64,000 nucleotides of DNA from Methylobacter sp. (GTDB lineage Bacteria > Pseudomonadota > Gammaproteobacteria > Methylococcales > Methylomonadaceae), in the NCBI RefSeq assembly GCF_030680395.1, contig NZ_JAUXVR010000008.1, positions 1 through 64,000 on the forward strand, given 5' to 3'. This document shows positions 1 through 64,000 of this stretch, piece after piece. The position numbers were made by a program, and so were the translations under genes. Each line of letters starts with the position of its first letter. Positions within the stretch are counted from its first letter, which is position 1. The notes beneath the pieces are model-generated. The model was given only the letters and a program-made list of their open reading frames with translations, did no database searches and was not told the origin of the DNA.

Positions 1-543
1 ATAAGGTTCGTTGCTCAGATAGGAATTAAAGGCATCTGCCTTGCCGTCAACCAAATCATGAATTTCATAACTGCTGGGGATGACATGAAGGCGGCTTATG
101 TCTATGCCTTCATTATTGAACATGGCGACAAAATCAGCATCGACGGTTTGATCCATCAGCATGATTTTTTTTCCGACTAAACCGTCAGGTGAAGAAATTC
201 CGGCATCTTTGCGCGCGATTAACACGGAAGGGGAATGTTGATAGATCGCAGCCAGGGCGACAAGCGGTGCGCCGCGTAACCGTTCCAATAATAATTCGCT
301 ATTGGCCACGCCATATTGGGCATGGCCTTGAAGGACTTCCTGCACCGGTTTTTTATCCGGCATGCCTTCGTGGATAATGACGTCGAGTCCCGCGTCTTTG
401 TAATAGCCTTTTTCTAACGCGGCATAATAGCCGGCAAATTGAAACTGGTGATGCCAGCGTAACTGTAAATGGATAGATTCAGCCGATGCAGAAAAGCATG
501 GATATATCAATGCCATAGCAAGTATGGCATAGGTTCGCATCAT
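1..543 (-). CDS. NMT1/THI5-like solute-binding protein, 3' part outside window
   Basis: The reading frame is open from two tandem ATG codons (543 and 540) to the window edge, giving about 181 residues of the N-terminus. A signal peptide (hydrophobic core, then SASAES) is followed by the stretch LQLRWHHQFQFAGYYAALEKG, which is the opening of the NMT1/THI5-like periplasmic binding fold used by thiamine-precursor and sulfonate/nitrate-type ABC systems. Later segments (GVANSE, AIYQHSPSVLIARKD, LVGKKIMLMDQ, AFNSYLSNEP) continue that fold. In many gammaproteobacteria this fold is the sensor half of a longer membrane protein with PAS, GGDEF or kinase domains. The C-terminal part is not visible, so transporter versus sensor is undecided. 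Base use resembles the neighbours. Confidence 0.7.
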   Translation of the reverse strand, partial: MMRTYAILAMALIYPCFSASAESIHLQLRWHHQFQFAGYYAALEKGYYKDAGLDVIIHEGMPDKKPVQEVLQGHAQYGVANSELLLERLRGAPLVALAAIYQHSPSVLIARKDAGISSPDGLVGKKIMLMDQTVDADFVAMFNNEGIDISRLHVIPSSYEIHDLVDGKADAFNSYLSNEPY

Positions 544-723
544 ATTGAGGTTATCCGGTTTTTATGCTTGATAGTCATTCTTCATTGCTTGGCATACACA
601 GATAACTCAACCGCCTCTGCCGAGAAGAAACTTCAGGTGCATATCATGTCAGCATTTGTGCAGTCGAGATTGGAAATAAGTTAGAGATATTGCAACACAA
701 AGCTTCCGTTCCTGCTCCCGCCC

Positions 724-747
724 ATTACCTACATCCATGTAGGTAAT
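724..747. repeat. Perfect 11-bp inverted repeat, 2-base centre
   Basis: The arms ATTACCTACAT and ATGTAGGTAAT flank a CC centre. It sits 21 bases beyond the stop of the multicopper oxidase gene and could act as an RNA hairpin at the end of that transcript. It has no U-run on either side and is not GC-rich, so a palindromic repeat or operator is equally possible. The rest of 544-768 shows nothing else. Confidence 0.5.
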
Positions 748-768
748 GTTTCTAACTGACGACTGGAG

Positions 769-2505
769 TTATTTATTAAGCAGTTTGCGGACACGGTCGT
801 AAATCGTTTGCCGATTAATGACCAGTACATAGCTTAATAATCCAAGTATTAAACCGAACAACAATTTTCCAAAAACAGAACTTTCCTGCTCAGCTGCTGC
901 CGGAGCTGCCGGAGCCCATTGGGGTTGTACGGTCTGTACCGCAACTTTGGAAGGTTGGTATTCTGCCTTCAGGTCCGGCAGACCTAAGCTGCGCCACTCA
1001 TCATAATCCTGCCAGATAGGATAATTGCGTTTCCAAAGCCCTTTGGTGAAATAAGGCGCAAGACTCATACCGTGCGATTTCGGTATGCCTTTTTCATCAA
1101 GGAAATCTTTATAGACGACCAGGCTGATGTCTCCGCCCTCGCCAACGCCATTAGTCGTAAACGCTTTTTCAACATGGTCATGGAACATCCAGATACCTTG
1201 TCCAAAACTATGCAAGCCATCATCGACACCGCTTAATTCCAGGTCAATACGCTGTGCGGGTACCATGCCGTGCACATCACGCTGGATATAGGAGCCAGGG
1301 CCATTATCGACGCCGTCATAATGAGTGATAGTCGGCTTGTGACCGTGAATATGCATAGCCATAGCTTCCGTATGACCATTCAGAACCCGCAGTTTAACTT
1401 TTTCATCCTGGCCCATTTCGATCAGCGACTCCCTTAAGGTATAAGGGAATGAACGGCCATTGAGCATGAAATAATCATCGGTGGCGTCTGTCGTGTCGTA
1501 TTCCATGTTCATATGCTTGGCAATCAGCCTCGGATCATTGGCTGATCTGGCAACAAGCTCATGTAACTCTTTATCCGCGGATTGATAATGCAAGTCGTAT
1601 TCTCGGGCATATTTTTCCAGTACCGCCACCGATGGATGGCGAACCTGACCTGCGCCGACATTAAGCGTTTGCGGCCAGTTGTTGGGACGGTTTTCCTCAA
1701 CGATAAAAATACCCTGCAAGCCCATCGGGATATGCGTATGCGGTTGAACATGGCAATGATAATACATAGTGCCCGGTTGGCGGGGCTTGATCACATAAGT
1801 CTTGCTTTGACCAGGCATCGTATCCATGTTGCTGGTTTGCCCAACGCCATCATTACCACCGCCGCCATGATCCATAAACGGATGGTCGATGCCATGCAAG
1901 TGTATGGAATGCGGCAAATAATGGGTGTTTTCCAGAACCAGCCAGACCACGTCATCCTGCTCGACACGGATTACCGGAGATGGTACGCGCAGCAATGGAT
2001 TGGCGACTGGTTCGTAAATGCTCAGTGTAGACATATCGCGGGTTTTTGGGGCAAAGACCCAAAAAGTCGGCTGGATACCCGGCGCTATATCGAAGGTGGT
2101 GGTCGGGTCTTTCATGTCCGGTGAATGACCGTTGAGTTCGGCAACTTCAAGTTTGATAATGATTTTATCAGGATCGCCGTCGCCATCGACATCGTCAGAC
2201 ATGGTAATGGCATCGGCAGCAAGCTGAGTTTCCATCAGTGTTGCCATGGAAATGCCGTTAGTACCTTTTACGAAAGCAGCAATGTCGGCCGGATTGTCAG
2301 GGTTACAGAGCCGTGAAGCCTGGATTTTTACACCATCAATGACTTGTTCTTTTCGCCATTCCGGAGAAGTAAAGTCAGAACATACCTCTTCTACCGGTCC
2401 CATTTCTACCTTGGCCGTAGGAGGTAAATCACTGGCCGCTTGACTCCAAGGATGTATAAGGAGCAGAGTGGCGCCGCACATGAAGGTAAGAAAATTTTTA
2501 TGCAT
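769..2505 (-). CDS. Membrane-anchored multicopper oxidase
   Basis: 578 residues with a Sec signal peptide (1 to about 23). The copper motifs are HSIHLHG (199-205), HCHVQPHTHIPM (250-261), HIHGH (385-389) and FHDH (about 441-444). HCH-x3-H-x4-M is the type 1 copper signature, and here it lies in the first cupredoxin domain rather than at the C-terminus. This is the arrangement of two-domain (nitrite-reductase-like) oxidases, not of CueO or plant laccase. An Asp-rich stretch near 105-113 (DDVDGDGDP) resembles an EF-hand/calcium loop. A C-terminal hydrophobic segment (about 547-565) followed by basic residues should anchor the protein to the inner membrane with the enzyme in the periplasm. The substrate cannot be read from sequence. 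It is monocistronic and far from the copper-export genes at 22 kb. Confidence 0.85.
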   Translation of the reverse strand: MHKNFLTFMCGATLLLIHPWSQAASDLPPTAKVEMGPVEEVCSDFTSPEWRKEQVIDGVKIQASRLCNPDNPADIAAFVKGTNGISMATLMETQLAADAITMSDDVDGDGDPDKIIIKLEVAELNGHSPDMKDPTTTFDIAPGIQPTFWVFAPKTRDMSTLSIYEPVANPLLRVPSPVIRVEQDDVVWLVLENTHYLPHSIHLHGIDHPFMDHGGGGNDGVGQTSNMDTMPGQSKTYVIKPRQPGTMYYHCHVQPHTHIPMGLQGIFIVEENRPNNWPQTLNVGAGQVRHPSVAVLEKYAREYDLHYQSADKELHELVARSANDPRLIAKHMNMEYDTTDATDDYFMLNGRSFPYTLRESLIEMGQDEKVKLRVLNGHTEAMAMHIHGHKPTITHYDGVDNGPGSYIQRDVHGMVPAQRIDLELSGVDDGLHSFGQGIWMFHDHVEKAFTTNGVGEGGDISLVVYKDFLDEKGIPKSHGMSLAPYFTKGLWKRNYPIWQDYDEWRSLGLPDLKAEYQPSKVAVQTVQPQWAPAAPAAAEQESSVFGKLLFGLILGLLSYVLVINRQTIYDRVRKLLNK

Positions 2506-2722
2506 ACAACGACCTCGAAAAAATACAACTAAATAAAATCACCCACCGCTAACTCAAAGCGGAGGTTCTTTAACTTGGCCATTTTAACTGAATATCAAGG
2601 AAAATTCATTTTTAACGTTAGAATAAGCTTAAATTGTCAATTATAGATTTTATGGCTGTGTGGAAGAGCCATCATCAATTAAAAACAGTCAGTAATTACT
2701 TGCAAATGAAAGGGCAGAACAG

Positions 2723-4330
2723 ATGAATTCTCAAACAAAAACTTCCGGACTCAATGGTTTAATCTTTGATAACCGTTTTATTCGTGAGTTACCTGCCGAT
2801 CCGCAAACTGCCAATAATCGCCGTCAGGTATTCTGTGCCTGTTATTCGCGGGTGCTGCCGACGCAAGTTGCCAATCCGCAAATAGTCGCTTATTCCAAAG
2901 AAGTTGCAGAACTTTTAGACTTGAGTTCCGAAGATTGTGAATCGGATTATTTTACCCAAGTGTTCGTCGGCAATCGCTTGTTACCCGGTATGGATCCTTA
3001 TGCAACTTGTTACGGTGGTCATCAATTCGGTAACTGGGCGGGGCAGCTCGGCGACGGTCGCGCTATTAATTTGGGTGAAGCGGTCAATCGCCGAGGCGAA
3101 CATTGGATATTGCAGCTGAAAGGTGCAGGCGAAACGCCATATTCAAGAAGCGCTGACGGTTTGGCGGTGTTGCGTTCTTCGGTGCGCGAATTTTTGTGCA
3201 GCGAAGCCATGTATCATCTGGGCGTACCGACTACACGGGCATTGAGTCTGATACTGACCGGCGAAGAAGTTATCAGGGACATGTTTTACAACGGCAATCC
3301 CAGACCTGAACCGGGTGCCGTAGTTTGCCGGGTTGCGCCATCGTTTACCCGTTTTGGTAATTTCCAGATTTTCACAGCCAGGGGCGAGCTTGAGCTGCTG
3401 AAAAAGCTGGTAGATTATACAATTCGCACCGACTTTCCGCATTTAGGCGAACCATCATTTGATGTTTATCTTAAATGGTTTGAAGAAGTCTGCCGCAGAA
3501 CGGCGGAAATGATAGTGCACTGGCAGCGGGTCGGCTTTGTTCATGGCGTGATGAATACCGACAATATGTCGATACTCGGACTCACCATAGATTACGGCCC
3601 TTACGGCTGGCTGGAAAATTACGATCCTAACTGGACGCCTAATACTACCGATGCGGCTGACCGCCGGTATCGTTTCGGCAACCAGCCGCAAATCGCTTTC
3701 TGGAATCTCGGGCAACTGGCCAATGCTATTTATCCCCTGATAGAACAGGTTGAGCCTCTGCAACAGGCGATTAATGCCTATAAAGACACCTTTGAGCAAG
3801 GTTGGCAGACCATGGTCGCAGGCAAACTGGGGCTTAATGCCTATGATCCAGCCATTGATAACGAGCTAAACACCGAGTTATTGATCCTGTTGCAATTGGT
3901 TGAAACGGACATGACTATTTTTTACCGCAAGCTTGCGATGCTGATCATGAATGTTGAACTCAGCGACGAAGCTTTGATGGCGCCGCTGATGGAAGCCTAT
4001 TATGTACCTGAGCAGTTAACCGATGAATACAATGCACGTCTTGGTCACTGGCTTAGGCTTTATATAAAGCGGATTCAAGCTTCCGGCATATCCGATGTTG
4101 ATCGGCAAAAAAGAATGAATGCCGCCAATCCCAAATACGTATTGAGGAATTATCTGGCGCAACTGGCGATAGACAAAGCAGAGCAGGGGGATTTTTCGAT
4201 GGTTAACGAACTACTGGAACTGTTGCGTCATCCTTACGACGAACAACCCGGTAAAGAAGAATTCGCCTTAAAACGTCCCGACTGGGCAAGGCAGCGGGCG
4301 GGTTGTTCTATGTTGTCGTGCAGTTCGTAG
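2723..4330 (+). CDS. selO: Protein adenylyltransferase SelO (YdiU)
   Basis: SelO is a pseudokinase-fold enzyme that transfers AMP from ATP to Ser, Thr or Tyr of target proteins; in bacteria it is linked to redox stress. The 535-residue product carries the hallmark HGVMNTDNMSILGLTIDYGP. Asp280, Asn281 and Asp290 match the catalytic-loop and metal residues of the Pseudomonas syringae enzyme (Asp252, Asn253, Asp262) with the same spacing. It ends in LSCSS, where the Cys third from the end takes the place of the selenocysteine of eukaryotic SelO, which forms the redox switch. It is longer than the E. coli protein (478). It stands alone, convergent with ylqF. The ATG at 2723 is preceded by AAAGGGCAG as ribosome-binding site. 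Confidence 0.93.
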   Translation: MNSQTKTSGLNGLIFDNRFIRELPADPQTANNRRQVFCACYSRVLPTQVANPQIVAYSKEVAELLDLSSEDCESDYFTQVFVGNRLLPGMDPYATCYGGHQFGNWAGQLGDGRAINLGEAVNRRGEHWILQLKGAGETPYSRSADGLAVLRSSVREFLCSEAMYHLGVPTTRALSLILTGEEVIRDMFYNGNPRPEPGAVVCRVAPSFTRFGNFQIFTARGELELLKKLVDYTIRTDFPHLGEPSFDVYLKWFEEVCRRTAEMIVHWQRVGFVHGVMNTDNMSILGLTIDYGPYGWLENYDPNWTPNTTDAADRRYRFGNQPQIAFWNLGQLANAIYPLIEQVEPLQQAINAYKDTFEQGWQTMVAGKLGLNAYDPAIDNELNTELLILLQLVETDMTIFYRKLAMLIMNVELSDEALMAPLMEAYYVPEQLTDEYNARLGHWLRLYIKRIQASGISDVDRQKRMNAANPKYVLRNYLAQLAIDKAEQGDFSMVNELLELLRHPYDEQPGKEEFALKRPDWARQRAGCSMLSCSS

Positions 4331-4360
4331 ATTGCGCTTCACTTTGTTCTGCGCAATCTA
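4328..4360. terminator. Hairpin between convergent selO and ylqF
   Basis: The perfect 10-bp arms TAGATTGCGC (4328-4337, including the selO stop codon) and GCGCAATCTA (4351-4360) flank a 13-base loop. The position between convergent genes suggests a shared terminator, but neither side has a clear U-run. Confidence 0.4.
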
Positions 4361-4379
4361 TGGTTCTACACAAATCAGT

Positions 4380-5300
4380 TTAATTCGGCTCTTTCCATTT
4401 CTGCTTACGCGCTTTTTTCTTGGCTTCTTTCTGCTCGCGAATAATCACCAGTTCGGCCAGTTCTTTTTCCATCATGGCCGGGGTTTCCAGGCTGATTCTG
4501 CCAATGGTTCCGGCGCGCAATTCAGACAGCAGGATCTTGGACACTTTATCCATTTCGATGCGCCCGCCTGAACGTAGACAGCCGCGTTTTTTGCCGATGG
4601 CTTCCATAAGCTGTTGCTCGGCTTCCGGGAGTTGCTCCAGCTGAAAACGGGCCTGCAATAAATCCGGGTAATGCTGTAACAGATATTCGGCCGCGAAGAA
4701 GGCCACATTCTCATGACTGATAGCGGTGTCTTTGATGGCGCCGGTGGTCGCCAGGCGGTAACCGCTGTTTTTGTTTTCGACGTTGGGCCAAAGCATTCCG
4801 GGCGTGTCCAAAAGAATAATGCCGTGGCCTATATCAATGCGTTGCTGGGTCTTGGTAATGGCCGGTTCGTTACCGGTCTTGGCAATCATTCTTCCGGCCA
4901 GTATGTTGATCAGCGTGGATTTTCCGACATTGGGGATACCCATAATCAGGGTGTGTATGGGTCTGTCGCTGCTGGCTTTGTTCGGCAGCATCTTGTGGCA
5001 CAGTTCGGTCAATTGGCGCATTTTTTCGGGCTGTTCAGTGGTCAGCGCCAGGGTTTTTACGCCTTGCTCCTGTTCCAGGTAAGTTTGCCATTGTTGCGTA
5101 ACAACTGGATCGGCAAGGTCGCTTTTGCTGAGGACCTTGATGCAAGGCTTGTCGCCGCGCAGGGCGGCGAGCATCGGATTTTGGCTGCTGAACGGAATAC
5201 GCGCGTCCAGAATCTCGATGATCAGGTCAACCTTGGGCAGGATTTCTTTGACCTCTTTGCTGGCCTTGTGCATATGGCCGGGGTACCACTGAATAAGCAT
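4380..5300 (-). CDS. ylqF: Ribosome-assembly GTPase YlqF/RbgA
   Basis: 306 residues of the circularly permuted YlqF/RbgA GTPase family, which acts in late assembly of the 50S subunit. The N-terminus IQWYPGHMHKA is diagnostic. Because of the permutation the G4-type motif SKSD (58-61) comes first, followed by G1 GIPNVGKST (121-129) and G3 DTPGM (165-169). The usual G4 Asn is Ser here. The C-terminal basic tail (KKKARKQKWK) is likely to contact rRNA. The gene stands alone on the minus strand, convergent with selO. Confidence 0.9.
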   Translation of the reverse strand: MLIQWYPGHMHKASKEVKEILPKVDLIIEILDARIPFSSQNPMLAALRGDKPCIKVLSKSDLADPVVTQQWQTYLEQEQGVKTLALTTEQPEKMRQLTELCHKMLPNKASSDRPIHTLIMGIPNVGKSTLINILAGRMIAKTGNEPAITKTQQRIDIGHGIILLDTPGMLWPNVENKNSGYRLATTGAIKDTAISHENVAFFAAEYLLQHYPDLLQARFQLEQLPEAEQQLMEAIGKKRGCLRSGGRIEMDKVSKILLSELRAGTIGRISLETPAMMEKELAELVIIREQKEAKKKARKQKWKEPN

Positions 5301-5383
5301 AATGTTTAGCTGTAACCAAAGTGGACTATTTAAGCATCATAACCCTATAATCAACAGCTATAAATATAAACAAGGCTTAATGA

Positions 5384-5634
5384 ATGAAGATAATTAATAT
5401 ATTAGGAAGACTGTTTTCTGCTGGCTGGCTGTACGCAGGATCAACAAAATAAGCTGTTAAGGAAAGCGGTTAAGTTTGTGGAAGGAAATTATCCGGTCAC
5501 TTATGCTAATGGTTCAATAATGAAAACCCAATGACAAGGTTACCTCCAACGACAAGAGCTATTATGACTTCTGGAACAATAAGAAGCATTATGTTCAGGT
5601 ATCGATAGAAAATTCGTTCATTAAAAAAATATGA
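5384..5634 (+). pseudogene. Frameshifted small lipoprotein gene
   Basis: Three consecutive frames join into one sensible protein of about 82 residues. ATG at 5384 reads MKIINILGRLF. One surplus T in the run 5414-5417 moves the frame to a lipobox LLAGCTQDQQNK and then KFVEGNYPVTYANGSIMKT. One surplus C in the run 5527-5529 moves it again to NDKVTSNDKSYYDFW and the end SFIKKI. The final TGA (5632-5634) overlaps the ATG of the next gene as ATGA, as in an operon. Both shifts are single-base expansions of homopolymers, so either a real pseudogene or sequence errors in an intact lipoprotein gene would explain them. No family is recognised. Confidence 0.6.
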
Positions 5635-6233
5635 ATAAAGAAATAACAAGTAGTTTCTACGCTTATTTGTCACGGCTAAGATGGATTAAACGGTGGGGGC
5701 TAAAGCGTAATGCGCATGCTGAAAATGTCATGGAGCATAGCTGGGAGGTGTCGGTTATTGCCCATACTCTGGCCTTGATTAAAAATCGTTATTATGGCGG
5801 GAATGTTGATGCCAACGCCGTTGCTGCTGCGGCTTTGTATCATGATATTACGGAAGTTATTACCGGCGATTTGCCCACGCCCATCAAATACCATTCCAAA
5901 GAAATCAGCACAGCTTACAAGCAGATTGAAAAACAGGCGGAGATAGAATTACTGGCTCTTTTACCGATAGAGTTACAGGCTGACTTTCAGATGCTGATTC
6001 ATCACGATAAGATGCCGCCGGAACATGTGCAGATCATTAAGGCGGCAGATAAAATATCGGCCTATCTCAAATGCCAGGCTGAGCTAAAAGCCGGTAATTT
6101 AGAGTTTGAAACCGCCGCCGAACAATTGGCTTTAACTATCGGTGCATCAGAACAACCGGAAGTTACTTTTTTTATGAAAACTTTTGCGCCCAGCTGCGGA
6201 TTGACGCTGGATGGCTTGATGAAAACCTATTGA
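5631..6233 (+). CDS. yfbR: HD-domain 5'-deoxynucleotidase, YfbR type
   Basis: 200 residues, the normal length for YfbR, a metal-dependent 5'-nucleotidase acting on deoxyribonucleoside monophosphates. Visible family residues are RW (21-22), H36 in MEHSWEV, the HD pair (71-72) in LYHDITEVITGDLPTP, and D140 in IKAADKISAYLKC. The TGDLPTPIKY segment is nearly the same as in E. coli YfbR. The start ATG overlaps the stop of the broken lipoprotein gene by four bases, pointing to former translational coupling. Confidence 0.88.
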   Translation: MNKEITSSFYAYLSRLRWIKRWGLKRNAHAENVMEHSWEVSVIAHTLALIKNRYYGGNVDANAVAAAALYHDITEVITGDLPTPIKYHSKEISTAYKQIEKQAEIELLALLPIELQADFQMLIHHDKMPPEHVQIIKAADKISAYLKCQAELKAGNLEFETAAEQLALTIGASEQPEVTFFMKTFAPSCGLTLDGLMKTY

Positions 6234-6455
6234 GCCGGTTTGAAGTTGGGATGCCGGTAAAGGGGATTTTTTAGTATGGACGTCTCAAGTTATAATGCTT
6301 TTTTACTAAGGTAGAAGATAGGATGAAAATTCACGGAGCTGCTGGAATTTCCCTAAGCTTTAAAATAAAACAGATTGCGCATAAAGAAATGGAATCTATA
6401 CAGTATGAGTGGACAGTCGAATAAATTTACACGGTGCAGTACCCATGGAGAAGTT

Positions 6456-6671
6456 GTGAAACATCGATACACCATTGAGCAAGCCAGAATATTACTGGAT
6501 ATTTTGAAGTACCATAATGCATCCACCATGCTGCCTTCGTTTCATCAGGTAAAGCAGGAAACACTAGATGAGGCTCTGGATAAATTGCGGCTGGAGTTGT
6601 CCGAATTTATTGCAACGGATGACGGACTTGGCTTTATTGTTCCGATCCGGGATGAGAAGGGTCTGATTTAG
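6456..6671 (+). CDS. Small hypothetical protein
   Basis: Not recognised. GTG at 6456 is preceded by GGAG with a 5-base gap and gives 71 residues (MKHRYTIEQARILLDILKY...). An in-frame ATG at 6405 would give 88 residues but has no ribosome-binding site. The product looks helical with a charged middle (EALDKLRLELSEF) and no membrane segment. An upstream overlapping reading frame (6323-6424, 33 residues, good AGG site) could be a leader peptide but has no support beyond that. It is convergent with mepA. Confidence 0.5.
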   Translation: MKHRYTIEQARILLDILKYHNASTMLPSFHQVKQETLDEALDKLRLELSEFIATDDGLGFIVPIRDEKGLI

Positions 6672-6687
6672 TTTGGCTATCCAGACG

Positions 6688-7527
6688 CTATTTCTTTAAA
6701 ACGACATCGCATAGCGCCGGCAGTACGAGCGCTTCCGGTTTTTTGGCAGCGGGAACCGGCGTTTTGGCTTCTTCTGAAAACCACCATGCCAGCGACGCAT
6801 CGCAACCATCGCTTTCAGGAAGCGGTTCCTGTCCAATGCAGTTTTTGTTATTCAGCGGACATTTGAGCCGCACGTGAAAGTGATCATCATGCCCCCACCA
6901 GGGTCGAACTTTTCTTAGCCAGTCGTGGGCTGACTTACGTGTACACAATAGGCGTTTGACACTGGGATTGACGAAGATGCGGTCTACTTCGGGTCTGCGT
7001 GCCGCGGTCTCAAGAATTTTTTCATGAGCCATCGACCACTGGTTATCATTAATGGCATCCGATTGAGCGACAAGAACCGAGGGGGCACTCCAGGTTTCAC
7101 GTTCATTAAATTCCAGACTTCGGGTTGCAGCTTGTTGTGAAAGCAAATACCAGATATCGACGTCGAGTCCGGTTTGGTGGCTGCGATGCCCGCTTGGCGT
7201 CGGGCCACCGCGCGCTTGTCCCAGATCGCCGATCAGCAAGACACCCCAATGCTGTGAGTGGGTAGTCTTGGCTATGCTCTCAATAAATCGTATCAAGTCC
7301 GGATGACCATAAGATCGGCTTCGTGTAGGGCGCATCAATTGATAGCCTGTGCCATTCTGAGGTAGCGAGACCGCACCGCTTAAACAACCGGCCGTATAAG
7401 AACCAACGCTTTGAGCGCTATCGCCGATTTGTGCAGCTTGTTTGATCATCGCCCAGTTATTGTCAACGGGAGATGAAGAACATTCGGAGAAAATGCCCAA
7501 TAACAGAATAAATATTGAAAATTTCAT
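6688..7527 (-). CDS. mepA: Penicillin-insensitive murein endopeptidase MepA
   Basis: 279 residues with an N-terminal signal. MepA is a periplasmic LAS-type zinc peptidase that cuts D-Ala-meso-DAP cross-links. The zinc site is visible: H117 and D124 in GHRSHQTGLDVDIW, and H217/H219 in GHDDHFHVRL. Cys pairs typical of the family are present (CLSG, LLCTRK, KCPLNNKNC). The signal ends in FSECSSS, a poor lipobox, so a soluble periplasmic enzyme is more likely than a lipoprotein. It lies downstream of mlaA on the same strand, but a hairpin in the gap may separate their transcripts. Confidence 0.92.
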   Translation of the reverse strand: MKFSIFILLLGIFSECSSSPVDNNWAMIKQAAQIGDSAQSVGSYTAGCLSGAVSLPQNGTGYQLMRPTRSRSYGHPDLIRFIESIAKTTHSQHWGVLLIGDLGQARGGPTPSGHRSHQTGLDVDIWYLLSQQAATRSLEFNERETWSAPSVLVAQSDAINDNQWSMAHEKILETAARRPEVDRIFVNPSVKRLLCTRKSAHDWLRKVRPWWGHDDHFHVRLKCPLNNKNCIGQEPLPESDGCDASLAWWFSEEAKTPVPAAKKPEALVLPALCDVVLKK

Positions 7528-7539
7528 TTTAAAATTCAG

Positions 7540-7564
7540 GGGCGACCGGCTGAACAGGTCGCCC
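7540..7564 (-). terminator. Hairpin between mlaA and mepA
   Basis: The arms GGGCGACC (7540-7547) and GGTCGCCC (7557-7564) form an 8-bp GC-rich stem with a 9-base loop. On the minus strand it follows the mlaA stop and is trailed by CTGAATTTTAAAATG, so only a short U-run exists before the mepA start. It may be a partial terminator that lowers mepA expression relative to mlaA. Confidence 0.5.
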
Positions 7565-7574
7565 GTTGTCAGGC

Positions 7575-8468
7575 TTATTTCTTAACAGGCGCTGATAAAT
7601 CCAGAAAGTGTTTGGAATTATCAGTAACCGGAGCTGAGCCGGGGCGAGTATTGATACTTGCCGGTGAAGCGCTGTTCGTTTTTTCAGTATTCGCTCCCTC
7701 TGTTGTAGCTTCATCTTCCAATTGGAGTTCATCTTCTTCAGGAACCTTGCCGTCATGGAGCAGATATTCACGACGTTGCTGATAAGCATTTTTGATAAAG
7801 GAATAACGATCTACAGAAGCTTCATCAACGATTTTTTCAGTCGGTATCAGATCGGCGCGAGTGTCTGTGACATCAACTGCTTTGGCTCCCGCATTGATCG
7901 CGCTGACGGCGGCGCCGCTACCGGCAAATGCAAAGGTATAGGTGAGTGGGTTCAATAAAGCATCGCCAACAGCCCCTACAACTTCTCTAGGTGAACTGGC
8001 CCCCATAAACGGCACCACCAAGTAGTTACCGGTCGGAACGCCCCAGAAGCCTAAGGTCTGACCGAAGTCTTCATTATGCTTGGGCAGATCAATCATTTTT
8101 GCCACATCAATAAAGCCGGCAACGCCAATCGTGGTGTTAACCAGGAAGCGACTGGCATCCATACCGCCTTGCAACATTTTAAGTTGCAGTAAATCATTGA
8201 CGGTTACCCCGATGTCGTTCATGTTACTGAAGAAATTGGTTATGCCCTCATCAACAAATTTCGGAGTGATCCACATATAGCCTTTTGCCACAGGTTTTAA
8301 AACAGCCTTGTCCAGATCATCATTAAACTCTTGGGTGCCACGATTCCAGCCTTCCCAGGGGTCTTTTTCGTTAACCGTTGAGGTGCTCGCACAACCCGCA
8401 AGCACGCTTGATATAACCAGGCTACTCATAAATAAACGAGTGTTGATGATGGATTTTTGCATGCTCAT
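7575..8468 (-). CDS. mlaA: Outer-membrane lipid-asymmetry lipoprotein MlaA (VacJ)
   Basis: 297 residues. MlaA sits in the outer membrane and removes mislocalised phospholipids from the outer leaflet, passing them to MlaC. A lipobox VLAGC places the lipidated Cys at residue 26. The family core follows: DPWEGWNRGTQEFND, the amphipathic NFFSNMNDI, SRFLVNTTIGVAGFIDVA, and the signature EDFGQTLGFWGVPTGNYLVVPFMG. The C-terminal ~70 residues are acidic and low in complexity, beyond the usual domain. A second ATG two codons in (MQKS) could be the start. The rest of the Mla pathway is not in the window. Confidence 0.93.
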   Translation of the reverse strand: MSMQKSIINTRLFMSSLVISSVLAGCASTSTVNEKDPWEGWNRGTQEFNDDLDKAVLKPVAKGYMWITPKFVDEGITNFFSNMNDIGVTVNDLLQLKMLQGGMDASRFLVNTTIGVAGFIDVAKMIDLPKHNEDFGQTLGFWGVPTGNYLVVPFMGASSPREVVGAVGDALLNPLTYTFAFAGSGAAVSAINAGAKAVDVTDTRADLIPTEKIVDEASVDRYSFIKNAYQQRREYLLHDGKVPEEDELQLEDEATTEGANTEKTNSASPASINTRPGSAPVTDNSKHFLDLSAPVKK

Positions 8469-8567
8469 GGATTATCTCTATCTACTTAATGTTGATGTAA
8501 TGGGAAGCCTGTATAGAACAGTTATTATTTTTGCGCGAATTATACCAGACACAGTCTATAAAAAGCC

Positions 8568-9287
8568 TCACTGATTTTGCATTTGCCGGAGTATCCAGCG
8601 TTGCCTTTTAAGTAAATAGTTCGATGGCTGAGCTGCCCGCAGCAGTATCGGGTTAGGCAGGGTTGCAGCCAGTAATGCCGCTTGCGATCGGCTGATTTGA
8701 TTAGCATGGATGCCAAAATAGTGCTGACTTGCGGCTTCTATGCCAAATAGGTGGTCGCCAAATTCAGCAATATTCAAGTAAACCACCAATATTCGTTCCT
8801 TACTCCATAGCAATTCGATCAGCAGCGTGAACCAGACCTCCAGTCCCTTACGGACAAGACTTTTTGACGGCGTTAAAAATAAGTTTTTGGCTACTTGCTG
8901 GGAAATAGTACTCGCCCCTCTAAGTCGTCCGCCATCCATATAGACATCAATGGATGATTGTATGGAATTTAAATCAAATCCCGAGTGTTGAAAAAAGCGC
9001 TGATCTTCTGCCGCGATAACTGCCGAACAGGCGTAAGGCGATATTTTTTTTGCCCCGATCCATGAGTATTTGATAGCCTTAAACGCGCCATCGTCCCTTA
9101 AGTCTTCAAAATGTCGATAGACCATAAACGCCGACGTTGGCGCAGGTACCCAACGTAACAATACACACAAGCCGACCGAGGAAGCCAGCAAGGTAAACAG
9201 CAAATAAAGCATAGTCTTGCGCAGTATTGCCTTGATGGATAATGAGCGAAAGTTGCTGTTGTTAGGATAACGGGATTGTCTTGCCAA
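8568..9287 (-). CDS. mtgA: Monofunctional peptidoglycan glycosyltransferase MtgA
   Basis: 239 residues of the GT51 family, which polymerises lipid II into glycan strands. One transmembrane helix (about 27-47) anchors it in the inner membrane. The catalytic Glu is E94 in AAEDQRFFQHSGFD. The second motif RGASTISQQVAKNLFL and the third (KERILVVYLNIAEFG) are intact. No transpeptidase domain is attached, as expected for MtgA. It is the third envelope gene in a row on this strand with mlaA and mepA, each with its own spacer. Confidence 0.93.
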   Translation of the reverse strand: MARQSRYPNNSNFRSLSIKAILRKTMLYLLFTLLASSVGLCVLLRWVPAPTSAFMVYRHFEDLRDDGAFKAIKYSWIGAKKISPYACSAVIAAEDQRFFQHSGFDLNSIQSSIDVYMDGGRLRGASTISQQVAKNLFLTPSKSLVRKGLEVWFTLLIELLWSKERILVVYLNIAEFGDHLFGIEAASQHYFGIHANQISRSQAALLAATLPNPILLRAAQPSNYLLKRQRWILRQMQNQ

Positions 9288-9604
9288 AATACAAAGATTG
9301 TTAATGAGAGGGGATTGGCATAAGAGTTATGCACTGCATTTATGCATATGATAAAGCCTTAATCCAAGTTTTAATAGCCGCAAACGATACTGCCGAATTC
9401 TGAGGTGAGTATATAATCCTGGAAAATAAAAAGTAGACGTTTCCAGGCGACACAAAAAGCGCAAAAATATATCAAACTTTAGACAGTTACCCAGAGAGTG
9501 AACGGCTTAACCAATATAACACACTGATCTATTTAGGATCTTTCGTGGACTAATCGCCGTTTTTAGAATAATAACAACTTACCGTACAGACTTGATTCAA
9601 ACGC
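9288..9604. other. Intergenic space between divergent mtgA and hydrolase gene
   Basis: 317 bases, AT-rich, with no credible gene. It should hold promoters for both flanking genes, but I do not see boxes clear enough to place them. Confidence 0.5.
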
Positions 9605-10597
9605 ATGAAACTCCGATACACACTGACTGCTCTTTTGCTACTTATTACCCAAAGCGGCTGTATGCCGATGACTTATCCACCGGGCGCAAAAAACAATGCG
9701 GCTCAACTTGGCGAGAACACTTTTCTCACCGAAGATGGGGCCAGTTTGCCGTTACGTCATTGGCTGCCGAAAGTCGAACCGCGTACGGTCATTATCGCGC
9801 TGCACGGATTTAACGATTACAGCCGTTTTTTTGATACGCCGGGAGAGTATTTCAGCAAACAGGGTATTGCCTGCTTCGCTTACGATCAACGCGGTTTCGG
9901 CATGGCTCCAAAACGCGGATTATGGGCAGGGGGCGAGACCTATACCAAGGATTTACAGACCTTGGTGCGACTGGTCAAACAACGCTACCCGAAACGCCCG
10001 GTTTATTTGCTCGGCGAAAGCATGGGCGGTGCGATAGTCATTACCGCCATGAGTCGGGCCGATATGCCGGAAGTTTCCGGCATTATCCTCGCCGCGCCGG
10101 CGTTATGGGCCAGATCAACCATGCCTTGGTATCAAACCGGTTTACTTTGGACGTTGGCGCACAGCCTACCTTGGCTGACCTTGACAGGGGAGGGCGTACA
10201 CGTCGTGGCATCGGATAATATCGACATGCTTCGCGCAATGGGCCGTGATCCGTTGGTTATCAAAGCGACCCGCGTGGAAACGGTGTACGGGCTGACTGAT
10301 TTGATGGACGCGGCATTTAACAGTGCCACGTTGCTACGCGGTAATACTTTGATGCTTTACGGCGAAAAAGATGAAATTATCCCCAAGGAACCGACTTATG
10401 CCTTCTTGCAGCAGTTTCTTGCGACAAACTCGACAGAAAAAACCGTGGCCATTTATCAACACGGTTACCACATGCTGTTACGCGATTTGCAAGCGTCCAC
10501 CACATGGAAAGATATAGCCGCCTGGATTAACGCCAGTCCTGGCAAGCTTCCGTCAGGCGCGGATAATCGGGCGAAGCAATTGTTGAGCAGCCGTTAA
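9605..10597 (+). CDS. Alpha/beta hydrolase, monoacylglycerol lipase/lysophospholipase type
   Basis: 330 residues of the Hydrolase_4 (serine aminopeptidase S33-like) family. A short signal ending LITQSGC suggests export and perhaps lipidation at Cys19, though Gln at -3 is unusual in a lipobox. The oxyanion segment ALHGFNDYS precedes the nucleophile elbow GESMGG (Ser139). Asp256 in YGEKDEIIP and His289 in QHGYHMLLRD complete the triad. The GYHMLLRD ending is typical of monoglyceride lipases. The likely role is cleavage of lysophospholipids or monoacylglycerols in the envelope; the substrate is inferred from family only. It stands alone. Confidence 0.8.
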   Translation: MKLRYTLTALLLLITQSGCMPMTYPPGAKNNAAQLGENTFLTEDGASLPLRHWLPKVEPRTVIIALHGFNDYSRFFDTPGEYFSKQGIACFAYDQRGFGMAPKRGLWAGGETYTKDLQTLVRLVKQRYPKRPVYLLGESMGGAIVITAMSRADMPEVSGIILAAPALWARSTMPWYQTGLLWTLAHSLPWLTLTGEGVHVVASDNIDMLRAMGRDPLVIKATRVETVYGLTDLMDAAFNSATLLRGNTLMLYGEKDEIIPKEPTYAFLQQFLATNSTEKTVAIYQHGYHMLLRDLQASTTWKDIAAWINASPGKLPSGADNRAKQLLSSR

Positions 10598-11076
10598 AGG
10601 TTCTTTAACATTAAATGCATAATTCGATGCATCTTTTTCTAATAAGGTTGGTGATGTATCAGAGCCATCGCGCTTAAATTATCCTCAAGAGTACGAAGTA
10701 AATAATCGCTGCCCCGGCTATATTGGCCGGCGACTCTATGCCCTGCGGGTACTTCATTCAATTTATTATCGGCTTAAAATCCGGTTACTTCGCTGTACCC
10801 TGGCACCCAATAATTTCAAAACAATCTGATTCCGGGCAGATACAACAGTTCGCCATCTATGTGTGCGATACCGTACCGACTCTAAGAAGCTTTTCCGATA
10901 AAGTTTTTATTAACTTACATCATTATGTCTTTTAACAGCATGCTTGAATGTAAGCCAAAGCCAATGGGCTGGTTTCCTTTAAGCCGTTTGTTGAGGCTGT
11001 TGGATGACCAGGCTTGTTGTCGTGCAATAACAGATTTTATAGAGCAACAACGGATTAATTGCTGATAACGATACCA
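10598..11076. other. Long gap with no secure gene
   Basis: The gap lies between the hydrolase and the stress cluster. Short open frames exist but lack ribosome-binding sites. The most protein-like is listed separately (10925-11065). No repeats of note. Confidence 0.45.
10925..11065 (+). CDS. Possible 46-residue protein
   Basis: ATG to TGA frame with plausible composition (GWFPLSRLLRLLDDQACCRA...), but it has no Shine-Dalgarno sequence and no recognised family. It may be a remnant. Confidence 0.2.
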   Translation: MSFNSMLECKPKPMGWFPLSRLLRLLDDQACCRAITDFIEQQRINC

Positions 11077-11106
11077 TTGATCGGATGAGCGTTCGTTGAT
11101 TTATAA
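11077..11106 (+). promoter_or_regulatory. Candidate promoter of the stress cluster
   Basis: TTGATC (11077-11082) and TTATAA (11101-11106) are separated by 18 bases and lie about 65 bases before the BON gene start. By eye only; a sigma-S-type promoter would be plausible given the genes. Confidence 0.35.
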
Positions 11107-11171
11107 GGATAAAGCGGGCATAGATGCCATTCAATTACTTTAAAGAACCACTCACTATTAAGGAGATTACA

Positions 11172-11579
11172 ATGTCTAGACGATTATTGTTAACTATGTT
11201 CACATTAACTGGTAGTTTGATAATGATGACTGGCAATGCTCAGGCCGAACAGAGCGCTGCGCTCTTTTTGGCGGCAGACTCGCCTGCGGAAAATACCGAA
11301 CGTAATGTTCGAGATAAGTATGACACTACCTTAACCCCTGAAGATCAAATAGAAACCGAAAGTGATGTCAACGTCACGGCTAACATACGTAAAGCCGCGG
11401 TCGCAGATGAATCGTTATCGGTCAATGCGAAAAACATAAAAATCATCACGCGTAAGGGGGTAGTAACGTTGCGTGGGCCTGTTGAGAGCCAAACCGAAAG
11501 TATGAAACTACAACAAATCGCCAAACAAACGCCTGGTGCAGTGCAGGTAGATAATCAACTTGAAATTAAAGCACCTTAA
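11172..11579 (+). CDS. Periplasmic BON-domain protein
   Basis: 135 residues from the ATG at 11172, chosen because AAGGAGATTACA lies directly before it; an upstream in-frame ATG at 11124 has no such site. A signal peptide ends at GNAQA. One BON domain occupies the C-terminal half (NVTANIRKAAVADESLSVNAKNI, then GVVTLRGPVES, then GAVQVDNQLEI). BON domains (OsmY-like) bind lipids or membranes and are induced by osmotic or envelope stress. It begins a run of three stress-type genes with short spacing (17 bases to the next). Confidence 0.82.
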   Translation: MSRRLLLTMFTLTGSLIMMTGNAQAEQSAALFLAADSPAENTERNVRDKYDTTLTPEDQIETESDVNVTANIRKAAVADESLSVNAKNIKIITRKGVVTLRGPVESQTESMKLQQIAKQTPGAVQVDNQLEIKAP

Positions 11580-11596
11580 AGGTCTAGGAGAATGTC

Positions 11597-12118
11597 ATGA
11601 CTAAAGCAGTTTTTGGTATCGCCCAAAGTATCGATCAGGCAGAGGCTATTGTTAATGAGCTTAAGACCGCCGGTTTTTCAAATAATGACGTATCGGTGCT
11701 GTTTCCCGACAAATCCACTACCAGGGATTTTGCCCATGAAAAGCACACCAAAGCGCCGGAAGGCGCTGCTATCGGCGGGACAGTGGGTTTAGGTACTGGC
11801 GCTGTATTAGGATGGTTAGCCGGAATCGGTAGTCTGGCTATTCCGGGTGTTGGTCCGTTTATCGCCGCCGGACCGATTATGGGCGCCTTGAGCGGTGCGG
11901 CAGTAGGCGCTGCCACAGGAAGTTTGACAGGCGCTTTAATCGGGGTAGGTATTCCTGAGTATGAAGCCAAGCGCTATGAAGAAAAAATCAGGGGAGGAAA
12001 TGCTTTGATTTCCGTTCATACAGAAAGTAGCGAAGAGCGTGATAGGGCAAAAGAAATCTTTGAGCGGGCTCATGCAGAAGATATTTCCTCGACTGAGGAA
12101 GAGTCAGTAAAGACTTAA
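11597..12118 (+). CDS. GSP17M/DUF1269-like glycine-rich membrane protein
   Basis: 173 residues. The N-terminal ~45 residues (KAVFGIAQSIDQAEAIVNELKTAGFSNNDVSVLFPD) match the general-stress GSP17M-type domain. The middle is a long glycine/alanine hydrophobic hairpin (about 55-115: AIGGTVGLGTGAVLGWLAGIG and GALSGAAVGAATGSLTGAL), as in glycine-zipper membrane proteins. A C-terminal domain (PEYEAKRYEEKIRGGNALISVHT) reads like the ActD/DUF3341-type second half. It is of the kind found next to BON proteins and ferritin-like DUF2383 proteins in stress-induced clusters. Function unknown. Confidence 0.7.
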   Translation: MTKAVFGIAQSIDQAEAIVNELKTAGFSNNDVSVLFPDKSTTRDFAHEKHTKAPEGAAIGGTVGLGTGAVLGWLAGIGSLAIPGVGPFIAAGPIMGALSGAAVGAATGSLTGALIGVGIPEYEAKRYEEKIRGGNALISVHTESSEERDRAKEIFERAHAEDISSTEEESVKT

Positions 12119-12170
12119 GATTAATAATGCTATTTCAGTGATCAAGAAATAATCCCATAGGAGTTTTACT

Positions 12171-12614
12171 ATGCATAACATCGAAACAATCGACAAACTG
12201 CTGAAAGATGAATTAGCAGCAACGGAAACGTATCAACAGGTTTTGGATAAGTTTCGGGAAGATGTCTCATTCGGCGAAGCAGGCTATTTAATGCCCATTT
12301 ATGAAGATCATAAAGAAGCGGTTTCCAGTCTACAAGAACAAGCTTCTCAATTGGGAGGAATTCCTGCTGAAGATTCGGGAGTCTGGGGCACTTGGGCTGA
12401 AATAGTCCAGGGAGGCGCTAATTTGTTGGGTCAAAAAGCTGCACTGAAGGCTTTGCAGGAAGGAGAAAAAAGTGGCGCAGATGATTATGAGGAAGCGCTA
12501 CAAGATCCCGAATTGCCTTCAGATATTCGCTCGTTGATTGAAACGAAGCTGCTGCCCGCTCAACAATCGCATATACGTACTTTGGATCGGCTTTTTGATG
12601 CGGCAGCTACTTAG
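12171..12614 (+). CDS. Ferritin-like DUF2383 (PA2169-type) protein
   Basis: 147 residues, all helical. It carries the spaced Glu/His pattern of a ferritin-like four-helix bundle: ELAATETYQQVLDKF, YEDHKEAVSSL, EGEKSGADDYEEAL, and LLPAQQSHIRTLDRL. The PA2169 family is of unknown function; a di-iron site is inferred from fold. A strong AGGAGTTTTACT site precedes the ATG. It is third in the stress cluster. Confidence 0.78.
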   Translation: MHNIETIDKLLKDELAATETYQQVLDKFREDVSFGEAGYLMPIYEDHKEAVSSLQEQASQLGGIPAEDSGVWGTWAEIVQGGANLLGQKAALKALQEGEKSGADDYEEALQDPELPSDIRSLIETKLLPAQQSHIRTLDRLFDAAAT

Positions 12615-12629
12615 GCTTTCCAGTCAACG

Positions 12630-12663
12630 CCGTCGTTCCGGCAAGGGATTGCCGGAACGACGG
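12630..12663. repeat. Perfect 13-bp palindrome, REP-like
   Basis: The arms CCGTCGTTCCGGC (12630-12642) and GCCGGAACGACGG (12651-12663) flank an 8-base loop. It starts 15 bases after the DUF2383 stop and may end that transcript, although no U-run follows. The CGTCGTTCCGGCA type of arm looks like a dispersed palindromic repeat. The rest of 12615-12932 shows no gene. Confidence 0.65.
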
Positions 12664-12932
12664 ATGCTATGGCATCTTTGTACTCTGGATAATGGCAAAA
12701 GTTGTCATGGATCAACTGAAATCAGACTAAAGAACGTTTTCGCCGAGTCATCAGTGATAGATATAAGACTATCTAAAGGCCGTTCCAGCACACGGAAATG
12801 AAGCTCTGGAAAAAATCCTTGGCTACGAAATTTGATTTAAACAAGCTAGGATTAAAACATTCGGCTTATTTTATGGAGTTGGAATTCCTGCTCTGATTCT
12901 ATTTTTTAACTAATAAACCAAGGAGCTCCAAC

Positions 12933-13460
12933 ATGCTTTCAACAGTACCGGATGTGGTTTTTAAAACACGTGTTCGCGACGAAAGTGTCGGTGGCGACAA
13001 CCCCTTTCGTTGGCAGGATGTCAGCACCGATGATATTTTTAAAGGAAAAAAAGTTGTAGTTTTGGGGCTTCCCGGCGCCTTTACCCCTACCTGCTCAAGT
13101 CAGCATTTGCCCGGATATGATGCCAAGTATCAGCAACTCATTGATTGGGGTATTGATGAAGTTTACTGCGTGAGCGTTAATGATGCTTTTGTCATGTACC
13201 AATGGGCCAAGCATCTGGGTATCTCGCATGTAAAAATGCTGCCCGACGGAAATGGCGAGTTTACCCGCGCAATGGGCATGCTGGTGAAAAAAGAAAACTT
13301 TGGTTTCGGTGCCCGTTCCTGGCGCTATTCAATGGTTGTCGACGATAAAAAAATTATCAAATTATTCTGCGAGCCAGGCCAAATTGATAATTGCCCGGAT
13401 GATCCATTTACTGCAAGCGATGTTGATACCCTGCTGGATTATTTACAACATAACAAATGA
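12933..13460 (+). CDS. Peroxiredoxin, Prx5 type
   Basis: 175 residues. The peroxidatic Cys54 lies in GLPGAFTPTCSSQHLPGY, the motif of Prx5/type II peroxiredoxins. Further Cys residues are C79, C146 and C154; C146 (LFCEPGQ) or C154 (DNCPDDPF) could resolve a disulfide. In several gammaproteobacteria this domain is fused to a glutaredoxin (hybrid Prx5/Grx). Here no glutaredoxin domain is attached, but a glutathione reductase gene follows after 39 bases. GSH-dependent peroxide reduction in the cytoplasm is the likely role. Confidence 0.87.
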   Translation: MLSTVPDVVFKTRVRDESVGGDNPFRWQDVSTDDIFKGKKVVVLGLPGAFTPTCSSQHLPGYDAKYQQLIDWGIDEVYCVSVNDAFVMYQWAKHLGISHVKMLPDGNGEFTRAMGMLVKKENFGFGARSWRYSMVVDDKKIIKLFCEPGQIDNCPDDPFTASDVDTLLDYLQHNK

Positions 13461-13499
13461 GCCGCATTACTCTAAATCATTTATAAACGAGAAGTTTTA

Positions 13500-14852
13500 A
13501 TGACTCAATATAACTACGACTTGTTTGTAATTGGTGCCGGTTCGGGAGGTATGCGCACGGCACGTATGGCAGCGGATTATGGTGTAAAGGTAGCCATTGC
13601 GGAAGAGCGTTATTTAGGCGGCACATGTGTCAATGTCGGTTGTGTGCCCAAAAAGCTATTGGCTTATGCCTCCCAATTCAAAGATCATTTCCACGCGGCA
13701 GCGGGTTTTGGCTGGACGGTGGGTAAGTCAACTTTCAGTTGGCCTAGCTTGATCGCCAACAAAAATCAGGAAATAGGACGACTGCAAGCTGTCTATGGCA
13801 ACCAGCTGCAACAATCGGGTGCCGAGATTATCACTGGCAGGGCACAGTTGTTTGATGCTCATACTGTCGTTGTCGATGGCAAGAAATACAGTGCCGAACG
13901 CATAGTTATTGCAACCGGCGGCTGGCCGTCTGTTCCCGATATGTCAGGCAAACAACATATCGTCACCTCTAATGAAATGTTTTTTCTTAATAAATTACCT
14001 AAAAGTATCATTATTGTCGGTGGCGGCTACATTGCGGTGGAATTTGCCAGCATCCTTGATAGCTTTGGGGTGCGTACGACTCTTTGTTATCGCGGACACA
14101 AACTGCTGCGCGGTTTTGATGAAGATGTAGGTGATTTTTTGGCCCATGAAATGATCAGGAAAGGTATTAATGTCCGGCTTAATACCGATATTGAAGCCAT
14201 AGAAAGCACAGCCGATTGTTTTACAGCGCGGCTTATTGACGGTAGCAGAGTAAAAACAGATTTGATTATGTACGCTACGGGCAGGCTACCGAATTCAACC
14301 GGGTTCGGGCTGAAGGCGCTTGGCGTTGAATTGGACATCGATGGTGCGATTAAAGTTAACGCTGACTATCAAACCAATATACCGTCAATCTATGCGCTGG
14401 GCGATGTGACTAACCGGGTCAACCTGACTCCGGTCGCTTTGGCAGAGGCTACGGCTTTAGTGAATAAGTTATATGGCGACCAATCGAGAGCGGTAGATTA
14501 TGACAATATTCCCACTGCTGTTTTTTGTCAGCCCAACATTGGTACTGTAGGTTTGACCGAAGCACAGGCGCGCGAAAGATATCCGGATATCGACGTTTAC
14601 AAAACCCGTTTCACGCCGATGAAAAACACCCTGTCAGGCATGGATGAAAAAAGCCTGATCAAGATGATCGTGGTTCGCAGTTCTGACCGGGTTGTCGGTA
14701 TACACATGATCGGGCCTGACGCTCCTGAAATTATCCAGGGCATGGCAATTGCCATTCGAGCCGGTGCGACCAAGGCGGTCTTTGACTCTACTATCGGCGT
14801 ACACCCTACTGCTGCCGAAGAATTTGTTTCCTTGCGTGAAGCTGTGACTTAA
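13500..14852 (+). CDS. gor: Glutathione-disulfide reductase
   Basis: 450 residues, the usual length. An FAD-binding GAGSGGMRTARMA lies at the N-terminus. The redox disulfide is in GGTCVNVGCVPKK (Cys43 and Cys48). The NADPH domain has GGGYIAVEFASI followed by YRGHKLLRGFD, where the Arg residues select NADPH. The second FAD motif is YALGDVTNR, and the C-terminal HPTAAEEF carries the catalytic His-Glu pair. These features fit glutathione reductase better than lipoamide or mycothione reductase. It is cotranscribed in all likelihood with the peroxiredoxin upstream, giving a peroxide-GSH-NADPH chain. Confidence 0.9.
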   Translation: MTQYNYDLFVIGAGSGGMRTARMAADYGVKVAIAEERYLGGTCVNVGCVPKKLLAYASQFKDHFHAAAGFGWTVGKSTFSWPSLIANKNQEIGRLQAVYGNQLQQSGAEIITGRAQLFDAHTVVVDGKKYSAERIVIATGGWPSVPDMSGKQHIVTSNEMFFLNKLPKSIIIVGGGYIAVEFASILDSFGVRTTLCYRGHKLLRGFDEDVGDFLAHEMIRKGINVRLNTDIEAIESTADCFTARLIDGSRVKTDLIMYATGRLPNSTGFGLKALGVELDIDGAIKVNADYQTNIPSIYALGDVTNRVNLTPVALAEATALVNKLYGDQSRAVDYDNIPTAVFCQPNIGTVGLTEAQARERYPDIDVYKTRFTPMKNTLSGMDEKSLIKMIVVRSSDRVVGIHMIGPDAPEIIQGMAIAIRAGATKAVFDSTIGVHPTAAEEFVSLREAVT

Positions 14853-15082
14853 CACTTGGGCGACATGATCTATCTACTTGACTAAATCGAAATTAAACAT
14901 CACGTAAGGCATCGTCAAAAATGAATCAAAGGATATTACCGGCTTACTCGACAGCCGCAAAGTTTTCCGGAAACGCCTGCTTTAACTGTCGCTCAAGCAG
15001 GTTTATTCAGGTTTACAGGACTGGCTGCCGTATATTTCAAATAACTTTCCCCCGGCTTTTCTGTAAATTCCTGGAGTTTTCG

Positions 15083-15700
15083 GTGGCAACAATTAAAGTG
15101 TCATTAAAGGGTTTTTCCTGTGATCGCACCGGGAAAAGCCCGGCTGGATTGGCTGGACTTTTAAGTCTATTGCTCTTGCTGAGCGGCTGTCAGGCCGTAT
15201 CGACTCCCGAACAGGTTACGCGCGCATTTTGGGAAACGATGGCAGAAGGCAATGTTGACTCTGCCAGAAAATACGCTACTCAGGAGACTCAATATCTTGT
15301 GACTAAACAGCAAAATCTGGAAGATGCGACATTAAAAACCGGGGCGGTTTTAATCGACGGTTCCAATGCAACTGTATCAACGGTCATGACGTTAAAAAAA
15401 CCTGAAAATAACAAGGTCCTGTCTTTTAATACCGTTTTATTAAAAGAAGACGATGTATGGAAAGTCGATTATCTACAAACGCTCAATAATCTTTTAAACC
15501 TGCCTTTTGGAGATATTTTTAAAAGTTTGCGAGCGATAGGTGAAACTCTTAACAGAGAGCTGGAATTGCAAATCCCTTTGTTTGAGAAACAAATCAAATC
15601 TTTCAGCGAAGAATTGATACGGCAATTGGACGAGTTTCGCCGTCAGCTGGAAAAATCCGTCCCGCCTGAAAAACAGCAGCCTCATTCCAGCACCCTATAA
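15083..15700 (+). CDS. Lipoprotein with DUF4878/NTF2-like domain
   Basis: The open frame extends upstream to 14921, but that part has no signal or domain. GTG at 15083, preceded by TGGAG, puts a proper lipoprotein signal at the start (GLAGLLSLLLLLSGC, Cys36) and gives 205 residues. The mature part, PEQVTRAFWETMAEGNVDSARKYAT... VLLKEDDVWKVDYLQTLNN, resembles the DUF4878 NTF2-like lipoproteins. The last ~60 residues are a charged amphipathic helix (FEKQIKSFSEELIRQLDEFRRQLEK), likely coiled coil. It has no evident partner. The 230 bases upstream of the chosen start show nothing else. Confidence 0.65.
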   Translation: MATIKVSLKGFSCDRTGKSPAGLAGLLSLLLLLSGCQAVSTPEQVTRAFWETMAEGNVDSARKYATQETQYLVTKQQNLEDATLKTGAVLIDGSNATVSTVMTLKKPENNKVLSFNTVLLKEDDVWKVDYLQTLNNLLNLPFGDIFKSLRAIGETLNRELELQIPLFEKQIKSFSEELIRQLDEFRRQLEKSVPPEKQQPHSSTL

Positions 15701-15866
15701 CTGCTTATCTCGAGTTCAGAAGAGTATTGTAATCTTGGACTCAACTCATAAGTGCAATCGACAATGAGCGGAAAAGAAAAAGGTTAGCTGATATATGGTT
15801 TTACGCCTTTTTCAATCCGATAAAAGGCGAGGAAGCGCATGAGTCATCGCGTATGGGGATAAACAT

Positions 15867-16283
15867 TTAGTCCCAGCCAACGGTCTGATACCCGCGTTCC
15901 TGAAGACATCTGTTTACGAAATTCTCAAAGGCGGGACTGTGTTCCGGCTTGCTGAATATCCAGTGTAGTAGTCCGGCGGTCGCGCCAGAGGCTGCTCCGA
16001 CCGCCGATCCTGAGCCCACTGCGCCCACCACCGCGCCTCCTACGGCACCGGATGCAGCGCCAACGGCAGCGCCTCCAGCGGTTCTGGCCGCCGCCTGTCC
16101 TGCGTCGCTGCTGTCGGAATCGGCACCGGCAGACTCTGCGAGATCCATGCATCTGGCAATATCACGTTCCGCGGTCGCTGACCCGACGGTGTTGAAATGC
16201 TCGTTGGGATAAAGAACCGGGCGGGTCGATGCGCAGCCCGCCACTCCCAGAGTAATGACAAGGGTCAAAAAAATCTTAAGCAT
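15867..16283 (-). CDS. Glycine-zipper lipoprotein
   Basis: 138 residues. Lipobox GVAGC with Cys17. The core (about 66-105) is a glycine zipper (GGAAVGAASGAVGGAVVGAVGSGSAVGAASGATAG) that can insert in a membrane. The end, FVNRCLQERGYQTVGWD, is shared with a widespread family of small outer-membrane-type lipoproteins (CL-ERGY--GW). Two Cys (45 and about 128) could form a disulfide. The strong GC skew of the zipper makes long antisense frames that are not genes. In the 166-base gap after the previous gene, GCCTTTT/AAAAGGC (15805-15828) is a possible weak terminator. Confidence 0.8.
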   Translation of the reverse strand: MLKIFLTLVITLGVAGCASTRPVLYPNEHFNTVGSATAERDIARCMDLAESAGADSDSSDAGQAAARTAGGAAVGAASGAVGGAVVGAVGSGSAVGAASGATAGLLHWIFSKPEHSPAFENFVNRCLQERGYQTVGWD

Positions 16284-16345
16284 GAAAATCTCCTATTTCA
16301 GAGGATAATTGAGAACACAATGCTGTGCCGAATGCAACCGTTGGG

Positions 16346-16705
16346 TTACGTCGCAGGGATGGGACTGCTCACTGACCGGTCGATCTTGCGTAGACCCGTT
16401 GCCAGTCTGAACGGCTGTTCTACTTTCTCTCCGTTCGGCCCGGTTCCAGTGCAACGCATCAGGACAGTCGCGAACACTACTTGATCAACTGCGGCAACAC
16501 CCATTTTTTCAATATTGAATACCCTTGAATGTTGAGGCCAAGCAAAGAATACGTTCCACGTCTTCCTATACGCGCCGGTTCTTCTTGAGTGCATCAGCGG
16601 AAGATCATCGAACATCCGCATCTCAGGGGAGCGACAGGCCAAAATCCCTTGGAGATTCTCTTGCACCACGTTCGGTCGAATCGCGGATTTCAGCTTCTAA
16701 AAAAC
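16346..16705 (-). pseudogene. Decayed SnoaL/NTF2-like gene
   Basis: Reading the minus strand, EAEIRDSTE in one frame (near 16700-16675) continues after a one-base shift as VVQENLQGILACRSPEMRMFDDLPL. It goes on through TGAYRKTWNVFFAW, DQVVFATVLMRCTGTGP and VEQPFRLATGLRKID. These are the ordered blocks of the SnoaL-like (ketosteroid-isomerase fold, YybH-type) family. After GLRKID the expected DGQW-HEHHSVP end is lost and the frame stops at 16346. The start codon region is also degraded. At least two disabling changes are visible, so this is a remnant. Confidence 0.6.
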
Positions 16706-17000
16706 AGCCTCAGGATAATATCAATTGATTGTTCTGCTGTCAGAAATTGCCAATCTCGGTACAACTACTGATCAAAAGTTTAATATTTTGAACTAAATAC
16801 ACAATACGTATGAAAGCCTATGGGTACTAGCCCGAAAAATAGGCGGCTTTGATTTCTCATAGCTTGTTCACGGTTTTGAATGTGCAAGCGACTCGTAAAG
16901 ATCGATGGCCGGTTTTGCCGAAAGTTGTCGTTGAACGTGCTGTGATTGCCGGACTTACATACAGCCGGTTGTGCCAGTAAAGGTAAAAACCGGACTTGGT
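16706..17000. other. Gap with no gene seen
   Basis: AT-rich, with only short random frames. Together with the SnoaL remnant it makes a 717-base stretch without an intact gene. Confidence 0.5.
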
Positions 17001-18383
17001 TTAACGCTGCTTGCGTTTGCGCCAGATATAAAAGCCGGTAGCCATTAACAACAACGGTATGGCAACCAAAAAACCGAAGCCGATAACGGCGACACTGATC
17101 TGGCTTAATTGCAGGCTTTTATCGGTTGCAATTTTGGCAGGGATATCGATAAACCGGTCATCATGAATCAGCCAGTTGACTATTCTTAACCCCATATCCA
17201 GGTTGCCGACATTGCCGAGATAGGCGTTGGACAGAAAGTCGCCATCGCCGACAACGACGATGCGTTGCTCGAACGTTTTGCCTTGAACCTGTCCTGAGCT
17301 TGTCGAAGGGTTTTTATTCAGATCGCGGGTTAGGGCATAAGCAAAGGCAAGCGGACCTTGTTTTTCGTTGCCGTCGGCATCGAAAAGAATTTTTCCGGCT
17401 ATGGGGCCGGTTTCTGTCCATGACTTTATTGCACTTTTGAGTAGAACTACGGGCTGAAAATCTGTTTCTTCGCTAATTTCCAGCGCGGAGGCAACCGGAT
17501 AAACGGTTATGGTCTGAAAACCTTGGGTGATCGGATGGGGCAAGTAGTCGCTGGCGAGCACGAAGCTGGGGTCATTAATGCCGTAGAGCTTGGAACTGCT
17601 GTCGACCAAGGTTCCCGGCAGTTGGCGTAAACCTGTGAGCCGCTGCAATGCATCCAGGTGGCGGTTACCCGGATCGGTCAGTAACAGCAGGTTGCCGCCT
17701 TGTTGGATATAGCGTTTGATCAATTCAATTTCGCCTGCCATCAAAGGTACGGCAGGGGCGGTAATCACCAATAATGCGGAGTTATCGGGAATGGCCGGGA
17801 TAGTCGCCAGGTTGATGGTTTGAGCCTTGATTTTACGGCGATCCAGTTCCTTGCCGAATTGGCCTAAGTCGAAATTGGCAATGCCGTCCGGTGTGCGTTC
17901 GCCGTGGCCGGTCAGGAAAGTGACCCAGCGTTCATCGGCGTTAGCCAGTTGCAACAGTGCATTGGTCAGGGATGATTCGTCGATAAAGTTCAGCTTTTCT
18001 GTGCGACCCTGATATTCGACAATAATGGCGCCTGCCGCTTCTATATTCAGTTCGCGGGTTTTGTCCGGCTGCGAATCGGGATCTATGAAGGTGAGGGTCA
18101 GGTCGGCTTTATGCCGTTTATAGCGGTCAACCAATTGTGCAACTTGGCTTCTTAGCGACGGGTCTTTTTTTATATAAGCGATGAGCTGTATTTTATCGGG
18201 CAGCGATTTCAGCAGTTTTTGCGATGCCTGAGACAGGCTGTTGCTGCTGTTTTTGGTTATGTCGGTTTCTGCGCTGTAGCGTGTGCTTAACCAAGCCAGT
18301 GCGCCGAGCAGGCACAACAGAGCCAAGGTAATGAGTCCGTTTTTTAAGCGGATTTGCTGATGTTTATGCGGCGATATTTTCAT
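17001..18383 (-). CDS. Gld-type ABC auxiliary protein (GldG/ABC_transp_aux family)
   Basis: 460 residues with an N-terminal membrane helix (about 14-33) and a C-terminal one (about 430-455) around a large periplasmic domain. The DUF4350/ABC_transp_aux blocks are visible: NSLSQASQKLLKSLPDKIQLIAYIKKD, ADLTLTFIDPDSQPD, VTFLTGHGERTP, and LLVITAPAVPLMAGEIELIKRYIQQGGNLLLLTDPG. It is the third gene of an ABC operon and overlaps the permease by 4 bases. The cargo is unknown. Gld here means family resemblance, not gliding. An insertion reading PSTSSGQ near residue 360 comes from a dispersed DNA repeat. Confidence 0.8.
   Translation of the reverse strand: MKISPHKHQQIRLKNGLITLALLCLLGALAWLSTRYSAETDITKNSSNSLSQASQKLLKSLPDKIQLIAYIKKDPSLRSQVAQLVDRYKRHKADLTLTFIDPDSQPDKTRELNIEAAGAIIVEYQGRTEKLNFIDESSLTNALLQLANADERWVTFLTGHGERTPDGIANFDLGQFGKELDRRKIKAQTINLATIPAIPDNSALLVITAPAVPLMAGEIELIKRYIQQGGNLLLLTDPGNRHLDALQRLTGLRQLPGTLVDSSSKLYGINDPSFVLASDYLPHPITQGFQTITVYPVASALEISEETDFQPVVLLKSAIKSWTETGPIAGKILFDADGNEKQGPLAFAYALTRDLNKNPSTSSGQVQGKTFEQRIVVVGDGDFLSNAYLGNVGNLDMGLRIVNWLIHDDRFIDIPAKIATDKSLQLSQISVAVIGFGFLVAIPLLLMATGFYIWRKRKQR
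17288..17310. repeat. Dispersed CTTCGACAAGCTCAGG repeat inside a coding sequence
   Basis: The minus strand reads CCCTTCGACAAGCTCAGGAC followed by AGG, a repeat I recognise from intergenic regions of many bacterial genomes. Here it is in frame and is translated as PSTSSGQ inside the ABC auxiliary protein, without breaking the frame. Confidence 0.75.
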
Positions 18384-19138
18384 TTTTGCAAGCGGTCGTT
18401 ATCCAGGCTACGTATGCTGAGTGCGATAAAGGTCGTGATAAACAGCAAAAAATAACTGACATCGACTGTGCTGATCAGACCGCTTTGGATATTCTGGAAA
18501 TGTCTGAGGATCGACAGGTATTCAAACAGCTCACTACGTTGATCGTTCATGCCCACCGACCAGTCTAAAATCCACAACAGCAGTAAAATACCGAAAGTAC
18601 CCATCGCGGCAATAGTGGGGTGACCGGCGATGCAGGACATAAACAGGCCGGTCGCGCTAAAAGCGGTAACCAGCAGCATTAAGCCTAAAATATTGGCGAA
18701 TAATTTACCTAAATCCAGCTCGGCACCGGATAGCAAGGATAGCGGCATCAGGGTGATCAGCGCAATGATCAGCAGCATCAGGCCGAGTATGCCTAAATAC
18801 TTGCCGAGAATAATGTCGATATTGGAAACCGGCGCGGAAAGGAGAAGGGACAAGGTTTTGTTGCGGCGTTCCTCGCAGATCAGACGCATGGTTAATAACG
18901 GTGTGACCAGTAAAAGAATAATACCTGCGTTACCGAATAAAGGCGGCACGATGATATCGGTCAAACCGGGTGCGCCTTCAATTGCAGCCAGTTTGGGCTG
19001 GAGTTCAGTGAATGCTTCAACTTGGGTTAAAAACAAGAACGCCAGGATGAATTGCAGGATGGCTAATATCGTCCAAGCCATCGGCGATAAAAACAGGCTT
19101 CTGAATTCGCGGGAGGCAATGGTTAAAATTATGCTCAT
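18380..19138 (-). CDS. ABC-2 type permease (GldF-like)
   Basis: 252 residues from the ATG at 19138, which overlaps the ATPase stop as ATGA; a longer in-frame start would lie inside the ATPase gene. It opens with MSIILTIASREFRSLFLSPMAW, typical of GldF-type permeases. Six hydrophobic segments follow, with the conserved cytoplasmic EERRNKTLSLLLSAPVSNIDIILGKY between the second and third. The product is the membrane part of an exporter with the ATPase and the auxiliary protein. Substrate unknown. Confidence 0.83.
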   Translation of the reverse strand: MSIILTIASREFRSLFLSPMAWTILAILQFILAFLFLTQVEAFTELQPKLAAIEGAPGLTDIIVPPLFGNAGIILLLVTPLLTMRLICEERRNKTLSLLLSAPVSNIDIILGKYLGILGLMLLIIALITLMPLSLLSGAELDLGKLFANILGLMLLVTAFSATGLFMSCIAGHPTIAAMGTFGILLLLWILDWSVGMNDQRSELFEYLSILRHFQNIQSGLISTVDVSYFLLFITTFIALSIRSLDNDRLQK

Positions 19139-20064
19139 AACTCGCGATGTTCTTTGGTTAAGCTGATAAAAATATCTTCCATCGATCTTTTTACCGGCGT
19201 CAGTTCCTGTAGTCCCCATCCGGCGGCAATGATAAGCGCTGCAATTTGTTCGGCTGGATTGGCGGTTACACTGTGGTGGATTATGATCCGGTTTTCAGTG
19301 ATGCTTTCGATAGAGCTGATGCCGGGGATGGTCAGCAGGCTGTTAATGTCAGGCGCTAGCCGGGTGGCGATTTGCAGGGTGCCGGTATCCATTTGCCGGT
19401 TGAGTCCGGCTATGGTTTCATTCAGGATCAGTTGTCCCTGATCAATGATTTGTACGTGTGTGCAGGATTCCTGCACTTCAGTGAGTATATGGGTGGACAG
19501 AATGACACCGTGATCCTGACCCAATTCCCTGATTAATGCGCGTATTTCCCTGATTTGAATGGGATCAAGGCCGACCGTCGGCTCATCAAGCACGATGACT
19601 TCCGGATTATGCAAGATAGCTTGAGCAATGCCGACACGCTGCTGAAAGCCCTTGGACAGGTTGGCGATCAGTCGGTCGGAAACATCGGTTAAGCCGCACC
19701 GCTCTTTGGTCCGCTTAATGGCAGGAGTGACGGATTTTTTGTCGATGCCGTGCAGTTGGGCGCAATAAAGCAGGAATTCCTGTACGGTTAAGTCTTTGTA
19801 AAGCGGCGGCGTATCGGGCAAGTAGCCTAGATTGAGTTTGGCGGCTTTAGGTTGATCCAGCAGATCGAAACCGTTGATTTTAATTTGCCCGGCGCTGGGC
19901 GCGAGATTACCGCACAGCATTTGCATGGTGGTCGTTTTACCGGTGCCGTTGGCGCCCAAGAAACCGAGTACTTCGCCTTTGGCTAAGTTAAAACTGACAT
20001 CGTTAACAGCGCAATGTTTGCCGTAATAACGGGTCAGATGCTCGGCTTCGATAAGGATAGTCAT
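19135..20064 (-). CDS. ABC exporter ATPase
   Basis: 309 residues from the ATG at 20064 (MTILIEAEHLTRYYG). A longer reading frame reaches into hflD on the same strand and is rejected because its extra 88 residues are low in sense. Walker A is GANGTGKTT, the signature is LSKGFQQR, and Walker B is VIVLDEPTVGLD, then the H-loop in STHIL. The C-terminal ~85 residues are the regulatory extension common to DrrA/CcmA/GldA-like exporters. It is the first gene of the three-gene Gld-type operon, 13 bases after hflD. Confidence 0.88.
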   Translation of the reverse strand: MTILIEAEHLTRYYGKHCAVNDVSFNLAKGEVLGFLGANGTGKTTTMQMLCGNLAPSAGQIKINGFDLLDQPKAAKLNLGYLPDTPPLYKDLTVQEFLLYCAQLHGIDKKSVTPAIKRTKERCGLTDVSDRLIANLSKGFQQRVGIAQAILHNPEVIVLDEPTVGLDPIQIREIRALIRELGQDHGVILSTHILTEVQESCTHVQIIDQGQLILNETIAGLNRQMDTGTLQIATRLAPDINSLLTIPGISSIESITENRIIIHHSVTANPAEQIAALIIAAGWGLQELTPVKRSMEDIFISLTKEHREL

Positions 20065-20077
20065 GCCAAGGCTAAAG

Positions 20078-20701
20078 CTAAAGGCGTTGCAGCAGGATTT
20101 GTAATTCAGCCTGGATTTTTTTTCGGTACAACAGAAACTTCCAGCGGGCGCCGCCGCACTGTTGCCAAAGAATGGCGGAACGTATCCCGGCCAGCAGGCA
20201 GGCGCGTATTTTGTTGACAATGTCGGGTCTGGATAAATATTCCTGCTCGCCATTGACCATGATTCTCGGTTGCAGGGTGCTGACGGTAGTGTGATAAATA
20301 TCGCCGAGATTCGCCAGTACATTCTCATGCATCAGGCCAAAATGCTCTGATTGTGTCTGGGCTCGCTCAATTCCGCTGAAAATAGTTTTAAGCATGGCCG
20401 GTTGCTTGGATACTTGATTCTCCAGGAAAACCAGCGAGGCGGCATAGCGCGCCTGTTCAGGATTGGCGATTTTAAGCCCGGTCATTTGATCGTTAAGTCG
20501 CTCAAGCCCCAGTTTAAGACCTGATAATCCGCCGTAAACATTTTCTACGCCATGCTCGTCGCTAACAAAAAGGCTGGCAATGCTGGCCTCAAGGGCGGAC
20601 GAATCGGCGCTGCCGGTCGTTGCCAGTTGTTGAACCAGCGCCGCTGCCTGGGCAATGCCGGCCAGAGCGATAGTTTGGTTGGTGATTGTATTTAACGGCA
20701 T
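20078..20701 (-). CDS. hflD: HflD homologue (YcfC)
   Basis: 207 residues, the family length. Recognised by the N-terminal TIALAGIAQAAALVQQLATTGSAD and the C-terminal KIRACLLAGIRSAILWQQCGGARWKFLLYRKKI. HflD is a membrane-associated protein known in E. coli for interfering with the lambda CII activator; its housekeeping role is unclear. In many gammaproteobacteria it follows mnmA and precedes purB. Neither is here: it sits between an EAL-HDOD gene (2-base gap) and an ABC operon. Confidence 0.87.
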   Translation of the reverse strand: MPLNTITNQTIALAGIAQAAALVQQLATTGSADSSALEASIASLFVSDEHGVENVYGGLSGLKLGLERLNDQMTGLKIANPEQARYAASLVFLENQVSKQPAMLKTIFSGIERAQTQSEHFGLMHENVLANLGDIYHTTVSTLQPRIMVNGEQEYLSRPDIVNKIRACLLAGIRSAILWQQCGGARWKFLLYRKKIQAELQILLQRL

Positions 20702-20703
20702 CG

Positions 20704-21903
20704 TTATTTTATATTGTTCATAATGTCTTTTGCCCAGTTTATACTGTGAATATAAGCATCGCCAATAATGGTTTGATCAATATCCTTAAATGCTATTGAT
20801 GAAATATCCCAATGCTCGTAGCTGATAACACACTTAAGCGCTTCACCGCCCAATCCTTTTTTGTGCAATATAGCTGAAACGATATCATCGGCCAACGGCA
20901 GTTGGCTGATTGCTTCCTCCAAGGGCATGTCCAGCAAGCTATCCAGATTGGATAAGATGCCGATCAGAAAAAAATTGTCTGATTTATTGCCGCTCAGGCC
21001 GGCTAACTCCTCACACATTTTGCCGCGGATCAATGCGTTTTGCATGACTGCTTCCGGCTTGTTGGATAAGGATGCCAGCGTCAATATATTGATCCAGCGT
21101 TTTATTTCCTTTAGCCCCAGATAGGAAATAGCATGGTTAATGGATGAGACTTTATTGGGCAGAGCAAAAAATGCACTATTGATATAGTGCAGCAGTTTAT
21201 AGCTGAGCCCGACATCCAGAGATATTATCTTGGACAAGTCTTCAAATTCAACATCCGGGTTGTTAACTGTGTTTAATAATTGAATGGCAGCTGATTGATT
21301 GACACTGACGCGCTTGCCGGAAACTATATTGGGTTTGTTGAAAAAGAAACCCTGAAAATAATCGCAGCCCAATTCGACAAGGTATTGATACTCAGCGTAT
21401 GTTTCCACCTTTTCTGCGAGCAATTGCACGTTATAGGGCTTGAGTCGATTAATCAGCTCTCGTGTTTTAGACTCGCCCATTTCCAGAATATCCAGCTTGA
21501 TAATGTCGGCAAATTCCACCAGTGGCGTCCATTCCTCGGAAAAGACAAAATCATCCAGAGCAATGATGTAGCCTAGCGTTGACAGTTCTTTTAAGTTGGC
21601 GACGACTCTTGAGTCAATTTCAACATTTTCGAGCACCTCAATAACAATCCGGTCTTTAGGAAGGTGTAAAGGTGTTTTATCCAGAATGTTTTGCGTCGTA
21701 AAGTTAATGAAGGCTTTGTGAGGGCCTACTATAGTGTTGAGCCCAAGTTCTAGAATAGTATCGGTAATGACCTGGTTGGTTGCTTGGGTAGCGCCATCCT
21801 TATGATTCAGGTCAAAATCATTGCCTCTAAAAAGGAGCTCATAGGCGTAAATATTCAGCTTTTGGTCAAAAATCTGTTGCCGCCCGATTATAATGTCTGC
21901 CAT
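20704..21903 (-). CDS. EAL-HDOD signalling protein (YuxH/CdgJ type)
   Basis: 399 residues. The N-terminal half (about 1-195) is an EAL-fold domain whose signature reads YELLFRG instead of EALLR. Some metal residues are kept in altered form (ALDDF, KLDI, AEKVET), so phosphodiesterase activity is doubtful. The C-terminal half (about 200-385) is an HDOD domain (SLDVGLSYKLLHYINSAFF... INHAISYLGLKEIKRWI). Such proteins act as regulators of motility or surface behaviour rather than as enzymes. It is divergent from the copper genes and likely leads the transcript into hflD. Confidence 0.87.
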   Translation of the reverse strand: MADIIIGRQQIFDQKLNIYAYELLFRGNDFDLNHKDGATQATNQVITDTILELGLNTIVGPHKAFINFTTQNILDKTPLHLPKDRIVIEVLENVEIDSRVVANLKELSTLGYIIALDDFVFSEEWTPLVEFADIIKLDILEMGESKTRELINRLKPYNVQLLAEKVETYAEYQYLVELGCDYFQGFFFNKPNIVSGKRVSVNQSAAIQLLNTVNNPDVEFEDLSKIISLDVGLSYKLLHYINSAFFALPNKVSSINHAISYLGLKEIKRWINILTLASLSNKPEAVMQNALIRGKMCEELAGLSGNKSDNFFLIGILSNLDSLLDMPLEEAISQLPLADDIVSAILHKKGLGGEALKCVISYEHWDISSIAFKDIDQTIIGDAYIHSINWAKDIMNNIK

Positions 21904-22093
21904 TTGAATTACTTAAGGTGTTAAATTTAAATACTTGTAGAGCGGGTTTACCCAAAGGGTACAAAAACTGTAGTACAACCCCATATATGCTCGGATTTAT
22001 ACCATGATTACCGGCTATCAGTCGAGTATGATATAAAGGCATTACTGCAGCGACGTTGCATGCAGCTTCTCTACCCACATTAAGGAGACTGAA

Positions 22094-22309
22094 ATGACTG
22101 AATCTGTATCGTTAACCGTTACCGGCATGAAGTGCGGCGGTTGTGAAGCTAATGTAACAAGTAAACTGAAAGCTATCGATGGTGTTTTGTCGGTTAATGC
22201 CTCAAGCAAAAACAAGGAAGTCGAGGTTGAATTCGATGCTGGAAAAACCAGTCTGGAAGTTATTACTAACGCTATTATCGATGCGGGCTTTACCGTAGAG
22301 ACATCGTAA
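22094..22309 (+). CDS. copZ: Copper chaperone, HMA domain
   Basis: 71 residues, one heavy-metal-associated domain with the metal motif GMKCGGC (Cys14, Cys17). It delivers Cu(I) to the P-type ATPase encoded 16 bases downstream. AAGGAGACTGAA precedes the ATG. The 190-base upstream gap should contain a copper-responsive promoter. I did not find a convincing CueR dyad by eye. Confidence 0.88.
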   Translation: MTESVSLTVTGMKCGGCEANVTSKLKAIDGVLSVNASSKNKEVEVEFDAGKTSLEVITNAIIDAGFTVETS

Positions 22310-22325
22310 TGGATAAGGGGATTTT

Positions 22326-24566
22326 ATGAATACAAAGACTTCCGACGAATTGCGGCTATCCGTTTTAGGTATGCGTTGCGCAGGCTGCGTCAGCGCCGTT
22401 GAGGGCGCCTTGGCAGCGGTAGAGGGCGTAACTTCGGTTAGCGTCAACTTTGCCGACCATTCCGCCGTGGTTAAAGGCCAGGCCGACCCTGAATTGTTAA
22501 AGCAGGCCGTTAAAGCAGCTGGTTATGATGCGGCGGTGATGGAGGGTTTTGAAGATCCCTCAGAACAGGAAGAGCAAGAGTTGCAACGCTACCGTCAGCT
22601 GATGAAAAAAGCGGCGGTGGCGGCAGCCTTCGGCACGTCGCTAATGGTAGCCGAACATTTTGGCTGGTTGCCGGAAATCGGTTCACCGACAGGTCTATGG
22701 GTGTGGCCGGAAATCGCTCTCATTACTCTAGGCATACTGATCTATTCAGGCTGGCATTTTTACAGTGGTGCGTACAAGTCGTTAATGCTGGGTCAAGCTA
22801 ACATGGATACCTTGATTGCCCTGGGCACGGGGTCGGCGTGGCTGTATTCCTGCATTGTTATCGATTATTACGGAACCTTGCCGTCCTTGGCGAAACACGC
22901 TTACTTTGAAGCCGCCGTGATGATTCTGGCCTTTATTAATCTGGGCTCCGGATTGGAAACACTGGCCAGGGGTAAAACCTCCAGCGCCATTCGTCAACTG
23001 ATCGGTTTGCAGCCGCGTACAGCGCGTGTGATCAGAAACGGTGATGAAATGGATATTGCTATCGAGCAAGTCGGTTTGGGAGAAACTTTAAGAGTCAGGC
23101 CCGGCGAGAAAATCGCCGTTGACGGCGTATTGCTGGAAGGACATTCCACGGTTGATGAGTCGATGCTGACCGGTGAATCATTGCCGGTAGAAAAAACCGT
23201 GGGTGCGGAAGTGGTTGCCGGAACCATGAACCAGACCGGCAGTTTTCTATTTACCGCAACCCGCATTGGTCGCGATACCGCACTGGCGCAGATTATTAAA
23301 AGCGTCCGACAAGCGCAAAGCAGCAAGCCTGAAATCGCTCGCTTGGCCGATAAAATTTCCAGCGTTTTTGTACCGGCTGTGGTCGTGATTTCCGTGCTGA
23401 CTTTTTTGCTTTGGTATGCTTTTGGACCAGACCCTTCATTGGGTTACGCCTTTGTTACCTCAATGACCGTTCTGGTGATCGCTTGTCCCTGCGCCTTGGG
23501 TTTGGCGACCCCTATTTCGGTGATGGTCGCGGTAGGCAGAGCCGCTCAATCAGGGATTTTGATTCGTAAGGGTGAAGCCTTGCAAACAGCGGGTAAATTA
23601 ACCTGCTTAATACTTGATAAAACCGGCACGGTTACCGAAGGCAAGCCTACTGTTTCGATCGTTGAAGCCATCGGCGATACCAGCGAAGAACAGGTGCTGC
23701 AACTGGCGGCGAGTATAGAATCAGGCTCGGAACACCCGCTGGCGGCGGCTATTTTGTCGGCAGCGGAACAGCGCCAAATCAAATTGGAAAAAGTTAAACA
23801 ATTTTCAGCCGTTGCAGGCCACGGGGTGACGGCGACAATTAATGAACAGCGCGTGTTGTTCGGCAACAAGGCGCTGATGGATGAGCAAGGCGTTAGCTTT
23901 ACACGGTTTAATAGTCGGTTGGAGGAGCTGTCGGCTTTAGGCCAAACGCCGATGCTGCTTGCCGTAGACAATAAAATTATCGGGATTATCGCTGTTTCCG
24001 ATCCGATTAAAAAGGATTCAGCATACGCTGTGCAGCTATTAAAAAATCAGGGTGTGCGCATCATCATGGTAACCGGGGACAATCAAATAACCGCTCATGC
24101 CATTGCCGAACAGGCGGGTATTTCCGAAGTGCGGGCACAGGTGTTGCCTCAGGATAAAGCCGCGGTCGTTAAAGAGCTGCAACAAGCGGGTGAAATCGTC
24201 GGCATGGTCGGCGACGGTATCAATGATGCGCCCGCATTAGCTCAGGCGGATGTCGGTTTTGCGATCGGCACCGGCACCGATGTCGCTATTGAAAGCGCCG
24301 ATGTGGTTATTTTGCAAGGCTCCTTGCTCAAAGTGCCTGAAGCCATTGAATTATCGAAAGCGACGGTCATCAATATCAAACAAAACCTGTTCGGTGCGTT
24401 TTTCTATAACACGATCAGCATTCCGGTTGCGGCGGGTTTGTTGTATCCGCTATTCGGTATTTTGTTAAACCCGATGATTGCCGGTGCGGCTATGGCAATG
24501 TCTTCTGTAACCGTAGTCGCCAACGCCAACCGATTGCGCTGGACAAAATTTGCTGAACGCAAATAG
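22326..24566 (+). CDS. copA: Cu(I)-exporting P1B-type ATPase
   Basis: 746 residues. One N-terminal HMA domain (GMRCAGC, Cys18 and Cys21), then eight predicted membrane segments. The transport motif is CPC (387-389 in [11 protein letters not shown]) and the phosphorylated Asp431 is in [13 protein letters not shown] lies in the actuator domain, SEHPLAAAI in the nucleotide-binding domain, and [20 protein letters not shown] forms the hinge. The CPC motif with downstream Asn and Met/Ser residues points to monovalent copper rather than zinc or cadmium. It works with the adjacent chaperone to remove Cu(I) from the cytoplasm. Confidence 0.93.
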
Positions 24567-24577
24567 TCTGCGGCTGA

Positions 24578-24781
24578 CTAAACATAGTGTCGAACATATT
24601 CACGGACGAATAGTCGCATGGGCGCATTGCGTAGTTGATATTGTTGGTAAGCCTGATCGACATCCGTTGGCGTGATATGGGCATATACTCCAAAGCCGGT
24701 TTTCGCGGTGAACTCATCGCTTAAGATCTCGATAAATATTGTCCAGGATGAATCTGTTGTAGCTGTGTTTTGCGTTGCCAT
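24578..24781 (-). CDS. Small hypothetical protein
   Basis: 67 residues from the ATG at 24781, which has GGGAG seven bases upstream; a longer frame begins at 24817 without a site. Sequence MATQNTATTDSSWTIFIEIL, then GFGVYAHITPTDVDQAYQQY and a basic end. No family recognised. Convergent with copA, 11 bases apart. The good ribosome-binding site is the main support. Confidence 0.55.
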   Translation of the reverse strand: MATQNTATTDSSWTIFIEILSDEFTAKTGFGVYAHITPTDVDQAYQQYQLRNAPMRLFVREYVRHYV

Positions 24782-24988
24782 GGCCGTTCTCCCAAGAATA
24801 GCTAAATTTAAACTCATTAAATATTCAGCATAAAAGGTGCCGATTACAAAATGTCTTTATACGGCATTGTGTTAGGGTCTCGCTATGTATCACTTTTGGA
24901 GAGGTATGGTAATAAACCGGCAATAACTTTCCGTGATTTCTTATCGGAAAATGTTGTTTTTAAAGGGCGGACAGGATTATGTGCGTTG

Positions 24989-27900
24989 TTACGCTTCTTC
25001 ATTCAACCTTGCATACACTTTCTTCATCATCAATTCTTTGACCAAACTACCGAACGACTGATTTTCGAGTATCTTTTCAAATATCTCCTGATTCTGATCC
25101 ATCCGCTCAATCAGCTTGTCAATAAACATCGCTTCAAAGGGGTATTTAAAGGTGTCCAGTTTGTTAACTTTGGCCTGAATCTGAAGGGAGGTATCACCTA
25201 TCAACTCGGCTTCGATCTGCGCAAAGAAAAGCCGGTCCGCTTCCTCAAACTCGGTGCCGAAGCGGTCGTTTAATACGTCTATGATTTCCGATAAAACCGC
25301 TTTCTCTTCCTTGGCGCGTTTGATTCCCGCCTCAGTCAATCCATTCAGCTCACCTTCTTCACCGGTGATTAAATCAATGGAGCCATCTTTGATTTTTTGC
25401 AGGCGGTAATATTCCATCGCCACTTCATCCGTTAACTTCATGCTCTCGGCGAAGTCGCGCTTGGGCAGCTTGGTCAGCAGTAGTTTGGCGTAAGCGTAAA
25501 ACTTTTCAAATTCAGGTTCGCGGAAGGGCATAATTTGGGCAAGGAAGGCATACAGGTTTGTCCATGTACACAGGCTTTTCTTGAATTCTTCTTTTTCATC
25601 GTCTGTTTCTATGGCCTTGTAACGGTCAACCGCAGGATCAATAAAACTGTATAGCTGCGCTTGCGTCCTAGCGGTCATTTGCGTGGTCGGATTGAAATAG
25701 ATTTTAGCCAGCACATCGATTTCCGATCCCAAATAGATCTGCCGTTCATCCAGATTGGCTTTCAAGTCATACAAATGGTTGGGATCAGGTTCTTCGCCAA
25801 CGGTGGTGATTTCGTAATAAGGCTGGAATGAATCGAGAATGGTTTGCCTGTCATTGACAAAATCCAGCACAAAAGTGTCTTCCTTGCCGGGTGCGGTGCG
25901 GTTCAGACGCGAAAGAGTTTGCACAGCCTTAACGCCGGATAACGCCTTATCTACATAGAGGGTGTGCAGTAGAGGTTGGTCAAACCCGGTCTGGTACTTG
26001 TCGGCGACGATCAGAATTTTATAGTCATCCTCAGCAAAAACCTGAGGCAATTGTTTTTCGCCAAAACCGGTCAATTGCGGCTCCGTCACCCCGTCCGGGA
26101 AGTTGTCATCTACGACCTTGCCGGAAAATGCCACCAGAATTTTAATATTCCGTTCATAGCCTTTTTCTTTGATATAGCGATTGAATTCCTCAAAATAGCG
26201 TTTGGCATGCAATCTTGATCCGGTCACCAGCATTGCTTTGGCCCTACCGCCAATCTTGCTAGCCACCACTTGGCGGAAATGCTCAATAATGATTTCAGTC
26301 TTTTGTGCCAGATTATGCGGATGCAAAGAGACAAAGCGCCCAATTGCTTGTGCCGCTTTTTTCTTATTGATTTTCGGGTCGTCTTCAATGGCTTTGGACA
26401 GTTTGAAGTAAAGCTGATAAGTGGTGTAGTTCTGCAACACATCCAGAATAAAACCTTCCTCAATTGCTTGGCGCATCGAATAAAGGTGAAACGGCTGCGG
26501 TTTGCCCTCAGCATCTTGATAGCCGAATACCGCCAAGGTTTTATATTTCGGCGTAGCCGTAAAAGCGAAGAAAGATAAGTTGGATTGCCGGCCACGAGCT
26601 GCGGCAGAACGTTCCACATATTGGTTCACCAGCTCCTGCGCATCAACCACTTCACCGTCATCATTGTCGTATTCGGGGTAAGGCTCATTGACTTCCGGAG
26701 ACGCATCGTCGCTGTTTCCCGGCATATCCCCACTGGCCAGCACCGCCTTCATCTTTTTGCTAGCTTCACCGCCTTGCGAGCTATGGGCTTCATCAATAAT
26801 CACCGCATATTTGCGGTTAGGCAGCTCACCCACTTTGTCGATCACAAAGGCAAATTTCTGCAAGGTGGTAATAATGATATGGGCGCCGCCGCCGATGGCA
26901 TTCGCCAATTGCTGCGAATCTTTATCAATGCGCTGAACCACGCCTGATTTATGTTCAAACTGATAAATGGTGTTTTGCAATTGCGAGTCCAGCACCCGCC
27001 GGTCTGTTACCACAATCACACTATCAAAGATGCGCTGATCTTGTGCATCGTGCAGACCGGACAAACGATAAGCGAGCCAGGCAATGGAGTTGCTTTTGCC
27101 TGACCCTGCCGAATGTTGCACCAGATAGTTATGCCCGGCACCGTGGTTTTGCGCATCGGCAGTAATCTTGCGCACGACATCCAACTGATGAAAACGAGGG
27201 AAAATCAACTTTTCTTTCTTGTGGGTGCGGCCTTCAAAGTCGAATTCTTCCACTTGCAGATGAAGAAAGCGCCCGATGATTTCCAGCCAGCTGTCTTTTA
27301 CCAGCGTTTCCCGCCACAGGTAATCGCTGCGATAGCCTGCGGGGTTTGGCGAATTGCCAGCGCCAAAGTTATAGCCTTTGTTGAAGGGCAGCCAATAAGT
27401 CTTGCCGCCGTCGATGCGGGTGGTCATGTAGACCTCTTCATCATCCACGGCAAAATGCACCAAGGCGCGTTTTTTAAATGCAAACAACAGCTCTTTGTTG
27501 TCGCGGGTGGCGGCATACTGCTTTTTGGCATGAGCCGTGTTTTGTCCGGTAAAGCGGTTTTTCAGCTCCAGCGTCGCCACCGGCAAGCCGTTCAGCGACA
27601 AAACTAAATCCACTGAATTGGTGTTCTTCTTACTGTAATAAACTTGGCGAATCACCTTGAGCCGGTTTTGCCCATACAACGCAAGGGTATCCGGGTTCAA
27701 GCCCGATTCCGGCTTAAAAAATGCCATCTTAAAGCGCACGCCGTAATCCACAATGCCGTTGCGAATCACGTCCAGTGCACCACGTAAGTCCATCTCTTTA
27801 TATAATCGTTGGATAAGTCGATTTTCTACATCGTCACCATGAATGGCGGCAAGTTTGTCCCATTGCTTGGACTGGCTGTCGCGTAAAAAATGCAAGACTT

Positions 27901-28021
27901 CGGCTTTGAACATGCCTAGTTCAGGGCTATAGTCGCTGGCATTGCCTTCGGTATAGCCGCCTGTTTGTAGCAAGGATTCAATAATCGCCGTCTCGAAGGT
28001 GTTTTCTGATGTGATGTTCAC
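24989..28021 (-). CDS. hsdR: Type I restriction enzyme, HsdR (R subunit)
   Basis: 1010 residues, full-length. The nuclease domain shows D138 (VDLVLSLNG) and LELKN with E152 and K154, the PD-(D/E)xK core. The translocase follows: Walker A in QHSAGSGKSNSIAWLA (about 302-310), DEAH (410-413), then FFAFTATPK and the helicase C-terminal blocks (DKYQTGFDQPLLHTLYVDK, QTLSRLNRT). The C-terminal ~200 residues are the helical domain that docks on HsdM. It is the last gene of the operon and overlaps rhuM by 4 bases. Confidence 0.95.
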   Translation of the reverse strand: MNITSENTFETAIIESLLQTGGYTEGNASDYSPELGMFKAEVLHFLRDSQSKQWDKLAAIHGDDVENRLIQRLYKEMDLRGALDVIRNGIVDYGVRFKMAFFKPESGLNPDTLALYGQNRLKVIRQVYYSKKNTNSVDLVLSLNGLPVATLELKNRFTGQNTAHAKKQYAATRDNKELLFAFKKRALVHFAVDDEEVYMTTRIDGGKTYWLPFNKGYNFGAGNSPNPAGYRSDYLWRETLVKDSWLEIIGRFLHLQVEEFDFEGRTHKKEKLIFPRFHQLDVVRKITADAQNHGAGHNYLVQHSAGSGKSNSIAWLAYRLSGLHDAQDQRIFDSVIVVTDRRVLDSQLQNTIYQFEHKSGVVQRIDKDSQQLANAIGGGAHIIITTLQKFAFVIDKVGELPNRKYAVIIDEAHSSQGGEASKKMKAVLASGDMPGNSDDASPEVNEPYPEYDNDDGEVVDAQELVNQYVERSAAARGRQSNLSFFAFTATPKYKTLAVFGYQDAEGKPQPFHLYSMRQAIEEGFILDVLQNYTTYQLYFKLSKAIEDDPKINKKKAAQAIGRFVSLHPHNLAQKTEIIIEHFRQVVASKIGGRAKAMLVTGSRLHAKRYFEEFNRYIKEKGYERNIKILVAFSGKVVDDNFPDGVTEPQLTGFGEKQLPQVFAEDDYKILIVADKYQTGFDQPLLHTLYVDKALSGVKAVQTLSRLNRTAPGKEDTFVLDFVNDRQTILDSFQPYYEITTVGEEPDPNHLYDLKANLDERQIYLGSEIDVLAKIYFNPTTQMTARTQAQLYSFIDPAVDRYKAIETDDEKEEFKKSLCTWTNLYAFLAQIMPFREPEFEKFYAYAKLLLTKLPKRDFAESMKLTDEVAMEYYRLQKIKDGSIDLITGEEGELNGLTEAGIKRAKEEKAVLSEIIDVLNDRFGTEFEEADRLFFAQIEAELIGDTSLQIQAKVNKLDTFKYPFEAMFIDKLIERMDQNQEIFEKILENQSFGSLVKELMMKKVYARLNEEA

Positions 28022-29055
28022 TTTGAATCCTTACTGTCCGTATGTTTGCTTTTTGGTAGCTGCTTTATGATCTTTTCAAAAGCGCCATCCTGCTGGTCTG
28101 AATGCTGTATCCGCAATTGATGAAACTTGTCATATTCCTGTTCGGCGATCTGTTTGGCAAGTTGCTGAGAGACTTTTCCTGCATGGGTTAAGATTTCGCG
28201 ATCATTCAGCCCTAAAAAACCATCCAACTTTTTGATCCAATCCTGCATAGTCATTGGGATACGACGCATTGCCTGGCCTTCGGCAAACACAAGATATTGT
28301 TCTACCAGATTATTCAGTGCCGACAGTTCGTTTTCGTCCAGATAGTTTTTGGCAATCACCACATCTTGCTTGCGAACTTTTTCGCCGCGAAAATTGGTTA
28401 GCCCCATATTTAGTGACTCGGCATTGGCTCGCGCTTTAATAATTTCGGCTGCCGTCTGTCCGGTAATCGCCCAATGCAACTTGTTTTGTACCGCTTTAAA
28501 GAAAGTAATACTGGCATCCAGAGTGGGGTCATAATCCACGCTGGTCGCGTAAATATCGGTGATCTTTTGGTAAAAACGCTTTTCAGCGGTACGAATATCC
28601 TGAATGCGTTTAAGCAGCTCATCAAAATAATCAAACGGCTGATCCGGGTTCTTTAGACGTTCATCATCCAGCACAAAGCCTTTGATGATGTATTCCTGCA
28701 AGCGTTGCGTCGCCCATATACGAAATTTGGTTGCGACATGGCTTTTTACTCGATAGCCCACAGAAATAATCATATCCAGATTGTAATAATCAAGAGGCCG
28801 ATTCACCTGTCGTTTGCCTTCTTGGCGAACTGTCAAATAATTTTTGACAGTTGCTTCCGGTGCTAACTCTTCTTCTTCGTAAATACGATTAATGTGGTGG
28901 CTAATATTCTGTTTACTGGTCTGAAAAAGATCAGCCATTAATTGTTGCGTAAGCCAAACCGTTTCGTCTTCCAGCCGTACCTCAATTTTGGTTTGGCCGC
29001 CTTCGGTTTGATAAATGATGAATTGGGAGGCGTTGTGTGGAGTTGGATTACTCAT
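28018..29055 (-). CDS. RhuM family protein
   Basis: 345 residues of the RhuM (virulence RhuM) family, named after a Salmonella pathogenicity-island gene; its biochemical function is unknown. The N-terminal part ADLFQTSKQNISHHINRIYEEEEL reads like a winged-helix/KilA-N-type DNA-binding region. The family block PLDYYNLDMIISVGYRVKSHVATKFRIWATQRL is clear. The C-terminal half contains ANAESLNMGLTNFRG and KQDVVIAKNYLDENEL. Homologues are often found inside type I restriction loci, as here. It overlaps both neighbours by four bases, so it is made together with HsdR and the Ntn-hydrolase-like protein. Confidence 0.85.
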   Translation of the reverse strand: MSNPTPHNASQFIIYQTEGGQTKIEVRLEDETVWLTQQLMADLFQTSKQNISHHINRIYEEEELAPEATVKNYLTVRQEGKRQVNRPLDYYNLDMIISVGYRVKSHVATKFRIWATQRLQEYIIKGFVLDDERLKNPDQPFDYFDELLKRIQDIRTAEKRFYQKITDIYATSVDYDPTLDASITFFKAVQNKLHWAITGQTAAEIIKARANAESLNMGLTNFRGEKVRKQDVVIAKNYLDENELSALNNLVEQYLVFAEGQAMRRIPMTMQDWIKKLDGFLGLNDREILTHAGKVSQQLAKQIAEQEYDKFHQLRIQHSDQQDGAFEKIIKQLPKSKHTDSKDSK

Positions 29056-30035
29056 TCAGCTTGCTCCTCCTCGGTATTTTGTTGTTGACGCTCCATAAAC
29101 TGGCTGTAAGCAATTTGATCGATAATCGCTTTGAGCAGAGATCTGTCCCGTTTACTAAGCCCTGTCTTCAGCTGCCCTTCCGGGTAGCACTTGAGCAAAA
29201 AATCCGTATGATCCCCGTACACATCTTTGTCGATAGGTGAGAGCATTTCAGGTAGGGTATCTTCCAATATCTCGCCGGTGTCCGGGTCAACGAATTTCAC
29301 TGCCGGATTATTCTCCGTGCTGACATCCTTGCCCAAAAAAGTTTTCTTGCCACTGACAGAGGGCCAATACACGCCTAAAAATTCGGTTGCACCGGGCGGA
29401 TGAATTTTTGCGAGTTGCACCGCGCCATCAATACCGGAATAGGAGGTATCAGGAATCATCTCGATCAATACCTTAAACGGTTCCATATCAAAGCGACGGG
29501 ATAACGTTTTGCCGGATTTGCTAATCTGATCGACTAGCAGTTCCTGGGATTTCTCCAGCTCATCGCCAATAAAGCAATAAAGCATATCATCGCCATTAGT
29601 TTCGTCATGAACGAAAGCACCGGCTTCGTGGTTGTATTCGAGCTTCCAGAGTTTGAATTGATTGGTTTTCCACGACCAGCCGCCAAATAGAAACTGAAAA
29701 TCGCCCAGCACATTCCTGAATTCTTGTGTGCCGTAATCGGTGATTGAGTGGCAAAGCGAAGTAAATAGCCGCGTTAAATAATCCAGAACCTCAGTAATAT
29801 CCGTGTGCGAGTTAGACAAGTGTTCGTCAAACTTAATGGAGGTGATCAAATTTAAAATCAGCGGATAAGTACGATTGGTTTCACCGGCAAAACATATTAG
29901 GCAATCTTTCCTCGGCAGTTCAAATAACTTAACGCCGGAATGCCAACGCTCGCCACCGGACAGGCAGCTGTCGGTTGCAAAGATTAGCTCTTGCTCTTTA
30001 TTGATTTCGCGTAGCCAGGCAACACATAAAGTCAT
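29052..30035 (-). CDS. Proteasome/HslV-like Ntn-hydrolase protein in type I R-M operon
   Basis: 327 residues. The start MTLCVAW would leave an N-terminal Thr2 after removal of Met, as in HslV (MTTIVSV). D22 in FATDSCLSGG and K36 in SGVKLFELP sit where HslV has Asp17 and Lys33. The next block, CLICFAGETNRTYPLI, matches GFAGGTADAFTLF of HslV. Later segments keep the order of the fold: a second-sheet strand (FLFGGWSWKTNQFKLWKLEY), DDMLYCFIGDELEKSQELL (compare IAIGSGGPYAQAAA), and SGIDGAVQLAKIH. A C-terminal extension of ~90 residues (acidic, then basic) is not part of that fold. Identification is by eye; the alignment to HslV is from memory of the family. It is translationally coupled to hsdS and rhuM. 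The function in the operon is unknown. Confidence 0.7.
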   Translation of the reverse strand: MTLCVAWLREINKEQELIFATDSCLSGGERWHSGVKLFELPRKDCLICFAGETNRTYPLILNLITSIKFDEHLSNSHTDITEVLDYLTRLFTSLCHSITDYGTQEFRNVLGDFQFLFGGWSWKTNQFKLWKLEYNHEAGAFVHDETNGDDMLYCFIGDELEKSQELLVDQISKSGKTLSRRFDMEPFKVLIEMIPDTSYSGIDGAVQLAKIHPPGATEFLGVYWPSVSGKKTFLGKDVSTENNPAVKFVDPDTGEILEDTLPEMLSPIDKDVYGDHTDFLLKCYPEGQLKTGLSKRDRSLLKAIIDQIAYSQFMERQQQNTEEEQAE

Positions 30036-31291
30036 AAAGCCATCTCCTTGTCTAACAGATGCGATACCTTGATTTTGCCGGTGACCACTTCGGAAATCAG
30101 CGCGGTGCGATACTCTTTTTGCAGCTCGATAATGTGTTGGGTTTTGGCGATTTTAGCATCGACGCGGGCAATTTCGGTTTCTATGAGCTGTACAATAGAT
30201 TGCTGGTCGCAAATTGACGGTAAAGGTAAGGGGGTATTTCTTAGAGTGTGGAGAGAAAGATTCTTGATCGTTGTTCCACTGAAGGAGTCTTCAAAATAAT
30301 TTAAGACATATTGAGTTTGCAACGCGTAGTACAAAAAAAGATTGTAAATTTTTTCTTTTATTTCTATGTAAGCAGCGCTTTTGCCAAAAATAACCTTCTC
30401 TCCGTTGTAAATTGCCAAATTCCCTATAGTTCCATTCAACGAGATAAGAATAGAGCCAACGTTTAGATCAATTTTGTATTTCTCATATTCCCCAATTGGA
30501 ACTGATAGAGTATTCTCTGTAATAGAGATTTTTCGACCAGATAGATTCATCCCATTAATAAAAAATATTCCTGTTCCACTTATATAATTTGGCGTGGTAT
30601 GGATACCATCACCAATTTTATAAGTCTCATACTTCAACTTCTTAATCTCCCAACCCTCAGGTATTTCGCCAAGCCAGTTGATACCGGTATCTTTGAATGT
30701 GACGTTGGGGGCAACACCTTGGGTCACGGCTTGATTGATTATGGCGGTTTTTTCTTCTTGATACAGCTCGATTAATCTTTGTTTTTGGGCAATCAGGGCG
30801 TCTATTTCCGCCGTCTTGCGGTCAAGGTAGTTGGCGATGGCGGCTTGTTCATCTTGGGGAGGTAAAAAAATATACTGCTCTTTAATCATTGAAGATGTAA
30901 TCAATGGTTGAGCATTTTTGTTTGCTAATTTATTCAGATCTAAGGCGGTCATAAAAAACTCAATATACTTGCTATTGCCAGAAGCATACGCGAGCAGAGC
31001 GTTATCACTAATCCACTTTTTTCCTGAAATAAATCTAATATTTCCGCATTTCGCACCAACTCTACCAATTACAAAAACATCATCATCATTGTTAAATTCT
31101 GTCGTATAGCCAACTAAACCATTTCCGCCATAAACTGGATAATCGCCAAAATCTTTTATCTCTTCTGATTTAATGCCTTCACCGTTGCTTATCGACAAAA
31201 TATACTTCAGCTTCTTAACCGCCCACTCCTTAGGAATCTCTCCAATCCACTCAACCCCACTGCCTTTATATGATTCGTAGCGTTCCATCAA
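30032..31291 (-). CDS. hsdS: Type I restriction-modification specificity subunit HsdS
   Basis: 419 residues, two target-recognition domains in tandem. Each opens with a similar phrase (GVEWIGEIPKEWAVKKLKYI at about 12, GINWLGEIPEGWEIKKLKYE at about 205). Each ends with a conserved helix (DEQAAIANYLDRKTAEIDALIAQKQRLIELYQEEKTAII and CDQQSIVQLIETEIARVDAKIAKTQHIIELQKEYRTALI), the spacer coiled coils that set the gap in the bipartite target. The target sequence cannot be read from this. The recognition domains are richer in A+T and in Lys, Ile and Asn than the flanks, as is common for exchangeable HsdS domains. The second codon is also ATG. Confidence 0.93.
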   Translation of the reverse strand: MMERYESYKGSGVEWIGEIPKEWAVKKLKYILSISNGEGIKSEEIKDFGDYPVYGGNGLVGYTTEFNNDDDVFVIGRVGAKCGNIRFISGKKWISDNALLAYASGNSKYIEFFMTALDLNKLANKNAQPLITSSMIKEQYIFLPPQDEQAAIANYLDRKTAEIDALIAQKQRLIELYQEEKTAIINQAVTQGVAPNVTFKDTGINWLGEIPEGWEIKKLKYETYKIGDGIHTTPNYISGTGIFFINGMNLSGRKISITENTLSVPIGEYEKYKIDLNVGSILISLNGTIGNLAIYNGEKVIFGKSAAYIEIKEKIYNLFLYYALQTQYVLNYFEDSFSGTTIKNLSLHTLRNTPLPLPSICDQQSIVQLIETEIARVDAKIAKTQHIIELQKEYRTALISEVVTGKIKVSHLLDKEMAL

Positions 31292-33099
31292 TCCAGCACC
31301 TTCTTTTCCAACTCCAAACTACTCGCTTCCAGCGCCAGAATGTCGGCTTTGATCTCGGCCAGTGAACGCAGGGGTTTGAACTCGTAAAAGTATTTGGTGA
31401 AGTTGATCTCGAAGCCGGTTTTGGTTTTGCTTTCGTCAACCCAGGCCTCGGGCAGGTGGGGTTTCACCTCTCGCTCAAAATATTCCTCAATGCTTTGCGG
31501 GATCAGCTTGCCATCATGGGCTTTCTGTAAAAATGGGATGTTTTCATAATCGCGCAGGCTGCTATCGGCTTTAGGCTTGCCATCGCGGCCCTTGATGATG
31601 TTGCCGTTGTCATCTTTGTCCGGCTGCTCTACGGTGACGCGCCAGTAGCCGAAAAATTCGTTGGGCAGGATTTTGACGAATTCGCTTTCTTCAAAATCGC
31701 CGTAGAGTTTGGTGATAAAGCCGATGCCTTTGCTTTCGCCGTTTTCGGGGATTTGCTTGCGCTTGTTGCCCAGGGAGCGCGGCATCTTTTCCCAGAAACG
31801 GTTGTAGTCACGCTTGCCGGTTTTCATCAGCTCTTCATCTTTGTTGCCGGTGGCATTGATCAGCTGGATTTTGCCTTTGCGCTCGGCGCTTTTGTGGTTG
31901 TTGAGTATCCAGATGTAGGTGGAAATGCCGGTATTGTAAAACAGCTGGTCGGGCAGGGCGATAATGGCTTCCAGCCAGTCGTTTTCGATGATCCATTGGC
32001 GGATGTTGCTTTCGCCGTTGCCTGCTTGTCCGGTAAACAGCGGCGAGCCGTTGAAGACAATACCGATGCGGCTGCCGCCGTTTTCGCGCGGCTTCATTTT
32101 GGCGATCATGTGCTGCAAAAACAGTAAAGAGCCGTCATTGATGCGCGGCAAGCCAGCGCCGAAGCGTCCGGCGTAGCCTAAGTTGGCGTGTTCGTCTGTG
32201 ATGATTTTCTGGGCTTTTTTCCAGTCCACTCCAAAGGGCGGATTGGAGAGCATGTAATCGAACTTTTCATCCCGAAGCCCGTCCACGGTAAAGGTGTTGC
32301 CGAATTTGATGTTGGCGGGGTTCTGCCCCTTGATCAGCATGTCGGATTTACAAATAGCGTAGGATTCGGGGTTGATCTCCTGTCCGAACACTTCCAGCTT
32401 GGCATTGGGGTTAAAGTCTGTCAGGTGGTGTTCACCGACAGAGAGCATGCCGCCGGTGCCGCAGGCCGGGTCGTACAGGGTTTTGACAATACCGGCTTGA
32501 GTCAGTGACTGATGGTCGGCATTGAACAATACATTGACCATCAGCTTGATTACTTCTCTGGGCGTGAAGTGCTCCCCGGCTGTCTCGTTGGATTGCTCGG
32601 CAAAACGCCGGATCAGGTCTTCAAACACATAGCCCATGTGCATGGTGTCCATGTCAGCCAGATCAATTTCGGCAAATTTTTTCACCACTTGAAACAGGAT
32701 GTCCGCCTTAGGATCGTCCATGCGTTCGATCTGATCGTCGAAATTAAAATACTCGATAATCTCACGGGCAGAAGCCGAATAGCCGTTGATGTGGTTACGC
32801 AGGTTGGCGGCAATGTGGCTGGGGTCGGCCAGCAGCTTGGCAAAATCGAACGGGCTGCGATTGTGAAAATTTGCCCCGGCTATTTTGTTTAAGGTGAGAT
32901 CTTTGGCGCTATCGGAGAGTTTTTCAACTTTAGGCAGGGTATCCAGTACCTTTTGTTTGTTCGGTGCTAATACGCAATCCAGTCGGCGCAAGACCGTCAT
33001 CGGCAAAATCACCTTGCCGTAATCGGACTGTCTGTAATCGCCACGTAACAGGTTCGCCACTTCCCATATTAGGTTGGCTTTATCTTTGAAATTGGTCAT
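31288..33099 (-). CDS. hsdM: Type I N6-adenine methyltransferase HsdM
   Basis: 603 residues from ATG 33099 (MTNFKDKANLIWEVANLLRGDYRQSDYGKVILP), which is where family members start and which has GAGAG close upstream. An in-frame ATG at 33132 adds 11 residues, lacks a ribosome-binding site and lies inside an attC-like palindrome. The helical N-terminal domain is followed by the SAM motif DPACGTGG (210-217) and the catalytic NPPF (286-289). The C-terminal region pairs with HsdS. It is the first gene of the operon. Its 3' end overlaps hsdS by four bases. Confidence 0.93.
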   Translation of the reverse strand: MTNFKDKANLIWEVANLLRGDYRQSDYGKVILPMTVLRRLDCVLAPNKQKVLDTLPKVEKLSDSAKDLTLNKIAGANFHNRSPFDFAKLLADPSHIAANLRNHINGYSASAREIIEYFNFDDQIERMDDPKADILFQVVKKFAEIDLADMDTMHMGYVFEDLIRRFAEQSNETAGEHFTPREVIKLMVNVLFNADHQSLTQAGIVKTLYDPACGTGGMLSVGEHHLTDFNPNAKLEVFGQEINPESYAICKSDMLIKGQNPANIKFGNTFTVDGLRDEKFDYMLSNPPFGVDWKKAQKIITDEHANLGYAGRFGAGLPRINDGSLLFLQHMIAKMKPRENGGSRIGIVFNGSPLFTGQAGNGESNIRQWIIENDWLEAIIALPDQLFYNTGISTYIWILNNHKSAERKGKIQLINATGNKDEELMKTGKRDYNRFWEKMPRSLGNKRKQIPENGESKGIGFITKLYGDFEESEFVKILPNEFFGYWRVTVEQPDKDDNGNIIKGRDGKPKADSSLRDYENIPFLQKAHDGKLIPQSIEEYFEREVKPHLPEAWVDESKTKTGFEINFTKYFYEFKPLRSLAEIKADILALEASSLELEKKVLD

Positions 33100-33128
33100 T
33101 TGCTCTCGTGATGGATGATGTTGTTTAC

Positions 33129-33199
33129 ACATAACGTAGAGCTGATCTGCGAGCTACGAAGCGCCGATGTAGCGAGTCGAATTGAGCGGCATGTTATGT
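33129..33199 (-). repeat. attC-like imperfect palindrome at the 5' edge of hsdM
   Basis: The outer boxes ACATAAC (33129-33135) and GTTATGT (33193-33199) pair perfectly. They are followed inward by 5 unpaired bases on each side, a second short pairing (GCT.. with AGC..) offset by an extra base, and an inner GCTAC/GTAGC hairpin. This layout of two box pairs with an unpaired spacer is that of integron attC sites. The boxes deviate from RYYYAAC/GTTRRRY at one position. No integrase gene is in view. Confidence 0.35.
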
Positions 33200-33270
33200 C
33201 TGTTACTGGTTTGCTTCATGCTCATAGGAGTCAAGCATAGAAGCTAATTCTGCTTTGCCATATTATGCGC

Positions 33271-33310
33271 AAGATCGTCATGCCCGCTTCCCTGTCGGGA
33301 TGACGATCTT
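33271..33310. repeat. Imperfect palindrome after ispA
   Basis: AAGATCGTCATGCCCGC and GTCGGGATGACGATCTT pair over 11 outer bases and imperfectly inside. It lies 35 bases past the ispA stop, so it may serve as its terminator; no U-run. The CGTCAT...ATGACG arms look REP-like. Confidence 0.5.
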
Positions 33311-33344
33311 GGAAAAATTGATCATGTAATCTGACAAAATGGGA

Positions 33345-34241
33345 TTAATGATTCCGTTGAATAATATAAAGCGATAAATCCCGCAATAAGTCGGCTTCGT
33401 TGCCGAAAATACTCAAGTTGTCCAACGCTTGCTCATGCAGTTCCTGAGCTTTTTGTTTGGCTCCGGCCATACCCAACAGGGCAGGATAGGTGGGTTTGTT
33501 GTTATCCTGATCTTTGCCTTGGGTTTTACCCAGTGTTGCGGTATCGCTTTCTTCGTCGAGAATGTCATCCTTAACCTGAAACGATAGGCCTATGCACTTG
33601 GCATAATTATCCAGTTTCTTGGCAACATTGAGATCTATATCTGCTTTTGCCAGCGTTGCCATATTGACGCTGGCTCGGATCAATGCGCCGGTTTTATGGA
33701 TATGCATGTTTTCAAGTTCGGGCAGTGTCAAGCTGGTTCCGACTGATTCCAGATCGATAGCCTGACCGCCAACCATGCCTTGAGAGCCGCTGGCTTTGGT
33801 TAACGCAATGATCATTTTCAAACGGCCTTCAGCGGTTGCGGTGATGCTGGGATCATTGGCCAGTATCTCAAAAGCCAAAGCCTGCAGCGCATCGCCGGTT
33901 AAAATTGCGGTCGCTTCATCAAAAGCGACATGACAGGTAGCTTTGCCGCGTCTGAGATCGTCATCGTCCATCGCAGGAAGATCGTCATGAATCAAAGAAT
34001 AAACGTGTATGAATTCGACAGCACAAGCCGGGCCATCCAATGCTTCAGGAGCTATGCCCAGCGTTTTTCCGGTGCAGTAAGTCAGCATCGGGCGCATACG
34101 CTTGCCGCCGTCCAGCACGCTGTAGCGCATCGCCCGATGCAGTTTTTGCGGCAGTATGTTCTCGCTGGGCAGGCGAGCATCTAAAGCTCTTTCTACACGG
34201 TTTTGACAAAAATCAAGATAGTCTTTTAACGCATTACTCAT
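33345..34241 (-). CDS. ispA: (2E,6E)-farnesyl diphosphate synthase
   Basis: 298 residues from ATG 34241 ([11 protein letters not shown]), which overlaps the xseB stop by 8 bases; the longer frame would run through xseB. First aspartate-rich motif in [20 protein letters not shown], second in [17 protein letters not shown] binds the isoprenyl diphosphate. It condenses isopentenyl diphosphate with dimethylallyl and geranyl diphosphate for quinones and undecaprenyl carriers. dxr and uppS in the same window belong to the same isoprenoid route. In many bacteria dxs follows; here a restriction operon does. Confidence 0.93.
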
Positions 34242-34467
34242 CGGTAAATGGCTCCAGGGTTTGAGTGCCGTTTTTTTCAATTAGAATTTGAACTTTTTGC
34301 TCGGCCTCTTGCAGGGCTTTTTGACAGGTTCGGGTCAGGTTAACCCCGCGTTCAAATGACTTTAACGATTCTTCGAGTGAAATATCGCCTTGTTCAAGCT
34401 GGGTAACCAGCTGCTCAAGTTCTGCGAGAGAATCTTCAAATAAAGTCGTGGTTTTCTTTTTCGGCAT
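34234..34467 (-). CDS. xseB: Exodeoxyribonuclease VII small subunit
   Basis: 77 residues, all helical. It carries the family phrase [54 protein letters not shown]. XseB binds XseA, which is not in the window, to make the single-strand-specific exonuclease VII. The xseB-ispA pair is conserved in gammaproteobacteria. Divergent from parE. Confidence 0.93.
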
Positions 34468-34509
34468 GAGATAAAAATATTTTTAATGATACGATGTATA
34501 AACGAAGGT

Positions 34510-34561
34510 GCAAGGTTAAAGACAAGTGCAAGGTTTTTTCGCCTTGTACCTTTAACCTTGC
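34510..34561. repeat. Long imperfect hairpin between xseB and parE
   Basis: The outer arms GCAAGGTTAAAG (34510-34521) and CTTTAACCTTGC (34550-34561) are perfect. Inside, GTGCAAGG and CCTTGTAC nearly continue the stem across TTTTTTCG. It lies in the divergent promoter region. A similar but looser layout occurs at 52430-52506. Confidence 0.6.
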
Positions 34562-34606
34562 GCCTTTGTATTATATATGAAATTGAATTGTGAGTGATCA
34601 GGAAGT

Positions 34607-36499
34607 ATGAGTAACGAATATAACGCGGCGGCAATAGAAGTTTTAAGTGGATTGGAGCCGGTCCGAAAGCGTCCCGGCATGTACACGGACACTACCCGAC
34701 CTAATCATTTGGTACAGGAGGTTGTTGATAACAGCGTTGATGAAGCAATGGCCGGTCATGCTACGACAATTGACGTGGTCTTGTATAAAGACGGCTCGGT
34801 GCTGGTCAGCGATAATGGTCGGGGGATGCCGGTCGATATACATCCCGAGCAAGGCATCCCCGGTGTTGAAGTGATTTTGACCCAACTGCATGCGGGCGGA
34901 AAGTTTTCCAATAAAAATTACCAGTTTTCCGGCGGTTTGCATGGTGTCGGCGTCTCTGTCGTTAATGCCTTGTCGGTAAAGCTGGAAGTGGAAGTCAAAA
35001 GGAATGGCAAGGTTTACCGGATGGATTATGCCGATGGTGAAAAACAGACTGAATTGATGGAGACCGGCACGGTCGGCAAGAATAATATCGGAACGGCTAT
35101 CCGGTTCTGGCCGAATGAAAAATATTTCGATTCCAATAAAATATCGGTTTTAAAACTTAAGCACGTGTTGCGCGCCAAGGCGGTTTTGTGCCCGGGATTG
35201 AAGATTTCCCTGAAAGTCGATCAAACCGACGAAGAGTATTTCTGGTGTTATCAGAACGGCCTCAAGGAATATTTGCTCGACCGCATCGGCGATATTGACT
35301 ATTGCCCTGAGCAACCGTTTATGGGCAATATGGCAGCTAATCATGAAGCCGTTGAATGGGGCATCGTCTGGGCGATTGAAAATCCGGCGGAAGTGCTGGC
35401 CGAAAGTTACGTGAATCTGGTGCCGACTGCGCAAGGCGGAACCCACGTCAATGGTTTGCGGGCAGGATTGACCGAAGCGATGCGCGAGTTTTGCGACATC
35501 AGGAACATCTTGCCGCGCGGCGTTAAAGTTGCTCCGGAAGATGTCTGGGAAAACTGTCATTTTGTGCTGTCGGTCAAATTGGAAGATCCGCAGTTTTCAG
35601 GGCAAACCAAGGAACGGCTCAGTTCCCGAGAATGCGTGGCCTTTGTGTCCGGCGTGGCTAAAGACAGCTTTAGTTTGTGGTTAAACCAGAATCCTGCCGA
35701 AGGCGAGAAAATTGCCGAAATCATTATTTCCAGTGCGCAAAAGCGGCTGCGATCCAATAAGAAAATCATCCGTAAAAAAATCACCTCAGGCCCGGCATTA
35801 CCGGGCAAGTTGGCCGACTGTTCTGCGCAAGATATAGCCCGGACTGAATTGTTCCTGGTCGAAGGGGATTCGGCCGGTGGTTCGGCCAAACAGGCGCGGG
35901 AACGTGATTTTCAGGCGATTATGCCGTTGCGCGGAAAAATTTTGAATACCTGGGAAGTTGAGTCCAATCAGGTGATGGCGTCACAGGAAGTCCATGATAT
36001 TGCCGTTGCTCTGGGCATAGAGCCGGGTTCTTCCGATTTGCAGAACCTGCGTTACGGCAAGGTGTGTATTCTGGCTGATGCCGATTCTGACGGCAATCAT
36101 ATCGCCACGCTGATCTGCGCCTTGTTTTATCAGCATTTCAATGCGTTGGTGGTTGCCGGTCATGTCTTTGTCGCGATGCCGCCCTTGTACCGGATCGATG
36201 TCGGCAAACGGGTGTTTTACGCGCTGGATGAGGCCGAACGCCAAGGTGTGCTGGATCGTATTGCCGCCGAAAAGCTTAAAGGCCAGATCAATGTGCAACG
36301 CTTTAAAGGTCTGGGCGAGATGAACCCAAGCCAGCTTCGGGAAACCACCATGAATCCGGACACCCGCAGACTGGTACAGCTAACGGTAGCCGAAGATGAC
36401 GATACCAACGGTCAGCTTGATTTATTGTTGGCTAAAAAACGATCGCAAGACAGGAAAGTGTGGCTGGAAACCAAGGGGAATCTGGCGGATATAGCTTGA
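34607..36499 (+). CDS. parE: DNA topoisomerase IV subunit B
   Basis: 630 residues. GHKL ATPase: N-box VVDNSVDEAMAGHA, DNGRGMPVDIHPEQGIPGVEVILTQLHAGGKF, and the lid GGLHGVGVSVVNALSVKL. The TOPRIM domain has EGDSAGGSAKQARERDFQAIMPLRGKILN and DADSDGNHI. QFSGGLHG and the absence of the long GyrB insertion make this ParE rather than GyrB. It decatenates daughter chromosomes with ParC, which is not in the window. Confidence 0.94.
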   Translation: MSNEYNAAAIEVLSGLEPVRKRPGMYTDTTRPNHLVQEVVDNSVDEAMAGHATTIDVVLYKDGSVLVSDNGRGMPVDIHPEQGIPGVEVILTQLHAGGKFSNKNYQFSGGLHGVGVSVVNALSVKLEVEVKRNGKVYRMDYADGEKQTELMETGTVGKNNIGTAIRFWPNEKYFDSNKISVLKLKHVLRAKAVLCPGLKISLKVDQTDEEYFWCYQNGLKEYLLDRIGDIDYCPEQPFMGNMAANHEAVEWGIVWAIENPAEVLAESYVNLVPTAQGGTHVNGLRAGLTEAMREFCDIRNILPRGVKVAPEDVWENCHFVLSVKLEDPQFSGQTKERLSSRECVAFVSGVAKDSFSLWLNQNPAEGEKIAEIIISSAQKRLRSNKKIIRKKITSGPALPGKLADCSAQDIARTELFLVEGDSAGGSAKQARERDFQAIMPLRGKILNTWEVESNQVMASQEVHDIAVALGIEPGSSDLQNLRYGKVCILADADSDGNHIATLICALFYQHFNALVVAGHVFVAMPPLYRIDVGKRVFYALDEAERQGVLDRIAAEKLKGQINVQRFKGLGEMNPSQLRETTMNPDTRRLVQLTVAEDDDTNGQLDLLLAKKRSQDRKVWLETKGNLADIA

Positions 36500-36570
36500 T
36501 GTAAGGTGTTAAGCAGCTTTTATAAATGCACCGCAAGGTTTTATTTTTCCGTGTCGTGGTGATGAAAATT

Positions 36571-36711
36571 TCTAAGAAGCTGTTTGTAAGCTCCGAATGC
36601 AGGTCAAAGAAGCCAAGGTATTGAGGTTGTCAATTTGTTAAATTGAATTTTGAAGCGATAAACCTTGTTGCTCGCGGCCTTGCCTGATAATTCCAAACAG
36701 CTTCTTAGACC
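36571..36711. mobile_element. MITE-like element with 16-bp terminal inverted repeats
   Basis: TCTAAGAAGCTGTTTG (36571-36586) is repeated exactly in inverse at 36696-36711, bounding 141 bases with no coding capacity. The size and structure are those of a miniature inverted-repeat element. A target-site duplication is not evident. It lies between parE and a small gene. Confidence 0.5.
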
Positions 36712-36737
36712 CAGGATAAACATCTTACAGATGCAGG

Positions 36738-36926
36738 TTAAAAGTGAACCATTAAGCAATCGCCCTGATTAGATGAAATAAGGATGATATCCCCATATTC
36801 AGGGTGTTGGCTGCACTTGGCGGCAAGTATTCCTGCGTGTTCAACTCTTTCAACTTCGTCGTAAATATCATCGGAGATTTCTGCATATTGCTGAACTGTA
36901 AGGGGGGTTATCTTTATTTCTTTCAT
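36738..36926 (-). CDS. Small hypothetical protein
   Basis: 62 residues (MKEIKITPLTVQQYAEISDDIYDEVERVEHAGILAA...). CGGAGA lies about nine bases before the ATG. The product is acidic, with a possible strand-rich C-terminal half (YGDIILISSNQGDCLMVHF). No family recognised. It stands alone between parE and uvrC. Confidence 0.55.
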   Translation of the reverse strand: MKEIKITPLTVQQYAEISDDIYDEVERVEHAGILAAKCSQHPEYGDIILISSNQGDCLMVHF

Positions 36927-37181
36927 TCAGATAGTCTCCGATAGATTAAATGAAAATATGGGTATATAGGATGGTTTTGTTCATGCCAAATTATTTAAGA
37001 TTTGAATTTAACATACAGGAAGGTAAGCAATCCCTTACATCATTAAAAAGCTTGCCTTGGAAGATGATTTTCCTTTAATAAATATTCAATCATGGATTAC
37101 AATTAATTTTCAATGGTATAAGGAATAATCTTTGCATAAAATGGATCTATCTTGCTGTACCGTATGCTATCAGGATAAAGT

Positions 37182-39023
37182 GTGAGCCTTGAGTTACCAG
37201 AAAACAGTTTTGACATAAAAGCGTTTTTAAAAAACCTGACTACGCGCCCCGGCATTTACAAGATGCTTAATGACCAGGGCGAGATTATTTATATTGGCAA
37301 GGCCAAGAATCTTAAAAATCGCGTTTCCAGTTACTTTAAAAAGCAGACCGCTTCGACTAAGCAACACAGGATGGTGACTAAGATTGCGGCCATTGAAGTT
37401 ACGGTGACGCACACTGAAGGTGAGGCTTTATTGCTGGAATGTCAGCAGATCAAGCGTCATAAACCCCAATACAATATCTGTTTAAGGGATGATAGATCCT
37501 ATCCCTATATTTTTCTGTCTACTGATCACGATTTCCCCCAGATCACCCTGCACCGTGGCGCAAAGAAGAAAAAGGGAAAATATTTTGGCCCTTATCCAGG
37601 CATTGGCGCAATCAAAGAAAGTCTGAAGTTATTGCAACGGATTTTCCCAATCAGGCAGTGTGATGATTCCATTTATAACAACCGTTCTCGCCCTTGCTTG
37701 CAACACCAGATAGAGCGTTGTACTGCGCCGTGTGTCGGCTTAATAAATAAAGCCGCTTATGCGAAGGATGTTGACAACACGGTGCTGTTTTTAGAAGGCA
37801 AGGGCGGTCTGCTGATTGATCAGTTGATTATTAATATGGAGGAAGCGTCGGCTAAGCTTGAATATGAGCAGGCAGCCGGTTTCAGGGATCAAATCGTAAA
37901 ATTGCGTTCGGTACTGGAAAAACATTTTGTGCTCGGCGAACGAGGCGATGTCGATATTCTCGCCTGCGCGACCAAGGCCGGTGTGGCCTGCGTACAGGTG
38001 TTTTTTATCCGCAACGGGCAGCATTTGGGCAACAAGGTGTTTTTCCCCAAGATAGCTGATGAACACGATCCGGCGGCTATCGTTCAGGCGTTTATTCCGC
38101 AATATTATCTGGATAAACAAGTGCCTCATGAATTGATTGTCAGTCATCAACCGGAAGAAGCTGATTTGTTAAAGGAAGTGCTGGCGGTTCAGGCAAAGCA
38201 TTCGGTGGCTATTTCTCACAATGTCAGGGGCGAGCGTTTAAAGTGGTTGCAAATGACCTGTACTAATGCCGAAAACTCACTGCTGAGTAAGTTATCGGAT
38301 AAACAGGGGATTTATGCCCGGTTTCTCAGTTTGCAGGAAGAATTGGGCTGCAAGGAACTGCCAAAACGCCTGGAATGCTTTGATATTAGCCATACTCAGG
38401 GCGATCAGACCGTTGCGTCCTGTGTGGTTTTTGACCGGGAAGGTCCGGTAAAATCGGCGTATCGGCGGTTTAATATCGAAGGCATAACCGGCGGTGATGA
38501 TTATGCGGCCATTCATCAGGCGGTATTCAGACGTTTTAAACGGCTGAAACAGGGCGAACATACGGCACCGGATATATTACTCATAGACGGAGGCAAAGGT
38601 CAGGTGCATGAAGCGCAAAAGGCATTGGCGGAATTAGACATAAACAATGTTATGATAGTCGGCGTTTCCAAAGGACCGGATAGAAAGCCCGGCATGGAAA
38701 AGCTGATACTGGTGGATCAGGAGCAGCCGATAGATATAAGCCCTGGAGCCAGCGGTTTGTTGTTGATTCAGCATATTCGCGATGAAGCGCACCGGTTTGC
38801 GATAACAGGACACAGGCAGCGCCGGGGCAAGGCCAAAAGACAATCGGCTATGGAAGCTATTCCGGGATTGGGGCCTAAACGGCGACAGATTTTATTGAAA
38901 CAATTTGGGGGGCTGCAAGGTATTTCACAGGCTGGTGTGGATGCACTTTGCAGTGTGGATGGCATAAGCCGTCATTTGGCACAACGGATTTACGAACTAT
39001 TTCATCATCAAGATGATAATTGA
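37182..39023 (+). CDS. uvrC: Excinuclease ABC subunit C
   Basis: 613 residues from a GTG start at 37182 with AGGA upstream. The GIY-YIG nuclease lies at 24-52 (GIYKML... IIYIGKAKNLKNRV). The UvrBC-binding helix pair sits near 210-245 (LIDQLIINMEEASAKLEYEQAAGFRDQI), the RNase H-like second nuclease core has RLECFDISHTQGDQTVASCVVFD, and the C-terminal end carries HhH motifs (IPGLGPKRRQILLKQFGG). UvrC makes both incisions in nucleotide excision repair. Its stop overlaps pgsA by 11 bases, a conserved gene pair. Confidence 0.95.
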   Translation: MSLELPENSFDIKAFLKNLTTRPGIYKMLNDQGEIIYIGKAKNLKNRVSSYFKKQTASTKQHRMVTKIAAIEVTVTHTEGEALLLECQQIKRHKPQYNICLRDDRSYPYIFLSTDHDFPQITLHRGAKKKKGKYFGPYPGIGAIKESLKLLQRIFPIRQCDDSIYNNRSRPCLQHQIERCTAPCVGLINKAAYAKDVDNTVLFLEGKGGLLIDQLIINMEEASAKLEYEQAAGFRDQIVKLRSVLEKHFVLGERGDVDILACATKAGVACVQVFFIRNGQHLGNKVFFPKIADEHDPAAIVQAFIPQYYLDKQVPHELIVSHQPEEADLLKEVLAVQAKHSVAISHNVRGERLKWLQMTCTNAENSLLSKLSDKQGIYARFLSLQEELGCKELPKRLECFDISHTQGDQTVASCVVFDREGPVKSAYRRFNIEGITGGDDYAAIHQAVFRRFKRLKQGEHTAPDILLIDGGKGQVHEAQKALAELDINNVMIVGVSKGPDRKPGMEKLILVDQEQPIDISPGASGLLLIQHIRDEAHRFAITGHRQRRGKAKRQSAMEAIPGLGPKRRQILLKQFGGLQGISQAGVDALCSVDGISRHLAQRIYELFHHQDDN

Positions 39024-39576
39024 ATTTAACTTACCGACAAATCTCACGCTGTTAAGAATCGCGTTAATTCCATTAATAACTGCGGTTTTTTATCTGCCTT
39101 GGGCCTATTCCAATGTTGCTTGCATGCTGATTTTTTTAGTTGCGGGGATTACAGACTGGCTGGACGGCTATCTTGCCAGGAAAATGAGTTTGGAAACGCC
39201 TTTCGGGGCTTTTCTGGATCCTGTGGCGGATAAACTGATGGTGGCCATGGTTTTGGTTCTGATTGTTCAGCAGCAGGCCAGTCCTTATTTGGCTATTCCT
39301 GCGGCAATCATTATCGGCAGGGAAATAACCATTGCCTCGCTTAGGGAGTGGATGGCAGAGATCGGTCAGCGGGCCCAGGTTAAAGTATCCCAATTAGGTA
39401 AATGGAAAACTACGGCACAAATGCTGGCGATCGGCATGTTGTTATATCGCGAAGATCTACTGGGCATACCCATAAATTATTGCGGTTACGGTTTGTTGTA
39501 CATCGCGGCCATATTGACATTATGGTCGATGATCAATTATTTAAGCGCGGCACTGGCGGTATTGACCGCAAAATAA
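39013..39576 (+). CDS. pgsA: Phosphatidylglycerophosphate synthase
   Basis: 187 residues, four or more membrane helices. The CDP-alcohol phosphotransferase motif DG-x2-AR-x8-G-x3-D-x3-D is intact (DWLDGYLARKMSLETPFGAF, then LDPVADK). It makes phosphatidylglycerol phosphate from CDP-diacylglycerol, the product of CdsA (56.7 kb). Starts inside the end of uvrC. No tRNA genes follow, unlike in E. coli; a short GTCTAC/GTAGAC hairpin near 39593-39609 may end the transcript. Confidence 0.94.
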   Translation: MIIEFNLPTNLTLLRIALIPLITAVFYLPWAYSNVACMLIFLVAGITDWLDGYLARKMSLETPFGAFLDPVADKLMVAMVLVLIVQQQASPYLAIPAAIIIGREITIASLREWMAEIGQRAQVKVSQLGKWKTTAQMLAIGMLLYREDLLGIPINYCGYGLLYIAAILTLWSMINYLSAALAVLTAK

Positions 39577-39670
39577 GTTTTATACTTGTGAGTCTACAAC
39601 GTGTAGACCATTTGAATTTTCACTCACACACAAATAATACAGCGCATTGAATCAGCTGTGAAAGAAGAAC

Positions 39671-40270
39671 ATGGATCAGGAAATAGAAAATATTCAGATA
39701 AAATCTGAAGTGCAGGATGAGATATTGCTGGCAGCCTTAAAACTGTTTGTAGAAAAAGGTTATTTCAATACATCATTAATCGATATTAAGGATGGGGTCG
39801 GAATAAAAAATACCGGCATAATCTATCAGCACTTTAAAACCAAACAAATGATTGCATCGCAGTTGTATGCAAATATTCTCAACAGCTTGAGCATCTCCAT
39901 TGATGAAATAAGGTGCAAGAATGAAAAACCATCCGAACAATTACGTGGCATAGTCGATTTGTTATTCAAGCTAACAGATGAGGCGCCGGATGTAATGCGG
40001 TTTCTGTTGATTTTGAACGTCAACGAGTTTTTGCCGGAGGCAAAGCCGCTACATGAAACTGCGGCGATCATAAAAATCATCAGGATTATTGAAGCCGGTA
40101 TTAAAGTAGGCGAAATTCGTAATATTACCCCGCAGTTGGGCTACACCCATTTCTTCGGTGTTATTGATAATACTCTGAGATTGGTGTTGGCCGGATTTCT
40201 TGACAGGAAAGCCGACTCATATCAGCCACAGACCTGGCTTACGGCGTGGAATACAATCGTCAAAAAATGA
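39671..40270 (+). CDS. TetR-family transcriptional regulator
   Basis: 199 residues. N-terminal helix-turn-helix: EILLAALKLFVEKGYFNTSLIDIKDGVGIKNTGIIYQHFKTKQMIA, the TetR pattern. The C-terminal ligand domain (about 75-199) is divergent, so the effector and targets cannot be named. No divergently transcribed partner gene is adjacent, so its target may be distant or itself. Confidence 0.85.
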   Translation: MDQEIENIQIKSEVQDEILLAALKLFVEKGYFNTSLIDIKDGVGIKNTGIIYQHFKTKQMIASQLYANILNSLSISIDEIRCKNEKPSEQLRGIVDLLFKLTDEAPDVMRFLLILNVNEFLPEAKPLHETAAIIKIIRIIEAGIKVGEIRNITPQLGYTHFFGVIDNTLRLVLAGFLDRKADSYQPQTWLTAWNTIVKK

Positions 40271-40421
40271 TATAGCTTGGCAGTTACATATTTTGTATTT
40301 TAAAAAACACGAGGTTTTGTCTCGGCTTTTCTTCGTGGATTTATGCTTTAAGTCATGCGTATAGGAAGTGATGAAATGCTACAGATTTTTGTGGCGGCTT
40401 GTATAAGACTGGAAGGAAATC

Positions 40422-40607
40422 ATGGGTGACATAGTCCAATTTAAACGGCCTAAACCATCGCAACTGCATAAAGGCAATACCCTATGCCGTAGCGGTTTTC
40501 ATAAATGGGAAGTTTTAAACGAAAAGCAGTTTGATGTGAAACAGGGGAAGTTGATTACTGTTTATCGGTGTAAGCGGTGTGGGATAGCAAAATCTAAAGC
40601 ACTTTAG
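40422..40607 (+). CDS. Small CxxC zinc-ribbon-like protein
   Basis: 61 residues with a good GGAAGGAAATC site. MGDIVQFKRPKPSQLHKGNTLCRSGFHKWEVL, then VYRCKRCGIAKSKAL. The Cys/His set (C22, H27, then C51 and C54) suggests one bound zinc. It resembles a small conserved protein I recall from other gammaproteobacteria. Function unknown. Confidence 0.72.
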   Translation: MGDIVQFKRPKPSQLHKGNTLCRSGFHKWEVLNEKQFDVKQGKLITVYRCKRCGIAKSKAL

Positions 40608-40636
40608 CATCTGATGTTTGGTCGACTGTAGGCATA

Positions 40637-40670
40637 ATACTGTTGACTTAAGCGATTAAGCCAACAGTAT
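40637..40670. terminator. Bidirectional terminator between the zinc-ribbon gene and gltD
   Basis: ATACTGTTGACTTAA (40637-40651) pairs with TTAAGCCAACAGTAT (40656-40670) with one mismatch and a 4-base loop. On the plus strand it is followed by CGGATTTTAGTT. Located between convergent genes. Confidence 0.65.
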
Positions 40671-40695
40671 CGGATTTTAGTTGCCTCTTACAATA

Positions 40696-42138
40696 TTACC
40701 TCGGCAGTTCCGATGTCCCCATCAGGAACTCGTCCACCGCTCTGGCGGCTTGCCTGCCTTCGCGTATTGCCCAGACTACCAGCGATTGTCCTCGTCGCCC
40801 GTCGCCGGCCGCAAATACTTTATCCACCGAGGTGCGATACTGCTTATCGTTGGCTTTGATATTATTGCGCTCCAGTTCAACGCCCAGCTCCTTTAACAAG
40901 CCTTCGTGTACCGGGTGAACAAAGCCCATGGCTAAAAATACGATGTCCGCTTCCAGCGTGAAAGCACTGTCAGGCTTCTCGCTCATTTTCCACTGTCCGC
41001 CTTCTTGCTTCCACTCCACTTCGACCGCGTTCAGATGGGTTATTTTGCCGTCTTTACCGGTAACGCTTTGGGTGTTAACACTCCAGTAACGTTTTTTGAT
41101 GCCTTCATCATGTGAAGACGTGGTGCGCAACTTGTTGGGCCACAGCGGCCAAGTCAGCGATTTATTTTCTTTTTCAGGCGGTTGCGGCATAATTTCAAGT
41201 TGCACCACGGAGGCTGCGCCCTGGCGAATTGATGTGCCTATGCAATCGGAACCGGTATCTCCGCCGCCGATCACTACAACATGCTTGTCGGTCGCGGTAA
41301 TGGCTACATCTTCGGCTATAGCATCGCCTGCATTGCGCTTGTTTTGCTGGCGCAAAAAGTCCATCGCATAATAAACGCCTTGATAATCATTGCGTCCTTC
41401 GACTTCCAGGTCGCGCGGTTTTTCAGAGCCTACCGCTAAAACCACGGCATCGTACTCAGCGAGTATTTTTTGCGCAGGGATATCTGTACCGATATGGCTG
41501 TTGGGTCTGAATCTGACGCCCTCCGCCTGCATTTGAGCAATGCGTCGGTCGATGTGTACTTTTTCCATCTTGAAATCGGGAATACCGTAGCGTAACAAGC
41601 CGCCGATACGGTCATTCTTTTCATAAACCACGACTTCATGCCCGGCGCGTGCCAACTGTTGAGCGCAGGCTAATCCTGAAGGCCCTGAACCAATTACGGC
41701 TACACGCTTGCCGGTGCGTTGCGTTGGGATTTGCGGTTTTACCCAGCCCATCGCCCAGCCTTTGTCGATAATTGCGCATTCTATCGATTTAATGGTTACG
41801 GGCTGATCTTGCAAATTGAGTGTGCAAGCCGCTTCGCAGGGCGCAGGGCAGATGCGTCCGGTAAATTCAGGAAAATTATTGGTGCTGTGCAAGATTTCTA
41901 ACGCCTGTTGCCAATCTCCCCGATAAACGCCGTCATTCCAGTCCGGGATAATATTGTTAACAGGGCAGCCTTGATGGCAAAAAGGGATGCCGCAATCCAT
42001 GCATCGTGACCCCTGCTCAGCCACTTCGGCTTCGCTGGGAGATAGCGTAAATTCGCGATAATGTTGGATACGATCACTCGGCGATGCGTAATGCCGCTCA
42101 GTGCGTGGTAGTTCCATAAACCCGGTTGGTTTACCCAT
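40696..42138 (-). CDS. gltD: Glutamate synthase (NADPH) small subunit
   Basis: 480 residues. N-terminal iron-sulfur Cys set: [31 protein letters not shown] and [12 protein letters not shown] site [30 protein letters not shown] site [12 protein letters not shown], and the closing FAD motif [18 protein letters not shown]. It passes electrons from NADPH to GltB. It lies 35 bases after gltB in the same direction, so the two form an operon. Confidence 0.95.
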
Positions 42139-42173
42139 TTTTAATACCTTCTACTTAAATAGTGTCGCAACGA

Positions 42174-45100
42174 TTATACGGTCGCGGATGCTTGTTCAGC
42201 CTGAATTTGTTTGAGCGCTTCGCGGTAATCGACCGGCATGACTTTAACAAAACGCGGCAAATAATCCTGCCAGTTATCTAAAATATGCTGGGCTCTGGCG
42301 CTGTTGGTATAACGCTTATGGTTTTCAATGAAGTGCTTTAAGCGTTGCGCATCATAACGGGTCATATCGGACATAATGTGAACGCGTCCGTGTGTTTCCA
42401 TGTCGCCGCCTTGGTGTGCAATGGCTTCCAGCGTGTCGTCTTCTTCGGGGATCGGTTCGAGTTCCACCATCGCCAAATTGCAACGCTTTTCAAAGCTGCG
42501 GTCTTCATCAAGCACATAAGCCACACCGCCGGACATACCCGCCGCAAAATTGCGACCGGTTTGTCCGAGTACGATCACAACGCCGCCGGTCATATATTCG
42601 CAGCCATGGTCGCCTACGCCTTCGACAACCGCGACAGCGCCCGAATTACGCACTGCAAAACGTTCACCGGCAACGCCGCTGAAATAACATTCGCCGCTGA
42701 CGGCACCATATAACACAGTGTTGCCGACGATAATATTTTCAGCTGGATTAATGGGGCAGTCTTTAGGCTGATAAATGGCGATACGGCCGCCGCTCATGCC
42801 TTTGCCTACATAATCATTGCCTTCGCCTTCAAGTTCGATGCTGATGCCTTGCGCCAAAAACGCGCCGAAACTTTGACCGGCGGTACCTTTGACATTAATA
42901 GCAATGGTATCTTCAGGCAAACCTTTATGACCATAACGCTTGGCGACTTCGCCTGACAACATTGCACCAAAAGTGCGGTTAATATTGCGGATCGGCGTAT
43001 TAATGATTACCGGTTGTCCGTTTTGCAGCGCAGGTTGAGCGGCTGCAATCAAGGTATGATCCAGTGCCTGATCCAAGCCGTGATCCTGGCGTTCAGTGTT
43101 ATAAACAGCGGTAGCACCGTCAATTTCAGGTTTATAGAAAACCCGGCTAAAGTCCAGTCCTTCGGTTTTCCAATGGTTCAGTGAGCGCTGCATGTCCAGC
43201 TTGTCCGAGCGTCCGATCATTTCATTGAAGCTACGGAATCCCAGTTTTGCCATCCACTGACGCACATCTTCCGCGACCATGAAGAAATAATTAACCACAT
43301 GTTCAGGCTGGCCTGTAAAACGCTTGCGCAGTTCAGGGTCTTGCGTCGCGACGCCGACCGGGCAGGTGTTCAGATGGCATTTGCGCATCATCAAACAACC
43401 CGACACGATCAATGGCGCAGTGGCGAAGCCGAATTCATCCGCGCCTAATAATGCGCCGATGATCACGTCGCGTCCGGTGCGCAGACCGCCATCGACTTGT
43501 ACGGCAATACGACCGCGTAGTTTGTTCAATACCAATGTTTGATGGGTTTCGGCCAGGCCGATTTCCCACGGTAACCCAGCGTGTTTGATCGAAGTCATCG
43601 GGCTTGCGCCGGTGCCGCCGTCATAGCCGGAAATGGTCACATGATCGGCGTGGGCTTTGGAAACGCCCGCTGCAACAGTACCGACACCGTGTTCCGATAC
43701 CAGTTTGACGCTGATCCGTGCTTCTGGATTGACGTTTTTCAAGTCATGGATCAACTGCGCCAAATCTTCAATCGAATAAATGTCATGGTGCGGCGGCGGC
43801 GATATTAAACCAACGCCTCGAGTTGAATGGCGCACTCGTGCAATAACCGCGTCGACTTTATGTCCGGGCAGTTGTCCGCCTTCGCCGGGTTTTGCGCCCT
43901 GGCTGACTTTTATCTGAATGTCGTCGGCATTGACCAGATATTCGGTGGTCACGCCAAAGCGGCCGGAAGCGACTTGCTTAATCGCCGAACGCATGGAGTC
44001 GCCGTTGGGCAAGGTCTTGAAGCGTTCCGGAAGTTCTCCGCCTTCGCCGGTGTTGGATTTGCCGCCGATGCGGTTCATCGCAATAGCCAGATTGGTATGG
44101 GCTTCGTAGGAAATTGAACCGAACGACATCGCTCCGGTTGCAAAACGCTTGACGATGTCCGCTGCGGACTCCACTTCGTCCAACGGCACAGGCGTTGCAT
44201 CTTCCTTGAACGACATCAAGCCGCGCAAGGTCAGCAAGGCTTCGTTTTGTTCATCGATCAAGCGGCAAAATTCAGCATATTTTTCATAGCTGTTGCTGCG
44301 CGTTGCGTGTTGCAAGGTGCTGATGGTGGCGGGCGTCCAGGTATGTGCTTCGCCGCGCAGACGGTACGCGTATTCCCCTCCAATATCCAGGGCGTCCCGG
44401 TATAACGGCGCATTGCCGAAAGCAATTCGATGACGACGACTGGTTTCTTCGCTGATTTCCGCTAAACCGACGCCTTCGACAGTGCTGGTTGTGCCGGTGA
44501 AATAACGATCCAGGAACGGTTCAGCCAAACCGATGGCATTAAAAATTTGCGCGCCGCAATAAGACTGATAAGTCGAAATGCCCATTTTGGACATGACTTT
44601 AAGCAGGCCTTTGGAGATCGCTTTGATATAACGTTTGTGCGCTTCATATTCGCTGAGGTCAGCGATATCTTCGCATAGCCCCGACAGGGTGTCGAAAGCC
44701 AGATAAGGGTTAACTGCTTCCGCACCGTAGGCGGCCAACAGCGCAAAATGATGAACTTCGCGCGCTTCCCCGGTTTCGACAACCAGACCCACTTTAGTGC
44801 GCAGACCTTCGCGGGTCAGGTAGTGATGCACGGCGGAAGTTGCGAGCAAGGCAGGTATTGCAATATGCGCAATATCTAGGTCACGGTCGGACAACGCCAG
44901 GATATTGTTACCTTCTTCAACCGCCTGTTTTGCAGCAAGACAAAGTTTATCAAGCGCCGTTTCCATGCCGCTTGCGCCCAAATCAGAGGGATAGCACAGC
45001 GTCAGGGTTTTAGTTTTGAATACACCGCCGGTACGCGTTTCGATACGGCGAATTTTTTCCAAATCCTGATTGGTCAAAATAGGCTGTTCCACTTCCAGGC

Positions 45101-46793
45101 GCATATGAGTTCCGCCTTCGTCCAGACCCAATAAGTTGGGGCGTGGGCCGATCAGTGAAACCAGCGACATGACCAATTCTTCGCGAATAGGGTCGATCGC
45201 CGGGTTGGTAACTTGGGCAAAGCCTTGCTTGAAATAATCGTACAGCATGCGCGAACGTTGCGATAACACTGCCAACGCCGTATCGATGCCCATCGAACTG
45301 ATCGGTTCCTGTCCGGTTTGCGCAATCGGTTTCAGGATGAATTCAATGTCTTCGCGGGTATAACCGAACGCTTGTTGTCTGTCCAAAAGAGTGTGCGCAT
45401 CCGGTGCCATTGCAGAAATTTCGGCTGGCAGTTCGGATAGCAGAATTTGAGTTTTGCTTAGCCACTCGGAATAAGGGTGGCACGCCGACAAATTGGCTTT
45501 CAACTCCGCATCATCAATAATGCGGCCTTCTTCGGTATCAATCAGCAGCATTTTGCCCGGCTGCAGCCGCCATTTTTTGATAATCTTATGCTGGGGAACT
45601 TCCAATACGCCCATTTCCGATGCCATGATGACGAAATCGTCATCGGTCACCAGATAACGCGCAGGGCGTAAGCCGTTGCGATCCAGGGTTGCGCCTATTT
45701 GACGTCCATCGGTAAAGGCAATGGCCGCAGGGCCGTCCCACGGTTCCATCAGGGCGGCATTATATTCATAAAACGCACGCAGTTTTTCGTCCATTAAGAC
45801 ATTGCCGGCCCAAGCTTCAGGGATCAGCAACATCATGGCGTGGGCCAGTGAATAGCCGCCGGCAACCAATAGTTCCAGTGCATTGTCGAAACACGCCGAA
45901 TCCGATTGCGCTTCGTCGATCAACGGCCACAGTTTGTGCATATCGTCGCCCAAAACTTTGGACGCGATGGAATGACGACGTGCCGCCATGCCGTTAACAT
46001 TGCCGCGCAAGGTGTTGATTTCGCCGTTATGGGCGATCAGGCGGAAAGGATGTGCCAGATCCCAAGTCGGGAAAGTGTTGGTGGAAAAACGTTGATGCAC
46101 TAACGCTAAAGCACTGACCATGCGTTCATCGCTTAAGTCCGCATAAAACGCTCCGACCTGATCGGCCAGCAACATACCTTTGTAAACGATAGTGCGTGAC
46201 GATAAGGATGGGATATAAAAAGAGTGGCCATGATCCAGCTTCAAATCGCGGACGGCGTTTTCAACTTGCTTGCGAATCACAAACAGTTTGCGCTCGAAAG
46301 CATCTTGATCGACGCAATCTTGGTCACGTCCAATAAAAATCTGCCGTATGAACGGTTCAACCAGTTTTACCGACTCACCCAAGGTATGATTGTCGACAGG
46401 TACATCGCGCCAGCCTAATAATACGGCTTTTTCCCGCGCAATTATTTCGGTTAACAGATTTTCGCAAGTGGCTCGATTGGCAGCATCGCGCGGCAAAAAC
46501 ACCATGCCTGCGGCATAATCGCCTGCTTTCGGAAGGGTGATGCTTATCTTGTCGCACTCTGCGCGCAAAAAAGTATCGGGCATTTGAATCAGAATTCCCG
46601 CACCATCGCCCGCATATATATCGGCGCCAACCGCGCCACGATGGGTCAGGTTTTTAAGTAATTCCAAGCCTTGACGTACGATTTCATGGCTTTTTTGACC
46701 CTTTATATGAACGATAAAACCCACGCCGCATGCATCATGTTCATTGCGTGGATCATATAAACCCTGTCTGGGCGGTAGCGTGCTTTGACTCAT
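42174..46793 (-). CDS. gltB: Glutamate synthase (NADPH) large subunit
   Basis: 1539 residues from ATG 46793, which has AGAGG five bases upstream; an in-frame GTG two codons earlier is less likely. The class II glutaminase nucleophile is Cys22 ([10 protein letters not shown]), so a short propeptide must be removed. The central FMN domain and the 3Fe-4S Cys cluster ([19 protein letters not shown], near 1135-1150) are intact, and the C-terminal glycine-rich beta-helix ([25 protein letters not shown]) is complete. It makes two glutamates from glutamine and 2-oxoglutarate. With GlnD at 49 kb this is the nitrogen-assimilation part of the window. Confidence 0.96.
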
Positions 46794-47185
46794 TGTCACC
46801 TCTAAAAAATATTACAAAAGGGCTGTTATCCTCTAACTTACATAACCCTCGTTCCGCACCCGCTCTGATGGAGACATCAAAGGCCGCGGCACGGCAAAAC
46901 TAGTTAATTATACGGATGACAGGTAATTCTGTCACGTAGTCTTTTGCCGTCCGCACCAGCAATCAATCGGTATGTTGTTCGCTGATATAGATTGGGCGTT
47001 GGTCTTTTGTTGCATGATTAATAGAGGTATTTTGGTTATTCCTTAAATGGATGTGGTATCTTTCTGCTCTGTTTTAATGACTGATTGTTCTCGTTGACTA
47101 TATTCTTCTGTTTTGTAGGCAGACTCGGTTCTTTAAGAGGCATTAAAATTATTTAAGTGAATTCATATCATATTATTGGTTAATT
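46794..47185. other. Divergent regulatory region between gltB and ubiF
   Basis: 392 bases, no gene. It holds a GC-rich stretch (about 46848-46900) that could fold in the gltB leader, and the palindrome listed at 46917-46934. No sigma-54 -24/-12 pair was seen on the gltB side. Confidence 0.5.
46917..46934. promoter_or_regulatory. TGACAG-N6-CTGTCA palindrome upstream of gltBD
   Basis: A perfect 6+6 inverted repeat with a 6-base centre, about 125 bases before gltB. The spacing of the half sites suits a dimeric regulator on one DNA face. No regulator can be assigned. Confidence 0.3.
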
Positions 47186-48403
47186 ATGAAAGAAAATTTT
47201 GATGTTGTAGTTGTAGGTGGAGGCATGGTCGGGGCTGCTGTTGCTTGTAGCCTCGGTGGGAGTTCATTGAGCGTGGCGGTAATAGAGAGTGCGCCGCCAC
47301 AGGATTTTGCTCCTGAGCAGCCCCATGATTTAAGGGTTTCCGCGCTCAGTATTGCATCAAAAAATATACTTGAAACGGTGGGTGCATGGAGTGGCGTTGT
47401 TAATCGCAGGCTTTGTCCGTTTCGCAGGATGCGGGTTTGGGAAACGGCGGGAGATACTGAGTTTTGCAGTGACGATATTAACTATCCTGAATTGGGTTTT
47501 ATCGTTGAAAACAGGGTGACCCAGTTGGCGTTATTGGAACGCTTGCAAGGTTTTGCCAATGTCGAGCTGATGTGTCCAGCTACCATTAATAAAATCAACT
47601 ATTCTGCGGGCAAATCACCTGAAGTGGAGCTGGGTGATGGCAGGATTTTATCGGCAAAAGTGTTGGTTGCCGCAGATGGCGGTCAATCCAGAGTCAGACA
47701 AACAGTGGGGTTGGGAGTAACCAGCTGGGATTACAATCAACATGCACTGGTGATTTATATTGATACGGATTACGGACAGCAGGATATAACCTGGCAGCGC
47801 TTTGTGCCCAGCGGGCCGCAGGCGTTTTTGCCGTTAACCGGGCATTATGGCTCCATCGTCTGGTATAACTTGCCGGATGAAGTGGCTCGCTTGAAAACCT
47901 TGTCTAGCGAGGATTTGTTGCGGGAATTGACGGCAACTTTTCCTGATTGCCTGGGTAAGGTTAATGCTATTTTGGGTACGGCAAGCTTTCCGTTGAAGCG
48001 GCAGCATGCGCAAAGCTATGTTAAACCGGGCGTGGTCTTGGTTGGTGATGCTGCACACATGATTAATCCGCTGGCAGGACAAGGGGTTAATATCGGTTTA
48101 CTGGATGCTGCGGCATTGGCCGAGGTGCTGATTGATGCAAGCAAGCAAGGTCTTGATCCGGGTGATTTGGCGGTTTTAAGGCGCTATGAAAAAATGCGTC
48201 GTAATGAAAATCTTAAAATGATGACGGTAATGGATATTTTTTATCGGGTGTTCAGTAATCAGGTTCTACCGGTCAAGTTTTTACGCAACTTGGGGTTGGG
48301 CTTGGCTGAACGAATTTTGCCTGCCAAAAATAAAGTGATGCGGAGTGCCATGGGGCTGGACGGGAACTTACCCAAACTTGCACGAGGTGAGTCGATTATT
48401 TAA
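47186..48403 (+). CDS. ubiF: FAD-dependent ubiquinone hydroxylase, UbiF type
   Basis: 405 residues. FAD dinucleotide motif VVVGGGMVGAAVACSL at 9-24, DGGQSRVRQ in the middle, and GDAAHMINPLAGQGVNIGLLDA near 286. Among UbiF, UbiH, UbiI and UbiM, the phrases DLRVSALSIASKNILE, CPFRRMRVWE, WQRFVPSGPQAFLPL and the end MDIFYRVFSNQVLPVKFLRNLGLGLAERI fit E. coli UbiF best. UbiF hydroxylates the quinone ring at C6 in the last steps of ubiquinone synthesis. Functional assignment within this group is by resemblance. It stands alone. Confidence 0.8.
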   Translation: MKENFDVVVVGGGMVGAAVACSLGGSSLSVAVIESAPPQDFAPEQPHDLRVSALSIASKNILETVGAWSGVVNRRLCPFRRMRVWETAGDTEFCSDDINYPELGFIVENRVTQLALLERLQGFANVELMCPATINKINYSAGKSPEVELGDGRILSAKVLVAADGGQSRVRQTVGLGVTSWDYNQHALVIYIDTDYGQQDITWQRFVPSGPQAFLPLTGHYGSIVWYNLPDEVARLKTLSSEDLLRELTATFPDCLGKVNAILGTASFPLKRQHAQSYVKPGVVLVGDAAHMINPLAGQGVNIGLLDAAALAEVLIDASKQGLDPGDLAVLRRYEKMRRNENLKMMTVMDIFYRVFSNQVLPVKFLRNLGLGLAERILPAKNKVMRSAMGLDGNLPKLARGESII

Positions 48404-48549
48404 TTAAAAGGATGTTATGTTGGGGGTTGTGCGTTTCCGGCAATATTCTTGGTATTTGACAAGCGATTAGCCGCGCATCGGTTGCATTGGGATAATTAAT
48501 TTTTTAAACTTGAGTTTTTAAGTGATTTTGATAGTGAGTGTGAACGGTT

Positions 48550-48927
48550 ATGGAAAGAAGGCTTTATCAAAGGATTCCAGTGCAAGTTTCTGCTATTGTC
48601 ACTACCGAGGACGGTGTGCGCATTAAGGTGATTGCGGTAGATGTATCCAGCGATGGGCTAGGTGTCGAATGTAATATCAAGCAACGGAACATGATTACTC
48701 CGGGAGGGAGTTTTGTTCGCGACGGTAAGCCGGTATCGGTGTTTGTTGACTTGAATCTGTCTGATGGGAATGGTCAGTTATTCAAAATAGTAGCGCGGTG
48801 TCATGTGGTTTTTTCTCGGCGTATGTCCAGCGATCAATGTAAAATTGGGCTGCGCTATGCTGATATTGAAAATAACAACCATAAATGGCTTATTCGGTTT
48901 ATTGAGAAAAGGTTGGTATCTGACTAA
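48550..48927 (+). CDS. PilZ-domain protein
   Basis: 125 residues, a single PilZ domain. The c-di-GMP motifs are present: RRLYQRIP (Arg pair, residues 3-8) and DVSSDGLGV (D/N-x-S-x-x-G). FSRRMSSDQCKIGLRYADI closes the domain. A stand-alone PilZ protein is an effector whose partner cannot be told from context. The EAL-HDOD protein at 21 kb is a possible but unlinked member of the same signalling network. Confidence 0.83.
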   Translation: MERRLYQRIPVQVSAIVTTEDGVRIKVIAVDVSSDGLGVECNIKQRNMITPGGSFVRDGKPVSVFVDLNLSDGNGQLFKIVARCHVVFSRRMSSDQCKIGLRYADIENNNHKWLIRFIEKRLVSD

Positions 48928-49020
48928 ATAACGGATGAATATTGATTGTGCGGAGCTTTAGCTTGCTCTATAAGTATTACGGCTGTCCGTTGCGTCCGGG
49001 GGAGAACGTCTTGCATTAAC

Positions 49021-51660
49021 CTATAGCGCCAGCATCTTTAAAATTTCTTCGCGTATTTGTTCCTGTCTGGCAGGGTCTGTGATGGGTTGCGACTGGTTGT
49101 CGGTGATATAAAACATGTCTTCAGCCCTGCTGCCTATGGTGGTTATTTTTGCGCTGTGCAGATGAATGCCTTTTTGTACAAATGCGCGCCCTATTTTTGA
49201 TAAAAGTCCGGCATGATCTGTGGTGATAAGCTCAATAATCGTATGCCTGTTTAAAGGGTCCGCATGAAATTGAATACTGGTAGGGATAGGGAAATGTTTG
49301 GCTTGTCTTGATTGGCGATGAATATTTTTGTGTTTTTTTACTTCGCGAAGACGCAGGTTATTGCGAAGGGCAGTGCAAATATGAACTTCTCTGAACAATT
49401 CATTGATGGGTTTTCCCGATTGCTCAAGAACCAGAAAGCTATTAAGAATATAGTCGTCGGTCGTGGTCATGATCCGGGCGTCAAGAATGGTAAGTCCCAG
49501 TTGGTCGAGAGTGGCGGTGCTCAGCGAAAAAATAGCCTCTTCATTTTTTGTGTAAACAAAAACTTCCGCGCTGCCGCGTTGAGTTTGAGGGCGTAGCAGA
49601 ACCAGGGGCAGGTCATCTTCTCTGGATGAGGCAATGGCAATGGTATGCCAGGCTATTTCATCAGCTGAATATCTTAAAAAATAATCATCACTGGCATGCT
49701 GCCAGGATCTGAGAATAACCGGCTCGGATATGCCTAGTTTTAGCAGTTCGTCTTTTGCTTCTTTTTTGTTTTCGAGCAGGCGATCCGCCAATGCTACTGG
49801 ATTTTGCAAGCCTCTGTGCAAGGCGCTATAGGTCACTGAATAAAGCTCTTTGAGCAGAGCGTCTTTCCATGCGTTCCAAAGCTCTGGATTAGTGGCGCGA
49901 ATATCGGCCACGGTTAGCAGGTATAGGTGGTTCAGGTATTCAATACTGCCAACGGTCTGGGCAAATTGATGAATGACATCCGGATCACTGATGTCTTTTC
50001 GTTGTGCAGTCATCGACATGACCAGATGATTGCGGACTAGCCAGCAGATCAGGTTGGTGTCATGCGGGGAAAGATCGTGCTGAACGCAGAATTCCCTGGC
50101 GATTTCTTCGCCAATTGTGGAATGGTCGCCGCTCCTGCCTTTAGCTATGTCATGAAATAGACCGGCAAGATACAATATTTCCGGCTTTGAAATCAGCAGA
50201 AAAATATCATTGCAGAAAGGCAGTTCATCAAAATGTTTTTCTAAGGCAAAGCGGCGTAAGTTCCGGATGACAAAAAGCGTGTGTTCGTCCACGGTGTAAA
50301 TGTGAAACAAATCATACTGCATGCGGGCGACAATATTGGCAAAGCAAGGGATATAAGCGGCTAAAACCCCGTAGCGATTCATGCGTCTTAATTGATCGGT
50401 AATGCCTCGCGGTTGGCGGAATGCTTCTATAAACAGGCGGTTGGCATCTTTGTTCTTGCGAAATACGTCGTCGATTAAATACAGGCTTTTACGAACCAAG
50501 CGTATGGTTGTTGCCCTGACGCCTTTGATCGATGAATTCTGTTCCAGAACTAAAAAGAGTTCCAGCAAGGCAAGCGGGTGTCGTTCAAAAAGTGTGTCAT
50601 CAATGGCTTCAAGATAGCCGTTGATGGCAACAAATTTGTCGTTAAGCGGGATTGGTTTGTAAGTAATTTCTCCGGAAACGAAGCGCTCATTAAATAATTG
50701 CAACAGCATTTCATTGAGGCGCTCAAGTCCAAGTACCGTTTTAAAATAAAACTGCATGAATTGTTCGACATCCTGATTGTATTCCTGATGTTCGGTGCTG
50801 AAACCGAATTGCCGGGCAAGATCGCGTTGATAATCAAAAATAAGTCGGTCTTCGCATCGATTGGTTAAAAGATGCAATGCGTAACGAATTCGCCATAGCA
50901 CTTCAAGTGCGGCAACCAGTTCCAAATATTCAGACTCGGGCAAGAAGCCGTATTTAATCAGTTCCTTGAGTGTTGAGGAATTGTAATGACGTTTGAACAC
51001 CCATGCGATGACCTGTCGGTCGCGTAAACCGCCGGGGCCTTCTTTGATGTTGGGTTCGAGATTGTAGGCAGTGTCATGAAATTTGGCATAACGCTGTCGC
51101 TGCTCTTCCATTTTGGCGGCAAAAAATTGATCCGACGGCCAAATTTTATCCGGCGTGATTTGTTGATTAAGTGTTTTATGCAAGGTGGTGTTGCCGGTAA
51201 TCAACCGGTTTTCCATAAGACTGGTTATGATCGTTTGATCGCTGATTGCCGCTTCGACGCATTGTTTGATGGTGCGTACGCTTTGCCCCGGTTTTAAGCC
51301 GATATCCCAGAGGAAGGTGAAGAAGTTTGCCAGTGTTTCCTGGTAAGGCGAAGTGTCGTCAGAATCCAGCAAAACGACAATATCGATATCGGAGTAAGGG
51401 AATAATTCTCTTCTGCCGTAACCGCCAACGGCGCATAACATCAGCTGGCTGGCGTGTTCGCCAAGGAAATGTTGCCAGCAGCAGCTTAAGATTTCATCGA
51501 TAAAATCGGATTTTTCTTTAAGTAAGTTGGAAACTGATTTGTGAGGATTGAATTTTTGTCGCAGCTCAGTGTCTTTTTGTTTTAACAGTTGTTTAAATTG
51601 TTGCAGGCTGTCTTTTTCGGCAAAAATCGCGGTATTAATGTTTTTGTTCAAGGCGGTCAC
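49021..51660 (-). CDS. glnD: Bifunctional uridylyltransferase/uridylyl-removing enzyme GlnD
   Basis: 879 residues, full-length. The nucleotidyltransferase motif GGYGRRELFPYSDIDIVVLLD lies at 79-99, the HD domain that removes UMP near 505 (LAGLFHDIAKGRSGDHSTIG), and two C-terminal ACT domains near 695-765 and 805-875 (ELITTDHAGLLSKIGRAFVQKGIHLHSAKITTIG) sense glutamine. GlnD sets the uridylylation of PII and so the activity of glutamine synthetase and NtrC. Its start overlaps the map stop by four bases; map-glnD is a conserved pair near rpsB. Confidence 0.95.
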   Translation of the reverse strand: MTALNKNINTAIFAEKDSLQQFKQLLKQKDTELRQKFNPHKSVSNLLKEKSDFIDEILSCCWQHFLGEHASQLMLCAVGGYGRRELFPYSDIDIVVLLDSDDTSPYQETLANFFTFLWDIGLKPGQSVRTIKQCVEAAISDQTIITSLMENRLITGNTTLHKTLNQQITPDKIWPSDQFFAAKMEEQRQRYAKFHDTAYNLEPNIKEGPGGLRDRQVIAWVFKRHYNSSTLKELIKYGFLPESEYLELVAALEVLWRIRYALHLLTNRCEDRLIFDYQRDLARQFGFSTEHQEYNQDVEQFMQFYFKTVLGLERLNEMLLQLFNERFVSGEITYKPIPLNDKFVAINGYLEAIDDTLFERHPLALLELFLVLEQNSSIKGVRATTIRLVRKSLYLIDDVFRKNKDANRLFIEAFRQPRGITDQLRRMNRYGVLAAYIPCFANIVARMQYDLFHIYTVDEHTLFVIRNLRRFALEKHFDELPFCNDIFLLISKPEILYLAGLFHDIAKGRSGDHSTIGEEIAREFCVQHDLSPHDTNLICWLVRNHLVMSMTAQRKDISDPDVIHQFAQTVGSIEYLNHLYLLTVADIRATNPELWNAWKDALLKELYSVTYSALHRGLQNPVALADRLLENKKEAKDELLKLGISEPVILRSWQHASDDYFLRYSADEIAWHTIAIASSREDDLPLVLLRPQTQRGSAEVFVYTKNEEAIFSLSTATLDQLGLTILDARIMTTTDDYILNSFLVLEQSGKPINELFREVHICTALRNNLRLREVKKHKNIHRQSRQAKHFPIPTSIQFHADPLNRHTIIELITTDHAGLLSKIGRAFVQKGIHLHSAKITTIGSRAEDMFYITDNQSQPITDPARQEQIREEILKMLAL

Positions 51661-52421
51661 ATTTCTTCTTGGCGCAAAGTCAGGATTTCATAGCCGCTTT
51701 GGGTTACCAAAATGGTGTGTTCCCATTGCGCGGACAAGCTCCGGTCTTTGGTTACTGCGGTCCAGCCGTCGGCCAACACTTTCATGTGTCGTTTGCCGAG
51801 ATTAATCATGGGTTCAATAGTTAATATCATGCCTGCTTCGAGGACCTCGCCTTCGCCGGCTTTACCGTAATGCAATACTTGCGGTTCTTCATGGAATTTT
51901 TTGCCGATGCCGTGGCCGCAAAACTCCCGGACTACCGAATAACGATTGGATTCTGCGTGTTTTTGTATGGCGTGGCCAATATCGCCTAATGTAGCCCCCG
52001 GCCTTACTTGGTTAATACCCAAAAACATGGCTTCCTGAGTTATTTTAACCAGGCGTTTTGCGTGCGGACTGACTTCGCCGACGCAAAACATTTTGCTGGT
52101 ATCGCCGTGGTAGTCGTCTTTGATGACGGTAATGTCGATATTGACAATATCGCCTGATTTAAGTTTTTTATCGCTGGGAATGCCGTGGCAGATCTGCTGG
52201 TTAATCGAAGTGCAAATGGATTTTGGAAAGCCGTGATAATTAAGCGGCGCAGGGATGGCTTTTTGTACATCAACAATATAGTCGTGGCAAATCTGATTGA
52301 GTTCGTCGGTGGTAACTCCGGGAACAACATAGGGTTCAATTATTTCTAAAACTTCGGCTGCCAGTTTTCCGGCAATCCGCATTTTTTCGATTTCACTTTC
52401 GGTTTTAATAATTATGCTCAT
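51657..52421 (-). CDS. map: Methionine aminopeptidase type I
   Basis: 254 residues from ATG 52421 (MSIIIKTESEIEKMRIAGKLAAEVL); a start five codons upstream is less likely. The dinuclear metal ligands are in VNIDITVIKDDYHGDTSKMF (two Asp), CGHGIGKKFHEEP (His), ILTIEPMI (Glu) and SAQWEHTILVT (Glu). It removes initiator Met. Divergent from rpsB as in E. coli. Confidence 0.95.
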   Translation of the reverse strand: MSIIIKTESEIEKMRIAGKLAAEVLEIIEPYVVPGVTTDELNQICHDYIVDVQKAIPAPLNYHGFPKSICTSINQQICHGIPSDKKLKSGDIVNIDITVIKDDYHGDTSKMFCVGEVSPHAKRLVKITQEAMFLGINQVRPGATLGDIGHAIQKHAESNRYSVVREFCGHGIGKKFHEEPQVLHYGKAGEGEVLEAGMILTIEPMINLGKRHMKVLADGWTAVTKDRSLSAQWEHTILVTQSGYEILTLRQEEM

Positions 52422-52429
52422 AAAAATCA

Positions 52430-52506
52430 GGTGCAAAGCTATAAAGGATAAGGAACATTAGGCGCAAACGATAAGTTTTTTAGTCTTGTGGTTTCTGCTT
52501 TGCGCC
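52430..52506. repeat. Weak terminal inverted repeat upstream of map
   Basis: GGTGCAAAG (52430-52438) and CTTTGCGCC (52498-52506) pair with one mismatch around 59 bases. The ends (AGGTGCAA-G ... C-TTGCGCCT-TGTA) resemble those of the hairpin at 34510-34561, hinting at a shared dispersed element. Confidence 0.3.
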
Positions 52507-52538
52507 TGTGTAATAAAATCATTTTAACAGAGATCGGC

Positions 52539-52567
52539 TTGTTGTGAAAAAGTAATTATGGTATAAA
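52539..52567 (+). promoter_or_regulatory. rpsB promoter
   Basis: TTGTTG (52539-52544) and TATAAA (52562-52567) are 17 bases apart. Transcription would begin near 52575, giving a leader of about 160 bases before rpsB. Confidence 0.6.
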
Positions 52568-52590
52568 GGGAAGTTCGTTTTTGAACTAAT

Positions 52591-52692
52591 ACTCACGCCT
52601 ATCGTCACGTTTGGAAGGGTGCCGGTGCAACCATTCTTTAAATAAAATGATTGTTACTGGTTTCCAGGCGGGATAGGTGGAGGCGTAACCCA
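52591..52692 (+). promoter_or_regulatory. rpsB leader RNA (S2 autoregulation element)
   Basis: The leader contains GTCACGTTTGGAAGGGTGCCGG, then AACCATTCTTTAAATAA and TTACTGGTTTCCAGGCGGGATAGGTGGAGGCGTAACCC. These are the blocks of the gammaproteobacterial rpsB 5' UTR through which ribosomal protein S2 represses rpsB and tsf. GGAAGGGTGCCGGTGC and the later GTTTCCAGGCGGGATAGG can pair as in that model. The identification is from memory of the element, without a covariance search. Confidence 0.75.
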
Positions 52693-52694
52693 AC

Positions 52695-52720
52695 TCGGAA
52701 CAGATGTTCCGAATTTTTAT
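52695..52720 (+). terminator. Leader hairpin with U-run before rpsB
   Basis: TCGGAAC (52695-52701) pairs with GTTCCGA (52706-52712) and is followed by ATTTTTAT. It could act as an attenuator in the leader; the rpsB ribosome-binding site (TAGGAGAA) comes directly after. Confidence 0.45.
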
Positions 52721-52734
52721 CTTAGGAGAAATTA

Positions 52735-53472
52735 ATGGCAGCAGTATCTATGCGTCAAATGCTTGAAGCGGGTGTTCACTTTGGACATCAAACTCGTTAT
52801 TGGAACCCGAAAATGGCTACGTACCTGTTCGGTTCACGTAACAAAATCCATATTATTGATTTGGAAAAAACGCTTCCAATGTTTAATGACGCAATGAATT
52901 ATCTGGGTCAGATGACAGCAAACAAAGGCACAGTCCTGTTTGTTGGTACCAAGAAAGCAGCGCGAAAAGTAGTTGCTGAAGAAGCCGCACGCTGTGGCAT
53001 GCCTTATGTCAACCATCGCTGGTTAGGTGGCATGCTGACAAATTTCAAAACCATCAAGAAGTCAATTAATCGTCTTAAAGAATTAGAAGCGATGAAAGCT
53101 GACGGTACGCTTTATCAACGTTTTGCCAAGAAAGAAGCGTTAGGTATGGAACGCGAACTTGAAAAACTGGAGCGCAGTCTGGGTGGAATTAAAGACATGA
53201 AAGGCGTTCCCGATGTGATTTTCATACTGGATGTCGGTTATGAAAAGAATGCAATCAGTGAAGCTAAAAAATTAGGTATTCCGGTTGTTGGTATTGTTGA
53301 TTCCAATAATTCACCGGAAAAAATTGATTACATTATTCCTGGTAATGATGACTCAATTCGTGCAGTTAAACTTTATTGCGAAAGTGTTTCTGCGGCAGTA
53401 ATGGAAGCTAAATCAGCGGGTTTGGGATTGTCAGCAAAAGCTGATGATTTTGTTGAAGAGGCGGCAGAATAA
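52735..53472 (+). CDS. rpsB: 30S ribosomal protein S2
   Basis: 245 residues, family length. Opening [43 protein letters not shown], then the coiled-coil hairpin region ([15 protein letters not shown]... [12 protein letters not shown]) and [34 protein letters not shown]. It sits on the head/platform side of the small subunit. First gene of the conserved rpsB-tsf-pyrH-frr run. Confidence 0.97.
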
Positions 53473-53528
53473 GTACGATCTTAATTTTTTACAGGCGTTT
53501 CCTGTGAAATGAGTACTTAAAGTTAGGC

Positions 53529-53556
53529 AAAAACGCCTCCTCACGGGGGCGTTTTT
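53529..53556 (+). terminator. Intrinsic terminator/attenuator between rpsB and tsf
   Basis: AAAAACGCCTCC pairs with GGGGGCGTTTTT around a TCAC loop, with one T-G wobble. A stem of GC pairs followed by five Ts is the form of a classical Rho-independent terminator. It should lower tsf relative to rpsB, as in E. coli. Confidence 0.85.
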
Positions 53557-53586
53557 ACAGTTATGAATAATGAGGAAAGATAAAGA

Positions 53587-54474
53587 ATGAGTATTACTAT
53601 TAGTGCAGCAATGGTTAAGGAACTGCGTGAAAGAACTGCCTCCGGTATGATGGAGTGCAAAAAAGCATTAGTTGAAGCCAATGGCGACATGGAGTTAGCC
53701 ATTGAAAATATGCGCAAATCCGGTCTAGCCAAGGCCGATAAAAAATCCGACCGCATTGCTGCTGAAGGCATCATCGGCGCTAAAGTTAGTGATGACGGAA
53801 AAGCTGTGGCGATTGTTGATGTTAACTGTGAGACTGATTTTGTTGCCAAAGCGGATGATTTCGTAAATTTCGTCAATAATGTCACAGAAGCTTTGTTGAA
53901 TTCCGATATTGAAACAGATGAACAACTGCTGGCAATGAAACTGGCTGACGGCACGATTGTGGATGAAGTTCGTCGTGGACTGATCGCCAAGTTGGGCGAA
54001 AATATTACCGTCAGGCGGTTTCAAAAATACCAGACTGCAATGGGCGGTACTGCTTGCTATTTGCACGGTAAAAAAATCGGTGTGATCGTCGAATTGGCGA
54101 AGGCAGATGCTGAGTTAGGCAAAGACATTGCAATGCATATCGCAGCGAGTAAACCGACTTGTGTTTCTGATGAACAAGTGCCTGCAGAACTGATTGAAAA
54201 AGAGAAAGAGATTTTCTCGGCTCAAGCAGCAGAAAGCGGAAAACCGGCGGAAATTATTGAGAAAATGGTTGTAGGTCGGATTAGTAAATTTCTGGCGGAA
54301 ATTACTTTGTTGGGTCAGCCTTTTATTAAGGACGATAAAGTTACTGTCGCTAAACTACTTGCGTCAAAAGGTAACAACGTTATTCGTTTTGCTCGCCTGG
54401 AAGTGGGTGAGGGAATTGAGAAGAAAGAAGAAAACTTTGCCGAAGAAGTTATGGCACAAGTTAGAGGCAATTAA
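53587..54474 (+). CDS. tsf: Elongation factor Ts
   Basis: 295 residues. N-terminal UBA-like domain ([38 protein letters not shown]) followed by the TDFVA motif in [16 protein letters not shown] that contacts EF-Tu, and the core with AMHIAASKP. It is the guanine nucleotide exchange factor for EF-Tu. Reached only through the terminator after rpsB. Confidence 0.97.
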
Positions 54475-54488
54475 CGCACTCCTCGGCC

Positions 54489-54543
54489 GTGGGCGCGAAT
54501 TTATTCGCGCTGCCTTTATAGACGCGAATAAACTCGCGCCCAC
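54489..54543. repeat. Long palindrome between tsf and pyrH, REP-like
   Basis: Left arm 54489-54509 begins GTGGGCGCGAATTTATTCG. Right arm 54523-54543 is its reverse complement with a single mismatch over 21 bases; loop 13 bases. It fills most of the 100-base gap and will form a strong RNA hairpin inside the operon. Confidence 0.7.
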
Positions 54544-54574
54544 AATAATAAATATTAGCCCCCGATAAATTAAA

Positions 54575-55306
54575 ATGACTAAATTGATTTGCCAGAGAAT
54601 TTTGCTTAAGTTAAGCGGTGAAGCTTTAATGAGTGAAACCGGTGGTAGTATTGATGCAGATATTGTTAAACGTCTTGCAACTGAAATTAAAGAGTTATGT
54701 GATGTTGGTCTTCAAGTTGGTTTGGTTATTGGCGGCGGTAATATATTGCGTGGAGCTGAGAAAGCTTCAGAAGGATTGGATCGAGTAACCAGCGACCAGA
54801 TGGGGATGCTGGCTACTGTAATAAATGCCCTGGCCATGCAGGATGCTTTGGAAGCACACGGTCAGCCGGTCAGGGTGATGTCTGCACTGAAAATCAATCA
54901 GGTCTGTGAAGATTATATTCGCCGTCGAGCGATCAGGCATTTGGAAAAAGGCCGGGTTGTTATTTTTGCAGCAGGAACCGGAAATCCTTTTTTCACTACC
55001 GATTCGGCCGCCAGTCTTCGGGCGATTGAAATTAATGCCGAGTTGATGATTAAGGCTACTAAAGTCAAAGGCGTTTATTCTGCCGATCCCCAAAAAGACA
55101 AAAATGCTAAATTCTATCCGCGATTAACTTATGATGAAGCGCTGGATCAGCGTCTGAATGTGATGGACACCACTGCGCTGGTATTATGCCGGGATAATAA
55201 TGTACCAATGCGGGTGATGAATATTTTCGAGAAAGGCGCGGTAATGAAACTGATGATGGGCGAAGAGATAGGATCTCTTATTGAACGAGGAACAAATAAT
55301 GATTAA
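54575..55306 (+). CDS. pyrH: UMP kinase
   Basis: 243 residues of the amino-acid-kinase fold. [12 protein letters not shown] at the N-terminus binds phosphate, [12 protein letters not shown] follows, and the uridine/ATP part has [23 protein letters not shown] and [11 protein letters not shown]. It phosphorylates UMP to UDP. Its stop overlaps frr by eight bases. Confidence 0.97.
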
Positions 55307-55856
55307 TGATATTCAACAGGACGCTTCAACCCGCATGGGCAAAAGTATTGAAGCTTTAAAACATGAATTCTCAAAAATAAGAACGGGCAGGGCTCATCCC
55401 AGCTTATTGGATCAAATTAACGTTTCATATTACGGTACCGAGTCCTCATTATCCCAGGTTGCCAATATTGCCGTCGAAGACGCGCGAACTTTGACGATTA
55501 CACCGTGGGAAAAGGGCATGGTCCAGGCTATTGAAAAAGCAATTATGAAGTCGGATCTGGGATTGAACCCTGCTACCAACGGGATGGTTATTCGTATTCC
55601 ATTGCCGCCATTGACCGAAGAGCGTCGTCGTTCCCTGGTTAAAGTCGTCAAGAATGAAGCGGAAAATGGTCGTGTTGCGATCAGAAATATTCGCCGTGAT
55701 GCAAATTCAGCAATAAAAGAGGCTTTAAAGGAAAAAATGATTTCTGAAGACGAGGCTCGCGCAGCTGAAGAAAAAATTCAAAAATTGACCGATCAGTATG
55801 TAAAAGACGTTGAAAAATTGCTGGAAGCAAAAGAAGCCGATTTACTGTCAATGTAA
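55299..55856 (+). CDS. frr: Ribosome recycling factor
   Basis: 185 residues from ATG 55299 ([38 protein letters not shown]), preceded by GAGG; the length equals that of the E. coli protein. The ends form the three-helix bundle ([25 protein letters not shown] ... [17 protein letters not shown]). It splits post-termination ribosomes with EF-G. An in-frame upstream start inside pyrH is rejected. Confidence 0.96.
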
Positions 55857-55871
55857 TTGGGATTTAAACAA

Positions 55872-56660
55872 ATGCCTACGGATGACTGTAATAGTTTGGA
55901 ATCAACAAGTACCCTCAAGGGTATAAATAACAATCCGCGCCATATCGCCATTATCATGGATGGTAATGGTCGTTGGGCGCAGAAGAGGTTTATGCCGCGA
56001 GCTATTGGTCATCAGGCCGGGGTTAAAGCGGTTCGGAAAATTGTAGAGTACTGCGCCAAACACGAGGTTGAGGTCTTGACCTTATTCGCGTTCAGCAGTG
56101 AAAACTGGCGTCGCCCGGATGAAGAGGTGTCATTATTGATGGGGTTGTTTATGGCGACTTTGCAACGGGAAATCAACAAACTTGATCGGAATAATATCCG
56201 CTTGCGATTTATTGGCGACAGAACGGCATTCTCTGACAAGTTGCAGACCAAAATGGCCGAAGGCGAGGCGCAAACCAAAGACAATGATGCCTTGACGCTG
56301 GTTATCGCAGCCAATTATGGCGGGCGCTGGGACCTGTGTCAGGCGTTCCGGGCGGTGGCAGAAAAAATAGCGTCCGGAGAATTAAAAAATCAGGATATCA
56401 ATGAGCAGCTGATCAATCAGTATTTATCAACCGCAGACCTGCCCGAGCCCGACTTGTTTATCAGAACAGGCGGCGAGCAGCGCGTTAGTAATTTTTTATT
56501 ATGGCAGCAGGCTTACACGGAGCTGTACTTTACTGCGACGCTATGGCCGGATTTCGACCAGAACTCACTTGAAGAAGCTATCGACAGTTTTAAGAGCCGG
56601 CAAAGACGCTTTGGTCATACCGGGGAGCAACTGCTTGATAAATCGATTACTTTAAAATAA
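55872..56660 (+). CDS. uppS: Undecaprenyl diphosphate synthase
   Basis: 262 residues from ATG 55872 (a TTG five codons earlier is possible). Catalytic Asp in IAIIMDGNGRWAQKRFMPRAIGHQAGVKAV, then FAFSSENWRRP and the C-terminal RTGGEQRVSNFLLWQQAYTELYF. It lengthens farnesyl diphosphate by cis condensation to the C55 carrier for peptidoglycan and O-antigen. IspA at 33 kb makes its primer, and MtgA uses the lipid II built on its product. Confidence 0.95.
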   Translation: MPTDDCNSLESTSTLKGINNNPRHIAIIMDGNGRWAQKRFMPRAIGHQAGVKAVRKIVEYCAKHEVEVLTLFAFSSENWRRPDEEVSLLMGLFMATLQREINKLDRNNIRLRFIGDRTAFSDKLQTKMAEGEAQTKDNDALTLVIAANYGGRWDLCQAFRAVAEKIASGELKNQDINEQLINQYLSTADLPEPDLFIRTGGEQRVSNFLLWQQAYTELYFTATLWPDFDQNSLEEAIDSFKSRQRRFGHTGEQLLDKSITLK

Positions 56661-56720
56661 CCTGCTGTTTTTTTACTGAAAACTAACACTTACTTCCAAC
56701 TTCATCTAATAATTATAAAA

Positions 56721-57602
56721 ATGTTACTACAGCGAATTATTACTGCATTAATTCTGGTTCCTCTGGTTGTACTTGCTGTTTTCCAGCTGCCGTCGGAGTA
56801 TTTTTCATTGCTCATAGGACTAATCACACTTTTAGCGGCATGGGAATGGACTAATCTTATCGGCATTAATTCGCCGTTTAAACGCGGATTATTTTTAGTT
56901 GCGTTGATTCTGCCTATGTTATGGCTGCATTTTTGGACGCAATTTCTGGAACTGGCTGCGCAAGTATTGGATTGGCCTGATGTGCGGGATTATTCAGGTG
57001 CTCTGGAATGGCTGGTTATAGCGCCGGTGCTGTTTTGGATATTGGTCATGATATTAATCAGAAACACCCCTGCAGGGGTTTTAAAGTTGGAAATGAGAAG
57101 CCGTTATAAGGCATTAATAGGCTGGCTTGTTTTATTTGCAACGTGGCTATTTTTGAGCAGATTAAGAGCTTTTTATGGTTCGGAAATGACCTTGTATTTT
57201 CTGGTTTTAATCTGGACAGCGGATATTGCAGCTTATTTTGCCGGCAAGAAATTCGGTAAAACCAAGTTGTCGCCCGAAATCAGCCCAGGCAAAACGGTTC
57301 AAGGTATGTACGGTGCTTTAATAGCCGGTGCCGTTTGGGCTGCTGCTTTTATTGGCTATTATGGCTATCGTGATGGTTTTGTCTGGATGAGGATAACCGA
57401 TTTTATACTGTTATCTGTGCTGACGGTGTTGATTTCTATTTATGGTGATTTGTTTTTCAGTGTGGTCAAACGTCAGCGTGGCGTCAAAGATACCGGTTCA
57501 ATACTGCCCGGTCACGGCGGTATTCTGGATAGAATTGATAGTCTGATTGCTGGAGTTCCATTTTTTTATGCCGGTATAGCAGTGATTGGGCTTATGTCAT
57601 GA
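56721..57602 (+). CDS. cdsA: Phosphatidate cytidylyltransferase
   Basis: 293 residues, about eight membrane helices. The family signature near the end, [20 protein letters not shown], is intact, as is [12 protein letters not shown]. It makes CDP-diacylglycerol from phosphatidic acid and CTP. Its stop overlaps dxr by four bases (ATGA). Confidence 0.95.
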
Positions 57603-58783
57603 AAGGCATTTGCATACTCGGAGCGACAGGCTCGATTGGCGTCAGTACTTTAGATGTAGTCGCCAGACATTCCAGTCAATATAAAGTTATTGCGTTAACG
57701 GCCAATACCAATATTGATACTCTCTATGAACAATGTCTGGAACACCATCCTGAAGTTGTTGTCGTAGTGGATGAGAAAAAGGCTCAAGCCTTTGAAGAAA
57801 AACTTAAAAATTCGACAATTGCAGATATAAAAGTGTTGTCCGGCGCCAAGGCGCTGGAGCATGTTGCAACGCTGGACAACGTCGATTCGGTCATGGCGGC
57901 CATCGTCGGTGCGGCGGGTTTATTACCGAGTCTTGCTGCGGCAAAAGCGGGTAAAACCATCTTGCTGGCCAATAAAGAAGCCCTGGTGATGTCGGGTTCG
58001 ATTTTTATGCAGGCCGTTACTGAGTCGGGAGCGCAATTGCTGCCTATTGATAGCGAGCATAATGCGATATTTCAGTGCATGCCTGCCGGTTACAAAACCG
58101 GTATGCCGGCGAAACAAGCGAGACGTATTTTATTGACGGCTTCGGGCGGTCCTTTTCGGGAAATGCCTGTTGATCAATTGATCAATGTAACGCCGGATCA
58201 AGCGGTCGCTCATCCTAACTGGGATATGGGCAGAAAAATTTCCGTGGATTCGGCAACGATGATGAATAAGGGTCTTGAGATGATCGAGGCTTGTATTTTA
58301 TTTGATATGACCCCAGATCAGATACAAGTGGTCATTCATCCGCAAAGCGTTATCCATTCGATGGTGGATTATGTGGATGGAACGGTTTTGGCGCAAATGG
58401 GCAATCCCGATATGCGTATACCTATCGCCTATTCGATGGCTTGGCCGGAGCGCTTTGACTCGGGCGTTGAACCACTGAATATTTTTAATGTCGGGCGTAT
58501 GGATTTCCATGAGCCTAATCTGGAACGGTTTCCCTGTCTGCGTTTGGCCTATGAGGCTATTGACGCAGGCGGCATCATGCCGACTGTTTTAAATGCGGCC
58601 AATGAAATTGCAGTAGAAGCATTTTTAAATGAACATGTTAGATTTACCGATATTCCGGTTATTATCGAACGCTGCATGAAAAAATTCGAGGCCAAGGCCG
58701 CCGATACCCTGGAAATTATTTTAGATACGGATCAACAGGCCAGGTTAATGTCTACACAGATTATTGGAGAGCTTAATAATTGA
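57599..58783 (+). CDS. dxr: 1-deoxy-D-xylulose 5-phosphate reductoisomerase
   Basis: 394 residues. NADPH site [13 protein letters not shown] at 8-20, [17 protein letters not shown] in the middle, metal and substrate residues in [13 protein letters not shown] and [18 protein letters not shown]. It catalyses the committed step of the MEP isoprenoid route. Its last bases overlap rseP (TGATG). Confidence 0.96.
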
Positions 58784-60141
58784 TGGATTTTCTGCATACG
58801 CTGTTTTATTTCATAGTCGCTATAAGTGTCCTGGTTTCATTTCATGAATTCGGACACTTCTGGGTCGCGCGTAAAGCCGGGGTAAAAGTACTCAGGTTTT
58901 CAGTCGGTTTTGGCAAGGTTTTATGGTCGTACCAGAAAAATCCAGATGCGACAGAGTATGTGGTATCGGCAATTCCACTGGGTGGTTATGTCAAGATGGT
59001 CGATGAGCGGGAAGGCGACGTTAAGAAGGCAGACTTGCCGTACGCCTTTAATCGCCAATCTTTATTTGCCAGAACGGCAATAGTCGCTGCAGGCCCCCTA
59101 TTTAATCTGATACTCGCTGTTGCTTTGTTTTGGAGTGTGCTGGTTATTGGCGAGACAGGCATAAAACCGATACTCGGCTCGGTAGAGCAAGGCACATTAG
59201 CCGCTGCCGCAGGTTTTGTCGAAGGCGAGGAGATTATCTCGGTTAACGACAAGGCTACACCCACCTGGACTGAGGCAATGAGCGTGTTAGTGTCCTCAGC
59301 GCTTGATGGGGAGCAGAACATAAAGGTTACGGTAAAAAGCTTTGACGATCAGCAAGCTATCAGGACGCTTAAGCTCACTGATAAAGACAGTGAAACCCCT
59401 GATGTATTGTATCAACGATTAGGTTTTAAACCTTGGTCTCCAAAATTGCAGCCCATCATAGGTAAAGTGCTTCCCGATAGCGCCGCTCTCGCTTCCGGTT
59501 TAAAGCAAGGCGACCTGATTGTGAGCGCTGATGGCACAATCATGAACGACTGGATGCAATGGGTGAATTATGTAAAAAGTCACCCCGATGTTGCAATAAA
59601 GCTGGAGATTGAGCGCGACGGTGTACGTTTACCTACAACCATTACACCTAAAAGTGTGCTTGTCGGAAAAAATACCGAGGGTAAAGTCGGCGCTTCAGTT
59701 TATATACCGGAAGAACTGATGAAGTCGGTGAGCGTTGAATATTCCTTGTCGCCGCTGGCAGCGATACCTGTTGCCTTCGAAACCACCTATTATTATTCCA
59801 TTACCAGCTTGAAAATGATGGGAAAAATGCTGGTTGGCAAGGCTTCCGTAGATAACTTAAGCGGTCCTATCAGCATTGCCCAGTATGCGGGACAGTCTGC
59901 CACGATGGGCTTGGTACCCTTTATAAAATATTTGGCCTTGATCAGCGTCAGTTTAGGCGTATTAAATTTATTGCCGATACCGGTACTGGATGGCGGACAC
60001 TTGCTGTTCTTTGCCTTGGAAGGCATTAAAGGCCGTCCTGTTTCGGAGAGGGCGCAAATTTTCTTTCAACAAATCGGTATTGCATTGCTTGTGTCATTGA
60101 TGGCATTGGCTATGTTTTTGGATGTTGAGCGCTTGCTTTAA
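58783..60141 (+). CDS. rseP: Site-2 zinc metalloprotease RseP
   Basis: 452 residues from ATG 58783. The active site HEFGH (21-25) lies in the first membrane helix and the third zinc ligand in PVLDGGHLLF near the C-terminus. Two PDZ domains lie between (EGEEIISVNDKATPTW; ASGLKQGDLIVSADG). It cleaves the anti-sigma factor RseA within the membrane after DegS, releasing sigma-E, and clears signal peptides. bamA, which usually follows, is not here. Confidence 0.95.
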   Translation: MDFLHTLFYFIVAISVLVSFHEFGHFWVARKAGVKVLRFSVGFGKVLWSYQKNPDATEYVVSAIPLGGYVKMVDEREGDVKKADLPYAFNRQSLFARTAIVAAGPLFNLILAVALFWSVLVIGETGIKPILGSVEQGTLAAAAGFVEGEEIISVNDKATPTWTEAMSVLVSSALDGEQNIKVTVKSFDDQQAIRTLKLTDKDSETPDVLYQRLGFKPWSPKLQPIIGKVLPDSAALASGLKQGDLIVSADGTIMNDWMQWVNYVKSHPDVAIKLEIERDGVRLPTTITPKSVLVGKNTEGKVGASVYIPEELMKSVSVEYSLSPLAAIPVAFETTYYYSITSLKMMGKMLVGKASVDNLSGPISIAQYAGQSATMGLVPFIKYLALISVSLGVLNLLPIPVLDGGHLLFFALEGIKGRPVSERAQIFFQQIGIALLVSLMALAMFLDVERLL

Positions 60142-60150
60142 ATAAGGTAT

Positions 60151-60221
60151 AGGGGCAATCCCTTGCGGTTGCCCTTTTATCCGAATAACTTGAATTAAGG
60201 GCAACCACAAGGGATTGCCCT
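60151..60221. repeat. 25-bp near-perfect inverted repeat between rseP and dsbC
   Basis: Left arm 60151-60176 (AGGGGCAATCCCTTGCGG then TTGCCCTT) and right arm 60197-60221 (AAGGGCAACCACAAGGGATT then GCCCT) are reverse complements except for one mismatch and one extra G. Loop 20 bases. It begins 10 bases after the rseP stop. As RNA it is a very stable hairpin, but it lacks a U-run after the right arm, so it is more likely a mobile palindromic repeat that may also terminate transcription. Confidence 0.75.
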
Positions 60222-60237
60222 ACAACTTAGGAATATT

Positions 60238-60960
60238 ATGAAAAAAGTTATTAAGATGGCCGCATTATCATTACTCGGCCTGACTTTATCGGTCGCACAT
60301 GCAGATGAAAATGCTATCAGGCAAGCGCTGGCTAAATCCATGCCGTCGGTAAAAGTAGGGTCGGTTAAACCTTCTGAAATTAGTGGTCTTTATGAGGTTA
60401 CAGTGGGCGGCAATATCTTTTATGTTTCCGATGATGGTAAGTATCTAGTTCAAGGTCACTTGGTCGATGTTGCTGCGCGCATAGATTTAACCGAAGAAAA
60501 ATTGAGCGGTGTTCGCAAGCAGGCCATTGACAAACTCGGTCTGGATAAAATGATCGTATTCAAACCCAAAGAAAGCAAATATACGGTTAGCATCTTTACC
60601 GATATTGACTGCGGTTATTGCCGTAAACTGCATTCGGAAATCGATCAATACATGGCCGAAGGCATTACTATCCAGTATTTGTTTTTCCCAAGGGCCGGCA
60701 AAGGTTCCGACTCATACCACAAAGCGGTATCGGTCTGGTGTGCCGATGATCGCAAAGCGGCTTTAACAGCAGCAAAAAAAGGCGATACACCACCGGCTAA
60801 AACCTGTAATAATCCGATTGATGAGCACATGCAGTTGGCTGAGGATTTTGAAGTGAAAGGGACACCGATGATTGTTACCGAGAAAGGCAATATCTTTCCC
60901 GGTTATCTGCCGGCAAAGCAGTTGGTAGAAGCACTCGCAGACGAAAAAGGTCAAAAATAA
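60238..60960 (+). CDS. dsbC: Disulfide isomerase DsbC
   Basis: 240 residues. Signal peptide to about residue 22 (SVAHA|DE), N-terminal dimerisation domain (about 23-85), linker helix, then the thioredoxin fold with CGYC (125-128) in FTDIDCGYCRKLHSEID. cis-Pro loop in KGTPMIVTEKGN. A second Cys pair (VWCADD and KTCNNP) matches the structural disulfide of DsbC. It reshuffles wrong disulfides in the periplasm, kept reduced by DsbD. Confidence 0.94.
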   Translation: MKKVIKMAALSLLGLTLSVAHADENAIRQALAKSMPSVKVGSVKPSEISGLYEVTVGGNIFYVSDDGKYLVQGHLVDVAARIDLTEEKLSGVRKQAIDKLGLDKMIVFKPKESKYTVSIFTDIDCGYCRKLHSEIDQYMAEGITIQYLFFPRAGKGSDSYHKAVSVWCADDRKAALTAAKKGDTPPAKTCNNPIDEHMQLAEDFEVKGTPMIVTEKGNIFPGYLPAKQLVEALADEKGQK

Positions 60961-60979
60961 GCAGATTATTTGAAATGAG

Positions 60980-61002
60980 AGGGCGGCTTCTTCAGCCGCT
61001 CT
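60980..61002. terminator. Hairpin between convergent dsbC and mutS
   Basis: GCGGCT (60983-60988) and AGCCGC (60994-60999) pair around TCTTC, extended outward by a few weaker pairs. No clear U-run; the position between convergent genes is the main argument. Confidence 0.5.
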
Positions 61003-61020
61003 TGTAATACCCTGATAGCG

Positions 61021-63603
61021 CTACACCATCCCTTTTAGTCGATAAAGCAACTCCAACGCCTGTCTCGGGCTAAGTTCATCCGGGTTCATGTCTTCCAGCA
61101 AACCCACCACAGGATGACATTCTTTAGATGAAAACAAATCCAGCTGATTAACCCCGGTTTCCGTCTGTTGTTCAATATAGGCATGGTCTTCGAGGTGCCG
61201 TAATTTCGTTTTGGCTTTATCAATTACCGAACGAGGCACACCCGCTAATGACGCCACTTGCAAGCCATAGCTTTGACTGGCCGGGCCATCTTTGACCGCA
61301 TGCAAAAAAATGATCTTGTCGCCATGCTCCATCGCATCCAAATGCACGTTATGGATGGTTTTGTGTTCATCGGGCAGCGTGGTTAACTCAAAATAATGCG
61401 TCGCAAACAGCGTAAACGCTTGAGTTTCTTTAGCCAAATGATCGGCGCAAGCCCAAGCTAAAGACAACCCGTCAAAGGTGCTGGTACCGCGACCGATCTC
61501 GTCCATCAAGATCAGGCTTTTTGAGGTGGCGTTATGCAGGATGTTGGCGGTTTCCGACATCTCCACCATAAAAGTAGACCTGCCGCTGGACAGATCGTCA
61601 GACGCGCCGATACGGGTAAAAATCTTGTCGACAGGACCGCAGGCCAGAGACTTGGCAGGGACATAACAGCCGATATGGGCGATTAACACGATCAGCGCCG
61701 CCTGACGCATGTAGGTCGATTTACCGCCCATGTTCGGGCCGGTAATGACCAGCATTTTTCGTTGATTGGAAAACGATAAGTCATTAGGCACAAAAGGAAT
61801 ATCCGAAACCTGCTCAACGACCAGATGCCGACCGGCTTCAATGGTTATACCGGGTTGATCGACCAGCGTCGGTTGCGATAAATTCAAGGTTTCGGCGCGT
61901 TCGGCAAAGTTGACCAATACATCCAGCTCAGCCAGTGCGGCCGCGCATTGTTGCAACGGGATTAACGATGCGCCGATAAGATTCAGCAATTCCTCGTACA
62001 AGGCTTTTTCAAAAGACAGCGATTTTTCCTTGGCGCTGAGCACCTTGTCTTCAAACGATTTCAACTCCTCGGTAATATAACGCTCGGCGCCTTTTAAGGT
62101 TTGCTTGCGGGTGTAATGTGTGGGGGCTTTTTCCGAGTGCAGGTGGGAAATCTCGATATAGTAGCCATGCACACGGTTGTAGTTGACTTTCAGCGTACTG
62201 ATGCCGGTCGCCGCTTTTTCGCGATTTTCCATGTCAATCAGGAACTGGTCTGCGTTCTGGCTCAAGTTGCGCAACTCGTCCAGTTCCGGATGATAGCCGG
62301 GCGCAATCACTCCACCGTCGCGGATCAGCACCGGCGGATTGTCGATGATGGCAGATTGCAATAGTTTTAATATCTCGGGCTGTTCACCGATCTGCTCGCA
62401 TAACTGCGCAAGCTGAGTGTTGTCGCAGCCGGAAAGCGCATGTTGCAGCGTGGGCAGAATTGCCAAGGTATTGCGCAACACCAGCAAATCTCGGGGACGC
62501 GCCGATTTTAATGCGATACGGGAGCTGATCCGCTCAATATCGCCGACTTGCCGCAGATGCGTCTGAATATCCCGATATAAAAGTACATTAAGCAGGGTAT
62601 CGATACAGGCATAGCGGTTGTTTAGGACGTCGTGATCGCGTAACGGCCGGTTGATCCAACGTCTCAAACAGCGGCTTCCCATCGCCGTTGTAGTTTTATC
62701 CAGTACCCCGAACAGCGTGTATTGCAGTTGCCCTGAGGGGTGGAAATCCAGTTCAAGATTACGGCGGCTGGAGGCATCCAGCAAAATACTGTCATCAGTG
62801 CTCTCGGTACGGATGCCTTGAATATGCGGCAGCGCGCTTTGTTGGGTGTCTTTAACATATTGCAGTAAACCGCCCGCAGCAGCAATCGCGGCGGGCATGT
62901 TCTCACAACCGTAACCTTTCAAATCAAGCGTATTGAATTGCTTTAATACCAGCTGTTTGGCGCTTTGGGCTTCAAAATGCCAAGGCGGCTTTCTGCACAT
63001 GCCGCTACGTTGTTTTAAGCTTGCAGGCAGCGGCCAGTCCTCGCTAAACAGCAGTTCGGCAGGGTTAAGTCGGCCGATTTCGCTTAGTAATTGATCGATG
63101 GATTCAACCTGTTGCAACACAAAACGGCCGCTGGTTAAATCCAGGCTGGCGATGCCGTGTTGCGTAGTTGAGTTGGAATTCGAGAAAGAGCACACTGCAA
63201 CTAACAGATTATCTTTGCGGTCTTCCAACAACGCTTCGTCGGTGACAGTGCCGGGTGTCACAATGCGCACCACCTTACGTTCGACCGGGCCTTTTGACGT
63301 TGCCGGATCGCCGATTTGTTCGCATATTGCGATTGATTCGCCGTGCTTTAACAGTTTGGCAAGATAACCCTCAGCCGCGTGATAAGGAATGCCCGCCATA
63401 GGGATCGGCAGGCCTCCCGATTGTCCCCGGCTGGTTAAGGTTATATCCAGCAGTTGCGAGGCCTTTTTGGCGTCATCGAAAAATAGTTCGTAAAAGTCCC
63501 CCATGCGGTAGAACAACAAGGTATCGGGGTGTTCGGATTTGATGCGTAAAAATTGCTGCATCATTGGTGTGTGCTGGTCGGTTGTTTTTTGTTTTATACT
63601 CAT
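61021..63603 (-). CDS. mutS: DNA mismatch repair protein MutS
   Basis: 860 residues, full-length. N-terminal mismatch-binding block [15 protein letters not shown] with the Phe-x-Glu pair, central clamp and lever domains, and C-terminal ATPase: [15 protein letters not shown] (Walker A, near 620), [23 protein letters not shown] (Walker B), and FATHYFELT. The C-terminal HTH/dimer helix ends the protein. Divergent from pncC with 36 bases between starts, the usual mutS-pncC(cinA)-recA layout. Confidence 0.97.
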
Positions 63604-63639
63604 GAGCCTATTTTATCCGAAGTCGCACGAGGTCACATC

Positions 63640-64000
63640 ATGGAGTCTGAATTATTTAAACTGGCTGAGCAACTGGGTCGCTTATTGAAAGAGAAGGGCA
63701 AAACAATAGCCACAGCTGAATCCTGCACCGGTGGTTGGATTGCCCAAACGATTACCGAAGTACCGGGTAGTTCAGTTTGGTTTGATCGAGGCTTTGTCAC
63801 TTACAGTAATACCGCAAAAGTGCAAATGTTGGCTGTCAGTCCGCAGACACTGGAAAAATACGGTGCGGTGAGTGCCGAGATCGCAACGGAAATGGCAGCG
63901 GGTGCCTTAGCGTATAGCGATGCCGATGTTGCAGTTGCTGTGACCGGCATAGCCGGGCCGGATGGCGGAACACCGGAGAAACCGGTTGGTATCGTGTTTA
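63640..64000 (+). CDS. pncC: Nicotinamide-nucleotide amidase PncC (CinA C-terminal type), 3' end outside window
   Basis: 120 residues visible from ATG 63640. ATAESCTGGWIAQTITEVPGSS and YGAVSAEIATEMAAGAL, then VAVAVTGIAGPDGGTPEKPVGIVF are the family blocks. The catalytic Ser is in ESCTGG. It deamidates NMN to nicotinate mononucleotide in the pyridine nucleotide cycle. The short N-terminus shows it is the stand-alone amidase, not the two-domain CinA. recA would be expected next. Confidence 0.92.
   Translation, partial: MESELFKLAEQLGRLLKEKGKTIATAESCTGGWIAQTITEVPGSSVWFDRGFVTYSNTAKVQMLAVSPQTLEKYGAVSAEIATEMAAGALAYSDADVAVAVTGIAGPDGGTPEKPVGIVF

Follow-up and report, generated by a model that had tools for sequence, protein, structure and literature searches.

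A gene of Methylobacter sp. that lies between hsdS and hsdR of a type I restriction-modification (RM) operon, i.e. in the R-linked position, encodes a protein with a predicted proteasome-beta-type Ntn hydrolase fold and detectable homology to HslV. Close relatives of this gene were found at the same operon place in several bacterial phyla; it is best explained as an accessory (R-linked) gene of one type I RM lineage. As far as our searches show, this widespread gene with a predicted proteasome fold has not been described.

The window, a 64,000-nucleotide stretch, contains the operon in the order hsdM-hsdS-Ntn-rhuM-hsdR, with a 4-nt overlap of the coordinates at every junction:

31288..33132, minus strand: hsdM (Pfam N6_Mtase, HsdM_N)
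30032..31291, minus strand: hsdS (Pfam Methylase_S), overlapping the Ntn gene by 4 nt
29052..30035, minus strand: Ntn-hydrolase-like gene, 327 aa, ATG start, N-terminus Met-Thr; predicted nucleophile Thr2 (Thr1 once Met is removed), with Asp22 and Lys36 also predicted to be catalytic
29055..29249, minus strand: C-terminal tail of the Ntn protein, residues 263-327, with predicted helices 270-283 and 295-326 (AF2 model and alignment)
28018..29055, minus strand: rhuM-family gene (Pfam Virulence_RhuM; PADLOC PDC-S05), the second accessory gene in the slot
24989..28021, minus strand: hsdR (Pfam HSDR_N, SWI2_SNF2, T1R_D3-like; NCBIfam TIGR00348 match under its curated cut-off)

The open reading frame with a Met-Thr start that the preliminary description had placed between hsdS and rhuM is thus present. 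All four operon neighbours of the Ntn gene were named by Pfam; for the Ntn protein of the window, neither the three family libraries (Pfam, PADLOC and NCBIfam; E≤1) nor a sequence search of PDB (E≤10) gave any match. The dN/dS ratio was 0.02–0.11 in six of seven homologue pairs, those with computable dS (the seventh, window–L042, was saturated), which rules out a misread or non-coding ORF; the gene is under purifying selection. The same operon occurs in Candidatus Methylobacter oryzae (L053), where HsdM, HsdR and RhuM are 93, 90 and 94% identical to their window counterparts, HsdS is 46% identical and the Ntn protein only 42%. Separately, a small ORF of ~108 aa gave a structure model with a pLDDT of 89.7, yet no fold match at E≤0.001.

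To survey the distribution of the gene, genome contigs from 84,980 species, each represented by one genome, were scanned without regard to context, the query being a two-sequence alignment. This yielded 45 Ntn loci, and in all of them (45/45) at least one match to the Hsd proteins of the window, which served as queries, was located beside the Ntn gene or its remnant, on the same strand. Matches to hsdM, hsdS and hsdR together were present in 39 of the 45 loci; the exceptions were L042, L073, L082, L084 and L085, which are short or cut contigs, and L083, with an hsdR fragment alone. In every locus with matches to both hsdS and hsdR (42/42, including L086 with its remnant), the Ntn gene or what is left of it was situated between the two. 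Cultured bacteria with a compact hsdM-hsdS-Ntn-hsdR operon are among the members, e.g. Cyclobacterium plantarum (L057) and Echinicola salinicaeni (L060). The tie to type I systems is therefore not a quirk of the Methylobacter genome, and the widespread, non-random association with restriction genes for which a neighbour survey had been proposed is evident.

Full-length Ntn genes were detected in 40 loci, labelled as Bacteroidota, Cyanobacteriota, Acidobacteriota, Thermodesulfobacteriota, Pseudomonadota, Nitrospirota, Myxococcota and Fidelibacterota, although some of these labels may be wrong, because many of the loci are MAG contigs. The other five (L082–L086) carry truncated or remnant genes and were excluded from the alignments; the full loci L058, L064, L072 and L074 were excluded from alignments A3 and A4 and included in the 41-row residue and tail counts given below. 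The spacing of the genes is tight: in 37 of the 40 full loci the upstream gene ends no more than 20 nt from the Ntn start (4-nt overlap in 13), and in 38 a possible start of the downstream gene lies −30 to +50 nt from the Ntn end (4-nt overlap in 21). The next gene is hsdR in 32 of the 40, and in the window rhuM intervenes. RhuM itself, named in the preliminary description as a possible target, proved not to be a regular partner: besides the window, it directly adjoins the Ntn gene only in L053 among the 45 loci, which rules out a general Ntn–RhuM link (in L051 and L061 rhuM is located elsewhere in the stretch).

A phage origin of the gene was also considered and rejected, since no match was obtained in 50,697 phage records at E≤0.01. 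One IMG/VR contig (L165) carries the whole hsdM-hsdS-Ntn-hsdR set. With tblastn and seven HslU fragments (the positive control was found), no HslU match was detected beside the Ntn gene in the window, the 45 loci or L165, apart from L076, where two weak AAA+ matches lie outside the operon.

The AlphaFold2 model of the Ntn protein (input alignment of 41 sequences) had a pLDDT of 88.9 and a pTM of 0.79. Used as a Foldseek query, it gave 963 PDB matches at E≤0.001, and the best 50 of the 963 were all proteasome entries; the top match, 1ryp_K (a subunit of the 20S proteasome), had an E value of 3.7e-9 and TM scores of 0.68 (target length) and 0.44 (query length). Structure prediction thus returned the Ntn sandwich rather than another fold, in agreement with the proteasome-like fold suggested earlier from the letters of the sequence. 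Comparison of the Ntn family with an HslV alignment by hhalign gave a probability of 82.5 (E 9.8e-6), as against 0.2 for the RhuM control. Moreover, when a seven-row Ntn profile was run against 398 Pseudomonadota genomes, it retrieved 5 strong members and 11 weak matches at E≤0.001; 10 of these 11 were HslV as read by eye, 7 of them with a frame reading as HslU 3' of hslV. The model fold, the hhalign result with its control and the recovery of HslV from genomes together rule out a chance resemblance to the proteasome family. Sequence searches of PDB and Pfam gave weak proteasome signals: when PDB sequences were searched with a profile, HslV (4hnz) ranked first with no better than E 0.11, and the Pfam Proteasome model matched 3 of 46 members (best E 0.0044) and not the window protein.

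The predicted catalytic residues are strictly conserved. Thr2, Asp22 and Lys36 are invariant in all 41 RM-linked rows (the window plus 40 loci) and in all nine solitary relatives, i.e. in 50/50 sequences, and they are kept also in 32/32 loci lacking the Thr-containing search pattern and in 3/3 lacking the Asp-containing one. This invariance, which extends to loci without the search patterns, makes the triad more than a chance feature. The hhalign alignment places D22 on D17 and K36 on K33 of HslV, so that the triad-like spacing noted at the outset stands, and no homologue devoid of these residues was encountered. Two further positions, G204 and Q207, are invariant in 50/50 sequences and K210 is present in 49/50; we know of no proteasome catalytic residue of this kind at that place.

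The block described previously as GFAGGT-like reads CFAGET. The likeness to HslV was correctly seen, but in the hhalign alignment Cys48 occupies the column of the first Gly of the HslV GFAG, which we take to be the oxyanion glycine (Gly45 in HslV). This column contains Cys in 38 and Ser in 3 of the 41 RM-linked rows, and an invariant Gly51 follows three residues beyond Cys48. The block is thus related to that of HslV and differs from it at the presumed oxyanion position; the oxyanion-hole glycine is given as Gly47 in PMC8665760.

Relatives of the Ntn gene also occur outside RM operons. A tblastn search revealed homologues in eight plasmid-collection records and in no phage record, and a further four solitary copies came from the genomes of the Pseudomonadota profile search. 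In none of the 12 was there a match to the Hsd proteins of the window, which were the queries used within each fetched stretch; one of the loci, L029, is truncated by a contig end, and the copies in L006, L008 and L010 are broken. In six of the plasmid-collection records, which are annotated (two are not), the neighbours include integrases, dynamin-like GTPases, SEC-C proteins and CHAT proteins. Among sampled genomes the yield was low: 5/398 Pseudomonadota at E≤1e-76 (the window and the four solitary copies), 2/395 Bacteroidota and 1/292 cyanobacteria, each of the latter two including its seed.

In the Ntn tree, a branch supported at 100/100 sets the 41 RM-linked sequences apart from the others, a monophyly that is partly due to the construction of the search, because the patterns came from two close sequences and the scan recovers close kin. 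The two groups are also distinguished by the tail, predicted to form two helices in the AF2 model. The RM-linked sequences have a median of 53 residues aligned to the 53 columns of window positions 263–315 (minimum 51), and the nine solitary ones a median of 13 (maximum 28). The predicted two-helix tail therefore marks the RM-linked members and is largely absent from the solitary ones. The C-terminus of L074 looks unlike that of the other full loci.

Although the gene is tied to type I operons, these operons are not tied to the gene. A search of 395 Bacteroidota genomes with HsdR revealed nine close genes, 59–74% identical to the window HsdR. The Ntn gene was present in two of the nine loci, one of them in the seed genome, and was not found in the other seven (in L094 and L098 the slot is cut by a contig end, and absence rests also on the whole-genome search). 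In these seven, the stretch before hsdR contains Fic (L094, L098), Fic and RloB with an AAA ATPase (L128), a PIN-like/DUF433 pair (L129), DUF6602 (L131) or proteins without a Pfam match (L126, L130). A further 32 HsdR upstream regions (43–53% identity, some cut by contig ends) contained no Ntn gene, in agreement with the whole-genome search. Among 263 cyanobacterial genomes, an HsdR of >57% identity was present only in the seed, the other matches listed being 45–52% identical.

The Ntn operons themselves carry additional cargo, namely ThsA-like SIR2 and SLFN_AlbA_2 in the hsdS–hsdR slot, and GmrSD and PtuA/PtuB (Septu) between hsdM and hsdS; this naming comes from the comparison of 22 of the 158 unlabelled operon ORFs with family libraries. 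On an HsdR tree of 52 rows, 13 of which were scored as lacking the Ntn gene (two of them, L085 and L086, with a truncated or remnant copy), its presence requires seven changes, four of them forced by well-supported branches. These changes and the seven close loci without the gene indicate that the restriction system does without it. An obligatory RM subunit is thereby ruled out. The earlier view of the Ntn protein as a component of a type I system is not supported as it stood: the protein is no fixed part of the machine, and in several close loci other genes fill its slot.

The inheritance of the four proteins was compared by their pairwise distances in the 36 loci containing all of them (Mantel r, 2000 permutations). 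The correlation was 0.95 for HsdM–HsdR, 0.50 for Ntn–HsdM, 0.55 for Ntn–HsdR and 0.24 for Ntn–HsdS, each value being reached by at most 1 of the 2000 permutations. Ntn thus follows HsdM and HsdR moderately and HsdS weakly, a looser agreement than a tightly docked partner would be expected to show. In five pairs (L051/L075, L047/L060, L071/L078, L053/window and L050/L054) the HsdR proteins are 91–97% alike, compared with 40–47% for the Ntn proteins and 32–70% for HsdS; each pair are sisters on the HsdR tree, with members in different deep branches of the Ntn tree. Conversely, L057 and L058 share 41% in HsdS and 98% in Ntn; together with the low Mantel r, this leaves strict Ntn–HsdS co-inheritance unsupported. 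In the Methylobacter pair (L053/window) the DNA is highly identical up to the end of hsdM and again in the final portion of the Ntn gene; the interval contains shorter patches of this kind. From this pattern and the five pairs we conclude that Ntn types are exchanged for one another within the slot, often along with hsdS. Hitch-hiking with hsdS would explain such replacement as well as diversifying selection would.

We consider it most likely, albeit tentatively and with less than even confidence, that the gene encodes a specific threonine protease, as predicted from its residues, which is coupled to the RM complex and carried as an R-linked accessory gene. Methionine is usually removed before threonine, and loss of Met1 would expose Thr2 as the nucleophile. 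The protein would then make specific cuts rather than degrade its substrates processively, because no HslU gene adjoins it, and because Table 1 of PMC8665760 shows no HslV mark for cyanobacteria, in which the Ntn gene does occur. Judging from its distribution, the tail may dock the protein on the restriction complex, and a target could be cut once this complex has engaged foreign DNA or has been blocked by an anti-restriction protein of a phage. The DNA-recognising complex would thereby gate a protease, giving a PrrC-like second line of defence that cleaves protein instead of tRNA. Coupling of a protease to the complex is supported by the fold, the kept triad, the hsd genes in 45/45 loci, the tight spacing, the absence of an adjoining HslU and the PrrC precedent; against it we count the seven of nine close loci without the gene, the moderate Mantel r, the Cys/Ser column and the weak PDB and Pfam signals. 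That the type I complex acts as the DNA sensor which switches on a proteasome-fold threonine protease is a rather doubtful proposition taken by itself, although the toxin- and nuclease-like company in the slot favours this effector reading.

Control of HsdR fits the observations about as well as a gated effector does. The Ntn protein might clip or inactivate HsdR when the cell's own DNA is under-methylated (upon arrival of the operon in a new cell or after DNA damage), as ClpXP does for types IA and IB. Such built-in restriction alleviation is possible, if on the whole improbable. It is established that ClpXP controls HsdR through proteolysis (PMC12707154), hsdR directly follows the Ntn gene in 32/40 full loci, the next gene overlaps it by 4 nt in 21/40, and HsdR (mean identity 0.67 across the 36 loci) is conserved enough to be a common target of divergent Ntn proteins. 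Yet only two of the nine close HsdR loci of the Bacteroidota sample have the gene, nearly identical HsdR proteins accompany strongly diverged Ntn proteins in the five pairs mentioned above, and HslU, the only unfoldase looked for, is not encoded nearby.

A looser connection, in which the Ntn gene is a passenger, seems unlikely. Its product would then be an enzyme of its own, anti-phage or otherwise, that is not physically linked to the complex, and the operon would serve the gene as a landing and expression slot. The passenger reading would agree with the many unrelated cargoes found in the same slot, with the truncated or remnant copies beside full-length hsdR in L085 and L086, and with the behaviour of the embedded TgvAB, which protects without HsdR cleavage activity, though less strongly without the rest of the cluster (PMC11411939). 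However, the RM-linked clade is set apart from its solitary relatives by the tail and was found only beside hsd genes of one type I lineage (45/45 loci), and the latter restriction makes a pure passenger less likely. Equally, the protein may not be a protease at all. An amidohydrolase, a protein ligase or a catalytically weak sensor on the same fold, to which we assign a quite low probability, would be in line with the Cys/Ser in the first-GFAG-glycine column and with the conserved G204, Q207 and K210, and has a parallel in connectase, a proteasome homologue that ligates (PMC8665760); the invariance of Thr, Asp and Lys in 50/50 sequences speaks against it.

The presence of relatives at the same operon place in several phyla suggests a link between the cutting of foreign DNA and the cutting of proteins. 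If the enzyme acts with or on the RM complex, it would represent either an effector protease that restriction switches on or a version, encoded in the operon itself, of the ClpXP-type control of HsdR known from E. coli; a restriction-gated protease, if real, would be a further bacterial coupling of nucleic-acid recognition to proteolysis. The repeated context names likely partners, which makes the function testable with a clonable operon. The accessory genes of the hsdS–hsdR slot might also be a good source of other undescribed defence genes.

No account of a proteasome-like protein in a type I operon was found among the matches listed in a literature search (titles and opening abstracts, with subscription journals mostly outside its coverage), and the main text of a 2026 defence-prediction paper does not contain the terms 'proteasome' or 'Ntn' (PMC13092281). 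The proteasome-like family comprises HslV, BPH, Anbu, connectase and 22 further groups (Fuchs, Alva and Lupas 2021, PMC8665760). With this family the Ntn protein shares the predicted Ntn fold, the N-terminal Thr, the triad Asp and Lys and homology to HslV. It differs in its length (327 aa, versus about 174 in the HslV rows used), in the predicted two-helix C-terminal tail and in the Cys/Ser of the first-GFAG-Gly column. For the 22 new groups, the 2021 survey states that no genomic context pointing to a specific function was found, whereas the clade described here, which may itself fall within one of them, has a sharp and repeated context in type I RM operons.

As in restriction alleviation by ClpXP, which controls HsdR proteolytically in types IA and IB (PMC12707154), proteolysis would be a possible control on restriction; however, ClpXP is a housekeeping AAA+ protease encoded elsewhere, and the Ntn gene lies within the operon, with no adjoining HslU. 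Genes between hsdS and hsdR are already known, e.g. RloF (PMC4619093), and TgvAB is embedded in a type I cluster (PMC11411939). The Ntn gene resembles these R-linked ORFs (rlo) and embedded genes in its location between hsdS and hsdR and in its direction of transcription, but RloF and TgvAB are GmrSD-like proteins and its own product is a predicted proteasome-fold hydrolase. Finally, PrrC, encoded in the type IC locus ecoprrI, is activated when a phage peptide inhibits the restriction enzyme (PMC12707154). The Ntn gene is likewise an accessory gene embedded in a type I operon, with a predicted proteasome fold in place of an anticodon nuclease.

A family of small proteins (~108 aa) is encoded directly between hsdS and the gene of the proteasome-like Ntn hydrolase (in the order hsdS, small ORF, Ntn gene) in 6 of the 40 loci with a full-length Ntn gene. 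The members are as follows (coordinates are internal to each locus):

L047, 9665-10000
L051, 9674-9997
L056, 9671-9997
L067, 9670-9999
L070, 9671-9997
L075, 5095-5421

The family had no matches among the Ntn-lacking loci included in this comparison. A Pfam scan of two members gave no match, and no fold match to the protein was obtained at E<=0.001. The small protein is a possible partner of the Ntn hydrolase.

The operon of Candidatus Methylobacter oryzae (L053) carries two rhuM-family genes, one sharing 47% and the other 94% identity with the rhuM-family gene of the window:

L053, 7798-8808 and 11002-12039, rhuM-family genes

The Ntn proteins of a Cyclobacterium isolate (L057) and a Neomarinimicrobiota MAG (L058) are 98% identical and their HsdR proteins 97%, with HsdS identity of only 41%, a pattern which reflects either recent transfer or contamination of the MAG. 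The full hsdM-hsdS-Ntn-hsdR set is also present on a contig of the IMG/VR viral collection (L165, 4477-12010), which may represent a mobile element or have been misclassified.

Escherichia coli M7424 contains a solitary homologue, annotated as hypothetical (L178, 10001-10576). Its ORF of 191 aa is shorter than the other members, a tyrosine recombinase is encoded nearby, and its DNA was found at at least 99% identity in 126 of 5,426 E. coli genomes. In L083 (9373-10582), the Ntn reading frames are broken and followed by an hsdR fragment, and no hsdM or hsdS match was detected upstream of them; two small ORFs of this locus resemble a nucleotidyltransferase/HEPN-type pair.

The slot preceding hsdR in this type I lineage accommodates interchangeable cargo, namely Fic (L094, L098, L128), RloB with AAA (L128), PIN/DUF433 (L129) and DUF6602 (L131) proteins. 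The Ntn-containing type I operons also house the following:

L052, 6509-8582, PtuA/PtuB (Septu)
L054, 11008-12894, ThsA-like SIR2 protein
L049, 5783-7552, GmrSD-type protein
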